NCBI RefSeq assembly: GCF_947623445.1
Contig: NC_135242.1
Coordinates: forward strand, 9,920,001 to 9,984,000
Origin: Clavelina lepadiformis
Lineage: Eukaryota; Chordata; Ascidiacea; Aplousobranchia; Clavelinidae
DNA: 64,000 bases
Direction: 5' to 3'
Positions within the stretch are counted from its first letter, which is position 1. Every line of letters starts with the position of its first letter. A program made the translations under genes and the position numbers. Of the stretch, positions 1 through 64,000 are shown piece by piece. The notes under the pieces were generated by a model, which saw nothing but the letters and a program-made list of their open reading frames with translations, searched no databases and was not told the DNA's origin.

Positions 1-408
1 TTATCTGTAGTGTTGTTCAACACTTTTCTGACATTGACATATTTATTTTTTCTTTAGATACTTAATTAAGCTTGTATAAAACCTAAGAGGTATCAATCAG
101 ATATAATAAGTAGAACACTGAACACAGATATAAAGAGCATTTGAGCAAGTTATACTGTAACATTAGTATCATGAAAGATATGCTGGCCTGCTGGATGCCG
201 ATAGCGGTTAGTTGGTCGTTCGCTGGTGGTTATAGTTGGAGCATTTGGCTCGCAAACATACCATCCAGAAAAAAATGCTTGCAGAGTAACCGGTGCACAG
301 CCAAGCATATGGCACATGAGAAATGAGAAAAAATAAATATCTCAGGCCTCTCAATGGACACAGGTCTCTCGTATCGTCACCGCCACAAACTCAACCAAGT
401 GTTTACAG

Positions 409-2625
409 GTGATAGCTTGCAAAATACTTCTACAAGAATGAAAGGAACACGGCCATTAGCAACAAATAGATCGATTGAGTCTGTCGTTCCTCTAGTTTCA
501 AAAGATGAGGTATAACGTGTTTTCATATATTTCATTTCTGTTTTTTTTTTATTAACGAAGGTAGGCATTCTGTATAGCAATGCACTGCCAAACCAAACAA
601 GTATTTTTGCTATATAGACCAAGCTAAAAAGTAACAGAAAATAGCAAACGGAAAAACAATAGCCTAGTTAATAACAATACAATCTAAATAATCTCCTATT
701 TTATTTTTGCTTAATTCGGATAGGTCTATACTGTAGCCGTTTCTGATGGCATAGTTGGTAGTGCTGATATCGTTATAGCATCGTTGTATTTAACATCGTA
801 CACGTTTCTAGCTCCCTGGGCTTTGCTATTTCTTCCTGTCCGTAAATTACGCGTGAGCATTTGTTTTTGCTGTGCTATACAGCCTGACAACGGTTAGCAT
901 CACACTAGTGATCTCCACATTTAATGACAAAAATAAACGATAGAATATAATACAATGTTATAGATACAAGAAAGATGTAAGACTTTTATTTAACCTGGCC
1001 TATATAAAGAGTTTTGGAGTTTACGGTAAACCTTTTAGTAATATTGTCAATCACATGTCATTTAAATAATTACATAGTAATATTGTTGATAATTTTTGGT
1101 TTTCAAAAATACAATTTCATGGGTCTGCATACTCCTACGGCATAATAGATGATGAAAGCAGGTTTGAAAAATGAAGAAACATAGGAAAAAATACCAGATG
1201 GTTTATTAACCTATTTGTAATTTTAATTTTTAGGAAACTCAAAATAAGCAGCCTAGATTTCCACACAAAAATATCCAGTCCTCCAGACAACGTTGTTTTA
1301 AATGCAGAAAATGTGAATCTTATTTTAGCAGTCGTGCAGGTAAGTCAACTTGAAGTACTGTAGATATGAACCTTTAAAGCTTTGACCATTTTATTAACCT
1401 GTTAGTTCACAAAACCCTGCCTTTAACGAACTTTTTGAAACATTTAACACTAAGCATTTTATTTATAGCATCTCGCACAAATTGGTTAATTAATTATCAT
1501 ACGTAATCTGTAGCAAATAATGTTTCGCAACAACAGGTTTATGCGTTCATGAAAGAACGCATACCGGAGAAAAGCCATATCAATGCAAAACCTGTCGAAA
1601 AAGTTTTGCTCAGCTTGGTCACGTACAAAGACATCAAAAGGTTTGAAAAGTTTTATAGAAATATCAGGCACTACAGATTTTTGGACCTATGTACAAGCTT
1701 ATCTTAAATTCAATTCAACGTTGTTTAAAAATTCGTTTCATTATTTCTAAAACTTAAATCAAAAGGCAATCGGCACCCAGTACCGTTCAGACATCCGTTA
1801 GTAGATAATTGTAATTTTTCCGATTCGCATTTATGACTATAAAAAGCTATAAATACACATATATGCGGATACATTGAATTTATTAAGTTACCGACCTTTG
1901 GCAAAATTATGTATTCTTATTTGACACCTATTCGTGAAGCTTTAACTTTACTCGATTAAGTCGCATGTCGAAACTGAAACCGTAGCCTAATTACGCATGT
2001 ATACGCCGGCTTTGTCGCAGAAATACTCCACTAAGTTAGCATAGAATTGTTGTTTATGTGTTTTCGAATTTTTCAGGTACATACGCGTGAAAAACCATAC
2101 CAGTGCAACATTTGTGATGCTAGAGTTCGAGATAAAGCATCGATGCACTACCATATCTTGGCTCACCAGGGAATCAAACCCTTTAGTTGTGATCAATGCG
2201 ATGCCCGATTTACAAAAAGATCAAGCTTGGTTAAACACCGAAAGGTGAGCATATGGAAAAACTATGTAACGCAGCTTATATTTTTGTGACTAAATGTAAT
2301 AATAAAATCCATCCTTATCACAACAGCGTTAATTTTACGGCATTTGTATGAATGTTTACCTTTATTCCATATTTATAAACAAGCTTCTGAACACTTGTTT
2401 GAAAAGAAAACTGTAATCACCTGTAAAATTAAAATATAAGTGATAATGATATTGTTTCGTTCTAGTTTTAGCAAATATGATGTAATATAGCAATACGTTA
2501 AAGCAAGATCTGTTTAACAGGTTCACACCAAAGCTTTCAGGTACAAGTGCCATCACTGTAAAGCCAGCTTTCGTGAAAAAGCTGGTTTAAGCCGACACAC
2601 ACGTTGTCAGCACAATGCCTTGTGA
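409..2625 (+). CDS. C2H2 zinc-finger protein, 3' exons (5' part outside window or unresolved)
   Basis: Probable nuclear DNA-binding protein. Exons read by eye: 409-509 (weakest), 1234-1339, 1537-1640, 2077-2244 and 2521-2625 (TGA stop). Each is bounded by AG and GT, and reading phase is kept across all four junctions. Five C2H2 fingers are visible, most as C-x2-C-x12-H-x3-H. Finger 1 is split by the 1340-1536 intron. Fingers 2 and 4 take their last histidine from the following exon. The last finger ends H-x4-H. Linkers include the canonical TGEKPYQ and the variants TREKPYQ and QGIKPF. Exon 409-509 encodes a Ser/Thr-rich stretch without fingers. The donor after 1640 (GTTTGA) is weak. No effector domain (KRAB, BTB, SET) is seen, so the target and the orthologue cannot be named. 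Possible poly(A) signals AATAAA follow near 2694 and 3180. Confidence 0.8.
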
Positions 2626-3868
2626 AATAGCCAACAAGTATGAAACAACAATCAAGCTACCTACTACAGTGACTACACTAGCATCTATAGAGCGAATAAA
2701 GTGTGCCAAAAGCACATTATGCGTTTATGCGTAGTCACATAAAACTTTTGTTGCAACGTGCATCATTATTCACAGTTATCACTTATCCACTGCATTTGAA
2801 ACTTTTTCTTTTCAGTGCTTTATTGGATATGATATGCTGAAGTTCTTATGCCAACTGTTGCTTCAGCTTATAATTTGATAAACTTATCAAACAATTGTAA
2901 CAGCTTGTCAACACTGTATTCAAATGTCACTTAATCACCGTCGACTTCATCCACGGTCCAACCACCAACTCTATTAGTAACAGCCTGATCATCCTGAAAT
3001 CGTTTTGATGAATCTTAAGCTTTGTAAAGTTAGTATGCTGTAAGCATTTTAATAGCAGCTGTCAAGGTGAATGATGGATTCAATGCATGGCATGCAAGCA
3101 CTGGGCACAACGTGATGCTACTGGATTTCTAAACGTTTTTTGTCCGACCTATTAATTTAGATTACATATAATTGATTTGCAATAAAATAGCAGCTGTTAC
3201 AACTGATCCAGCGATATGTTGCAATTCACCCAACATATGGGGTTAAATGTAACAATAAAGAGTGCGGATTAAATAGATTTCATGTTGCATAACTTCACAA
3301 AAACGTGGTTATTTCCAAGTTCTTCATTAGTGATTTAACCAACCCAATCGCTGTCAACAAATTTTTATTTAAAACGCGGATTGAATTTCACCTCAATTGC
3401 ATTGTTCACACAACACGTTTTAAACCTGTTAAATTCTAGGCCCCAGGTTTATTTATCCAACCCCTTTGCACTGATACTGCTACTCTATGGCGCCTCTCAG
3501 TGAAAAAAACACAACTCCACATAGCCGCACATAGTTGGATAGTGTCAATGCTCGCGTGATGCATGGCATTCAACTCATACTTGTAAACAACTAACTTTCA
3601 TTGCTAGTACTAGCAACATTCTACTTGGTATTATACAACTGTAGAATTGTAGATGCTTGCATGATTTAAATGATAGTTTGTTTCAGAAGAGACAATTTGC
3701 TATTGCTTTGTGTGTATTCACTGAACATGTACGGGGAAAAATTGCAAGTACACGAAGTTTAATTTCATACGACACCATTATCTACACGAAAATCTCTAAA
3801 AACCTCAAGTTTCCCAGTTAACTTGATACATGCACAAGACAACACCAAACTAGTTTAACTCAAACATC
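2626..3868. other. Intergenic gap between convergent zinc-finger and SPP genes
   Basis: No coding exon or repeat boundary is recognised. Several AATAAA or TTTATT hexamers lie here, as expected between two genes whose 3' ends face each other. Confidence 0.5.
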
Positions 3869-5947
3869 TTATTGAGCTTTTTTCTCTGTATCTGCGGTAT
3901 TATCTTTGGCATCCGGTTGCTCAATACTTTTCTCGTCTGAATATCTAAGAAAACAATAATTTTCATCCAATTTAACAATGATGCTCCACATAAAATAACT
4001 AGATAGCATTTATATACAGTACGTCACTAATTTTACATATGCAAAACTTAAGACAAACTCAGCAAAGTGAATGAAGTCATAACGATTTCTGCATATTTAA
4101 TTGGAAAACATATTATACCAAGAGAAAACAATGTTTTAACAGGATGAGATTGATTTTAATATCTATGGACTACAGTATTTAGACGTTCGCAATATCCATT
4201 AAGCTTTAGATTTAATTACTTGAACATGCACTGCAAATCTCCATTTATAAAAGCTACGCCAAGTGGAGCACCAAGACAAGCCGGAACTAAATACAGCAGA
4301 GCTGGTTGTGGATGCTTGAATACAACCATCACGACTATTGTTGTTACAAGACCAATGAAGTAGGCAATAAGTCCAGTGTAAAAATAAGTTTTCCTGTCTC
4401 GTTGCAAACTATTAAACACATAACAGTTTTATATACTGTTACATAAATTCTTTCAACATATAATAACCTACTTTAATACAAGTACTATTTCTTACCTTCT
4501 ATCAAATCGTAACAACAGAGCAATGAAAATCCCTGCAATGAATAAGATTACTTGACACTTAATATGAAAACTTAAATATTGCTCGATCACAGCATTGTGA
4601 CAGTAAAGTGATAATTTACAGCTGAAAATATATTAAGAAAACAAGCCAGCAATAACACACCTGGAATGACAATGTCTCCAAGACCAAGCATTGAAAAGTT
4701 AGTTCCAAATATACCATTTACCAAAAAATCTTGTGGAAAAACAACTTGAAACAAAAAAAATCTTAATGTAATACTGTATTGAAATATCGTACTGTTTATT
4801 TACAGCATATGACAATCCTGAAAACGACTTGTACTGTACTTGAGTGTACTGTACTGAACTTGTACTGTACTTACCTTTTATTGGAGCATTAAAATTCTTT
4901 GCCACAGTAATCATTACGTTGGTGCCAAATACCCAAAAAACATCATAAAAAAACAAACCTGAAACACAACAACCACATAAGCTTTGATACAGAATAAACT
5001 TACAAATCAAACTATACATTATTAAAAGTATATGTCTATAACATTAAAACTGAACTTTCGACGCTATTTTAATACACTCTATTTTCAATGGAACAAATGT
5101 GGAGACCCCCCCCTGGTTTAAACAAAACTTAATAATAAACTGTGAAAAAAAATAGAGACAACCTCATGCATTGCATGTCATTTACATCCAAACATTTCAA
5201 TACTATAAAAGAAAAATTGTAAAATTACCTAAATTATTTATGCACATGCTTACCTATGAGTAAAATGCATCCAGTGCTTATGCTGTTTAAACGAAGTAAT
5301 TCAACACCATTGGTTGCAAATGCCAAACCTATTATGTTGTTTGCTATCCAATGCTGAGTGCAAAACAAAATAGGGCAATCAAAAATGGGATTGGTGGTGA
5401 TCAGAAATTTGTATTCTTAAAAAGTTGTGAAAAATCTTATGCTATAAACACCTACATATTACTAAAGCATCTTCTTCCACTTGCAATGAAATATTGTTTT
5501 AGTCTATATATACTTACTCTTTGCAGAGCATACCATCCGGATAAGACGGTGCACAAGCCAAATGCTACAACATCCTTTCTGTCAAATTCCAAATCCAATA
5601 TCACTAAAAACAGTTGCATAAATATCAAGGTATTGTTAAGTTGTATTCTCCAGAAACTGCTAATAATACAGTACTTCCTCGATTATCCGGTCAAGTTGGG
5701 TCAATATTTTCAAAAATCTGACCGGATAAGCAAAAAAAACGGATAATTGAATTTGTATTTTCGCCACGTAAATCGCCGCCATGGGCCTGACACCCGCTAT
5801 GGGACGAAGCCTCGATCAGAAGGACACGGGCGATCCGCGACGCGCGCAAGACGAATTCTATACGCCACAATTCCGGAGCGCTCCAAAAGGGACCGGATTC
5901 GGCGATGGGCTCATCCCGCTTCACTCGCCGTTACTAAGGGAATCCTC

Positions 5948-5994
<47 letters not shown>

Positions 5995-6621
5995 AGTCTC
6001 GTCCGACCTCAGGCCGAAATGTAAGAGACGTCACACGTGCCGAGGATCGACGACGTTCGCGATCGATTGCGGCGACTTGGCGAAACGAGGACACCTCTTC
6101 GAGGTCAATCCGCCGCCGCCGCGCTCTCCGATCGCGTGCCGGACCCTTGCTGACTTCGACGGGACGGCGGAGACACAGGTCTCCGTCCGACTCCGCATTC
6201 GCCCGGGCGACGAGCGCGCCGGGATTGCTTTTCAGACGACCCTGAGGCGGGCGTGGTCCCGGGATTAACCCGAGGCCGCAATTCGCGTTCAAAACGTCGA
6301 TGCTCAATGTGTCCTGCAATTCACACTAATTCACGCAGCTAGCTGCGTCCTTCATCGACTCGCGAGCCGAGTGATCCACCGCCAAGAGCCATCATCGTTT
6401 ATCGTTTCAGCTTGTACGAAGCAGTCACAGGTTTGAATGTGAGCGCCGAGCGGACGATGTGACGACCGTCACTTGAAACCGCGGGGGTACTCGACGCCCG
6501 TGAAAGACTTGTGCCTTGTCCAGCGCCTCAACGGGCGCGTCTTGACCTCGACAAGCGCGAGAGGCGGCCGGTTTCCTGGCGACGCCGCCGCAGATCGAGC
6601 GGGAGCCTCCGTTCGTTTCGA

Positions 6622-6660
<39 letters not shown>

Positions 6661-9600
6661 CCGACTTTTACTTCCTCTAAATGATCAAGTTAGATCGTCT
6701 TTTCGGACACCGGTTCGGCCGTTGCCAGCCGCTCCGGGTCCAATCGGAGGACCTCACTAAACCATTCAATCGGTAGTAGCTACGGCGGCGGTTCAACGTC
6801 AATTGAAAAATAAAAACCTGAGTAATCTCACGCATATGATAGTTGCAAGTGCAATCATGCGAAGTAAAACGACCTCCCAAAGTCATTGATCACTCGGCCG
6901 GATAATCGAATGCCGGTTAAACGAGGTACGGATAATCGAGGAAGTACTGTATCTCCAATGTTTGTTTATTGCCAGGACTACAAAAATTTTCAAGCTAACT
7001 TGTGCTTTGTCATCGTATGTAATGTTATCCAAACAATTTATCATCTCATAGGTGTCAAATTTAATAATAACATTGGACTAAAAAATCGTAAAATCCTTTT
7101 TATCTTAGCCACTATTAAAGCACAATGTTGATGATCATGTCACACTGTATTCTATATACAATTAATCTGAATAGATATCAAAATCTTAGTAATTAAGCAT
7201 AAAGCTGTTATTGTGAATCTGTATATATACTTAACATTACAATCGCAATTAAAACAATAAACAAATACATATTCAACTTTATACTCCACGTACAAATAAC
7301 ACTGAAATATGATGGTTCAATTCCACAAAAACTTCCAAACGTTTTTAGTCCATAAGCAGTTTATCAACGCTGCTTGTTATAACAACGAAAAAAAATACAG
7401 CGAGAAAGTCAAAGGCAGAGAATGTAGAAATCTACCTATACATTTGGTAACTAGGGAAGAATAAACCAAATATTTGCATGTTATACCTTCTTTTTCTTCT
7501 TTACTTCCTTCTGTGAGAACCAAATGACAAGCCTTATTAGGAAAAAAGCTTGGAATCATTTTAGTAATATATGGACTGAAAAAAAAAGTATTGATGAAAG
7601 TCTTGCGTAGCTGATTGCATAAGCAAACACAACATTATACACACAATATATCATATATAACGTTAATTATATAAAAAAATAATTCCAAAAACATGTCAGA
7701 AGAAAGTGTCCATTGCTGCTGCTCTTTGATAAAAAAAAGATAAATCAAATCTATTGCCCTTATGATGCATTTTCGAAAATCGACTACATTTATTTGTTAT
7801 AATGTGTAACTTATTTTATTTTATTTATAATTAATTATTGTCATTGCATTTAAAGTTTTAATATTCAATTTTTCTCGCTGGACAAGCTAGAGCTCTGCAA
7901 AAATTACGAAAAATTCATAACAGCAAATAACAAAAATTGGGTTACTCACCAGTGGTCACTTTTATGTGTGACCGAGTATGTAGTGATCACAAGTTTTTTT
8001 TAGAACTTTTTCAACTGTGTTCAATTGAAATAAAATTGTTTACTAATGTGCAAGTTGTAATTAGTAACGTTTAGCAATGTTGCCAATTGCCATGTGAGTT
8101 TATAAAAATGCTAAATTTTACCTCGTTTAAACTTATCACCTAATGCGAAGTAGGTCATGTAGCCCCCAAGACATGTTGTTGGTGGAGCAAATGGTTACAA
8201 AAGGACTTGACTTAAATCAAATGAAATTAAATAGAAATAAATTGAAAAAAAGTATATTAACAGAAAACATTCATGAACTTTAAGACGCTCACATTTATTA
8301 AGTTAAAATTTTTTAATTTTGGGTTGCCGTATCATCCTTGTTTTGAAGGTCTGTGTCTTAGAAAATATTTTTGTCTTTATTTCCACGAAATGTCCTTATT
8401 TTTGTCTTATTTTTTGGGGCAAAAGTTACTATTTCGGGCATTTCGACACCTTTAGTATACCATTTTGTACCAAAGATATACCAAAATTGAGAACATGCAA
8501 ATAGTATCTGTTCATTTTTGGAACATTGATTGCCTTCTCCTGTTGTGCACTGCTTAAGGTAGTATTCTTCTTTTGTTTCCTGTTTGTCCTTATTTTCGAG
8601 TCCAAACCGAAGGCAACTCTGCCTATATGGTAGTATAGTATAAAATGCTTCTTTGCTACATATGCAGACATGTTTAACTATGCCATCTTGAACACATTTG
8701 GTGACATTTATAATAGTGGCACCGGCAGTGTTTTTCATATTTGTAAAAGCTAGTAGGTCACATTTTTCCTGTGGTTTTTATAGTTTTGGATAATTTTAGT
8801 TTTATTTTCTAAATGACCGTATCAAAGAGGAAAACATCAAAGTCATCAATTGCATGTTCTACAGATGTTAGATGAGCTTACCTGGCAATTTGGTTGACTG
8901 CAAAAATTCCTAACACAAAAAAGTAGAATCCAATGAGTATAGTAATATATTCTTGAGAGAATATCTGCAAACAATTGTCTTGCCTCAGTGAGAGTTACAA
9001 AAAGGTGGTACAACATATCGCATACTATTGCCTCACAAACATTTTCCATAACAAAATATTAATCTAATTCTAATCCATTAAACTAACATAACAAGACAAG
9101 ATACCTTGAAAAACATGTAAATGCCAAACAAAACTCCACTAGCCACCAAAGGAAATTTGAGAGCATCATGTTTGGTAATAGTTTCTGGTGTTTCACCAGA
9201 TTCCTGCAATAATACAATAGATTGAAATCGATACAGCAACATCAAAATTGCTCATACAAAATTAATTAAAAAACACTGCTAATGTATGTTGCAAGGCAAA
9301 CTGCCCAAGTCATTTTAGTGGCAGTTTGGAACAAATAAACGTTTAATAGCCTGGTTTAGACAAAGAGATCATCCCATGTTTGGTCTTCTTCACTCATGTA
9401 TAAAGACACAAAACATCAGTTATTATTAATTATTACTATACAGTATTAATTAATTATTATCTGTGATAACAACATTACGAGTAATCGAGTATTAATGGCC
9501 AGGATACAATGCTCAGGAAGCTTACAACACAGTCGGCTTACATACTGTCTGAAGCTTATATACTGCCCAAAACGTCATTGTAAAAATCACAGCAGCTAAG

Positions 9601-11434
9601 CTGTTTCACTTGTACATAAAATTGACATTGCAGGAGAAATGTGATAAAATATTTTGACAAAATGTACAAAAAATGAACACAGCTACATACTATGGGCTGA
9701 AATAACTGACTTCCAACTAGTACAGATATGTCCTTTTCAATGGTAAATTGAGTTTGTGATAAGGTAGTGGAGTGATAATTTATAAAAAAACTAAATTACA
9801 ACTGTTTAAAAAATTGTTAAGGATTAAGCTCACTATTGTTGGTATGAGTTACAGAGCAGATCAGAAAAATTGTTAATAAATCTAAACTTTTATCATCTGA
9901 ACTCAGCACTAATTTTTCTGTATAACTTAGTTAAAATGTATTAACTGGAATCTGTGCTACCAGTGCTAGACCTTCTTTTGCAAAGAAAAAATAAACAATA
10001 CAAAAGTATTGTATTTGCTGATCTAATCGCATTGGATCAAGTATACTATTCTATACCCAATAGATTTGAATGGGAGTTACGATGCAACAATGCATCAATA
10101 CTTGATTGTGATATGGACATGTATTTGTATAATGTTTTCTACCAGTAGCATCACATTCCCCTTGTTTTGCATGCTTGTTCGCAATCCATCTTGATATACA
10201 TCACAAGCTTAGTTTACACGCTAATCATACACACAAAATGTTTGAGTCAAAAGACTCTGACACTATTTTTTGTGAGTTTCGTAAGTATTCTACTTTAGTC
10301 CATCTGTCTTTAAAATATTTAAATTTACCGCATTAGCAGCGTCGATAAAAATTGGCATTGTTGATTGGTATTTGCCACCACTTCACTTCAACAAATCAAA
10401 CATTGCTATGCACCAAACTTATTGATCTCGTTATTGTTAGATCTGCTATGGTCATTTTTAGTGTTAGACACATTCGTTTTTCAGGTCATGAATCATTTCA
10501 TTAACTTGGATTTAAATCCCATGGATTCAAGGTTTTATTTTGCTGTCATCCTATAGCTGCTGACGTGCAATAAATGTGTATTCTAATCCTTCTTTTTTTA
10601 TTTATCTTGGCTTTTTCACCATTAATACTATGATACAACAATCCCTGGAGTAGAATGTTTATCTTACATATAAGAACAGTCAACATTATGTAACCACTAC
10701 TTCGTTAAATATAACATCGATGTGTAATATTGCTTTCATATCAGTTGTACATAACTGCCTCATAGTGCTTTCACCATGGGTCATTTGCTTTTCTCACCTT
10801 AATCTTTAAATCTAGATGGCGTGAAGTAATGCATTTTATCATCGCTTGAATTCATATATAGTTCAGTTTTGTTTTTCAATTCAGATTTTTTTCAAGTTTT
10901 ACAGCTTTTGTTTATACAAATGTATTTATCAAGAAATAAAAGTCCATAATTTAACTGCTTCAATTTAGGGATGGGCCAAACTGAAAAAATGGATTTGATA
11001 GAATATGGATAATACATTTTAATAATTGAGCAAATCCTAATTTACCAATGTTGCTCATTATCCCATAAGAATTTGAAGAGCAAGAGAATGTAAAAGTATA
11101 ATAAAAAATACATGTATATATATAAAACGAATGGCATAAAAAACATTACTGTTTGTTACCATTGCCAAAAAAACTGCTGCCACACAAGTTGAATTCTATT
11201 ATGTAATATTTATCATATATAATGTATGCAAGCAGAAATAGCAAATATACTCACATGCTGATTCAAAGACCGATATGAACCAATGATAATAGGCACAACA
11301 GCCATGATAATAAGACTTGAGAATGTCACGGCTTGCTCCTCTAAACTTGCTTCTACTTTCGTGCTGACATTGTTACTTTCTAAGGTTTCATTTACTAAAT
11401 CCTTCAGAGTGTTACCTATTTCTTCTGTATCCAT
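3869..11434 (-). CDS. HM13: Signal peptide peptidase (intramembrane aspartyl protease), complete 11-exon gene
   Basis: Cleaves leftover signal peptides within the ER membrane. Exons, 5' to 3' on the minus strand: 11434-11255, 9203-9105, 8964-8882, 7575-7487, 5603-5518, 5353-5254, 4958-4875, 4744-4661, 4532-4496, 4408-4220, 3944-3869. All ten junctions keep phase and give 368 residues (human protein 377). The start is the only in-frame ATG and is followed by two N-glycosylation sequons. Seen: TM1 in exon 1, a SQEYI motif at the start of exon 3, the catalytic pair Y217-D218 (FFYDVFWVFG), catalytic D264 in GLGD, and P316-A-L (QPALLYLVP), which the family uses for substrate access. The protein ends KKAQ, a KKxx ER-retrieval signal like the human KKEK end. 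Intron 4 holds the rDNA-carrying transposon 5669-6949, and intron 3 holds a dispersed repeat. Family identity is very secure. The symbol is by orthology. Confidence 0.93.
4829..4872. repeat. Iterated GTACTGTACTTG microrepeat beside a splice donor
   Basis: Imperfect copies of TGTACTGTACTTG run directly into the donor of the exon ending at 4875 (on the gene strand, GTAAGTACAGTACAAGT and repeats). It lies in SPP intron 7. Confidence 0.6.
5761..6012 (-). rRNA. 28S rRNA 5' fragment (captured)
   Basis: The reverse strand reads the conserved start of the large-subunit RNA. It includes CCCGCTGAATTTAAGCATAT, the AGCGGAGGA block and the CTAACGAGGATTCCCTTAGT block used by universal primers, then CCTTCTGATCGAGGC. 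It stops after about 250 nt at the transposon arm, so this is not a functional gene. The left edge is approximate. Confidence 0.9.
6013..6233 (-). other. ITS2 spacer (captured)
   Basis: GC-rich spacer of about 220 bp between the 5.8S and 28S blocks. Boundaries are set by the conserved flanks and are accurate to a few bases. Confidence 0.8.
6234..6394 (-). rRNA. 5.8S rRNA (apparently full length, captured)
   Basis: The reverse strand contains GGCGGTGGATCACTCGGCTC, then CGATGAAGGACGCAGCTAGC, GTGTGAATTGCAGGACACAT and GCATCGACG in the right order and spacing for a whole 5.8S of about 160 nt. It has no promoter of its own and lies inside a transposon in a protein-coding intron, so it is most likely a pseudogene-like copy. 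Comparison with the genomic rDNA array would show how much it has diverged. Confidence 0.88.
6395..6621 (-). other. ITS1 spacer (captured)
   Basis: GC-rich, about 227 bp between the 18S end and the 5.8S start. The short length is one of the few clues to the organism type. Confidence 0.8.
6622..6793 (-). rRNA. 18S rRNA 3' end fragment (captured)
   Basis: The reverse strand ends with the universal GTAGGTGAACCTGCGGAAGG ATCATTA block. Upstream it contains TGGTTTAGTGAGGTCC and CTACTACCGATTGAATG. Only the last 170 or so nt are present. There are visible differences from the usual consensus, for example TCGGAACAAGG in place of TCGTAACAAGG. Confidence 0.88.
8319..8490 (-). repeat. Dispersed repeat, copy A
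   Basis: Shares an ordered block with 47368-47515 in inverted orientation: TCTTAGAAA, AATGTCCTTATTTTT, GTCTTATTTTT, CATTTC.ACACCTTT, TATACCATTTTGTACCAAAG and ATACCAAAATT. It lies in SPP intron 3. The family is not recognised. Confidence 0.65.
9204..11254 (-). other. Intron 1 of SPP
   Basis: 2.05 kb of AT-rich intron sequence. I see no further exon, transposon boundary or RNA gene in it. Confidence 0.5.
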
Positions 11435-11739
11435 AATTAAGCAATACAATACCACAGTATTTTCCTATTTTATAAACTGTTTTGTTTTAAAATAATACAA
11501 GTAACAAATTTATTTTTAAATCTTATTCAGTTGTGTATTACTGTAATAAATTTTCTAGCTGTACAAAATTAATACCAAACACCTGCATGACTATTTTTAC
11601 ATTTATTTATTTATTATTCGAGTGAAAGTCGCGTATGTGTATAAGTTGCACCCATTAACTCTGGCTCAAAAAATGATATTAATTTTTTTCAACAGATTTT
11701 CATTATAAAAACAACACAATAAAAACCTAAAGGTAATGT

Positions 11740-12153
11740 CTATTTCACCGGCTGCCGGTTACAAAATTTGGAAAAGCTATTTAGGTAAACGGCTAGCTGG
11801 TTACGCAGTTGGTATTTTCTTATTTCGGTAAATAGCAGCCGGTGAAGTTGATGCTAACCGTTCACTGAAACAGGACTCGAAATGCATGATAATTTTTAAC
11901 GTAAAACGACATACTGGCACAGTACTCATTTTTCCAAAGTTTAAATTAACCTAAAACTAATCCCCTCTGACCCAAACTCTCACCTCTCATGATTAAATTA
12001 CTAAGCTAGGTTGCAAAATAAAATTATGTTATTTTTCAACTTAAAATCACATTTTTTTATAAAGCTTTCTAGCTTACCAAACTGCTTTCTTTCCCTCATC
12101 TTAAGCAAGTGTTAAACCCATCAGCGAAATTCTGCTGGTCACCGGTGAAATAG
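11740..12153. mobile_element. Candidate MITE with CTATTTCACCGG ends
   Basis: Perfect 12-bp inverted repeats CTATTTCACCGG / CCGGTGAAATAG bound 414 bp. A third, inverted copy of the motif (GCAGCCGGTGAAGTT) occurs near 11840-11856. No clear target duplication is visible, so the outer boundary may be wrong. Confidence 0.4.
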
Positions 12154-12677
12154 TAACTTCGAAACCTAAAAGCCTTTAAAACCTTTTTTTATGTTCACGC
12201 CGATTTATATTAAATAAATAAAGAATTGAAGCTTCAGTATCCGCCTTCCGCCAAAATTTGCATGCACGGTTTCTCATTGAAAAACTGTCGCACTTTTCAG
12301 TAGGACTATTCGGGCTGCAATTGGGCAGATGCAGAAAACCGTTGCCAATGCCCATCAGACTGCAGGAGCACGCAATGCTGCTTTTTCTGAGCTTCAGTAC
12401 CGCACTTAAGGTGCGTTATTTTGCACTTAATGACAGAACTTACGTATTCAATTTTCAATTAATTTCGAGATTGAATAAGTCAAACTGTGTTCATTACTGT
12501 CAAACTGTGTAATTGAGCACTTCCATTGCCTCTGAGCATGTGTCAATTATGGTTGTTTGTCGCACCCAAGATCTTGCTGAAAACAGCCATACTCTGCAGT
12601 AGGGAAACCAAACGATTTACTCGAGGCTTTGTAGAAGATAATTTACGTCTTTAATGAAGAATGTAGAAAATAATGCC

Positions 12678-12739
12678 CATTTGTCATCTCTCGCGCCCCC
12701 CTTATGAGTCTTACACACCCCCCAGTTTAAGAACCACTG
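12678..12739 (-). mobile_element. hAT terminal fragment, same family as 63132
   Basis: The reverse strand starts CAGTGGTTCTTAAACTGGGG and continues through a block ending AGAGATGACAAA. That block matches 63132-63194 closely. The flank CTAGAT before CAG resembles the TTAGAT before the other copy, as expected for hAT target choice. The opposite end was not found. Confidence 0.6.
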
Positions 12740-15700
12740 ATCTAGGCTATGTTTTAACCGTCTATTTTCCGCCGCATTTAATTTTTATTTTCGTAAATGG
12801 AGCAAATTCAGAAGCTGTTAGCTTTGCCTTGTTATCCGTCTGTGCGTGCGTAAAGAGAAAATCTAAAAGGAATTTAATTGCACATGTAATCTTTGTGTAT
12901 CTAGTATACAAGTACACAATAAAAAATGCCTTTGAATGCTAGCTACTAAAATTGTGACGTCATCCGGTGAAGTAGGTCTACTTGCATGCAATACTAGAAC
13001 CATCTTTGTAGCCTATATACGTATGTTTCTTGTGACACCACGCCAGATAAGTATAAGCTGTTATTTAGACCAGTAGCATAATGATACTTGCTCCTTTGCC
13101 ACGCTGGAGATCTCCGGCGCATCATATTAACTTTCCACACAGGGACCTAGGACTAGTACTGTAGTATAGGTACAAACAACAATTAGCAAATAAATGCCAA
13201 ACGTGATATTTCCGGATTGCTTTTTCTATTCCCACGATCCATGAGTAGAACTTTATAGATATCTGATAAATTTGATGGTGGGTGGTCACTGCCATATATT
13301 TATACTATTCTTTTTAAAAAGCGGCTTCTAATCAAAAGTAGCTACTAGTTTTCTTCCCATAATAAAATTAATTAACAAGTATTGTATATGTACAATAGTA
13401 TGTAGACTACTGCTAATTCTGTCAGCGGGTGTTTAGGTAAAGATACACTTCACTGTTGTTGATAAGACAACGTTTCGACATTTCCAACTCATTCGTTTCG
13501 AGCAATACCTTATAAAGGCATGGCTCTGGGTGTATAAATTGTAGATAAGAGTATAATAAGAACACCAATCCTATAAAATTTTCACACGATTCCCCAAACA
13601 CTGATCTCGTCACTCATTTTCAAAGTACTTCATAGATATATTTCGAATGTTTTTTCAAATACATTCGTCGAGATATGCTAAATCGCTAATAAATCAAAAC
13701 AATTTTTGCCTTCTCCTTTACAGTAAATCCTTAACTCAACAAAGCATTTGATATTAGGGAACGGAAGTATGGAATAATCTTCCTAATGATTTGAAACTTT
13801 TAATAAGAAAATAAGACAACTTTGAAGAGGGATTTCCTTTCAGCATTATCATATATTGGACGGCATTGGCATCTTTCTCGGTACATCGCTGAACCAGAGA
13901 AAATTCGATCTAGCAAAGAGAAGCAATGTAATAACATCTTCCAAAGATCATCATTGGTGTGCATCTTTGCTGTACAAACTCGGGCTCATCAACAATTACG
14001 ACTTAAATTATTGTTATGGCCACCAGAAACCTGGCTCCTGCCCGGGGTGGGGTTTCTTTTGGCATCCACCGATGACCGATGTAAGCCTACAGCATCTAAG
14101 CCATTTTCAACTGTATCCGTTGCTTGAACACACCAACTGCTCGTCTGCTTGATTTTGCGATACGTGTAGGACGCTTCTAGTATGATGATTTTAGCCTTTT
14201 TGTGCTTTCTAATTAATTGCGCCTTTTAATCAAGTAAATAGCCTATGATATATGCACGATTTAAAGTAATATGTCCAGTGATGACAGCAGAATCACCGCG
14301 TGATGGCACCGTGGCCGTCACATATTTACCTGGCAATATGGAAGTCGTTCCTAGTAGGCCTACAACGACTAACAGGCAGTAATCGCGTCTTGAGATTTAA
14401 TTCATTCATTTTATTTTTCGTCCTCAATGTGAGGGACGCAAAAACTGTGCTGACGCAGGTGGTCGCAAACCTATTAGCAATTAATGATAAAAATTTCCAC
14501 AAACTGAACGGACAAATGTAACGAAGCCTCGAGGGCAAAAACGTGCATTACGGACCAATAAGAGAATGTAAGAAAGTTATTAACGTCAGTACGGCCACCA
14601 AACCCCAATTACAAACTCATTATTTAAACATGATTTAAAACAAAAACACGTAATTTAAGCACATTTAATATGAAACAAAAGTTACGCTGTTAGTTAGGCA
14701 GGATATAAGCGTAGTGTCACCGTCAAGATGGAACCGACCAGTGTGTCTGGATGGAAGAATAAAAGATAAGATTCATAGCATCGAAGTATAGCTGCAAACG
14801 TCATCAAACTTCAATTTTCACGTCGCTCAACAAACATCATAACAACAGCCGTATGGCAAAGTGTCCAGTTTATTGCACCATACAGTACTCAACCCTTCGT
14901 TTGCCTTACCTGCTCAGTGGTCACTGGTCATACAAAGACATACAGCAGCCTACATGTCAAATAAGATACTTATGGAGAGCCTTTTTATCATTGGTTAGAA
15001 TAGGAGAAAGAGTGTCTCGTCTTTTAAACAGTCGAAAAAAGTTTCAAGCTTGTCGGCCTACAGGTTGAAAATCACTCGAGCATAACCATTTTCTTTTCCT
15101 TTTTTCTAATCGTTTATAAAAAAGCTTTACAGTACTGTCAAATAAGCTTTGACATTGGGGAATCCCCTGAAACCTAACCCATTCTTTTGCAGTTGGTTTA
15201 CCTTCTGCAATCTGCAGGATCTTTCCCTGTAGGCCTATGCTAGGGTTTGCTGCATGTCAAACTTTGTGCAGTTAGGGATGTGTAGTGTAGATATATGTTC
15301 AGATATGGTCCATTATTACATACCATGCACATACTCTGGAAAGTTTGCGATGTGCGTCTGATGCCCACACATAGTTTAGACTAGAAATCATCCTATTTGC
15401 GGGGACCATCGGCAGGCGAACCTATAAATTCTAGCTATTTAGAATTATTTAGCCTAGAACTCGTTTTAGTAGACCTAGCTCAACATATTTGTTGCACATA
15501 TTTGCAACTAAGTTGAGCACATACTGACGTATCCTAATAGAAAGTTTATTTATTTATATTTATTTTCTCATGCAGAATTGCTGCTGTGCCCTATATTTTA
15601 TGGTATAGCTTTAATAACCTATTACGTTGGCGTGGTGCAGATTTTTTGCATTGCATTTATTGGCGCATTTACCTGGTGCGCAGAAAGCAAACTTATCAGT

Positions 15701-15850
15701 AAGGTTAACATAGCGTCCTTTATATCTGCACAAAACTGCACAGTATGCATGCATAAAATAGAGAGACCTATTATTTTTTCTTCATCATCTTCCCAAGTGT
15801 CAAACCGATTTTTAGGTCTGGTAAGCCAAAGCTGTGCTATAGCATACAAT
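12740..15850. other. Intergenic region, little recognised
   Basis: One possible LINE scrap lies at 13750-13830: a frame on the plus strand reads VWNNLPNDLKLL, then a stop, then DNF. This is like the C-terminal tail of many LINE reverse-transcriptase proteins. No reverse-transcriptase motif is visible upstream. The rest shows no feature I can support. Confidence 0.35.
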
Positions 15851-18685
15851 ATGAAACGCTCTGTTTTAAAATGTCCTCCAGAATTGCTGCTACGACAAGT
15901 ATCAACTAAGCATTGTGGGCAACAAAGACTGGGTATGGTGATCTGTTTGATATTTAGCCTAGCCTATAGTAGTTTATAGATTTGAAGTTATACTGGTATG
16001 GTATCAAAACCATTATTGTTGGATTAAGGAAAGTACCAGATTGGAAATTTTACTGTTTTGAGGGGAAAAACTCCCAAGCAACAAGTTGAAAAATTAATGG
16101 CTGCGGTATACATGCACAACACCCAGAAAAAAGCATCGACACAAAATGTGCAAAAATGCGCTTCTGCACAACTTCGTTTTTTGCGAAAAAGCAAAGGTAA
16201 CCTATCTGCAAACAGATTGCGTAGTTTAGTTTTTTTTTAATCGACTGCATCAGAAGATTCATTTTGAAACTATTGTATGAGTGGCCCAGATGTCACGCCA
16301 AATTCCTATAGGTCCAGGATATCCCGCTTTAACAGAAAAACTGTCTCCTCGACATTACTTCACCTCACTAGCCCGGTTTTATATAAAACCATATAATTGG
16401 CTCTCTTCAACAAATCAAAAACACTTTACATAATTCCAGCGTGAGACTACAGCATCCAGAAAATCGCGACATCTCGTACCAGCACACGATATAGACTGCT
16501 ACCAAAATACTGATGATTAAGACTTAAACGAACAAAACATTTTTCTGGCCTCGGGTAGGGGTGGTTGAAAAACGCGCACACAATAATCTTAAATGACCCG
16601 TCATACAAAACATCACAATAGACTATGTGGCTAAAATGGGCCTACAAATGACATATATGGTAAATTACACACAAATCGGTTTATCGCAAAGGTACACGAT
16701 TAAAAGTGCGAAACTAATAACTCTTGTCACGTTTTAGTTAAAGGTGCATCTATTAAACCAGATGCTAAGAACGTTAGCATTGTTCCACAAAATTCTGCAT
16801 ATGTCTTCATAGGATTTGTTGCTTAAACCTATGATAAATCCAAAGTTGACTCACATGGTAGGCTATACTTATTCAAACACGGAAGTTTTAGCCTACAACT
16901 TTGGATTTGACCACTATTCAAATCATTGTGAACTATGTTTGTCGCAAAAAGTTTGCATCTTGCGAGCAGTGGTACTGGGCCAAAATCTGTTGATGTTAGT
17001 TTATTGTGAGACAAAATACTATTTTCAGATGAAAATCATTTTGATATATGGCCATATCCAGACGATAATCATTTTAACATATGGCTCTCACATATTAGGA
17101 TAATCATGATTTGCTTGTATTTTGTGGGTTTATGCTAAAGATTTTTTTTTCCTGTTTTTACCCATCATATCTAATGTGTAAATAGTGTTTTTAAATTATT
17201 ATTGTTAGAAATTGTTCCATTTTTCAGTTATTTTCAATAGTTACTAATGTTGCTGGGAATAATGGCTTTATGATTGGCACAAACCAAGGCAGTCAATGAT
17301 TACTTGTGTTTCTCTAAAAACTTATTAATTTTGGTTTAAGGTTTGTTCCTTTGCAAAATGAAACGTGCATGTTATCACTTAGTTTTTTAATTAAATATGA
17401 ATAGCAAGTACTGAAACTTGCTTGATAGGTGCAATGGAAAGGAATTATTGTGTAAAGCTGCTTTGTGAGCTATTCAAGGTTAAGCATTATTCCCATCCAA
17501 CAATGATGTTATGTTTGTGCAAAGTAAACCAAAATATTTTAAGGGCAATCTGGTTAACAATGTACCAGCTTGTTATTGCCAGAGAATTTTAGTTTGTAAA
17601 TCCACTGACAGAAGCTAATATGCTTTAAATTTTACAAAGCGTCAATCTTTATTCAATGTAACTTTGGCTCAGTTAACTAAGACAGTGTTGTTGGAGTGCC
17701 ATTAAGGGTTGATGACCCAATTTAGAGAGATAGGATTTTCAATACAAAGTACATTAAACTAAGAAGCTATTATCGCAAAACCATGTCATGAACCTCCCTG
17801 AATTTTGGCTTGCAATGAGATCTAGGCTAGGTTTGCCTACATACTAAATTTGGACAGAATCCTTATCCTAAAAGTTTTAGAACAATCAGCTAAATTTTGC
17901 GGCAAGTTTTGAGTAACAACAACAAACAACAATTTTAAGACAAATACTCGAAAAATACAATATTTTCAAGCCCCACCAAATTTAAACCTTAGCCTAGATC
18001 TGCAACCAGCTATCGCCAAAATCATAACAAAACAGCCCACATTGATGTCACATGCGCATTGGACTAGAACATTTCTTACTTTTTTTAATATGACACTTTG
18101 GGTGCGACATCATCAAAACACAGTGTTGCCCGCTTAAAATTGTCTTTCTAATCGAAAGTGACCCCTTAAAGCAGGCATGCACAACTCAAAACAGTACACG
18201 GGCCGTTTTAGGGAAAAAAAAATTTCGCGGGCCGCGTGCTAACATTGTTGTAACTAACGTGTAGCCTACTTTATATAATGTGACCGATTAACCGTCGAAT
18301 AAGAGATATTATTGAGAAGATGGTTACTGTCAAGAGACGGTTGCCTCTCGCACTACAGTATGTAGTTGTTTTTAACGCTTATCGGCGGTAAAGCATCGGA
18401 TTCGTTGATTATGTAACTGTAACCGAAATCACGGAATATCTCGTGGGCCGCACGAAAAGGTTTCGCGGGCCGCATGCGGCCCGCGGGCCGTATGTTGTGC
18501 ATGCCTGCCTTAAAGTAACCTTATCTTAATTATTCTATTAAGCCTTATTATAATGTTGACTTGGAAGGTGGATTATTTTAAAATGACATTTTATTATGTT
18601 CAGGTAACGAGCTGTATTTGAGATCACCACCATCAACATCAATCTTGGCTGGCCAAATGTGTTCATCCAGTGCATTTCAGAGAAG
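15851..18685 (+). CDS. Candidate three-exon gene of unknown function (partial, 3' end unresolved)
   Basis: Exon 1 runs from ATG 15851 to 15937, exon 2 is 16040-16196 and exon 3 is 18604-18685. Phases agree at both junctions (0, then 1 base carried) and the splice sites are GT/AG. The predicted protein begins MKRSVLKCPPELLLRQVS, is basic and rich in Lys, Gln and Ser, and has no membrane segment. Exon 2 contains KTPKQQVEKLMAAVYMHNTQ and exon 3 NELYLRSPPSTSILAGQ. I do not recognise a domain. Exon 3 ends with two bases carried, so at least one more exon would be needed and none is certain. The first intron is only 102 bp. The alternative is chance ORFs, and cDNA or protein conservation would decide. 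Confidence 0.35.
16197..18171 (+). other. Non-coding stretch (intron 2 of the candidate gene if that model is right)
   Basis: AT-rich, no transposon boundary or exon recognised. The hAT MITE at 18172-18507 follows it directly. Confidence 0.4.
18172..18507. mobile_element. hAT-type MITE, 336 bp
   Basis: Terminal inverted repeats CAGGCATGCACAAC / GTTGTGCATGCCTG are flanked by a perfect 8-bp target duplication CCTTAAAG (18164-18171 and 18508-18515). Sub-terminal CGCGGGCCGC repeats make it strikingly GC-rich compared with its surroundings. There is no ORF, so it is non-autonomous. Confidence 0.88.
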
Positions 18686-19822
18686 GTGATGAAATTTATG
18701 GTGTGATGCTAATACGAGTAGTTGCGAGATTTGTTTTCATCAACGTATATGATTTCTGCATTCGTAAAAACCTGAATAACTCTTCTCACAGCACATCCCT
18801 AGTAACTAAGCGCTTGATCCACTTTTAGGTTTCTAATTAATTTATTTGCCACCTTACTTTTTATGGTTCTAGTAGCTAGAATGTCAATTGTTCATAAATC
18901 GCAAAGTGAAATGGCTAATTGTATTATTGTAAAACTGCATTATACTTTTGCGTCACCAATCCAACCTTTAATCTGTATGTGTTATTGGTTATTGGCTCAT
19001 TTTAGGAAATGCATCTTTTAATGTTTAAGAGTTTGCGGGAAACGATTATAGTCATTTTGGTTATAGTAGGCGCAGTTAGGTTTGTTGGAATAGGTACCCC
19101 CCCATTTAAAACTATTAAACAAGCAAAAACTTTCTGTTTCCAATATACGTTTGTTGTTCAATCGTTCACCAAATCCAACCACAGAAATAAGCTCACTGCG
19201 TTTTTTCAGAAGACTTACATTCTGATTTAACCTCATTTTGTCATGCTATTGGCTTATGGCCAATAACATGTTTCGCAGAGGTGCAAGTTATAACTAAATA
19301 GTTAAATACTAGACAGTTTAGGGAATGAAATTTTGTTCGGTTACACCAGCGGTTTTTAACCTGTGGGTCACAGTTCTAAGCAATCTTATTGGGTTAGCAC
19401 ACAACCATGTTACCTTGATTGGAATTATGTACCATCACATCATGCAAAGGAATTATGGCAAGTGTGCATCATTCATTTAGACATGTTGTACACATAATCG
19501 TATACACTTCTGCTGTGACATAATCTGTTCAAACAGTCTGGTACCTGCTTTGTTACTGAAGCAGTGCCTATACTACCGTTGCCTAAAATCGGTATGAATT
19601 TAGAAAAACATGGGCCATAGCATTGAATTGCCAGAATTGCGGTGGGTTGGGGTTTTTAAAAGGTTCAAAACCCTGGATAACGCCAATAAAATAAATAAAA
19701 ATTATTTAGAAAAAAGAAATGCAGAACTTCGGGTCAAGTGGGAGAATGTAATTCGTGAATGGCAGTTTCGTCAAAAAACATACCATAGCGTTAGTACTGC
19801 AGTTACTGACCGAAAACGTTGT
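18686..19822. other. Intergenic region with one hAT-like end
   Basis: Near 19347 CAGCGGTTTTTAACCTGTGG resembles a hAT terminus, but no partner end is seen. A possible ORF at 19610-19912 looks like chance. Nothing else is supported. Confidence 0.3.
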
Positions 19823-20232
19823 TTAACCCTCAGTCTACCACGAAAAAAACTAACGTTGTCAAACAATGGGGTCAATTTGACCCCATGCTGCATTGTTTTA
19901 ATTTTGCTGTAGTTCTACGACCTATATGCTTGTATTTCATGCAGGATAACAAAATAGTACTTTAAACTGTCATTTTTATTGGGTTTTTTATAAGCTTTAA
20001 CATATACGATACGTGCTTGATCAGTTAAAATCCTTATGAAAATTTGGATTACTTCTAAACTAAAATCATTTTGAAGTACTCTTGCAAATAGTACAATCAC
20101 ACATTCCAACAAAAGATGCATAAGCCTTAGCATAAACGAACATCAGTAAAAGAATGAAAAAAATTAAAAATCAACACCAACAGCACAGTAACAAATAACA
20201 CTTGCAAGATATCAATGTTCAATGCAACAGCA

Positions 20233-22517
20233 CTAGCAACATGGACGACAAATTGTCTTGGAATATCCCGAGCAAACTTGTTTCTTGGACATATAGCAAA
20301 CCAAACTAGTCTTGTCCTTTTTTCTGTCACAAAGGCTACAGCGCTGTCGTTTCAGCTTTGGAGGATTGTCAAAATCATCTTTGTTTCTTCCTTTTTGTCC
20401 TGATGCAGAAAAATTTTCTGAACCCAGACAATCGCAGAAACTGAAACCCTTCGAGAGGGGTCAGGTTGGGTGTTCACGCCAGCGAGCTCTATACCCAGCT
20501 CTAGAACAAAATTTTGTCTCTTCTTCACACTGATGCTTGGGCTTTCACCATTCAACTCCAACCATACAATAAAGGCATTTACAGCACTGACGTCGATCAT
20601 ATTGTAGAAGAGTGCAACAAGCCATCTTCTTGTCATCCTCTTGCAGGTGTACTTTCTCACCATCCGGTCCAAGGTATCGACACCTCCTTTGGTGGAGTTA
20701 TAGTACTGTATAACTTCCGGCTTTCTGTCTGAAGAACTTGCATCAACATCTGGCTGGGAATGCATAGTTGACAGCATCGCCACAACACAGTTCTTCTTGG
20801 GGCAATACGAAGCTCTCATGGCATCATCTTGAAACCCAAATAATGTTGATTTGGTCTCCCTACCTTTTGCCACTGTGAATTGAGGCAGAAGTTCTGGTTT
20901 GTTTCTTCTTAGTGTTCCAACGATGGTTAGTTTTTTTGTCCAAAAGTGTTCATGCCAGTGAAAGACTGGTAAAAAAGTTGTCGCACGTAATATTTCGTCC
21001 AGATTTTTCAATCTCCTTTGTCATGTCGAGAACAATTCTTGTGCCTTGATTGACTTTTCGGGGAGCGTTATCATTTTTTCTCAAGTATACTTGCATTTTC
21101 CAAGTACAGTCGAAATCGGTTAATCGCATATCGGTTAATCGCATGCATCGGTTAATCGCATAGCATTGCATAATCCCAAACCATTCCCATTCACTTGTGA
21201 AGAAAATTCAACGGTTAATCGCATAAGGGTTAATCGTATAAATCGGTTAATCAAATAGGAATTCTTGATTGATTTGTAGACTTGTATCACTTAACCACAT
21301 ATTTCCTTTGATGAAGTGTTAAGTTGCTGAAGATTATCCTCACCAATAAACAAAAATCGAAAAAAGGCCTTCTCTACAGTGATTATGAACCACAAAACTA
21401 CGTTTCATTTAAGGATTGTTACGGATCGTTACATCACAATAGAACAACAAGACTAATTTTTATTTAAGGATTGTTACGTCGCAAAGCGCAAACCACGTGT
21501 CGAAATCGAAAAGAAGGAAGCTCACTTGTTGCGTCATAATGCATTGTGTCATTCCAAAAATCGGCGGAGGAGCAAGAATGCGTGCGCCGGTGTTTAAAAA
21601 AGAGAATAGCGGAGAAAATGTAGGAAATGCATACATCGGTTAATCGCATAAAAAAGCTTGGCAAATTGACTATGCGATTAACCGATTTCGACTGTATAAT
21701 ATGTATTCGAATCACAGATTGTCCAAATTTTGATACTGTATTTACCTGGTTTAGAGGTTGTATACTGCCGGAATGGGCATCGGCCTCTGAATCTTAGGAG
21801 CTGCTCATCGTCATACAAGCCCCAGGGATATGCGCATCTCGTAAGTATGAATCCCAAGTGTCAAAAACTTCTCTGATTGGTTGAAGTTTGTTCGAAGATC
21901 TATTTCTTTTTCTTTTTTTTTGCATCATCAAACCTAAGAACTATCAGTATTTGCTGAAACCTTCCACGACTCATGATTTGGTTGAAAATTGGTCTGTCAT
22001 CATCTTTACTCCAAAGTTAGGTTGTATTTTCATTTCCTGATTTATAAACTCCAATAAGTATTACCACGCCAATAAAACTCTTGAACTCTTTAGCTTCCAC
22101 ATGTTTCCATTACCTGTTTTACACAACTTCTCCTTCTGCATTGGTCCATTTACAAATTGTTTCTATGAGTGGTTGACGTAAAAACAGTATAAATGAGTCC
22201 ACAACGGAACCACGTTGCCTGTTTGCAAACCGTGATGGGCCTGGTGTTGCATGGATGATATCGCGAGCAGGAGCTCTGCCACCTGAAGGACTGGAAGACC
22301 AGCATACGGATTTGTTTCGAGAGAGAAAAGAACTTGTGGCAGCTGTTAACGAAACATCTTCACTATCACTTTTGACTGAAGTATTTGAGGAAGCATAGTC
22401 GCTGATGTGAGCAACCTCTCCATCATCAGAAGACAAATATTCATCATCAGTCGACTCCAGATCCTCTTCGTCTAGCAAACGCTCAACATCCCCTACGGTT
22501 AACCATCTCCTCTCCAT
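20233..22517 (-). pseudogene. piggyBac transposase, decayed
   Basis: Catalysed cut-and-paste at TTAA when active. The reverse strand gives, in order: an acidic N-terminus with GDVERLLDEEDLESTDDEY; FKSFIGVVILIGVYKS; RFRGRCPFRQY in another frame; NQGTRIVLDM and NITCDNFFTS; HEHFWTKKLTIVGTLRRNKP; a KGGVDTLDRMV motif with the conserved aspartate region; and a C-terminal Cys-rich finger starting CSLCDRKKDKTSLVCY and ending in CRPCC. In-frame stops near 22119 and 22000, frameshifts near 21800 and 20350, and the MITE at 21107-21694 show it is dead. The family call is secure from the motif order. Confidence 0.87.
21107..21694. mobile_element. Pogo-like MITE nested in piggyBac
   Basis: 588 bp between TA dinucleotides (21105-21106 and 21695-21696), with perfect inverted repeats of about 24 bp whose first 20 are CAGTCGAAATCGGTTAATCG. 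The GGTTAATCG motif is repeated about eight times, clustered at both ends. It splits the transposase just before a YTWKMQVY motif. No ORF of its own. Confidence 0.88.
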
Positions 22518-23334
22518 AGTAGCACTCTTGTTTTTTGAAAAATTGTTTGTTTTTACCCTTTTTTAATTGTCCAAGGAAAATTACTGTATCACTGTACCGT
22601 ATCATTTTACCAGATTCGGAAGAATTTTATGTGGAATGTTCGGTGTGCCTCAATTTTATAACTTCCTTTATACTTGCCAGGCCAAGGACAGAAAATAGAA
22701 TGGTGAGGTCCCAAGACACTGAGGCAGACCTGAGCTTTAAATGCCAATAGTTCTCATCTGTTTCTATTTTTTTGAATGAAATAACAATCGCAATAACTAT
22801 AAAGCAATGGTTTTATTACAATCAATGATTCTGTATGTTTCACTAACATTTTGCAAATTCGATGGCGATATAACTGAGCAGTCTTTCATTGTCAACATTT
22901 ATGGGAACTATCTACGCGACATGTTGCAATAAGATATACATTATATTGAGCGGAGCTAGGATTGGCAATGAGAGATAATGCACCAGAAGTGAAAAAGTTG
23001 CTTAATAATTATAAAGTGGAAAATATATTGTTAGTTTATTAACTGCTCAACAATGTTGTAATTTGTGAGACTTTGGTAACTAGGCTGGTGGTATTGGGAT
23101 TGATGTTCTAACATCTATTGGGAAATTTTTTCCCTGGTACTGGATCCCTTACTACGCTAATGACGTTAGCCCAGGGGTTCTTAACTATTTTCAAACCCAC
23201 TAAACCAATAAGAATTTTATAATATGTTGTTTTGTCAATTTATGTTCTGTTCTTGTTCAACAATCTGAAGGGTTTGTTGCTTTGCTTGAGAAGAACCCCA
23301 ACATCCCTTAATGCTTAACCTACGTTTAATCCAG
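22518..23334. other. Spacer with a possible short hAT-like repeat
   Basis: CAGGGGTTCTTAACTATTTT at 23172 and the roughly inverted GAGAAGAACCCCA near 23289-23301 could be the two ends of a 130-bp MITE, but the second end is imperfect and no target duplication is seen. Otherwise no feature is recognised. Confidence 0.3.
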
Positions 23335-23529
23335 GGCTTCCCGATTGAGGGTGGAGAAGCTATTACAAGGGCTGTGGAAGGCTATTCTGAAAATAAACAA
23401 AAGCTAGTTTTTGCAATGAACAATCACTTTGACAAAACAATCCTTCATAATAAAAATGGCACTGGCTTCGATTTTTCTAGCACTTTTATTCTAGCTGCAA
23501 ACACTAAAAAGATGCTAAATTTATTAAAG
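23335..23529 (+). CDS. Candidate isolated exon, unknown
   Basis: AG before 23335 and GT after 23529 bound 65 open codons that begin GFPIEGGEAITRAVEGYS and contain LAANTKKMLNLLK. It looks coding, with mixed composition and no low complexity. It ends in phase 0, which does not fit the QOR-like exon at 24006. No partner exon was found. A second frame is also open for 23 codons and would fit the phase left by 18685. Both are unproven. Confidence 0.25.
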
Positions 23530-24005
23530 GTGAATTATTTTGCAAAATTGCATTGGGTAACAGCAGATTAGTTCACATTCATGGATCTTGGCCTTGGAAA
23601 CCACATATCAAACCACAAAAAGGTCAAGAACCAAGAACCGAGACAGTGCAAGACAGCATTAGTATATTTGTTGTGAAGAGGGCAATGGGCCCCCTCACAA
23701 ACTCCTTTTTCGGAACCCAAAGGCATTGTAATGTCTTGATTTCGTTTCGATCATCACATTTTCTTGTTTGCGACATCTTATTGGTTATTGCCATCGCAAA
23801 ACCAATTGCCACGAAAGCTGCTGGCTGCATTGTTATAAACCGCAGTTATAGTATGCAACACAACACGCCTGCTATTTTTCCAAGTTGGCACCATTAAATA
23901 CAACAACAACATTAACATTATTTTTCTAATTTACTGACCTAAGCATGGAACTGATTAACATGAAATAATTTAAATCTTGAAATAACTGTTAACTCTCTGA
24001 TTCAG

Positions 24006-27000
24006 GCATTTTAAAGCAGCATTTTGTACTGAGCTTGGAAAGCCATTGTCTTTAGGATTGAAGGAGTCAAGTGAATTATGTTCTGGAGAGGTAAGATCAT
24101 TAATTGTAGACAGTGTTATTTATTATTTCATTGTTCTCGCTGTGCATAACAGTACTAACTGTAGCCTACACTTGACATAAGGACGTATCCAAGGGGTGAG
24201 TTTTAGGGTATGGACCCTTTTCTTTTTTCGACTGTGTCAATGCGCACATCTTAATTGTGCCATGTTTTAGATTTATCAGCAATCGAAGACGTTCCATAAA
24301 GCTGAATATAATCAACGTAATGTATGACTGGCATTGTGTTCAGCAATGCTGCTTTTTTTTCTTGTCATTGATGCAGTATCGCAAGTTCTTGTCCCTCACT
24401 TTTTTGCAGAACACGTCCACAGATAATGTGCAAAATGTCTACAACTTTTGACGCAGCTTCAAGTAATTACTGCTGTGCATTAATGTAATTAAATAAACAA
24501 TTGTGTAACTGTGTTAGGTTTTGAAAACCTTGTTGTAACGCAGAAGAGTGTTTTAAGTCTCTAAATACATTAGGTTGCTTGTAAAACAACGAGATAACTT
24601 ATGGAAGTTGTTGTAACTTTAATGGCAAGACGATAACACGAGATAACTCGTGGTTTAGCGGTTTGGGCAAGAATTCTAACCATGAGTTATCTCGTAGTTG
24701 GCAGTTAACATGTTAACAACAACATTTGATGAAATGTGAAGTTTATGCACAAAAGTTGTACGTAAATGCTAAAACGCAAGTAGCAAGAGTCGTTGTATTG
24801 CTATCTTTTTCGCTAGTTCGTATTTAATCTGTATTACAGCCAAGTTGCTGATAAACCTTTACAAACAATAACTATTGATGTATTGCTTTTGTTTTTTCTG
24901 GTTTTTATGCGTGCAACTAATTTTTTGTTATAATGTCATTTTTGCAAATTCTAGGACAACCCCTCTCCCTTTAAAATTTTTAAATATACCCTGAGTCCAC
25001 ATTTGGTAGAACTCAGATAAGTTGACCACGTGTGGGACCATGGTAAAGTAGTTGTATTAGCAAGAAGGTCACGTTATTGATTTTCGCAATAAAGTGTAAT
25101 GTCACAATTGTACACAAGACCATGTGGGCTATTTTTAACAGAGGGTGTTTTTGTAATCTTGTTGCGTTTAAGACATGCGAAAGTAGGCGTTTTACGCAAC
25201 ACATGATTAGAACTCTGATAAATGTACGCAACTGTTGAAATTTTATACACAGCTTGTTTCATATCTTTTACACTTTTCAAAATCATTTAAAAAGTGTTTG
25301 AAAATATAAAATTGTTATTACAATTTTATTTGCAGTAAGTGTATGCCATGCGTTAATCTGGGTGCCCGGACACATGCAAACAATTGCTAACATGCAGTCC
25401 TAGGTGATGACGGCATAGCTGCAATTGATTAGTTATAATTTACCAATCACAAGTTAAAAGTCAGCTAAGTTTTACACAATATTGTTGTGTGGGTTCACTT
25501 AATTGTTTCACACCAACTTTACTGTGGTTGTGTTCTGAATACCAGAGTGGTGCATTGGCGAAATGGAATGCTATATACATTATTATAACAAGATATTCAA
25601 AAGGTTGTCATGACGACATGGTTTTTTCCTGTTTCTGCTGTATTTAAAATCTTTAAACCTTTAGCTCTGATGGAAAAACAAAACTGTGTTTTTCTTGACA
25701 AATATTTGTCTAAAATGAGCTATTAATTTTTTCCATGTTTCACCAAGATTTTGTGTAATCACATGTTTAAATGCTTTCAACCTTTATCTAATGTTTTGGT
25801 TTTTAATTTTCTCAAAGGTGAGAATTCAAGTCGCAGCTGTTGGCATCAATTTTTCAGATCTTCTTATGGTGAAAGGTGAATATCAGGTGAAGTTATCGCC
25901 TCCATTTACACCTGGAGGTGAAATGTCAGGTAAAGTTTGTTATTGTTGTAAGAGCGTGGCTCTATTAGGTTTTTCAGTGGCTGTTATACAAATATTATCA
26001 GTTTTAAGAAGGCAACACCCCAATTGTGAGAAAGGTCACATCTATACATAGACACCTTAAATAGAAGGACTGGTATCCTCTATGCTCGGTATCTGGAACT
26101 TGGGTCCCATCATAATTTGTGTCAAATACATGGTAAATCCTTCATTCTGGTGTCTCTTGGGGTGTTTTGAAGGGTGAGGAATTACTTTTTCATACTTTTA
26201 ACCTTCTACAAGGTCATCTGAAGGTCATTTAAAGGTCAAATCACATAAAAATAGCGCAAAATCACTCAAAATATTGCATATTTTCTCACTTAAACAACTG
26301 AAACACACAGTATGTTCCCCTGTGACTGAATTAAAATCTATACATGGACAGTTTAGCCTGGATAGTTCAACAGAAACATGTATGCATGTATGCTGTGTAT
26401 GTGATCTTGGTAAGACGGATGCTGTTTTTCCGGTCTTCATTGTACAGTGCTTCTATGTCCTTTCATCGTGCTATATATGTGTTTCCATCTTTTGTGAAAG
26501 AAAGTTCCTTATCATGCACCGTTATCCAGTTATTTCTTATATTTTTAAAAGAATGAACGTAGTCAAAAACAAGGAAAGCATAAGAATTTATAGCGTCAAT
26601 GAAGACTTTACCAGGGCCATGTAATTTACCATAAACTGCAACATTTGTATTGCAATTATCACCTACACAAGAAATTATACTACCACCAGCATTGTTTACC
26701 GCTACTAGAGCTTCCAGTAGAATTTTCTTGAGTTCATCTGAATTAAGTTTTGCAACAGGGTAAATGCGTAGTATATATCTAGGGCCACCAAAATGGCAGA
26801 CAACTTCAATCACCAAAGCATGTGTTGCAAGAACTTCGGTATCACCAGAACCATTTTGCGCATAACCCACAACACGACCACCTGAGTACCTAAGTGTTTC
26901 TGTGAGCTTCACTTCATCAAAAAGAATGTTGACGAGACACTGCTGAGGTTGAAGCTTTTGGAAAAGTTGCTCTAAGTTTTCATCATGGAGACTACAGGAG

Positions 27001-30000
27001 AGTAGTTTTTTCAACAGTTCCACTCTCGGTAAAACAATTGAACCGGACTTTCGTATCATTTTATATGCAGCTGGAGAAATGTTATGAAGGTTGGCAGCAA
27101 GAATATAAAGATTTTTGTCAAAATGTCGACCTTCAGGAGGAGTGAGCAGTAACTGTAACTGAGCATAAATAAACTGGAAATGAGGCGAATCAGAACAACT
27201 CATGCTATTCAATTTCTCTACAGCACTTTTTAGATAGTCTGTATCTTTGAACTCATACTCTGTTATGCATGACAGAATTTTATCTAACTGTGACCATTTA
27301 CTGAGAAGGCTATTCTTTTGCAGACAACCAGCTTTGGAAAAATATGTTTTAGGTATGTCCTTTCCATTTTTCTCAGCACATTTAAGATGCAAAAATCCAA
27401 ATGACGACTGCACGCGTTGAAAATGAAGAAATTGGATAACAGAACGTCCTTTTGCATCAGTTTTAGAAATGTAAATATCATAACCATCACAAAAAAAAGA
27501 TGATCCTTTGAGAAATGCTGCTTGATGTCATTACAAAAGGAAGAAAAGTCAGCTATCTTATCCAGACCTTCAGTACGGAATCGTTCCTTTTCAGCTCTGG
27601 CCTCTGCTGAAGCAGTTGTAGTTCTGGGTGCTGAGGAGACCTGCTTTAAGCATGACTTTAAAACTCCAGGGAAAATGGACGGTGGTTGGCTTGGTCTTTT
27701 TCCACCTTTAACTGAAATCCATTCACAGTCAAAATGATTAGCACAAGCATAGATCTGCTTAAGCTGTAGCAAACTAGAACGCTCATTTGGCATGGCATCA
27801 ATCAAGCGGTTTCGTTCTACTTCATCAGTTGGAAATGATACCACTTTGGAGTACGGTTTCTCCCTGTAATTGCCTCGACAACCACAGACATTAGATTTCT
27901 TAGGCATTGTGTGTTATTAACAGAGACCCCTGAAATGGAATGTGTTATTAACAGAGACCCCTGAAAAAAATTTGTTCCGATTATGCAATAGAACTAAATC
28001 TAGAGATTTAGTTCTATTGGATTGTGGTCATTATTTAGTCATGTCGTATTGAGCTCGACTTTGATAATGATCAGTTGATCACTTAGGTAAATCGAGAACT
28101 AAAAAGTATATATAATTATAGCCAAAATTAAGTGATAAGCTCGAATCGAAAGAACAGATGAAATTATAATACTTAATCATTTATTTATTTACTTTCACCC
28201 ATATAAATGAGGTTCTAATTAGTATAGTTAATTATGCATTGTAGAAGTCAGAGTTTAACCCTCCCTGTGTCACGTAACCATTCGTTAACAGCATAATGCA
28301 AGTAGTCTGTCCATGTTATTGGCGACGTTCATATGAGATAATAACATAAAATATTGGGACCATATCTATTTAAGGTGTCTATGATTGGGACCCAAGTTTC
28401 GTAACCCGAGAGTGGGAGTTACTAGTCCTTCTATTTAAGGTGTCTATGCATCTATATGTTACTGCACATAAAGAAGGAGTAGCTCCGGTCAATTGTGCAT
28501 TTTATTTTTTTTTGTGATGGTTTTTGGTTGTTATAGCATTTGCTTAGTGCTGACCCAGGCTGAAGTTGACATTTTGTGTTGGTTTAAAGTTAAAGCTTTT
28601 TAAATGTTATGTCAGAAAATTGTAAGAAAAAGTTTAAGCGTTTCGTGTGGAAGATCCAGAGGTGAGACTTTGCTCAAAATACTGTGGTAGATTCTCTTAT
28701 CCTTCATCTTGCTGGATACCAAAACTCAGATACTTGATAACTTACTCAGCTTCTTTATTAGTAATTATGCAATTTGAAATATTTTACCTTGCGTTGTTAA
28801 ACATAGGGCTTTTGATAGTATACCAGTTTCTCCATTGAATTTTTGACACGTGGGCCGTAGCGGTACGCTGAAGTTGCAATTCATTTTGAGTTTTTAGGCT
28901 ATTTCCTGATCTTTTGCTTGTACAATGCAAATGCATATATAAACAATTGAAAAAATTCAATATGGATCTGTTTAAATCGCAGTTGATGCTACTTCCACAT
29001 CAAGTTCGTAAAATCTCTGGTTTATTTAGGTTTTGACTTTGGTAACCACTGAGAAGTTTTAAGAGATTGTGACTTTTAAAGACTAACTGCTAATTTTTTG
29101 CTGTACTGTAGGTGCAGAAATATATATTTTAAGAGACATTTTTATAATTTAAGAGACCATTTCAGTCCCCAAAAACACTGGTTGTTTTTGTCTGTGCTTC
29201 CTTTAATAATGGCATAGTGTTAATACAAAACTGCATTATGTAGTACTTTACAGCTACTGTATATACCGGCATATAGGTCCCCTCCCAGTTTTTAGATACT
29301 GTGAACTACACAACGCAAACTAGATAACCGTGTGTCAAATAACGAATCATCACAACCGGTCTTATTTCGTATGTCTTTTTAACACAGTTGTATATCTTCA
29401 TGCTGCCCAGTCGTTTAAGTATGATAGTCCTGTACATGTCACATTCTTCCATTACTGCAATACGTTGCACTGTATTCGCCTTTTTTTCTTAAAAACGAAA
29501 TGACAATACAGCACCCTGTTGCCAACACGAGCAGCTGAAACGTTTTGTCTGGTGAAAGACTTAACCGCATTCCCGTCCAGGCATTGTTACTTCAAGTGTA
29601 AAATTCCTTAATTTTGCTGTTTAAAGATGATCACGTGTGGCGTGGATATCGCACGAACGGAATGATACATAAATTTTTGGTTGTGCATATAAGCCCTTTC
29701 TCGTTTTTTTAGCCCAAGATTTTTTGTACAAAAAAGGGGGGCTTATACGTGATATGAACGGTAGTTGGATTTTTAGTTAACCCGTTTTAGTTATTACAAC
29801 ATTTCTTTAGCACAGTATGGCAATCTTGAATAATAAGCTTTGTTGTCACATTGTACCTGATTGTACCGGTTAAATGACTCGCGTTGATACCTGCTCACTT
29901 TAAATCACTTGTTTAACTTCTTAGATGGCTTGGCTAGTAACTTGCTTTTGCATTTCACGCCGCTTTATCTAAAAGACTATAGGGGTGCAGAAGTGCGAAG

Positions 30001-33000
30001 TAAAATTTCAAACAAAGTATTTAGTAAACTGTCATATTATGCTTCGTATAATTTATGAAATCTATGTCTTGAACCAATGTAGGAACCATCCTAGAAGTTG
30101 CCGATGATGTGCATCACTTTAAACCTGGAATGAAAGTGCTTGGGTTATGTTCAGCATACGGAGCGTTTGCAGAAGAAGTTGTGACTACTTGCAATGTTAG
30201 TTGGGTGTTTAGTTTCTTATATAACATACATGCATTGGTTAATGGTTATTATATATTTTATCTAATTACTTTGTTGATGTAATGGCTTCTACATTATTAG
30301 AATATTGCTTTTCCAGGTATTTTCTTTAATTAAATAGTAAACCTGTTATTCTAAAATTATGTTTAACGCCATTTTGGACAAAGTTCTTCACAACATTTGT
30401 TTGGAAGGTTACTGGATATGCAAAATCCAAATCATGTATGCCGATGAGGTCACTTTCTCAAATATTATCAGCAACATGTGCAAATAAAACAAAACAAAAC
30501 CTGCACAAACAGAACATGAAAGGACATTAGTAGTTGAGATAGTAAAAGTTATTTGCCTTGTAGAAAATCTGCACTTCTTTCTTATTAAACAAATGTTAGT
30601 CCTATCTGGATGATGAATATTGCGTTAACCAAGAATTTTTACCACCCACCTCATATCTGTGTAAAATGAAATTGTTAACCAGATAATGGAAATAATAGGT
30701 AGACCCTAAAATGTACTATTTCAATACCTGCCATTGCCAATACAAAGTTATCAAAACATTGTAAATGACTAAGCCTATTGCATATAAGAGGTTTTTGGCT
30801 TGTACTTGATCTTGTCTACTGGTAAAGCTAATAACCTGGATCTTGAACAAGGTATGGGAAGTCAGCTGGTGTTTCTTTGACTCGGCTCAAAGCGTCGGCA
30901 TTTTAATGTTTGTTGCCAACTCATTGCACCAGTTCGAATTCGTACGCTGAAAGGTGCTCAACCCACCTAGTGCATTGGCCATACATATCTTTCGATCGCC
31001 AAAGCCAATGGAAGGAAGCATGATTTGTATGTAAAAGAAATTTTTTACCAAGTAAATAGCAACAAATGAGTTTTGACACGTAAACAATCGCCAGCAACTT
31101 TTTTCTTGTCATAGCATATTTCCGCTCACTTTTGGATAAAGATAGGCCCCCATAGGCAATCACTTGTTCACCACCACCAACATTTTGTGACAAAACACAC
31201 CCTATGGCGATATCAGAAGCATCGTTGTACCACAAAACAGGTTGTTTGGCATTTTGTTGTTGAAAATCATGACAGTTGACGTACCGGTAATTGAGATGCT
31301 TTTTAGCTGACATTCAACTTCCGTTACTAACGTTGTTGCATTCATAGCCTACTTATATGTCCGGTTTTATTATGTTATGAATACTTGAAAGTTGTTTGGC
31401 ACTTTTTGGGCCAAAATAACTTCTTTCCTTTCACTGTAAGTTTACGCAAAGAAGCTGCAATATTCGCATAGATTTTAATAAATTTTCTGTAGTATGAAGT
31501 CAGACAGTCAAACTGTCTGACTTGTTTAATGCAACGCGGTATCGGCCACTCTACAACCGTGCGAGTCTTATTTCGATCAGACTTTACACCTTGTCGAGAG
31601 ACCAAATGACAAAGAAAATGAACCTCAGTATTGAGCAACCTTAGTGGGCTTAAGGGTGAGACCAGCCGCTTTTATCTGCTCAAAAGCCAATCCAGGTGTT
31701 CTTCAAAAGAAAGACCGTATGCAATTACAGCATCAAGATAAGCCAAAACAATATGCAATAGGTGTTGAAAACTGGTTTCTGAATTGCAAAGCCTCATGGG
31801 TGTCGCATTAAATTAAAAAAGACCAACCAGACTTTTGAAAGCTGTAGCTTCGCAAGACGCCTCACGCCAGTACCCAGATTTTAAATCAAGAGTAGAAAAA
31901 TATTTACACCCTGTTAACTCGTCGAGATTGTTGTCAATACACGAAATAGGAAAACTATTTTTCTTTCTTTTTTTATTGACCTGGTGGTAGTCAATACAAA
32001 ATGCGTTTTACATGATTTCTTCCTTACCAAGATGATTTGGAACGGCGTATCAGATCTCTTTCCCGCAAGTCATTGATAATTTCTTTTTTGTTGAGGGCCC
32101 ATATGCCGTGGAGCTTGACACGATGAATAAGATCAGTGCAGTCATTTCCGTAAACCGGCGGCACTGCCATAAACTGAAAACGCACCTTGATGCTTCCTTA
32201 GAATCGCCAACACTGCTTGCCTTTTTCAGACAGTCCTTAGTTAATGTGGATGTTTTCCTGTATCTTGTGCCACCGGTCTGGAATATTACATGGTGCCAGA
32301 TGTATTTACACACCCGCGTCCAACACAACCGCAGTCCCTTCTAAGAGGTTTCCCCACCCAAAGCACATGTTCCAGGCAATTCGCAAGGTACGATACCTAT
32401 AACATAAACCGGAAAAACTTAGCAACCCGTGTACCATCATGTATTTCCACACTGGAAAGGAGAAATCATATTCGCCAACATGGTTAGTGAGTTTGTCGGA
32501 TGTCGGAGGAAGCTGGAACTACCACGGACTTTGTCACGAAAATTTTGTTGCGTTTTGGTAAAATCGGCTTCTGTAAAAGGCGTACCTTTCGGGGAGGCAG
32601 ACATGGGACCTTTTTCAGCAGAGCTCAAGCCATAGTGATTTCTTAATGAGGGATAATATCCACCAAAGCCCACACTGGCTTTTTCTGAAAAACTACAGTC
32701 ACAAAACCATGCAAATCTGCCCTTCCGTTCTTTGAAATTACAACAACTTTTTTAACCTTATCGTAGAAGTCTCCTTTGCTAAATTATTCATTAGTGTAGA
32801 CACCTGTTGGCCTTCACAACTGGACGGCGTCGGATGACGTTGGTTGACAAGTATTGATTATCATCTGAGTAGGGAAAATCGCACAAAACTGCATCCATTT
32901 GTTCGTTGACCCTCCACAACTCCTCAACTCTTAATTTTGAAATTGTGTCACCATTGCACTCTTGATACACTTTTTTTTAACGTTCCATATGTTACCAAAC

Positions 33001-36000
33001 ACATCCATAGTAGATGGTATCGTTGGACAGGTTTAAATCGATTCCACGCCCACAGAGGGGCCTGCCACTTTCATATAGTTATGTTCATACCTGACGGTTG
33101 CTGGAATACTACTGGCCAATTGCCTGTCTCTCAGGTCTTTGATAAGACATAAATAGAGTAGTTCATTCTTCAGGTGGCTGTCTTCAGTTGCCGAGCGCCT
33201 TCATCGTGCAGACGAAATTCTGTGCGTCTTCCGGGCAGTTGAATGCATTGAATGAAAGCAACCAAATGCAACTTGTGAGAAAATTCTGCACCTTTGATTG
33301 CTTCAGTAGCTCATTCAACTAATGTGTTGTAAGGAATCTTGTAGATATTTTTATCTTTCCCTTGCATCCTTGGTTTTGATAGATTGCGTCCAAAAAGGTT
33401 TCTTTTTACATCGTCAGACGCTTTGGCGCTGCTGCAATAAGAATTAAAAAGCTTTAAAAACTCGGCGAGATCATCATCAGGTTAATGATACTGATAATCT
33501 CTGGAGTGGTAGATCCTGGTTCGCTCGCCAATTTGTTACAGATTTTCTTCTTCTAGGTACGTTTTCTACCAGTTTCATGACCCACTTAAAACTGACAGAC
33601 ATTGCACAAATGCAGCTGACTTGCATTCATAAAAACGATTAAAAACTTGTCTTTGATGAGAGGGTAAAGCCACGAGCGCATTTGTAAAATAAATATAAAC
33701 AATAAAAACTGCAACGGCAAACCCAAACAACAAAATAGAAAGGGTCTTCACTCTGAACTCGTGAATGTAGGATCTGCAAAGACCACCTTTTCCTCAAGAA
33801 GACAACTATTCATACTTGAAGTAAATGCTGGACGCCAATCAAAAATAGACATATAATACGAGTTACGTAAATACGCGTTTAACCGTATTAAGACACTGCA
33901 GTGTTGAAGAAACAAAATTAGATGACACAGTGAATGTATGTTTTTTTCACAAAAATTTACTTCACACCGAACAAATCATGGTTTGTAAGAAAATGAATGT
34001 TATATTATAAAAACAACTGCAATCATATTGGTTGTGGTGAGCAGTTTCAAAATCAGACAAGACTACAAAAAATACTGACACAGACAACTCGGGCAACCAG
34101 GCTCAAGCAGTGATGATTCATTGCTAAGGTAATCATGCAAAAACCTTTCTTAGTCCAAGGATAAAGGATCCCACATGATACTTGGTACACATTGGCGAAA
34201 TTCCACACTATTTAGATTTCTTTATTAACATAGTTTTGATATAGGCAATTTGGGAAATGCCAAGTTCCATGTCATTTAAAGAAGCTGCTGGTTTTGTTTG
34301 TTCCTATGGGACAGCTATGATGGGTTTAAGCAGAAGAGCTAATCTTCAACATAAGTGAGTGATATTACTTAGATCTATCATTGTACTTTTTGATAGCTAG
34401 GCTTTTAAAGACTGAGTTTTACTTTGGATTAAAATGTATGCATACAAATATGTAGTCTTGTTACATGTACTTACAAGTCATATACCTCTTCAAACTATTT
34501 TGAAGTTAATATAGTTTGTAGATCAAGTATGTGTTCATCCTTACGTTCATTCTACAGGGAAAATGTACTGGTTACAGCGGCTGCTGGAGCTGCTGGCCTA
34601 GCTGCAGTTGACATTGCCAGTAATGTTTTTGGATGCAACGTATTTGGAGCTGCAGGAAGTGATGAGAAATGTTCTCTTGTGAAGTCTTATGGTGCTAAGG
34701 AAACAATTAATTACAGGTTATTTTAGTTTTAAGTTGCAATACATTTGGCCAAGGAAAAAGTATGGGTTTGTGTCAGTTACAATTTCATAAGGCATTGGTA
34801 TTTGCAGGAATGAAAGCCTGAGAGATAAAATGAAAAAAATATGTCCACAAGGAGCAAATGTGATATTTGATGCTGTTGGCGGAAGTGCTTTCAAAGATAG
34901 TTTAAGAAGGTACTTATAAATTTTGTTCCAACATTTGTGCTATTTCTGTGTAAATATTACACGTTTTCATCTTTTAGTTTCTATCAAATGTTCCCTACTT
35001 TTTCACCCACAGTAGAGATATAAGAGGTTTTATGTGACATGGAAAAAGTGCTGTATTTTATAAAACGCAAAATAAACTGCGTGGCAATTCTATTCAAAGC
35101 CCTATGTGAAATTTCTGCTTGCTTTATTCTGCAAATCCCTTACATGACCTTCCTTTTTATAACCATTAGTCTGCAGATAGAGGCTTGGTTATGATTAGCA
35201 GTCTTTCATTTTTGAGGCTCAAGCAAGGCTTAATGTGTGCTTTACCTATAACACACTCAAATTATCAAATGTATAAAGAAAGTAAGGACGGATTAGAATA
35301 AAGAACGCAATACAACTATTTTAAAATCACTATCAGAAGGATATGAAAGTAACTCGCAGACAGATATGTGTTTTTGCATAAATACTTATACTATTAGTGC
35401 TTACAAGTGTGAACAAAAATGGCTGGGTATTATGTTCTGCATTTGCTTATATTTTTATGAAAATTCAGGCTTGATATGCTTATAGTAAAAAAAGAAAAAT
35501 GTAATCTTATTGTTTGGGGACGCATTTGACAAAGCAACCTAGGTTGCCACAATGATATTTTGCAACCCAAAAGTAATATTTAGAGCAAAAAATGGCCTTA
35601 GTGATATAACCCAGGATATTGTGCATGAGAACATCAGCAAAGTTGTAATCCTAGCTCACCATATAAAAACTGGCTATAGTGTAGGTATGGGTTCGAGGGC
35701 AAAAACCTTAAATTTCTACTGCAATTTTTTGAATAGAAGCCGTATAAAAATGCCGAAAATTTAACATAAGCTCCCTAAAATATAACTTCCACCAAGAAAA
35801 AATTGGTGAAGACAAGACTTTGTGAAGCCCCATTTTGAACAAAAATTAATTCAGGCAGTTTATTGCCAGGACACGCAGGAAAGGTGGCAGAACAAAGTGC
35901 GGCTAAACTTAGATAAAAGATAAGCTTCTAGGATGTTAAATCATTCAAAGAAATATGTAATTGTATTCAAAAATTGTAATATTGACTGTTTTATAATAAA

Positions 36001-36997
36001 AGTAGCTAGCAAATTTAAATCTAATCAGCTTAATAAGCTTCACTGTACAAGGTAACACTATAGACAGCTTCAATGACACATACTGTGTTTTTATAAAACT
36101 TTTTTGAGCTAGCTCGGCAGCACTACCCACCACAAAGAGGGATGGCACTGATGGTTGACTGTTTATACACAGAATTTTCCAACTATAACAAAAGAATAAA
36201 CCATGACAGCAGCAAAAGCCGATTGTGTACATATTAATAATCACACTTATTGTTTTTACCAGCATTACGTGGTTGGGGTTAACCAGTTGTATGGGTCGTA
36301 AGTAAGAACATCTCACGGCACCCCAGTTGGGAACCACTCTTTAAACAGTTTTTGCAAATAGTGTTTTTTTGGAATGACTTTTGCAAAAGCAATTTTTAAC
36401 CAGCAACAATTAAAACAGACGGCAACTGCAAGAAATCATAAGCATAGTTTAAACTTTAAATAATTTTAGTATTGCATGGGAAGGAAGACTGATAGTAGTT
36501 GGCTTTGCATCTGGAGAAATTCCACAAATACCAGCAAACCATCTGTTGGTCAAGAATGTATCAGCAGTTGGCCTATTTTGGGGAGCTTACAGCATGGCGA
36601 ATTTGGATGTATTCAGGTCTTGCAAGTATCGTAGTAATATCGTGATACCATACCATTAATGTATGTATTGCAGGATACAAACTTAGACGTTCTTCCAGTA
36701 ATAAACCAAGTTTTTTTTTTATATTGCAGATGGAGTGTTGATGAATGTTTAAAGCATTACATCAAAGGCCAACTTAAGCCTCATGTTTGTGCAACTTATG
36801 ATTTTAGTATGGTATGCATATCTTGTATTTCGTTCACAATTAAATGAATTACCATTATTACAATTTGAGCGACCTTATCAATGAGCATTACTGTACAAAC
36901 CTTAATTGATGTTTTTCGTCTTCAGATAAACCAAGCTTTTCAATTTATACAATCTCGAAAATCAACCGGAAAAGTGGTGGTTGAAATCCGTGATTGA
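24006..36997 (+). CDS. Quinone-oxidoreductase-like protein 2 (zinc-independent MDR family), 9 exons
   Basis: NADPH-dependent reductase family with quinone or enone substrates. The substrate of this member is unknown. Exons: 24006-24090, 25818-25929, 30083-30195, 34245-34354, 34558-34716, 34808-34909, 36470-36616, 36730-36811, 36926-36997 (TGA). All phases agree, giving about 327 residues. Only the first few residues are missing, because no upstream exon with the right phase was found. Motifs in order: ELGKPLSLGL; GINFSDLL; PFTPGGEMSG; GMKVLGL.SAYGAFAEE; CSYGTAMMGL; the Rossmann motif TAAAGAAGLAAVDIA; AAGSDEKCSLVKSYGAKETI; DAVGGSAF; WEGRLIVVGFASGEIPQIP; and C-terminal STGKVVVEI. No catalytic zinc cysteine is present. 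Introns 2 and 3 have been enlarged by a P element and gypsy debris. The gene converges on Hv1, 670 bp away. Confidence 0.9.
24588..24701. repeat. Short inverted repeat with three ACGAGATAACT copies
   Basis: Left arm CAACGAGATAACTTATGG, right arm CCATGAGTTATCTCGTAGTTGG and a central palindromic copy CACGAGATAACTCGTGG at 24637-24653. It is probably a very small MITE in intron 1 of the QOR-like gene. Confidence 0.55.
24702..25817 (+). other. Rest of intron 1, QOR-like gene
   Basis: AT-rich. No exon, repeat boundary or RNA gene recognised. Confidence 0.5.
26463..27907 (-). pseudogene. THAP-domain P transposase, frameshifted and C-terminally truncated
   Basis: ATG at 27907. The N-terminus has a THAP-like domain: CGC near residues 8-10, then a paired C-x2-H in ACANHF about 42 residues later, and a basic tail. 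The C-x1-C spacing is shorter than the usual C-x2-4-C. A change of frame is needed between about 27413 and 27430 to enter the second frame. That frame encodes the catalytic core: ILFDEVKL, GRVVGYAQ, SCVGDNCNTN and DYVHSFKNIRNNW. The protein stops at 26463 after TKDGNTYIAR. The D-P-L-E region and the C-terminal domain of full P transposases are missing, so this copy is an internally deleted, non-autonomous element. Confidence 0.85.
27910..27966. repeat. 26-bp tandem duplication upstream of the P transposase ATG
   Basis: The unit TGTGTTATTAACAGAGACCC plus CTGAAA occurs at 27910-27935 and 27941-27966. It lies in the element's 5' leader. Confidence 0.8.
27987..28018. repeat. Perfect palindrome, 15-bp arms, 2-bp centre
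   Basis: AATAGAACTAAATCT, AG, then its exact complement. It lies in the 5' non-coding part of the P element. It could be a hairpin or a protein-binding site. Confidence 0.8.
28457..30082 (+). other. Remaining intron 2, QOR-like gene
   Basis: Mostly unremarkable. Between about 29266 and 29765 two weakly inverted blocks (GGCATATAGGTCCCC and GGGGGGCTTATACGTG) may mark an old MITE. No target duplication is clear. Confidence 0.3.
30870..33760 (-). pseudogene. Ty3/gypsy retrotransposon remnant (gag to RNase H)
   Basis: The reverse strand shows, from high to low coordinate, a gag-like stretch near 33200-33500. Next, with many stops, comes reverse-transcriptase sequence, and its downstream end at 31375-31638 carries the gypsy hallmark of a YYRKFI motif after a W-P-x-P segment. 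RNase H follows at 30921-31313 (NDASDIAIGCVLSQ, SERKYAMTRKKLLAI). Frames break repeatedly. No integrase or paired LTRs were recognised, so the 3' third is gone. It lies in intron 3 of the QOR-like gene, antisense to it. The outer limits are approximate. Confidence 0.78.
34910..36469 (+). other. Intron 6 of the QOR-like gene
   Basis: Near 36300-36340 the sequence CACCCCAGTTGGGAACCACT is the inverted form of a common hAT terminus (AGTGGTTCCCAACTGGGGTG). No partner end was found. Nothing else is recognised. Confidence 0.35.
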
Positions 36998-37667
36998 CTC
37001 CTTCCTTGTCTAACTGCACTGTTAATTTTTTTATGTTGAATGTTTTTTATTACTGTATTATGCTATGCAACAATCAAACTATTAATGCAGTAAACAAGTC
37101 ATTTGTAATTGTGATTTGCATAAGTTGCTATAATTGAAAAATATGGCAATTATTCAAATAAGTGCAAAGGTATAGAACAAACGCCAACAAGAGAATAAAA
37201 TGTGAAAGACATATGCAATCATATTGATTTTACTGCAGTGGAAGTGAAGTGCTGACATATAAACCAATAATTAGGTTCATTTTTTACGTTATGTAGGAAG
37301 TGGCAAAATGATACAATTTAGGGTATAGACAACAATAAAGTTTCTCTGCAATACAACAAGTGCCATAGAGTATCTACGTAAATGAAGTTATAGTTGTACT
37401 GTTTTCCATATCAATAAAACAGCGAATTGAGAACTCAATCAGATACTTTCACAATGACATTCATTAACTTGTACAAGTTGATATTATCATGACATGAAGT
37501 AGCCTATGACTTATCATCTAGGTTGCTAAATAGGCAGAGGTAAATGAAAAATGCATATTTGTGCTCAATTTCATAATAAACAATCTAAGTGCTACAATAT
37601 TGCACGACATGCCATGTAAAAGTTTTTTGATTATCAGTATAAAAACTTAAAGCATCAAGTAGTGAGA
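36998..37667. other. Gap between convergent QOR-like and Hv1 genes
   Basis: 670 bp with AATAAA-type signals on both strands (for example AATAAA near 37195 and 37337 on plus). No other feature seen. Confidence 0.5.
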
Positions 37668-40600
37668 TCAAGCTTCTGTAGTTTTGTGAATAAACCAATC
37701 AACGCTGTGAGACTCATCTTCGAACTTCACATCAACTCCATTTTCAACCAGAAGTCTTTTAAGTTCTTTTATTTCTGAATTATAGTAATAAATACAAAAG
37801 AAAAGTAAATAGGCAGGGAAAAACAAAGCAGTAATCGGCCAACAATCCATTACCTAGAACTTTATATTCCTATATTACCGATTAGCAATTGATACAGTAT
37901 GATACAAGCTTGTAAGTCAACTTTACTATACTTGAATTTCAGAGTGACTTAACAGGTCCTAAAAATACGGCAATATATATTAGTATAAATTATACCAATT
38001 GCTTAAATTAATCATTGAATTTCTCAAAGTAATATAAGGGTTAGTTTAGCATTAAGTTAACAAGCTTTCACTTGTTTTCTAATTTCTGAAAAACTCTTCT
38101 GATTGCCACACTTAACTATTGATCACACATTATTTTGAGTTATTAAACACTGAACATCAAACAAAGCATTCCTAAAGTATTTGATTTTTGGTTTAACATT
38201 TTTATTGTGATTGCATTCTAAGGAGCAAAAAGAAATAATATAATTACAACTCAGTTTTTTCTACCCTGGGCGTTTTGAAGTTTTTTGGGGGGCGCTGTGT
38301 ATATTGTACTTTAACGTTTGTTAACTAGTTTTGTTGGAATACAAGTTAATGCATTAATATAAATAACCCACACTATGCAGTACCTTATCAAGTTGGCTCA
38401 AAAAAAAACAACAGATGAATATTACTAAAGAATAAAATTATCATGAGTGTTGTCCATACTTTTGCTGTGAGATTCTTAGCACAATGATGTTGCCTTATAG
38501 TTTTACTTTAGGTCAAACAATAAAAGATAACACTTTCTGGTTAAAAAATAATCATGTTTTAGTTTAACTTTGCTAAACATTTGCTACGCTGTTGGACCCA
38601 AAATTTTAAATTCCATGTAATACTGTGGATCAGCATTAGGATATATACTATTGCTTCTTATTACCTTAAACACGTTTTAAAACGGCGCAATGAGCTATAC
38701 ACAATAGTGCAGACTATCCAGTATCCACGTCAAACATGGAGGCGACTTAAACACAGGCCAGTAACAAAGTGAGTCCCATCAAGGCTTGGTACCACTTAGA
38801 AATAACTTGCCTGATGAAAAATTTCATGCGGCATAGGTTGAAAGTAGGGTTGGATTATCCGGATAACGGTTAACCGGTTAACCGATTAAAGTTTGAACAT
38901 TCTTTGTTACGTAGAGGCTGACTCCCGCTGAGCGCAATTAAACCTTTTTTCACACTTCTATTGTCTTATACTTTCAACTACGATACTCGTAAAATGCACG
39001 AGTGAAATTTACTATCACGTCACAAAGAAAGCATAATGAATGATTCTTTTAATAGAAGACTGCATTCTTATGGCAAGGTAAAGTCTGTGAAGTGTCAGTT
39101 GAAAAGCTTTGACTACAACCTAGTTTGAAGTTAATTGATTGAATTGAGTTGTTAATTGTTAATTAATTAATTGAGTTAATTGAAGTTAAATTTAAGAGAT
39201 GGAATTTAAACGTTTCAAAAGTGATAATCCAGTTTGGGGCTACTTTCTACGATCAAGAAATGGTGAGAGGGCAATATGTGAAACCTGTGAAAACACGATT
39301 TCTTGTAAAGGTGGATCTATAGGAGCAATGAGAAACCACCTTGGTTTAAAACATAAGATTGTTCTTGACACAAAGAAAGCAAAACAGCAAGTTTCTTTGG
39401 AAAACACAAACAAATGTTCCGCAGGTACTAGCACGATTGAAAACTATTTTAAGCCAACCAAAGAGTCGCTGGAGAGGGTTGTTGCAGAGCTAGCAGCTGT
39501 GGACAGAATTTCTTTCAACACCATAGCTACTAGTAAGCAACTGAGACGAGCATTTTTAGCAAGAGGATACAAGCTACCACAAACGGTGCAAAATGTCAGA
39601 AGTATTATCATGACATTTTTCCAAACACTGAAAAGCGATACAAAGGAAATGATTGAAATAAAAAAGAGACTGGAAAATTCTGTTCTGTCACTCTTGATGA
39701 ATATACGAGCACAAGAAGCAGAAGATACATGAACTTTAACCTGCACTATGATTCAGACCCCGTTAATTTAGGAATGGTAAGAATCAAAGGTTCTCTTCCA
39801 GCTGAAAGAGTAGCGAATTTGGTGGAAGAAAGATTGCAGGAGTTTGGCATCAAGATGGAAGACATTGTTGCAGCTACGACAGATGGAGCTAGTGTGATGA
39901 AGAGTTTTGGAAGAATGATTTGGTGTGTAACTTGTGTCCACCAGCTCTGTTTTGCGCATGGTTATCATTTAGCAGTAACTGACTTCTTGTATGCAAGGCA
40001 AAATCTCTTTGAAAGATTAGAGAATGAAAGGGAAAATAGTAATACTGGATCGGATTCAGAATTTTCTTCAGAAGAGGAGATGGAAGAAGCTGATGAAGCT
40101 GCTGTAGATCTTGTAGAGACTGAAACAACCGGTGTAGAACTTCAACGGTTTGTTGGGGAAGTGATAAGGAAGGTAAGAACAGCGGTGAAGATGTTTCGCA
40201 AAAGTCCTCTTAAGAACGAAATTCTGCAAAAGCATATCCAAGCACAATTGAATACAGAGCTGAAGTTAATTCTAGATTCAAAGACCAGATGGAACAGTCT
40301 TTTAGAGATGATTAAAACATTTGTAAGAGCAGAAAAATGTATCAGAATGGCTCTTGTTGAGATTGGAACTTCTATCACCATTACGGACGCAGAAATTAAA
40401 ATTCTCCATGATCTGATTGATGTCCTTGAACCAGTTAAACATGCTGTAGATGGACTTTGCAGAAGGGACGCTACACTTCTAACCGCTGAGCGGATTCACG
40501 AATTTGTGCTTAAAACTCTTTCTAATTCTAATTCTGCGTACTCGGCATCTCTTAAGTCTCATCTTGAGGTAAGAATCAAGGAAAGGAGAAATGCATGTCT

Positions 40601-43600
40601 TGTTCATCTAGTTGAATATTTGCATGATCCCAATTTTCTGATGGAGAACAAGCTTGATACATTTGGCGAATACGGAAACAGAAACAAGATGTATGCTCTT
40701 GCAGCAACCCTAATGCAAAAATTGATTGCAGCAGCAAAGCCTGGTCCTGGAGAAGACAGCCAGTTGATATCACTCGCTTCTACCACGGTATGTAGAGGAT
40801 CATCACGTGAATCTCTCAAGGAGGAATTAGAGCAAGCTATCATGTCGGCATCAATTCCAGTATCAGCTACTCGTCCTTCCAGTACTCCAAGTCCAAACCT
40901 AAACAGAAGAATGGTCCAAAAGGAATGTGAAGTCTTTGAAGCTTCTGGGAAACGACCTGCCAACCTTCAGACTCTCTATGAAGCGCTGCTTACTATTCAG
41001 CCCACTTCTGTGGAAGCAGAAAGAGCATTCAGTGCATGTGGACTCTTTGTTACAAAACTCCGGTCCCGTCTACAGGATTCCACAATTGATGCATTGTGTT
41101 TTATAAGGAGGGCGTTGCAGAAGCAGTGAACATTAAATTTGCGTGGTTTTTCTCGTATTCGCTCGTACTGCGCGTGTACGTAGATCTACAATAAAACTGT
41201 GTAATGATTTTACAATCCATTTTTCATGCAAACCTCGTGAAATCGATTGTCTCACTTAGCAGTTATTATCCGGTCAACCGGTTAGATAAATTCCAAATAT
41301 ACGGATATATCCGTTATCCGGATAGTAAAAATTATTGATATCCGAACTAACCCTAGTTGAAAGTAATGTAATGGTTGCTCATTTTTTTTCAGAAGTTGTG
41401 TTTTTATCTTCTTTGAGCCTACAGATACTTAAAAACTTAGTGCTATTATATTGTAAAGATGAGCAAGTCGCCTAACTGTGAAAGATGCCATCACAAACAA
41501 TCATTATCAAATGTTGTCAAGCTGCATTTATTTGTTGCCGTGAGAGCTTGCATTTATGTCATAATTTAATTGTTGTTTCACAAATATTGGACATTGTAAA
41601 AGATTCTTCTTATTGGAGGACGCAAAAACTTCCTTTGCTAAAGTTGGAAAAGCACCAAAAAACTTTGCATTTCTACCAGCAATATGATTAAAAGGTTGGA
41701 ACCACTGCGCTAACCCAAATATATCATGGTTAGTTTTATCACAAAAACCTTTTCTTGGTGCAGTCCCATTTCATTGCAAACATGTTGCTATATTATGACG
41801 ACATGAAAAGTATCGTCACATTTTCCCGTCCCATGTAGTAAGGGGAGGCAGTGTTTCCAAAAAGTTCAGAAGGGATAGGTTAAGACCCACCTTTTAACTG
41901 AATATAAACAGATAATAATAATTATAAAATCAAAAAAAGATATTTATTACGCCTTTTGATTAATTATGGTGGCTAATAACAAGAATCACAGTGTTGAGGA
42001 CTTGAGGTTGAAGATTTTTTTCAAAACTGGTTCAATTATTTACTTGAAACAGCATATGAGTTCCTGTTGATTTTCATTGTGTCACACTCACTGTAGTGCT
42101 TGCATAGATTAACCATGTACGGAAATTTTGGAAAAATAATAATTTGTCTTTGAACTTATATAATTACACGAAAACTTATTTCTGGCACATGCAGTTAAAT
42201 GATAAGTCCTAAAGGAGTATAGATTATAGTTTTAAAAGAAGCAACAACAATTACAAAAAAGAAGATAAAGTCCATTTAGTTTATAACATGTGCCAATGAT
42301 TTGGATTAGGTAGACAATGGTATGGTATCACCCTATTAACGGCCGGATAGTTTCTGTCAAAAACTGCATAGCACATTTTTGAAAACTTTGGGGAATATTC
42401 CTGAAAGAACAGACTGTGCTATACACGTTTTGGAAAAATCACAATATTTGAGACAAAAAGGATGAACATAATCGAGCAAGACAAATAGCAACAAAACTTA
42501 TATTCTTGCAATTTAAATCCATGACAAATACTTTCTTACCATTAATTTGTGATTGCAATTTCTCCTGAGCCTTCTTTAATATCTCTTCTAAAGCTCTGTT
42601 TTTGGCCTTGATTTCATGAACTCTATTGTCAGCCTCACTTTTAATTGTAAATATCACTCCTGAATTTAAATTGTACATCAAGGTAAGCTGTAATACACAT
42701 TGTACTAATATATATATATCAGTGAAAGTCAATATAAACACAAATTTTCAAAAAAAATATCCTAATGATCTTAAAATTGAATTAAAGAGTTACCATCAAA
42801 AACGAAACATAAATATTTCAAAATCAAATAACTTACATGTGCGGCATTGTTAATAATATAATTGTTTCATATTACCCAAAGAATGTTTTCATCATAATAC
42901 ATAACAAAATCTTTAAAATTCATGATCATACCATTAAATATTCGAAGCACTCTCCACAACCGCAGAATAACTAATAATCCAATTGCTGCCAAAATACTTT
43001 CTTCATCAAAGGCTAAAGCAAGATCAGCTCCAAAAGACACAACAACTACAATCGCATCAATTACTTCCACCTTGTGATGAATAAAATGCTTGTAATCTGC
43101 ATAGATCTAAGAATATGAAAGATTTTTATGTTATCGGAGCAACAAGTCACCACAGCAAAAATTAATTCTACCTATCAGTTGCCTCATAGCACTTATTGTG
43201 TAAAAATGAAAAATGCATCAAAACATCTGCTGATATGTTGTGAGGCACATTAACGTTAATTTTGCAGTAATTCACAGCAAAATTGCAGCTATGTAAAAAA
43301 CAAAACTGGTGCACAAAACCAGCTGAAACAGTTACCCAAGATCATTATGCCTTGAACATAGGCGTTTAATAGACATATAGATTAAATGTAGAGTTAATTG
43401 CCAAAATATACACCGATTAGAATAATTTTTTGAAAATGTATTTCGCAAGTGTTTAACGTGATTAGTATATCCATATGTGAGTGAATGTTTACCGTGATTA
43501 GTATAGCCCTATGAGGCTATGATAGAAGAAATAAATCAATTGCATAGGTGGACATACAAAGAACATAGTGAAACAGGATAACAAACAACTAAATAAACAG

Positions 43601-45728
43601 TGGTCCAAAAATCATAAAATATATATACATGGTAACACGATAAATAGAAAGTACTATTTACAATCGAAATCCACAGAGTTTAATATATATGCTGCAGTAT
43701 TTTTGTAACAAACTTATATTGTAGGTCTATTGTATACTCATTACCAACTGCCCACTACCAACTATCAAGTAAATCTCAAGGATTTAAAACACCATCCTGC
43801 ATTTAATAACAAATTGACAAATATCAATAACGTGACACCCAAACACGATGATGCTAACATTGTTAGGAGGGTAAAACAATGAAATGCAAGAAAATGTTTA
43901 AATTTATACAAAGGAGTTGCTCCATCTGAAATTCAATTTGTTCCGGGTTTATCTTAAGCAATATATCTTAGCAATAGTTTCACTCAGTCATGAATACATA
44001 CCTTTATTCCTATTTCAACCATAAACGCACTTAAAATGGCAATGGAAAAACCATGTAGTATACTGGGCAAAGGGTTGCTTTCTTCCAATGTGATGGCATC
44101 AAGATCAATCAATAATTCCAACACCACAAAAATGACATCAAGTATAACAAGTACTATAATGGTAATCTGTAATTATAACATTTATGTTTATATTGTATTA
44201 TAGAGCCCACAGTATCCTACGATATACTATTAACTGAAACACTAAAAATTCTTAATTTTGTATTTAGAAATAGTTTTTAATATCACAAACATAGGCATTG
44301 ATTTTTTCATAGAAAATGAAAACTCTAATCTGGGCAAACTGAGTATTGGAGATTACCCCATTGTGGGAGCATAAAGGGCCACAACGTTAACATTGTGTAC
44401 TTTTGTAAATATGCATTATAACAGTCCGTTATACTACTTTTATATAGTAAATTGTTTTTCCAGCTTGTCCCCGAACACATTATGCTTGCTTCTTTTTTAA
44501 ACTGTAAACGTAAAACTAATTTCTTACCAAGTACAAGTCTTCTAAGCAAGTGGTCTGCATTAAAAACGATATTGAAAAAATTTAACAAATTGAATAACTT
44601 ACGCATGATTAATTATCATTAAATATAGGACACTACTGGTGAATGCAGAACTTTATTGTTTGCCGATAAGACAGAAGGTCACTTCCGTCTCTATGGTGCT
44701 TTCTGGTCTGTTATCTGTTCTCTTTTATAATCTAAGTTTACACTTGAATCGGCTTTCCATTTCACTTCCCAGTGGATCGCGACTCAATAGGAGGGCCACA
44801 AAGCACGCCAAAATGTTACAGTACCAAAACGATTTACGAAATACCATGAAGTGGGGCCAATCAGAACTATTGTAAACACATTTTTTTTCAAAAAGATTGT
44901 TTTTAATTTGATTCATTTGTATTACGTGACTAAAAGATATTACCAGCAAAAGTTAGTGACATAAATTAGTGGGCCTTTGAACAAAAACTGTAAGTTGGTC
45001 AAACGTGGAAAACGATTGAGAATCATTGTCTTAGTTGTTGTCTCTTTATTATCTTCCATTATGTTTTCGAAGTGAGCATGAGCGTTGCTCGCTCGCTCGG
45101 TAGGCTAGGATTCAAATGCACTACTTATTGTATTTATGGTGAACCTCCTCAATGAAAGCGCGAATGCTCTCTTAAAGTAACAACATTATTTATTGCAATT
45201 TAGGCAAAACATCGACATTGATATTGAGAAATAAGAAAATTTTTCATTTAAAAGAAGTTTAGCACATCCATTTGTAAGTTATTTTAGCCTAAGTTTTTCA
45301 GGTCTGTAAAATCCAGGAAGGCGCACTCTCTCACCCCTGCAAGAAATATTTCTAGCTAAATCTCTATCTAGCAAACCAGTGATAAAATGTAAAAAACATA
45401 ATTATAAGCTCTATATAATATATACATATATGAAAAATTATGATCAGGCCTGTAAATTGATTATTAATTAATTATGTATACAGTAGCTGATATTCTATTT
45501 TAAGCATATGTTTAAATATTTATTGAATGATGTACAGTATATGGCTTACATGCACTGGCTTAGAATGAAGAATATGTTTCAGTTTTTCCTTGCTTGTTAA
45601 TTCAGAATAGTGTGTTTGATGAAAGTCTAAAGATATGTTTTCGTTGTCAGACTTATGCCCATCAAACTTCATATACTTGAACATTCCCAATTCATCAGAA
45701 CTGCTCTGTGGACTTGATTTTGCATTGT
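37668..45728 (-). CDS. HVCN1: Voltage-gated proton channel Hv1 (5' end unresolved)
   Basis: Membrane voltage-sensor protein that conducts protons outward. Exons: 45728-45550, 44166-44002, 43106-42932, 42659-42540, 37774-37668 (TGA), with all phases agreeing. S1 reads ITIIVLVILDVIFVVLELL, and its Asp corresponds to the human D112 selectivity residue. S2 has the conserved FMVEIGIK charge pair. S3 has VEVIDAIVVVVSFGAD. S4 is RLWRVLRIFNG with three arginines. The cytoplasmic coiled coil follows, with NRVHEIKAKNRALEEILKKA and IKELKRLL, and then a 20-odd residue tail ending FIHKTTEA. The S1-S2 zinc histidine (ILHGFS) is present. The S3-S4 histidine of human Hv1 is replaced (DEES). Translation may begin at MFKYM in exon 45728-45550 or in an unseen upstream exon. 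A hAT element fills the last intron. Confidence 0.9.
38845..41355 (+). mobile_element. Full-length hAT element (2511 bp)
   Basis: The ends TAGGGTT / AACCCTA are flanked by a perfect 8-bp target duplication GTTGAAAG (38837-38844 and 41356-41363). Sub-terminal TATCCGGATAACGG blocks occur inverted at both ends, with AACCGGTT repeats. It is inserted in the last Hv1 intron, opposite in orientation to the gene. Confidence 0.92.
39199..41129 (+). pseudogene. hAT transposase with BED finger, one frameshift
   Basis: Frame 1 (39199-39732, ATG start) carries a BED zinc finger: WGYF, then CETC and, about 20 residues on, HLGLKHK. Near 39661-39675 the reading must move by -1 to continue. The -1 frame there encodes SVTLDEYTSTRSRRYM, the first catalytic block of hAT proteins. 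It runs on through 39729-41129 with AATTDGASVMKSF, CVHQLCFAHGYHLAV, TRWNSLLEM and the C-terminal dimerisation domain (PTSVEAERAFSACG, RLQDSTIDALCFIR). The rest is uninterrupted, so decay is recent. The slip region contains A AAA AAG in frame, so programmed frameshifting is a remote alternative to a one-base deletion in the A run. Confidence 0.88.
41364..42539 (-). other. Rest of the last Hv1 intron
   Basis: GGTTGGAACCACTGCG near 41694 is the inverted form of a hAT-like end. Otherwise AT-rich and featureless. Confidence 0.35.
43445..43510. repeat. Short direct duplication in an Hv1 intron
   Basis: AAGTGTTTAACGTGATTAGT and GAATGTTTACCGTGATTAGT are followed by ATAT/C CCATATG-like tails, so a block of about 40 bp is repeated twice. 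Confidence 0.55.
44636..45040. repeat. Probable hAT-derived repeat fragment
   Basis: Inverted hAT-style end near 45005-45034 (on the minus strand CAATGATTCTCAATCGTTTT, then CCACGTTTGACC) and an internal GTGGATCGCGACTC block. The left boundary is not secure and no duplication was found. Confidence 0.35.
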
Positions 45729-47367
45729 CTGTAAATAAAGGTAAAAAATAAACACCGCATGCAAAAACATTAAACAAGAATTAAATTGAAAAATATACAA
45801 TACAGTAAAAGGTGGTTGCGTGTTAAACGCTAGAGCATCATTGTGATCACAGGTATTTATATCAAAACCACCTTTTTATCCTTTTTTTATTCTGTATCTT
45901 GCCAATAATGAATACAAACTATAAAAATACACGTAACAACGACCACATAAAGAAAAAAGCAGGTTACTCACTATCAACACGGGTATCATGACATTTTCGA
46001 TTATGAGGTAAACAATATAGACGATGGTTGAACCGTGTTAACCCAAGTTCATAGTAAAATAAAAAAAACAAGATATATCATAGATTGACATTCAAGGTTA
46101 ACGTTATTTTTTATTTTTCTATACGAGCTTTCGCAAACATAAGCTTGCTTCTTCTGGTGTACTAACAAATGATTTCTTAGGAAAATGATTTAAATAATTG
46201 GTAAATGAAGTATTATGAAGTTTTTTCAATACTTTTTCTTTATCATGTAAAGGAATTCATATATATGCTACTTACCTGAGTGAAATCGTTACAATCCGAT
46301 GCCTAAAATGCTTGCAATTTAAATAAAAATGAAATGGGTTGACAATTTCCATTGTCAAGTATATGTGATCAAAAAAATCTTACCTATAATGTTGATAACA
46401 TCTATAATGTTGATCATTAACAATTTTCAAAACTTTCCAATCCTACACATTACTAGTAACATTGAAGACGTAAATAATTTTCAGTTAGATATATACCTAC
46501 CAAAAGCTTTCCAACTATGTTGACCAATAATGATTTTCAATAACACATCAAATTCACAGTTACAATTTTGCGTTTGGTATTATTTTGGTGTTTTAATTTT
46601 GATTTTGGTGTTCTAAGCAAAGACATGTGTGCACAGCTTACTGCAACAACTTTACCCAGAGTGGTATGAAAAGTTATTGAACAGATATGTTAGATCAGAT
46701 GCATATGTCCTATGCAACTTTTCTAATGCGTTTTACATCTTAAAAATGGTAATGGCAGAAAAAAAATACAAAACTTTCAATGATCAAATTTTAAGAAACT
46801 GCTCAAAAGCACATCTTTGCATTGTTTGAAATTTAAAAAATATATAGTTAATAAACTTTACCTGATAATTCCATGATGCAATATGTATGTCCACTATCAG
46901 TACCACTATCATCAGTATGCAAAATAATTTTTAAATAAAAACCTAGCCATATAATATTTATTTCTTCATGAAATAGAATAATATATATATATCATATATA
47001 GCAAATTTAGATAAGTTTTAAGACAAGCAGTCATGTTCTGAATAAATATCAAATCTTTAAATCACAGCCTATCTATATGCCAGTACCAAAACTACACAGT
47101 ATGCAAAAACGGGATGCAGGGCTAAAGCGTAAGCAACTTTTAAAATGTTTTTATACCAAACGTATTTTACATGTCCTTACTGTATATATTAGCATATTTC
47201 TTTGCATAGCCTTAGATTAAAAATAATACTGACACTGTCTCACTTTCTAATTACAAACATTAATACTGTGTTTGTTCTTTCATCATTTTTGTTTTTTTAC
47301 ACTTTTTTGTGACATCACTGTGTTAGGTTTAGCGGAATAGTCGAGTGTTGTAGTCAAGGATGTTCTT
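45729..47367. other. Upstream of Hv1, AT-rich
   Basis: Should hold the Hv1 promoter and any 5' exon. A donor-like CTCAG|GTAAGT on the minus strand near 46274 could end a 5' untranslated exon. An open frame ending HDTRVD with a donor at about 45970 would fit in phase but has no acceptor or ATG. Neither is established. Confidence 0.3.
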
Positions 47368-47515
47368 AATTTTGGTATCTCTTTGGTACAAAATGGTATA
47401 CAAAAGGTGTTGAAATGGACAAAATACGAACCTCTACCCTAAAAATAAGACGAAAATAAGGACGCAAGTAAAAATAAGGACATTTCTTAGAAAAAAAGGA
47501 CAAACATAGTTGACA
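47368..47515 (+). repeat. Dispersed repeat, copy B
   Basis: Inverted counterpart of 8319-8490: ACAAAATGGTATACAAAAGG, then AAAATAAGAC, AAAATAAGGACATTTCTTAG. It has extra tandem AAATAAGGAC units relative to copy A. Confidence 0.65.
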
Positions 47516-47639
47516 TCCTATTACCTCTAGTCAGTTAAACTTGACTGTTTATGCTGAATGTAATTTTGTTAGATGTCTGTTAAGTATTAACTGAGGTGTT
47601 GTTTAAGTATGAGTTTATCATCTTGTTATATAAAATTAA

Positions 47640-49160
47640 AGTAATCTTTTAAGAAACAGACATATCACATTCTCCAGGTAGACAATGCAGTCAAAGGAAG
47701 ACATCAGATCTGCTTTTAAGTTGGCAATCTTAAAGGAAAAGTAATGATTAAAAGTCTCTGCGATACTGCAGTCACTGTAAAAATCGCAACATCTAGATTT
47801 ATATCCCAAAAGTTGGCATGCCAATGTGAACAACTCATTCTGATGGTGTGGGATCTTGTTCGGCAACCTGCCATAGTACTTACACTTGGCGACTTTAACT
47901 AATTTACCAATAACCTAGCATTGATCATTGTATATTACTTTGGGAACCACAAGACCGGTTCTGTGCCAAATTCGTTCAATTTTTCTTCTCAAATTCCTTG
48001 CATTCAACAAATTTTTAGAAAACTATGGTGTGCATAGTCAACGGTAGCCACTTTGCTTATCAATGGAGCATGTCGATGGTATCTCGACAAAGGGCAGTAT
48101 ACGACTCCAAAAGAGACTCAAAAGACCCAGAAAGGCAGTCGACTGCATTAGCAGTGGATATCTGTCCTAAAATTGGTCGATGAAATAGACAGGTATTACC
48201 GGAACTTCACCAGCTTTCTCTCCCGTTAAACTTTGAAAAAGTTGAGGTGGGAAACAATGACAAGATGGCCAGATCGACCAGGCCAGGGTCGCTGATAGAA
48301 ATTGGGATCTGGAACAGTAAAGAAGATTCGTGTAGAATCATAAGATCGAAGGGTATAACCAGATGAGTGAGTAGGAGAAGAATCATGTTTCTTGAGGTCA
48401 TGTACCTTAAGAAGGTCAAAAAACTTTCTTGCATCAGAGTTGCTGGGGACATCCACGTGAAAATTGAAATCACTTGTTATAACAAATTCATGTGAGTCCA
48501 GCATTAAAGAATCAAAAATTCAGACCACTCATCAAAGATTGCAGTATTGTTGAGGCCATTAGTCCGCGAAGGAGGAGGGCGGTAGATCATAAACATAAAC
48601 GCAGTTGTGCGAGAAAGTCATTTGACAGCATAAGAGCTCAACTTCATGAAATTTGCAACCAAGTTGGCTATTAGTCACTACAATTCTCAGGTTGCTCCTA
48701 AATAGCAAGTCCACTCCGCCTCTTGTATTTTGTAATTTTGTATCCCTGTGGAATCATCTCCTGCAAAATTTTCAGTAAGTGCCATAATGTCTATATAACT
48801 TGTCAAAAGAAAATCAGCTACGGCCAAAGTCTTACTGGCAACCAAACAACAGTTCACCACAACCATAGTTATCAAGGGCCACATACCGAACAATATTCCT
48901 TCCAAGCTGGCACAAATTGGAACAAGATAATCCAGTGTCTGAAAACGCTTTCTTATTAGGCAAATTAAGGTTTCTGCCTCTGGGTAACACGCACAGGATT
49001 GATTATCCTCGGTTGAACTACACTTAGGCCTAGGTTAGTTCTCAGGCTACCGCGCTGCGACAAGGAAGGAAACTTTTGAATCACACAGAAATAGCCCACG
49101 GAATACACACTCCTGCCGCACCTTGTGGATGGTAGTGCGTTAATGTCAAGCAGCCTTATC
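47640..49160 (-). pseudogene. LINE (non-LTR) endonuclease-region remnant
   Basis: Reverse-strand pieces in order: DFLLTSYIDIMALTENFAGD near 48800 (the first block of apurinic-like endonucleases); VITSDFNFHVDVPSNSDARK with SSPTHSSGYTL near 48300-48490 (endonuclease D-F-N/H block); and ETFNHYFSFKIANLKADL near 47680-47760 (the linker before reverse transcriptase). Stops and frame changes separate them. No reverse-transcriptase motif follows below 47640, so the 3' part is absent. CR1/L2-like is the likeliest class, by feel of the motifs only. Confidence 0.72.
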
Positions 49161-49162
49161 AC

Positions 49163-51508
49163 AGTTCAGGCCCATAATGATAACCTGCATTCCGTCATAG
49201 AACAAGCAACATATAACAATTCACTTTTGGAATTCATCTTTAGGCATTTATATCATGCCAAATTTCTCTGAACTGCCTTTAAAGTTTAAGAGAAGAAAAG
49301 GCTAGATAAAAGCAAATTGGGCTTGCAGTTGTTCAACTGCAGCGCTACACTAATAACAATCAAGCTGAAACCTTGAAAGTGTGAAATTATTTACTCTTTT
49401 CACACACAAGAATAAATAAAAATAACCACATCAGGCCAAGTGATCTGAAAAAAACGTCTAAAATCGGGCTTATCCTAACTTTTGTCATTTGAAAGCAGCA
49501 TTTCTTAATTCTGATCAAAATTACTTACAGCTAGCAGAGGCATCCTACATAAAAGTGTAAAAAATAATGCTATTACTTTTACTTTTAAAATGTGTTCAAA
49601 TGGAACTCCCCACTTCCCAAAGAATGCTACAATCGATGGGCTTGTAGCATGCTTTGGGAATAATCTGAAAACTTCTTATAACATTTCTATTTAGCCTATT
49701 TATCTAAAGAAGACTTGCACCGTGACTTGCAATGGATCTGTGACGTCATCGATCTGGTCGTCAAAGGAACAACTCGGCCTTATTGATTTGTATTAGTTTT
49801 AATGAATTTTTACGTCAATGTTTCCATCAAATTCCGAAGCTACCATTTTTTAGATTATTTTTTCATTTTCAGATTAATCACGTGACTACTTTGACTGAAA
49901 ATCGTCAAAAACTAACTTCACGAAAATAGGCAGTTAATGGTGTATTTTGATTCCCTTATGCACTTAAGTTATCATTTTGAAATTTCAGTTACAGGTGGTA
50001 AAAATCCCTTCCAGTATTTGATTAGAGCAGTGCTTTTCAATTTTTTTTATGACAGTTCGCTCGCTTAATTGTCACAAACATCTCAACCGCACGTGATACA
50101 GTCCAGACTGAAAAACGTTTGGCAGGCTGGCGATTACGCCATTTGTTCACTTGTTACTGGTACTACTTATTGAAACTAAACATTTTATAAAACTGTGGCA
50201 CGTAACGTTAACTGAAATTTTCTTAACTGAATGGTCTTACTCCTCGAGAAAGCTGACTGTCCGGCAAATCAGAAATTATAAAACAAACTTCTTTGGAACA
50301 CATGCACATGGGACTTACTGATGAAAATGAACGCAATTAAGAACATCGAAAGTCACACAGAAGTAAAAATTAAAGGTACAGGTCCAATTATATCTTTTAA
50401 AAAACGAACAAATTTAGGTGTGGGATGTTTGTGTGGCACTGACTGCCACAAAACAATACGTACCAAAATCCGTGTATGTATCAACATTTGCAACCCCAAT
50501 TCTACCCGTACAGACAAAAATTACAACACACTTTACACAGTCTTGAAACATTACGTGGGAGTTTTACTTTGCTTTAAGTCTGAAGCGGCCTGCGGGTGGC
50601 ATTTTTAAAACCATTACATCATTTCTTGGAAAAGTGTTTTCTAGCCTAGTTATTGATTGAAGTTTATGAACTTGTTTTTTTGATAAACACTCCAACTGTC
50701 GTTTGATATTTGGAAACTTGCCCTGAATAACTTCGAGTGAACACTCCCTTTAGTACGTTCCCAGGTTGTTTCAAGCATCTGTGCTGATAAGAAATCTTTG
50801 TTGGAAATGCCCGCTTCTTAACTTAATACTGATAATAATTTATCTAGGTGTCAGCTTTAACTACATGTATCTCCCATTGCCAACACATTGTTTTCCTCGC
50901 TGCACAAATTCTGAAATGTTGCGTTTTTCTTGTCGAACATTTTCACTCCCAGCGCTTCACCGTTTATAAGCTCGCACTTCTATCAAGGAGCAGAGAGGCA
51001 GATAGAGAAAATTACCCTAGTTATGGTGATAACAACTCAATAGACATCTTATAAGCAGTGGTATTACTATGTTCTTGATTATGCGAAATATTGAGAAAGT
51101 GTACAGCACCTACAATAAAAACCTTTTCTTGTAAACTATTTATGTTATAATATTAAAACCTTTCGGCTGACAAGAGGTTGGAGTATTCCAACCGCACGCA
51201 ACAATAGAGTCAGATAATTCAACAGGTAAATTAAGATTACCATAAACTTAAGTTAACATAAGATAAGATAAGAAAGGGCCCTGCAAGCCCACGTTACGTC
51301 AGTGTTAAACTGTCAAAGGCCAAATGCGAACCGGATTTGATTTCCAATTGGGCTACCCAAAGAGATTTAAACACATGAGTAGAAACTTCTCTTTTGCGCA
51401 TGACGTCATTTTTGTTTCTTTTATTCTCTTGGAGCATATTCTACTTTCGACACGGTCACGGTTCACTACATATCAATAAACATGCAGACGACGACAATGA
51501 TTTTCAGA
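49163..51508. other. Intergenic region, nothing recognised
   Basis: Several short open frames exist (for example 50321-50608) but none has domain-like content or good splice context. CAGTGCTTTTCAA near 50031 resembles a hAT end without a partner. Confidence 0.4.
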
Positions 51509-51688
51509 CAAGGCTGCCACTCGTAGGGATTTTACCCTACGGTAGGGTTTTTTGGCCCCTTGTAGGGTGTAGGGTGACCCTACGGGTTTTTCACCTTTAT
51601 TCATAGATTTCCTTTTGTTTAAAGTAAAATAAAAATAAATTCAAATAATAAATTTACTGAATAATGACAAAAACATAGTCTAAGCCAG

Positions 51689-51733
51689 GGGTGGCCAAAC
51701 TGCGGCTCTCGAGCCGCATGCGGCTCTTTAATG
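51689..51733. mobile_element. Solo hAT/SPIN-like end
   Basis: CAGGGGTGGCCAAACTGCGG, followed by a palindromic GAGCCGCATGCGGCTC block, matches the style of another hAT terminus. It lies between the left end and the transposase of the larger element. No opposite end was found, so it may be a truncated nested insertion or an alternative left border. Confidence 0.45.
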
Positions 51734-52137
51734 AATTAGCATTGTTGAATTAGACATGCATTTTCCCGGTCTAGACGAGTTGTTTGATCAGATTATGAAA
51801 CAATGCGTTCTATCTGATGTAGTAACAATGGACTCATTGTTGTAACAATGGACACTTTAGTTAAGTAAATTGTCAGATTGAAGCTGTACGTCAGGGCTGA
51901 CCTAGTTTTAAGTCTTGGTTATGGTTATACTAATAATTGTAAATTGCAAAAAGAGTTGGAGAAGCCCAGCAGGTGGAGACTGGAGAGTGAGACAGCAGAT
52001 GAGCAGAATCAGCAGATTGTACAGACAGGATTACAGGAATCAAGTGATCTTGTTTTGATCAAGTCAAGTGATCTTGAATGCGATACTTTTATCATTAAAT
52101 TACAATAATTCTGGTTGTTGACAAGTTGACAACGGTA

Positions 52138-54147
52138 ATGCCCAAAGAGGTGAGATCCAAAAATTCTAGGTTTCGATCGCAAAGCTACAGAAAAGAATGG
52201 GAAAAGGAAAACTGGGCACAAGGATGGTTAAAAGTTTCGTCTCAGGGAGCATCAAAAGCATTTTGTCAATTTTGTGACAAGAACATTCTTGCTAGGAAAT
52301 CAGAACTAATGAGGCATGCAAAAACTGCTCAACATTGTCAAAATGCTGCACAAGTTCTTGGAAGCACATCGATGGAGCAATACGTCACAAGTAGTCAAGG
52401 CTGCATCAAAGCTGAATTAAATACTGTGGCCTTAATTGCAAGACGCAATATTTCTTTCAATTTCATGTCATACATGGTACCAACCCTGAAGCATATTGCT
52501 AGTGATTCCAAAGCAATAAAAGATATGACCTCTGGTCGGACAAAAACAACATATCTACTAACAGAATGTATAGCTGTTGATGCTCATGAAAGGTTAATTC
52601 AAGAGCTACAAGAAGCTAAAGGCTTTTCAATTCTCTGTGATAAAGCATCAGATATATCAATGAATAAAATCTTTTGTATAAACGTCCGCTACTTATACAA
52701 TGGATCACCAAGAACACAGTTATACCAACTCATTAGGCTAAAAAGGGGAAACGCAGAAGCTCTATTTGCTGCCTTGGAAGAAGCATTGGTTAAAGACAAA
52801 CTCACATGGCAACAAGTGGTTGGATATGCTTCAGATGGAGAAAATTTGATGCAAGGTGGTAGTAATTCATTTTTAACACGGATGTTAGAAAAGATTCCTG
52901 ATATTTTTGTATTGAAGTGTTATTGCCACAGCATCCATCTAGTGGCAAATCATGCTTGCAAAAAGCTTTCAAAAACAGCTGAACAACTTGTGCAAGACAT
53001 CTATAATTATTTTAAAAATTCATCCAGCAGACAGGAGTCATTGAAAGAATTTCAACATTTTTGCAAAACGGAACCACACAAGATGTTGAAAATGTGTCAA
53101 ACCCGGTGGCTTTCTTTACAAATGTGCACCTCAAGGATAGTAGAACAATGGAAACCACTGCAATTGTTTTTTACTGCAGAGGTATTTGAGGATCAATCAG
53201 CAACTGCTGAAAGAGTGCTCAATGGTCTAAAAGCACCTTATCTGAGGGCCACTTTTGAATTCATGAACTTTGTTTTAGATGAACTCACTGGGTTGAATCG
53301 TCTGTTTCAATCCAATGAATTCCAGCTGCACAATCTTTATCCCGAAGTGGTCCATGTGATGAAAATGTTTGCTTTAAACTTTATGAAGCGATCTTATATC
53401 AAAGATAGTCATATCCACCATCTTAATGTTGACGACAGCTCCCGCTGGCTTTCTATCCAAGAGGTTTATCCAGGCTTGATGGCAAGTGACACAATCAAAG
53501 AATTGCTACCTCATCAGAAAGAAAGTTTCTTGGAAAGATGTAGGGAATGGTATAGGGAGGCAGTGAAGCAATTATATCGAAGGATCAATTTAGATGACCC
53601 TGTACTCCAATCTCTTTCGCATTTGAAACCATCTGCTATTGTTAACGAAACTTCTTCAATCACTGCTGCAGCCACGATTGCTAGTGGACTTCCTTGCATT
53701 ACAACTATGCTCAATGTTAATGCACAGCAGATTGACCGACAATGGAGATCACTTTTAGCAGATGAAAATATCATCTCTGGACAATGGAAAGGCAAGCCAT
53801 TTGAAAATTTTTGGCTTGCTATGAGCAAAATTGATTCTTATAGAACTCTGGCAACATTTGTGCTGCAGGTAGCTGCTCTTCCACAGAGTACTGCAGTGGT
53901 GGAAAGAACATTCTCCAAGCTGAACTTAAACAAAACCAAACTGCGAAACAATCTTGGTGTAAATACTCTTGAGGCAATTATAAAAGTGAGTGAGAAATTT
54001 TCTGATAATTTTGACGTCACACCAAGACTAGCTCGGCTGCATGCAAATGCTAGACAATCATATATGAATAAATATTCTGCTGATGATCGTGTTGCTGCGG
54101 AAGAGGTGGAATTTATGGACAATGATGATTTTCCTTTTTGTTTTTGA
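52138..54147 (+). CDS. hAT-family transposase, uninterrupted, 669 aa
   Basis: Starts at the first ATG, 52138. Order seen: basic N-terminus with YRKEWEKENWAQGWLK; a BED/TTF-like finger FCQFCDKNI with HAKTAQH about 15 residues on; KGFSILCDKASDISMN (first catalytic Asp block); GYASDGENLM (second); LKCYCHSIHLVANHACKKL; KMCQTRWLSL; and the C-terminal dimerisation segment with LPQSTAVVERTFSKLNLNKT. The tail is acidic and aromatic. No stop or frameshift over 2 kb in a region where every other transposase is broken means this copy is young, or the gene is under selection (domesticated). The ends and duplication around it favour a young element. Confidence 0.9.
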   Translation: MPKEVRSKNSRFRSQSYRKEWEKENWAQGWLKVSSQGASKAFCQFCDKNILARKSELMRHAKTAQHCQNAAQVLGSTSMEQYVTSSQGCIKAELNTVALIARRNISFNFMSYMVPTLKHIASDSKAIKDMTSGRTKTTYLLTECIAVDAHERLIQELQEAKGFSILCDKASDISMNKIFCINVRYLYNGSPRTQLYQLIRLKRGNAEALFAALEEALVKDKLTWQQVVGYASDGENLMQGGSNSFLTRMLEKIPDIFVLKCYCHSIHLVANHACKKLSKTAEQLVQDIYNYFKNSSSRQESLKEFQHFCKTEPHKMLKMCQTRWLSLQMCTSRIVEQWKPLQLFFTAEVFEDQSATAERVLNGLKAPYLRATFEFMNFVLDELTGLNRLFQSNEFQLHNLYPEVVHVMKMFALNFMKRSYIKDSHIHHLNVDDSSRWLSIQEVYPGLMASDTIKELLPHQKESFLERCREWYREAVKQLYRRINLDDPVLQSLSHLKPSAIVNETSSITAAATIASGLPCITTMLNVNAQQIDRQWRSLLADENIISGQWKGKPFENFWLAMSKIDSYRTLATFVLQVAALPQSTAVVERTFSKLNLNKTKLRNNLGVNTLEAIIKVSEKFSDNFDVTPRLARLHANARQSYMNKYSADDRVAAEEVEFMDNDDFPFCF

Positions 54148-54464
54148 TCTCAGAAGATCACTGCCTAATTAGTTTCTTAGACAACTTTGTGATTTATATT
54201 CATAAATGTTTGTCATTTGATAATGGTACAGTAACTGTGGGTATGAGACACTGTGTTAACACTGCCTATTTGCACGTATGATACGGTAACTAGCTTATTT
54301 GTTGTAATTTATCATTTCCGTGATTTTAACACTATGAGTCTATGACAAGTGCTTCAATGTTTTGCAGACAGTATTCCACTAACTGTAAAATTAATATTGA
54401 AATTGTTTAATGTTTTTGTGATGTTAGTTATGACATTTGGCAGTCTGATGTACTTGTAAAGGAA

Positions 54465-54547
54465 TGTTTCGTACTGTGAGTTGTTTACTCTGATGCTGTA
54501 TTGTGAGTTGTTTACTGTGATGCTGTATCGTACTGTGAGTTGTTTTA
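54465..54547. repeat. Tandem repeat, about 30-36 bp unit
   Basis: TACTGTGAGTTGTTTACTCT, then GATGCTGTAT, is repeated nearly three times with small changes. It lies in the 3' part of the hAT element. Confidence 0.7.
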
Positions 54548-55019
54548 TTTTTTTTTTAAATATTTTTTGGGTTAGAAGATGTCTTATGATGGGCTTGCTT
54601 TAGTTTGATAGAGTTTGCTTGGTGTATATAGGGTATGATAACATGTATGGCTCAGCTTCACCACTAAAATTCAGAAAATTGAGGTAAGATAACCCTGGTG
54701 GTTTATATTCTGACTTAGTTGTTGAGTACAAGCACCAAAGAATGTTATCTGCTATTGCTCTTGTTATAAATTCAACATTACTGATATATTCAATTAGTGG
54801 AAACACAAACGTCAGTAAATGTTGAACTACTTTAGTTCTGGTGCTTTTGAACTGAAACTAAAGTAGTTATAAAGTGCCATAAAACTGCCAAAATTTCTTT
54901 TTTTTTTGTTCAAACTGCGTAGGGAGATGTAGGGTTTTTTTAGGTGTGCTGGTAGGGTTAATTTCTTTTTTTGAGTGGCAACACTGTTCAGATCTGTTTG
55001 CTGCTGGAAGAGATTAGTC

Positions 55020-55385
55020 TTATTATTACGGTGCAGTTGTTGGGATCCAATAGGTGTTAATTTTAATTGAAATTGATTAATGAAATCAGGTGATAGTTTT
55101 AGGTTCAGCAATTAACTTAGTTTCAGTTCCTTGAACTGATAATGCTGCTGTTTTGTATCAAGGCATGGCTTAGCCTAGCCTACTTGAGTTGCGCGGGCAG
55201 ATTTTTTCGTTCCCCACATTTCTCTTCGACCAGACAATTAGCAACTAAACTCATTAGCATAGGCCTTATGTTGCAGGTGTTGTGTCATTAAAATAGGCTA
55301 CTGAAAGTCTGATTTCAGATCTTGTTATTGTGGTGCAGTTGTTGGGATCTAATGGATGTCAATTTGAAGTTAATTATTGAAATAG
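55020..55385. repeat. Diverged direct repeat pair flanking the start of the next gene
   Basis: About 60 bp beginning GGTGCAGTTGTTGGGATC occur at 55030-55085 and again at 55332-55385. The second copy contains the ATG of the gene at 55352. In the first copy the ATG is lost. Confidence 0.6.
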
Positions 55386-56623
55386 ATTGTGACCCAGAAG
55401 ACGATGCAGCAAACTTCATGTAAGATAGGATATGCCTATTAATCAATTAGCCAACTGCTGTTGAGCTTGTCCTGTATGGCGGTCACCCAGAGTGTACGTT
55501 CTCGCCAATTTATAATAAACAGCCAAGCAAAACAACAAATTAATGTAAGTCGTAACGAATATTTGAAGAAATACTGTACTGATATATTGATGTCATTTAA
55601 TCTGACAATGAAAATATTTATTTGCAGATGTGGACAATGTTTGCATAACTGCACAAGTAATGAAACTTTGCTGGCTCATCAAAAAACTGCTCACGGTATA
55701 TTTGTTTTTTGTTTGAAACTTATTTCATTTGGAGCTCTATCATTGGCAGATTCCGATTAAAAAAATCAAACAAACTTAATTTTACACTTGTCTTGCAGAA
55801 TCTACTTGCAATAATGTTACAAAAGAAAAGCTGATGGTATGGTGGGAAACAGTGGGTGGCGTTAAAACAGATCTAACTGCAGATGCGGTTAACTATTTTA
55901 TGAAGCTATTTTCTTCGTACAGTTCACCGGATGAACTGTTTCATAAATTCTCCTGTGATGGAATTACGTGCATCCCATCACTATTTTTCTTGCCAAGAAA
56001 ATTGTCATTATGTTTAACACGAAAATTGTTTGATATATTTTTATCACACGTTACCACTGTTGCACACAACAAAAAGGGGAAACACTTGACATTACACAAG
56101 TTAACCCGAGACGAAGAATTCATAATTCAGTACATAGGTGGTTATATTTTGCAGAAACTCACTGTATAAATCCGAGAGAAATAGATCTATTGTCTTGTTT
56201 AACTGATTATAGTAATGAAACCACTAATAGTTCCTTGATTTCCGCTTTAAATAATAACAATTATGGACATCTTACAGTTCCAGCGAAATCACTAGTGAAA
56301 TTGTTGATGTATGTAGAAAGTGTCTTTAGGAAACAAGACATAAAGGAGCACATCATGGAAAGTTGCATGTCTTCTTTGAGTGTTTGTAACATAAAAGATA
56401 TATTTGAAAATCTTGTTTTTGATGAATGTTTGCAAAAATTGTGCATGAAAATATGTAAATTTTACGTGAAGATTAGATGCTATCAAAAAGCCAATCATTT
56501 AAATTCAGTACTGCATGTAACCTCTGATCAAAATGTAAGTCTGAGAAAATCATTAAAATGAATGTACATTACATAGTTTTCTTCTTACATGTACTTCGTC
56601 AGTTTTAGCTCAAGAAGGATTAA
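55352..56623 (+). pseudogene. C2H2 plus P-transposase C-terminal-like protein, one frameshift
   Basis: Exons 55352-55419, 55628-55695, 55799-56534 and 56609-56623 have matching phases. The start MDVNLKLIIEIDCDPEDD leads into a C2H2 finger (CGQC, 12 residues, H-x4-H), then WWETVGGVKTDL and DELFHKFSC. It continues to DEEFIIQYIGGYILQKL, resembling the YIAGYV.RKL block near the end of P transposases. A -1 shift near 56150 is needed to go on to a Cys-containing segment and to NYGHLTVPAKSLVKLLMYVE, like the family's LxxPSxxVVxxxxxxE block. It lacks the catalytic core, which is on the opposite strand in the next gene. Its stop is 48 bp from that gene's stop. Family comparison is from memory. Confidence 0.6.
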
Positions 56624-56670
56624 GTGTTACTGTATTGCACAAGCAGACTGTCAAAACACTCGAAATCAAG

Positions 56671-58928
56671 TTATTTTTTTCGCTTCGGCATTGGATCATC
56701 GCAAACATCACCATGTTTCCAGTCAATAACGTGATTTACATTTGACCCCTTATGTGACTTGATATTCTTTTTGCACATTATCACATTTTCAAATTGTGCA
56801 TATTGGTGAATATCAGGCACTTCATTTCGACGGCCAGTTTGTCTCATATGACCGAAATAGGCCTCCAATGGGTCTTGGTTTAAGCGCTTAGTTAAGACGT
56901 ATGAACCTTCTGGGCTGTTCTCCAACAAGAATTTCACCAATTCAGCAATGGCCATGGATGTGGAAACTAAACCGTCGTAGGTTTGATGGCTCAGAAACTG
57001 CTTTGACTGTTCGGAAATGGACCCAGTTAAACTGCTTTTCCATTGTTTTAACTCTGAAAGGAATGTATTAAGCCATTTCAGACGAGGATCATCAATCGTT
57101 GTATATGGTTTCAAGTCTGGGTTGTATGAATAATTTAATCTGGTGTTCATGAGGTCAAACCACTTATTCATCAAACCAGCAAACCACGTACTCATCTTCA
57201 TTTCCTCTCCACCACGACTCTTCATTAAACTGGAGACAGTTCCAGAGAGCAATTGTGCGGCATAGCAAACCCGCATTTTTGCGTAACTCTTATGGGAAAA
57301 ATGGCCATCAGTCAACTAGCAACTTCTCAACTCTGAACTTTCAAATAGGTAGGGAACTTTGCAAAAATGCTCCCACAAAATGAAATGTTGATTGTACTTC
57401 ATCATTCTAGCTCCACCTGGACGGCTGGATCTCACACAGTTACAGGCTGTCTTCAGCAAGTGTGGAGGGTCACTAATCAAATAAATAGGCATTTCTGGCT
57501 GATAAATATTAATGCACTTATAGGGGACGGTCAAATTGGAATTGTTGAGCAATTGGAACAATTTTCGATTGCAGGATGCACCATCAGCAACAAGTGCTAA
57601 GACTGTAAAACCACATCCGGCCAAGGATTCAACCACTTCCCAGAACATGCTAACCAAGTGAAATGCCTTTGTATTCTTGGTGGCATAAAAGACAATAGGC
57701 CGGGAAAAATTGCTAAGGATACTCCTACCATAAAATTGTAGGGCATGTGTGGCAGGAGCTTCATTATTGTATTGTCTGTCGACACCCAGATCAACAAATC
57801 CTATTATTCGGTCTGTTGCTGCATTATACACAATATTTTCTTTCACTGTAAACAAAATAAGCATGAATAAGAATCTTACACAGTGTGATTAATAGTGTTA
57901 AAAATACCAAGAAAAGTTTCACCTTTCATTTCATCGATTGATATAACGAGAAATCGTTCATGTGATGCTAGACTGAGACTTTTGGATTTCAGTTCTAAAA
58001 CATTATCTTGAATGCCAGGTGCAGTGCAGTAAACGTTTCTGAAAACAGTACAAAAGTGAGCAAGTGAAACAAGTAGGTGTAGGTAGGTAGCCAAATTGCA
58101 GAGAACTGAACCCATACGCTACCGATAGTCATTTAGGGTGCGTGAGCTTGGTAGTCGTAAAATGCCACTTTGTCGTAATTCTTCATAGGCATTTTTACTT
58201 TTAGCAGCTAGACTCAAACAGAACCTATAAAGAAAATTGCAAGGGTTGATTTTAGCACGCTTTTACGAAATAAACAAAAAATTAAGGTCAACTGAACTTA
58301 AAACATATTGATATCTTTACACCAATTACTTCAGTAGTTTATTACTCAAGGAGACCTAGACCTACTTTATTAACTCAGGGTGATATCTTTCCCCATTTCT
58401 TTATGTAACAAATGCAATAGGCACAATTGAAAAACTAGTTTTACCTGTATGCAAGTTTCCTAATTGTTGGTTCCAATTCAGAACTGAATGGTGTCATAGA
58501 TCTGGTAGTCATGTGTGGCAGGCCACTTCCAGAATTATACAATCCAGAACATATTGAAAACGATTCAATATCTTTTATGGTGCCGTGTAGTGTTTGAGTA
58601 GTTATGTCCAGGGAGTAAATACAACTTGAGCGAGGTGCTTTCCAGCCATAATAGCATATCCTTAATTACATGTCATATAATACTCCAATCGAGTATTTAG
58701 GTTGATCACAGCCATCATAAAAAGAAAAAACAACATTTTTGTTTTCAAATGACCTCTGCCAACCTTCCGGCAAGCGAGCAGATTTCAAGGACGCAACAGA
58801 TTTGAAATGTATTTTTGTTTCAAAGATACGCTTCTTCGGCGGCTTTCTTGAATGTACCTGCGCCAAAGTCAGCTTAGGCAAAGACAAAGTGGGTACTGCT
58901 CCTTCACGTAATTCTTTACCGGAACCCT
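56671..58928 (-). pseudogene. P-type transposase catalytic core, intron-containing, one premature stop
   Basis: Exons, 5' to 3': 58928-58670, 58624-58445, 58224-58123, 58038-57923 and 57845-56671, all phases agreeing. The first intron is only 45 bp. Motifs: KSARLPEGWQ; SLDITTQTLHGTI; LRQSGILRLPSSRTLNDY; VISIDEMK (first catalytic Asp); GFVDLGVDRQYN; ALVADGASCN; YLISDPPHLLKTACN; LTDGHFSHKSYAKMRV.AAQLLS; and LNQDPLEAYFGHMRQTGRRN. One in-frame TAG (57316-57318) interrupts an otherwise open 1.17-kb last exon. No THAP domain was found upstream, and the usual C-terminal domain is absent, the reading frame ending DDPMPKRKK. Together with the convergent gene at 55352 it makes a complete set of P-type parts on two strands. 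Confidence 0.8.
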
Positions 58929-59393
58929 CTGCAAAAAAACTCTTATTTGTGCATACATGAACATTTTCAATTTTGATACTTGTAATCGTACATATATTAA
59001 TCTGAAACCACAGTGAAGGTTTGCACTAATAGCTTGTTACAGATGCAGTGTTATGCTGTGTTTAAATCTCTTTGGGCTACCGTTGTAATATCCTTAAGCA
59101 AGGTATGAACGACCCTTACTTTTGATCAGTTGTCTTGATGTACAGTACCAAATTTGCATAATACAAAAAACTAAAATATAATATGTGTGTATCTACCGAG
59201 TAGTATATAATTTTGCGGTTCTGGTACAACTGGTATATAATTTCGCGGTTAACTGTATAAAATGGAAGTTATCAAAGAACTTGAAATTAAAAATGATCTA
59301 TCAAGGTTACCATCTGGGCTATCATGAGTTTATGGGAGATATAAAGTAACTAAAGATTAAGATTTTTCAGAAAATAATTCATTTTTACATGAT
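58929..59393. other. Spacer upstream of the P-type core gene
   Basis: Holds a short duplication (GTATATAATTTTGCGGTT and GTATATAATTTCGCGGTT, 59201-59250). A THAP exon or an inverted transposon end was looked for and not found. Confidence 0.4.
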
Positions 59394-59594
59394 TTGGTAA
59401 TTGTTTGTAAAGATGAGAACCATACTCATTTTGATATATTCGATTTATTTAAAATTTTTGAAGATGAAATTATAGAAAATGACGAAATTCTTGTAAATCC
59501 TAATATTCGAAGGTCATTTGCTTTCCAATACGGTGGAAAAGATGAAGACAATTATGACTACTGGGGATATGATAGTGACGATTACAGTGAATAA
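59394..59594 (+). CDS. Candidate acidic terminal exon, unknown
   Basis: An AG acceptor (TTTTTCAG) near 59370 opens a frame that runs to a TAA at 59592-59594. It contains HFDIFDLFKIFEDEIIENDE and a Tyr/Asp-rich end YDYWGYDSDDYSE. Composition looks coding, but no family is recognised and no upstream exon is placed. Confidence 0.3.
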   Translation: MVIVCKDENHTHFDIFDLFKIFEDEIIENDEILVNPNIRRSFAFQYGGKDEDNYDYWGYDSDDYSE

Positions 59595-59927
59595 TTAGAG
59601 TGACTAATCTAGTTTCGTATTAATTCATATTTAACATTAATTATTTTATTTTACATAGCACGTGTAATTTGAAAGGTTATGATGCCACTCATATTTAGAA
59701 AATTAGCAGACCGTGGTGAGGGGATTCAAAAACAAGTTAGGTCATGTGACGTTTATGATATTTAAAAAAATGTTAGCATAGTATTTTTTAAAGTAATATT
59801 TTACCTTAAGCAATATTTTCAAAGATAACCTATACATGTATTTCCAGAAAGTTTTATTGTAATTTAATTTGATTCATTTTGCTCATCACCTGCTCTTGTT
59901 AATATGCGTAAGTTTTCTAATCTATTA

Positions 59928-62736
59928 CACTAGTCAACACACATTTTGGTGCCAAGAAAGTTTCAACGGTTTTAGGGTATTTTTATGTCGCTGAATCCAA
60001 AAATGGCATTAGTTTTTCCGAATTGGCTCTAGTTTTTGAGATATTCCATATTTTTGTTTCAAAAAGTGCTAAAAATACGCAAATTTTGACATAGGTAAAA
60101 TTCTCTTTATACTACAACTTTGATGAGTCTACATCTGTCTTTTCAATCATGTGCATACAGTATTCTTCTATTTCTGATGCGATATTGTTAAAGACGCAAT
60201 CGTTAACACAGAGAGCCTTCTTTACGCGAATCATGTTTCATGTGAAAATCAAGCAAAAATTATAAAACTTAGGCGATGTTAGCAGTAAACAACAGATTTT
60301 TGTAACGCAAAAACAGGCGACGTCAAAGCACAAACACTACTTTTAGTAACGCTCAAAGTACATTTAGTAAGCTGTCAAAGCATGCTAATCAATCATATAT
60401 CGGTACTGTAATACAAAAAAATTAGTCGATGCTTGTAAATTTTCTTTTGTACGACTTTCTGGAATGTGATGCAGCCAAGCAGTCACGTTGGAGACTCCAA
60501 CAGTAGTCGGCCATCATATGGGCATCCCACCTGCCCTGATACCTCTCTTCCATGACCTTAATGTCCTGGTGGAACCTTTCTCCCTGCTCTTCACTTAGAT
60601 CACCAAGGTTTGCAGGAAAACGATCTAAGTGGCTGAAGAGATAATGAACCTTGATACTCATCTTCACACTCAAATCTTTCAACTTGGAAAGCATATCTTC
60701 CACCAATTCTTGGTAATTTTCAGCTTTTCGGTTACCAAGAAAGTTCTGTGTGACTAAAACAAACGATTGCCAAGCAGCAGACTCTGTGTCTGTCATGGAC
60801 TGCACAAAACACACATCTTTTATGAGTTTGCGGATCTGAGGGCCATCAAAAATGCCTGCTTTAAGCTTTTCGATGGTCAAAGCAGGAAATGTTCTGCAAA
60901 TATAGTTGAAGCAATCCCCAGTTGCAGGCAAGGCTTTCACATATTGCTTCATCAAACCAAGTTTTATGTGCAGCGGTGGAATGATGATCTTCTCTCTAGC
61001 AACTAAAGGTTCATTTATGATGTTACCTTCACCTACTCTCATGGAATCTCTAAGTGGCCACCCTTTCTTCACCCAGTGATCAGTGCGCGCTCGGCTATCC
61101 CACAAGCAGATAAAACATGGGTATTTTGTATAGCCGCTTTGCTGGCCAAGCAAAAAATTTACCATCTTCAAGTCTACACAGATTAACCATTGGTGAGAGT
61201 CATAATCCAGTTTCTGTAATACCGTTTTAATGTTGTTGTACTCTTCTTTTAGTTTTGTTGAGTGGCCAATTGGGAGAGATGCATATCTGTTACCATTATG
61301 TAGCAATACACATTTCAAACTCCTTTTCGAACTGTCTATGAATAAGCGCCACTCTTGAGGTCTATATTGTGGCACTCCCATTTTCAGCAGAAGCCCTTCG
61401 ATGTCTTTGCAGTAAACAAGTTCATCTTGTTGGCTAAAATACGGAAGTAATTCTTTCTCTCTTGTACGGTAGAATGTTATTGAAGATCGCTCAGCTCCTC
61501 CTGCTTGAATGGCTCTGGAATGAATGGACTGCTTTCGAACACACTTCCACTGCTCTCACTTGCAGAGCTTTCTACCTTTTCATGAAACTCATCATTTTCC
61601 AAGGATGTGTCAGGTAAATCACTAAATTTAGGCACAGGTACTTCCTCAGAGTGAGGCACAGGTCGCCGAGCAGATTCTAAATTTGAGTAATTCCAAGTAT
61701 TCTTTTTACGACGATTAAACCCCTTTAGGTCTACCAAACAGAAGTAGCAGTCATTAAAATGGCTTTTTGGTTCTCTCCAGACCATCGGTACACCAAACTT
61801 GAGATTTTTAAGGGTACCTTTAGTCCACTTTCTCAATCTTTCTACACATGCTTTGCAGACAATATGAGGTGCCCATGGCTTGTCTTGGTCACCAAGCTTC
61901 ACTTTAAAATACGAAAGATACACCTTCCTCACAAAATCGGTAATAGCTTTCCTTTGGTCTTTGAAGGTATATTCCCCACAGATATAACAAAACTTGTCAG
62001 GATCATTGCGACAGCTTCTTCGTGATGAACTCATAACTCTTAAATACAACTGCGCAAACTGAACGAAAATGTGACAGGTTGTCAATTCAGTCACAGGAAA
62101 ATGCATCCTCCCAGTGACAAGGCCTAAGCATATTGTCAAACTTCCACTAATGAACTCAATTCTCACTTGAATTACAAAAAACCTCCACGTTTTCCAAACT
62201 TAGTTATGTGAGCAATAGCTTGAACTTGACTCGTGGTATTCCTTTCTCTGGCTACAGAACTATTAAACTCTGATTACAACATCTTTAGTCTACAACGATA
62301 TAGCTATAAAATGAGATATTGATATGATGTGATAACTGAAGGGAGTACTCTACACTGTACATGTGGTGAACAATACAAAGAAACTGTAGCTTATCAGAAT
62401 GATGCCGAAAATGGAGTGTTTTCAATGCCTTGTTTCTGAAGTAATGGGATGCTACAATAACAAATAGACATAGTGGAGTATCTGGTCCAAAATAAGTAAT
62501 GCATACTGCCTAAGAGACATTTCCAATATGCATTTTACTGATGCTTGTGTTCACAATTGGCAGATACTAAAGTTAACGATTTTTCTCTTGTCAAAAATAA
62601 AAAACATCGATATCTCAAAAACTAGAGCCAATTCAAAGAAACGAATGTTATTTTCGGACTCAGCAGCCCAAAATTACCCAGAAACCATCAAAATATCTTT
62701 GGCACTCAAAAAAAATGTTTTTTTTGTTGGCCAGTG
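59928..62736 (-). mobile_element. CACTA/EnSpm-like DNA transposon (2809 bp)
   Basis: The ends CACTAGTC and, inverted, CACTGGCC begin long imperfect inverted repeats of roughly 120-130 bp. These contain a shared AATTGGCTCTAGTTTTTGAG block at 60022-60042 and 62610-62630. Both sides carry TTA (59925-59927 and 62737-62739), a 3-bp duplication. CACT ends with a 3-bp duplication are the hallmark of CACTA elements. The protein similarity alone would not settle the class. Confidence 0.75.
60422..62034 (-). pseudogene. Transposase-like protein of the CACTA-like element, internally deleted
   Basis: ATG at 62034. The first frame (to 61477) begins MSSSRRSCRND. It has zinc-binding pairs CYICGEYTF, HIVCKACVERLRKW and CYFCLVDLKGFNRRKK, then RPVPHSEEVPVPKF and an acidic stretch. 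It ends at a stop soon after EELSDL. A second frame is open from about 61465 down to 60422: YRTREKELLPYFSQQDELVY, WRLFIDSSKRSLKCVLLHNG, SHQWLICVDLKMVNFLLGQQ, YTKYPCFICLWDSR, and GDLSEEQGERFHQDIK with RYQGRWD. Homologues that I remember carry both parts in one protein with extra residues between them, so a small deletion and a frame change at about 61470 inactivated this copy. I know the family as a widespread invertebrate transposon protein but not its formal name. Confidence 0.72.
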
Positions 62737-63131
62737 TTATCATCATATTTTTCATTGATATGCTTAACTTTTTCATAATCATTGAGTAATCTATGAAAAT
62801 ATTCCCAAATGAAATTTTGAACAAAAATACATTTCCAATCATCAGCAACAGTCATTTTGAAATACCCACCTCCATTTAAAACACCCAACCCAAGAACTTG
62901 TGTAATAGTATAAACAATATATCCATCAATGCTTCCAGCATATTCTTTATTCATTGGGTGAAAGTAAAATTCACAATTTTTAATAATAATCTCATTCCTC
63001 ATGTTTTTTTTATTATCATGCAAAGTATAAAAACAACTTAAAAATAATATATCCTATAATAAAAGGATATTTCAGACTAGTCGACAAAACAAAATTACAA
63101 TTTTGAAAATAATAAAAATGAAGATTTAGAT

Positions 63132-64000
63132 CAGGGGTTCTTAAACTGGGGGGCGTGTAAAATTCATAAGGGAGGCGCGAGAGATGACAAACTGTCTTTG
63201 AGCAATGACTAAACATGCTTTCTTGTGTTCCACTATAGGTTTATTTTTTCTGAAATTTTAAAGTGTGGCACAATGGCAATAACATTTTAGAAATTTCATT
63301 AGTGAAATACGTCAGTTGTAACGTCATAAGATTCCACAGTGTGGCTGCTGTATTTGTACCAAAACCGGAGTTCAGACCAATTAGAAAACACTACTAGACC
63401 TACCGTGGTACACTACAGTCTCCGGAGTAACCAGTGGTATAGTAGGCAAAGTGCTTTGGAAGTAAATCACGAAGTGTTAGCCTCGTAGCAGTTGCCAGCG
63501 CGACTGCGTAAGAAAGCTGTTGTAATTGTTATTGCCCCCATTGTATGAAAAAGCTATTCCTGCTGACTAGAAGCAATGTCAGCCAATATTAAAGTCATAA
63601 AGTGAAGTAAAACTTAAGCTTAGTATTGATTTAATAACCAGGTATAAAACTAATTGTATTGGCACAAAATACGTGGAAAGAGAAAGTATGACAGAAGTTA
63701 TCTGAAGTATGACTTTATAGATGCCACAGTGAACGGAAAAGTTGTACCGCAATGCGTGATATGCTTTGAAAATCTAAGCAACAACGTTTTGAGACCAAGT
63801 TGTTTGCAGTTTCAACTTCAAACGAAAAACCCTGGACCATCAAGCAATCAAAAAACCATCAAGATAAACTTTTGGATTTTTTTGAAGCAAGAAAAATTCT
63901 TTCAAAAAAATGAAGACTGCGAGTAGTGAGCGCTTTCGCCAGTCATCCTCTGCGTAAGTAGTGGAAGCGTCTTTCAAAATCGCTCACATGAGTGCTCAAG
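63132..64000 (+). mobile_element. ZBED-type hAT element, left part, runs off the window
   Basis: Begins CAGGGGTTCTTAAACTGGGG after a TTAGAT flank. It shares its first 60 or so bases with the inverted copy at 12678-12739. The transposase start lies at 63654. Confidence 0.7.
63654..64000 (+). pseudogene. hAT (ZBED5/FAM200-like) transposase N-terminus, frameshifted
   Basis: The frame reads KRKYDRSYLKYDFID, VNGKVVPQCVICFENLSNNV and LRPSCLQF, the BED-like finger of this family (C-x2-C is present, but the expected histidines are changed to QF.LQTK). FWIFLKQEKFF follows. After a frame change near 63905 EASFKIAHMSAQ appears, resembling the family's EASYxIAxxIAK block. It is cut by the window end. 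The altered histidines and the shift point to a dead copy. Confidence 0.65.

What the first reader, a model, noticed from the sequence alone, without database searches (positions are those of the whole stretch)
5669..6949. A TA-flanked DNA transposon that carries a contiguous piece of the rRNA unit
Perfect 21-bp inverted repeats and TA duplications enclose 18S end, ITS1, a whole 5.8S, ITS2 and the 28S start in natural order. Non-rDNA transposon arms lie on both sides. Gene-fragment capture is known for MULEs and Helitrons. Capture of an 18S-5.8S-28S junction by a pogo/mariner-type element is, as far as I know, not a standard observation. If the family is multicopy it would spread rDNA spacers across the genome and could confuse ITS barcoding or seed rDNA recombination.
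Basis: partly seen in the sequence, partly recalled or inferred. Interest (0 to 1): 0.9.

Follow-up and report, generated by a model that had tools for sequence, protein, structure and literature searches.

The report
Jumping element carrying ribosomal-gene cargo
At least 24 end-to-end copies of a short cut-and-paste DNA transposon in this genome carry the same one-kilobase slice of the ribosomal RNA gene unit (shortened or interrupted in four of them), which was likely captured once and then likely spread by the transposase of a full-length relative in the same genome.

Summary
Window 5669-6949 is one of at least 24 TIR-to-TIR copies (20 near full length, on 8 of the 9 large contigs) in a 209-Mb genome. 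22 of 24 have TA on both sides, and one insertion has a clean paralogous empty site with a single TA. The outer 96 and 78 bp of the copies' consensus are identical to the ends of a 2.45-kb Tigger/pogo element with an open 552-aa transposase frame (DDE_1, HTH_Tnp_Tc5, CENP-B_N). Between the arms lie about 1,024 bp of rDNA (18S 3' end, ITS1, whole 5.8S, ITS2, 28S 5' end), 19 bp of filler and 72 bp of a dispersed repeat. The consensus differs from one readable host rDNA unit at 9 of 776 bases plus a 3-bp deletion, differences shared by 19 or 20 of 20 copies: one capture, then amplification. 5.8S decays as fast as ITS, so the cargo looks like a passenger. Sister copies carry other foreign inserts, pointing to abortive gap repair with ectopic templates (inferred). 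A second, unrelated family carries most of 18S. Precedents: Daphnia Pokey (IGS/ITS repeats) and plant Pack-Mariners. New variant of a known kind.

The parts
5667..5668 (.). TA target-site duplication, left
   Evidence: sequence; TA on both sides in 22 of 24 copies
5669..5689 (+). 21-bp terminal inverted repeat, left
   Evidence: the same 21 bp end the three 2.45-kb Tigger copies
5669..5761 (+). Tigger left arm (the side downstream of the parent's transposase gene)
   Evidence: 100% over 93 bp to L069 and L070, 98.9% to L071; the consensus is identical to the L070 element over 96 bp
5762..6005 (-). 28S rRNA gene, 5' end (both boundaries approximate)
   Evidence: Rfam LSU match 5647-5993 (-), which runs past the element on the left
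6006..6236 (-). ITS2 (boundary with 28S approximate)
   Evidence: between the 5.8S and 28S matches; consensus vs host unit 3 differences in 231 columns
6237..6390 (-). complete 5.8S rRNA gene
   Evidence: RF00002 1-154/154, 123.3 bits; consensus identical to the host unit, 0 of 154
6391..6621 (-). ITS1
   Evidence: position between 5.8S and 18S; 5 substitutions and a 3-bp deletion vs the host unit
6622..6780 (-). 18S rRNA gene, 3' end (last ~159 nt)
   Evidence: aligns to the 18S end of host unit L030 up to GGTAGTAGC, 1 substitution
6781..6799 (.). 19-bp filler of unresolved origin at the 18S junction
   Evidence: not found whole in the host 18S (L030, L098, L036) or in L084 and L070
6800..6871 (+). 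end piece of a dispersed repeat (X), shared with Tigger copies L082-L084
   Evidence: L083 and the consensus identical over the last 151 bp
6872..6949 (+). Tigger right arm (the side upstream of the parent's transposase gene)
   Evidence: consensus identical to the L070 element over 78 bp
6929..6949 (-). 21-bp terminal inverted repeat, right
6950..6951 (.). TA target-site duplication, right
   Evidence: sequence

Best explanation
This is a non-autonomous Tigger/pogo-type DNA transposon whose interior was replaced, likely in a single event, by a contiguous slice of host rDNA (18S end, ITS1, 5.8S, ITS2, 28S start), and which was then likely cut and pasted to many sites by the transposase of a full-length relative. 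Shown: identical ends in the carriers' consensus and the L070 element; TA at the sites; dispersed copies with the same junctions; one clean empty site; near-identity to a host rDNA unit; shared differences from that unit. Inferred: the capture route. Excision of an X-bearing Tigger copy would leave a break. Repair from the sister copy would abort, with synthesis switching to the highly repeated rDNA array and end joining leaving the 19-bp filler. Also inferred: mobilisation in trans, because the carriers have no transposase gene. The rRNA sequence appears to be neutral cargo.
For: 20 near-full-length copies at 96-100% identity (40 of 194 candidates scored). The rDNA-core search scored 33 of 33 candidates. 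24 TIR-to-TIR copies, 22 with TA on both sides, 18 with two perfect TIRs. 58+58 TIR ends in the genome at <=1 mismatch, 0+0 for the reversed-pattern control. Arms identical over 96 and 78 bp to a 2,446-bp element with a 552-aa frame, DDE_1 E=1.2e-43. Empty site of L023 uninterrupted in a repeat beside L017: 387 of 399 columns, single TA. Consensus vs host unit: 9 of 776 substitutions plus a 3-bp deletion; of these 9, 7 are in all 20 near-full copies and 2 in 19 of 20, the deletion in all 20. 5.8S, ITS1 and ITS2 diverge alike within the family (0.75, 0.77, 0.74%). Sister copies have part of the interior replaced by other DNA: 640 bp LINE-like with a 99% match elsewhere, 351 bp of a high-copy repeat, ~290 bp of a dispersed repeat.
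Against: No transposition or excision was observed. Only one host rDNA unit could be read across ITS; neighbouring host stretches read N. Divergence is not even along the element: 18S 0.38%, left arm 0.27%, 28S 1.35%, right arm 1.28%, so a slower 18S piece is not fully explained by neutral decay. The filler has no convincing template. The inserts in L074/L040 and L082-L084 could be nested insertions followed by deletion rather than gap-repair captures. The host 28S 5' region could not be read, so the left breakpoint is fixed only on the Tigger side. Only 1 of 24 joined sites gave a clean empty site, against held loci only.
Confidence: 0.8

Rival explanations
1. [quoted passage not shown]
For: The right end comes from an X-bearing Tigger lineage (L083 identical over 151 bp), while the left arm of the consensus equals L070 exactly and differs from L082-L084 at 1-3 positions. 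The route is a section title of PMC8903248 (passages seen).
Against: No inner TIR or second TA was seen; two extra deletions are needed. The left-arm differences in L082-L084 may be private mutations.
Confidence: 0.2
2. Segmental duplication or ectopic rDNA spread produced the copies, and the TIRs are incidental.
For: rDNA is prone to ectopic spread (recalled); L034/L035 are an inverted duplicate with flanks, 8 mismatches in 3,264 bp; flanks of L017 and L023 share 1,016 bp at 92%.
Against: Flanks of the 24 copies otherwise show only a few repeat matches (8 rows in all), and the L017/L023 repeat is exactly what shows the empty site; ends are exact, with TA.
Confidence: 0.02
3. Tigger inserted into a dispersed rDNA fragment and the pair was assembled wrongly.
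For: rDNA is hard to assemble.
Against: The same junctions recur at 20 places on 8 contigs.
Confidence: 0.01
4. The rRNA cargo is kept for a function, for example a docking or promoter role near the nucleolus, or production of small RNAs against rRNA.
For: The carriers are the most numerous single structure among the copies that I looked at (no full census). Their rRNA sense strand has the same direction as the parent transposase gene. The 18S piece changes more slowly (0.38%) than the rest of the cargo.
Against: 5.8S decays at the ITS rate. The slice ends in 18S and 28S, so it holds no ETS/IGS, where the rDNA promoter lies (recalled). L031/L032, which lack part of 28S, also stand at two sites.
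Confidence: 0.05

Closest known systems
Tigger/pogo elements (Tc1/mariner, IS630-Tc1-mariner group)
   Same: TA target site, 21-bp TIR, transposase with CENP-B_N, HTH_Tnp_Tc5 and DDE_1 domains in the parent
   Different: the interior is host rDNA plus a repeat end rather than a deleted transposase gene
Pack-TYPE elements of plants, Pack-Mariner in particular (PMC8903248, start of abstract and passages)
   Same: TIR DNA transposons, the mariner ones with TA sites, that carry captured host DNA in several copies
   Different: described as capturing coding DNA in plants; here the cargo is an rRNA transcription-unit slice in a Tigger-type element of a genome that appears to be animal (recalled judgement)
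Pokey (Daphnia; piggyBac-type by recall; PMC4912750, passages seen)
   Same: a DNA transposon containing sequence derived from rDNA spacers (IGS and/or ITS)
   Different: Pokey inserts at TTAA, has a specific rDNA target and its rDNA-derived part is repeats at the 5' end; here TA, dispersed sites, and a contiguous 18S-ITS1-5.8S-ITS2-28S slice with a whole gene
rRNA-derived SINEs (search listing only; 28S-derived ones recalled)
   Same: rRNA sequence dispersed by a mobile element
   Different: retroposed from RNA; here DNA with both spacers, in a cut-and-paste element

Membership tests
Tigger/pogo (Tc1/mariner), non-autonomous member | TA target-site duplication | tested here: met
   22 of 24 copies with TA on both sides; the other two, L014 and L025, have altered ends; single TA in the empty site
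Tigger/pogo (Tc1/mariner), non-autonomous member | ends shared with an element encoding a pogo-type transposase | tested here: met
   96 and 78 bp identical to the L070 element; DDE_1, HTH_Tnp_Tc5, CENP-B_N; 4 of the 120 listed homologues bear jerky- or tigger-like names
Tigger/pogo (Tc1/mariner), non-autonomous member | catalytic acidic triad and activity of the partner transposase | not tested
   only the full-length DDE_1 profile match was seen; no structure or assay
Pack-TYPE element | captured host coding DNA between TIRs of a non-autonomous element | tested here: not met
   the cargo is rDNA, not protein-coding; it works like one but is not filed as one
Pokey | TTAA target and a specific site in rDNA | tested here: not met
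   TA sites at dispersed places
Helitron | no TIR and no target-site duplication (recalled) | tested here: not met
   TIRs and TA duplication

The most novel reading that the evidence does not exclude
In this genome the rDNA array acts as a favoured ectopic repair template for transposon breaks. Two unrelated transposon families have each captured rDNA: Tigger an 18S-ITS1-5.8S-ITS2-28S slice, and a long-TIR family most of 18S with the start of ITS1. Both now carry rRNA genes as mobile cargo across the chromosomes, which makes DNA transposons a recurrent route by which rDNA leaves the nucleolus organiser.
Probability: 0.4. Interest if true: 0.75.

Novelty: new variant of a known kind. Interest (0 to 1): 0.62.

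Why it matters
How rDNA moves between chromosomes is poorly known, and transposons have long been suspected (recalled). Here the carrier, a partner with an open transposase frame, a host rDNA unit, a likely intermediate (X-bearing Tigger) and an empty site are all readable, so capture and spread can be followed step by step. Most copies also hold ITS-primer-type sites around decaying ITS (20 and 21 of 24), so they could add false ITS variants to barcodes, and they may draw small-RNA silencing aimed at a transposon onto rRNA sequence (both untested).

Tried and rejected
Filler origin: the longest matches of the 19-bp filler to host rDNA are 9-mers, which by a rough estimate of mine, not computed in a call, chance could give; no template claimed. 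L077 insert as an R2 fragment: the PDB search gives R2 at E=0.76 and Pfam nothing above its cut-off, so it is called LINE-like only. Further empty sites: of 24 joined sites compared with held loci only, L023 is clean, L015 has an 81% inverted relative spanning the site, and the L011 hits were an artefact reaching into the element's own end. That it is an animal is my judgement from recalled rRNA and transposon types. In their listings I saw no DNA transposon with a contiguous 18S-to-28S slice; most subscription papers are not held and I read passages of only four papers, so absence from print is not shown. Corrected on re-check: the second family's ITS1 piece is 35 nt, not the ~63 nt in my notebook entry.

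Full report
What was claimed and checked. The TIRs are real (24 nt complementary including TA). Rfam places a complete 5.8S and an LSU start on the minus strand inside. GC rises to 0.61 in a neighbourhood of 0.28-0.34.

It is a family. The element searched against its own genome (209,060,895 bases, 95 contigs) gave 20 matches over essentially the full 1,281 bp at 96-100% identity, on C1-C7 and C9, plus partial ones (40 of 194 candidates scored). The rDNA core alone gave 33 candidates, all scored. From these I cut 24 TIR-to-TIR carriers: 20 near full length (1,264-1,298 bp), one with a 529-bp insertion and three with internal deletions. Two more lack the left end and are inverted duplicates of each other with their flanks, 8 mismatches in 3,264 bp (L034/L035). 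TA stands on both sides in 22 of 24; the other two have an altered end (L014, L025). Both TIRs are perfect in 18 of 24. The flanks show 8 rows of cross-locus matches, the longest 1,016 bp at 92% between L017 and L023; otherwise they are unrelated. Some stretches of the assembly read N (withheld or gaps), so counts are lower bounds.

Empty site. The L023 carrier sits in a repeat whose other copy, in the flank of L017, is uninterrupted: 387 of 399 columns identical, with a single TA at the site. Of 24 sites compared with held loci only, this is the one clean case; L015 has an 81% relative across its site.

The parent. The left arm also heads longer elements. Three of about 2.45 kb were fetched. 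L070 has an open 552-aa frame; L069 and L071 are split into two frames. The 552-aa protein matches DDE_1 (1.2e-43), HTH_Tnp_Tc5 (3.2e-15) and CENP-B_N (4.4e-9), and a CENP-B chain in the PDB (2.4e-8). 515 homologues passed E 0.001, 120 of them listed; the top one is 80% identical, and 4 of the 120 bear jerky- or tigger-like names. The carriers' consensus is identical to the L070 element over the first 96 and last 78 bp. TIR ends number 58+58 at up to one mismatch, with none for the reversed-pattern control (not all places are listed there).

The cargo. In the consensus the order is: Tigger 1-96; ~1,024 bp of rDNA ending in 18S; 19 bp of filler; 72 bp (X); Tigger 78 bp. X is the end of a dispersed repeat: besides L082-L084 themselves, the 37 other places listed match this repeat at 82-88% (40 of 82 candidates scored). 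X also occurs in L082-L084, Tigger copies that keep parts of the transposase gene (Tigger 1-1571 in L084) and have ~290 bp of this repeat in L083 and L084 in place of the upstream part. L083 equals the carriers' consensus over the last 151 bp. So the X-bearing lineage looks like the right-hand parent, and rDNA came second (inferred).

Source and age. One host unit on C7 (L030) could be read across ITS. The consensus differs at 9 of 776 bases and one 3-bp deletion. Of the 9, 7 are in all 20 near-full copies and 2 in 19 of 20; the deletion is in all 20. This points to one capture from this lineage's own rDNA. The 20 copies lie 0.23-1.49% from the consensus and on average 1.5% from each other. 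A tree of 21 copies is shallow, with 2 of 18 inner branches well supported. 5.8S changes as fast as ITS1 and ITS2 (0.75, 0.77, 0.74%), which speaks against selection on the rRNA. But the rates are uneven: 18S 0.38%, left arm 0.27%, 28S 1.35%, right arm 1.28% (counts of copies, not of independent changes). L010 differs from the consensus at 3 of 1289 bases, which suggests fairly recent spread.

How capture worked (inferred). Other copies of the same Tigger show interiors lost and foreign DNA in their place: L077 with 640 bp of LINE-like DNA, 99% identical to C6:13021395-13022034; L073, a shorter relative; L074/L040 with 351 bp of a high-copy repeat (40 of 500 candidates scored). Internal deletions with little or no extra DNA also occur (L072, L076, L078, L092). 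Loss plus foreign filler is what abortive gap repair after excision is expected to leave. [quoted passage not shown] rDNA, being highly repeated, would be an easy ectopic template. The rival is mobilisation of neighbouring insertions, as proposed for plant Pack-TYPE elements (passages of PMC8903248).

A second carrier. Three dispersed loci (L036, L037, L038) hold 18S that runs about 35 nt into ITS1 (35 in L036) and is then joined to other DNA; L037 and L038 are about 98% identical to L036. Extended, L037 and L038 lie in elements with ~380-bp inverted repeats at about 90%, with ends consistent with TA sites; for L036 only the right end was read. 18S covers model 129-1831 and 125-1831 in L036 and L037, cut by the locus end, and 538-1831 in L038. 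The end motif occurs 15 times in the genome; whether the other copies carry 18S was not examined. Its ends differ from those of Tigger.

Standing. The element is a Tigger derivative by ends, target site and partner. It works like a Pack-TYPE element but is not filed as one, because the cargo is not coding. Pokey is the nearest precedent that I saw for rDNA inside a DNA transposon. I mark it as a new variant of a known kind.

Noticed in passing
L036, L037, L038 (end motifs at C3:10155207-10162156, C6:17127425-17131322, C1:3053710-3056587): A second, unrelated element with ~380-bp inverted repeats and TA-like ends carries most of 18S plus about 35 nt of ITS1 joined to other DNA; 15 end motifs in the genome.
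   Followed up: partly
L029 (C1:2641515-2643344): A 529-bp element with inverted ends beginning CAGTGGTTCCCAACC and an 8-bp duplication (hAT-like by recall) sits inside the 18S part of a carrier.
   Followed up: partly
L077 (C2:13650657-13651732), L073 (C4:10396474-10396839): Tigger copies whose interior is replaced by a piece of a LINE-like element with a 99% match at C6:13021395.
   Followed up: partly
L031, L032 (C7:8676433, C3:8927489): Two carriers share the same deletion in the 28S part and are the most diverged from the consensus (2.1 and 2.6%), at different sites: a deletion derivative that likely spread on its own.
   Followed up: partly
L034, L035 (C1:3414224, C1:3175154): Two truncated carriers with flanks in opposite orientation about 240 kb apart, 8 mismatches in 3,264 bp: an inverted duplication or an assembly duplicate.
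   Followed up: partly
window 20352-21020, 26463-27913, 39657-41129, 52099-54147: Other transposase-like reading frames: DDE_Tnp_1_7, TNP-like RNase H next to a THAP match below its cut-off, Dimer_Tnp_hAT, and a hAT match below its cut-off; 3 of the 8 frames scanned gave nothing.
   Followed up: partly
L030 (C7:2650310): The one readable host rDNA unit appears to join later 28S sequence directly to the ITS2 boundary, as if the 28S 5' stretch were missing there; a variant unit or an assembly fault (read by eye).
   Followed up: no
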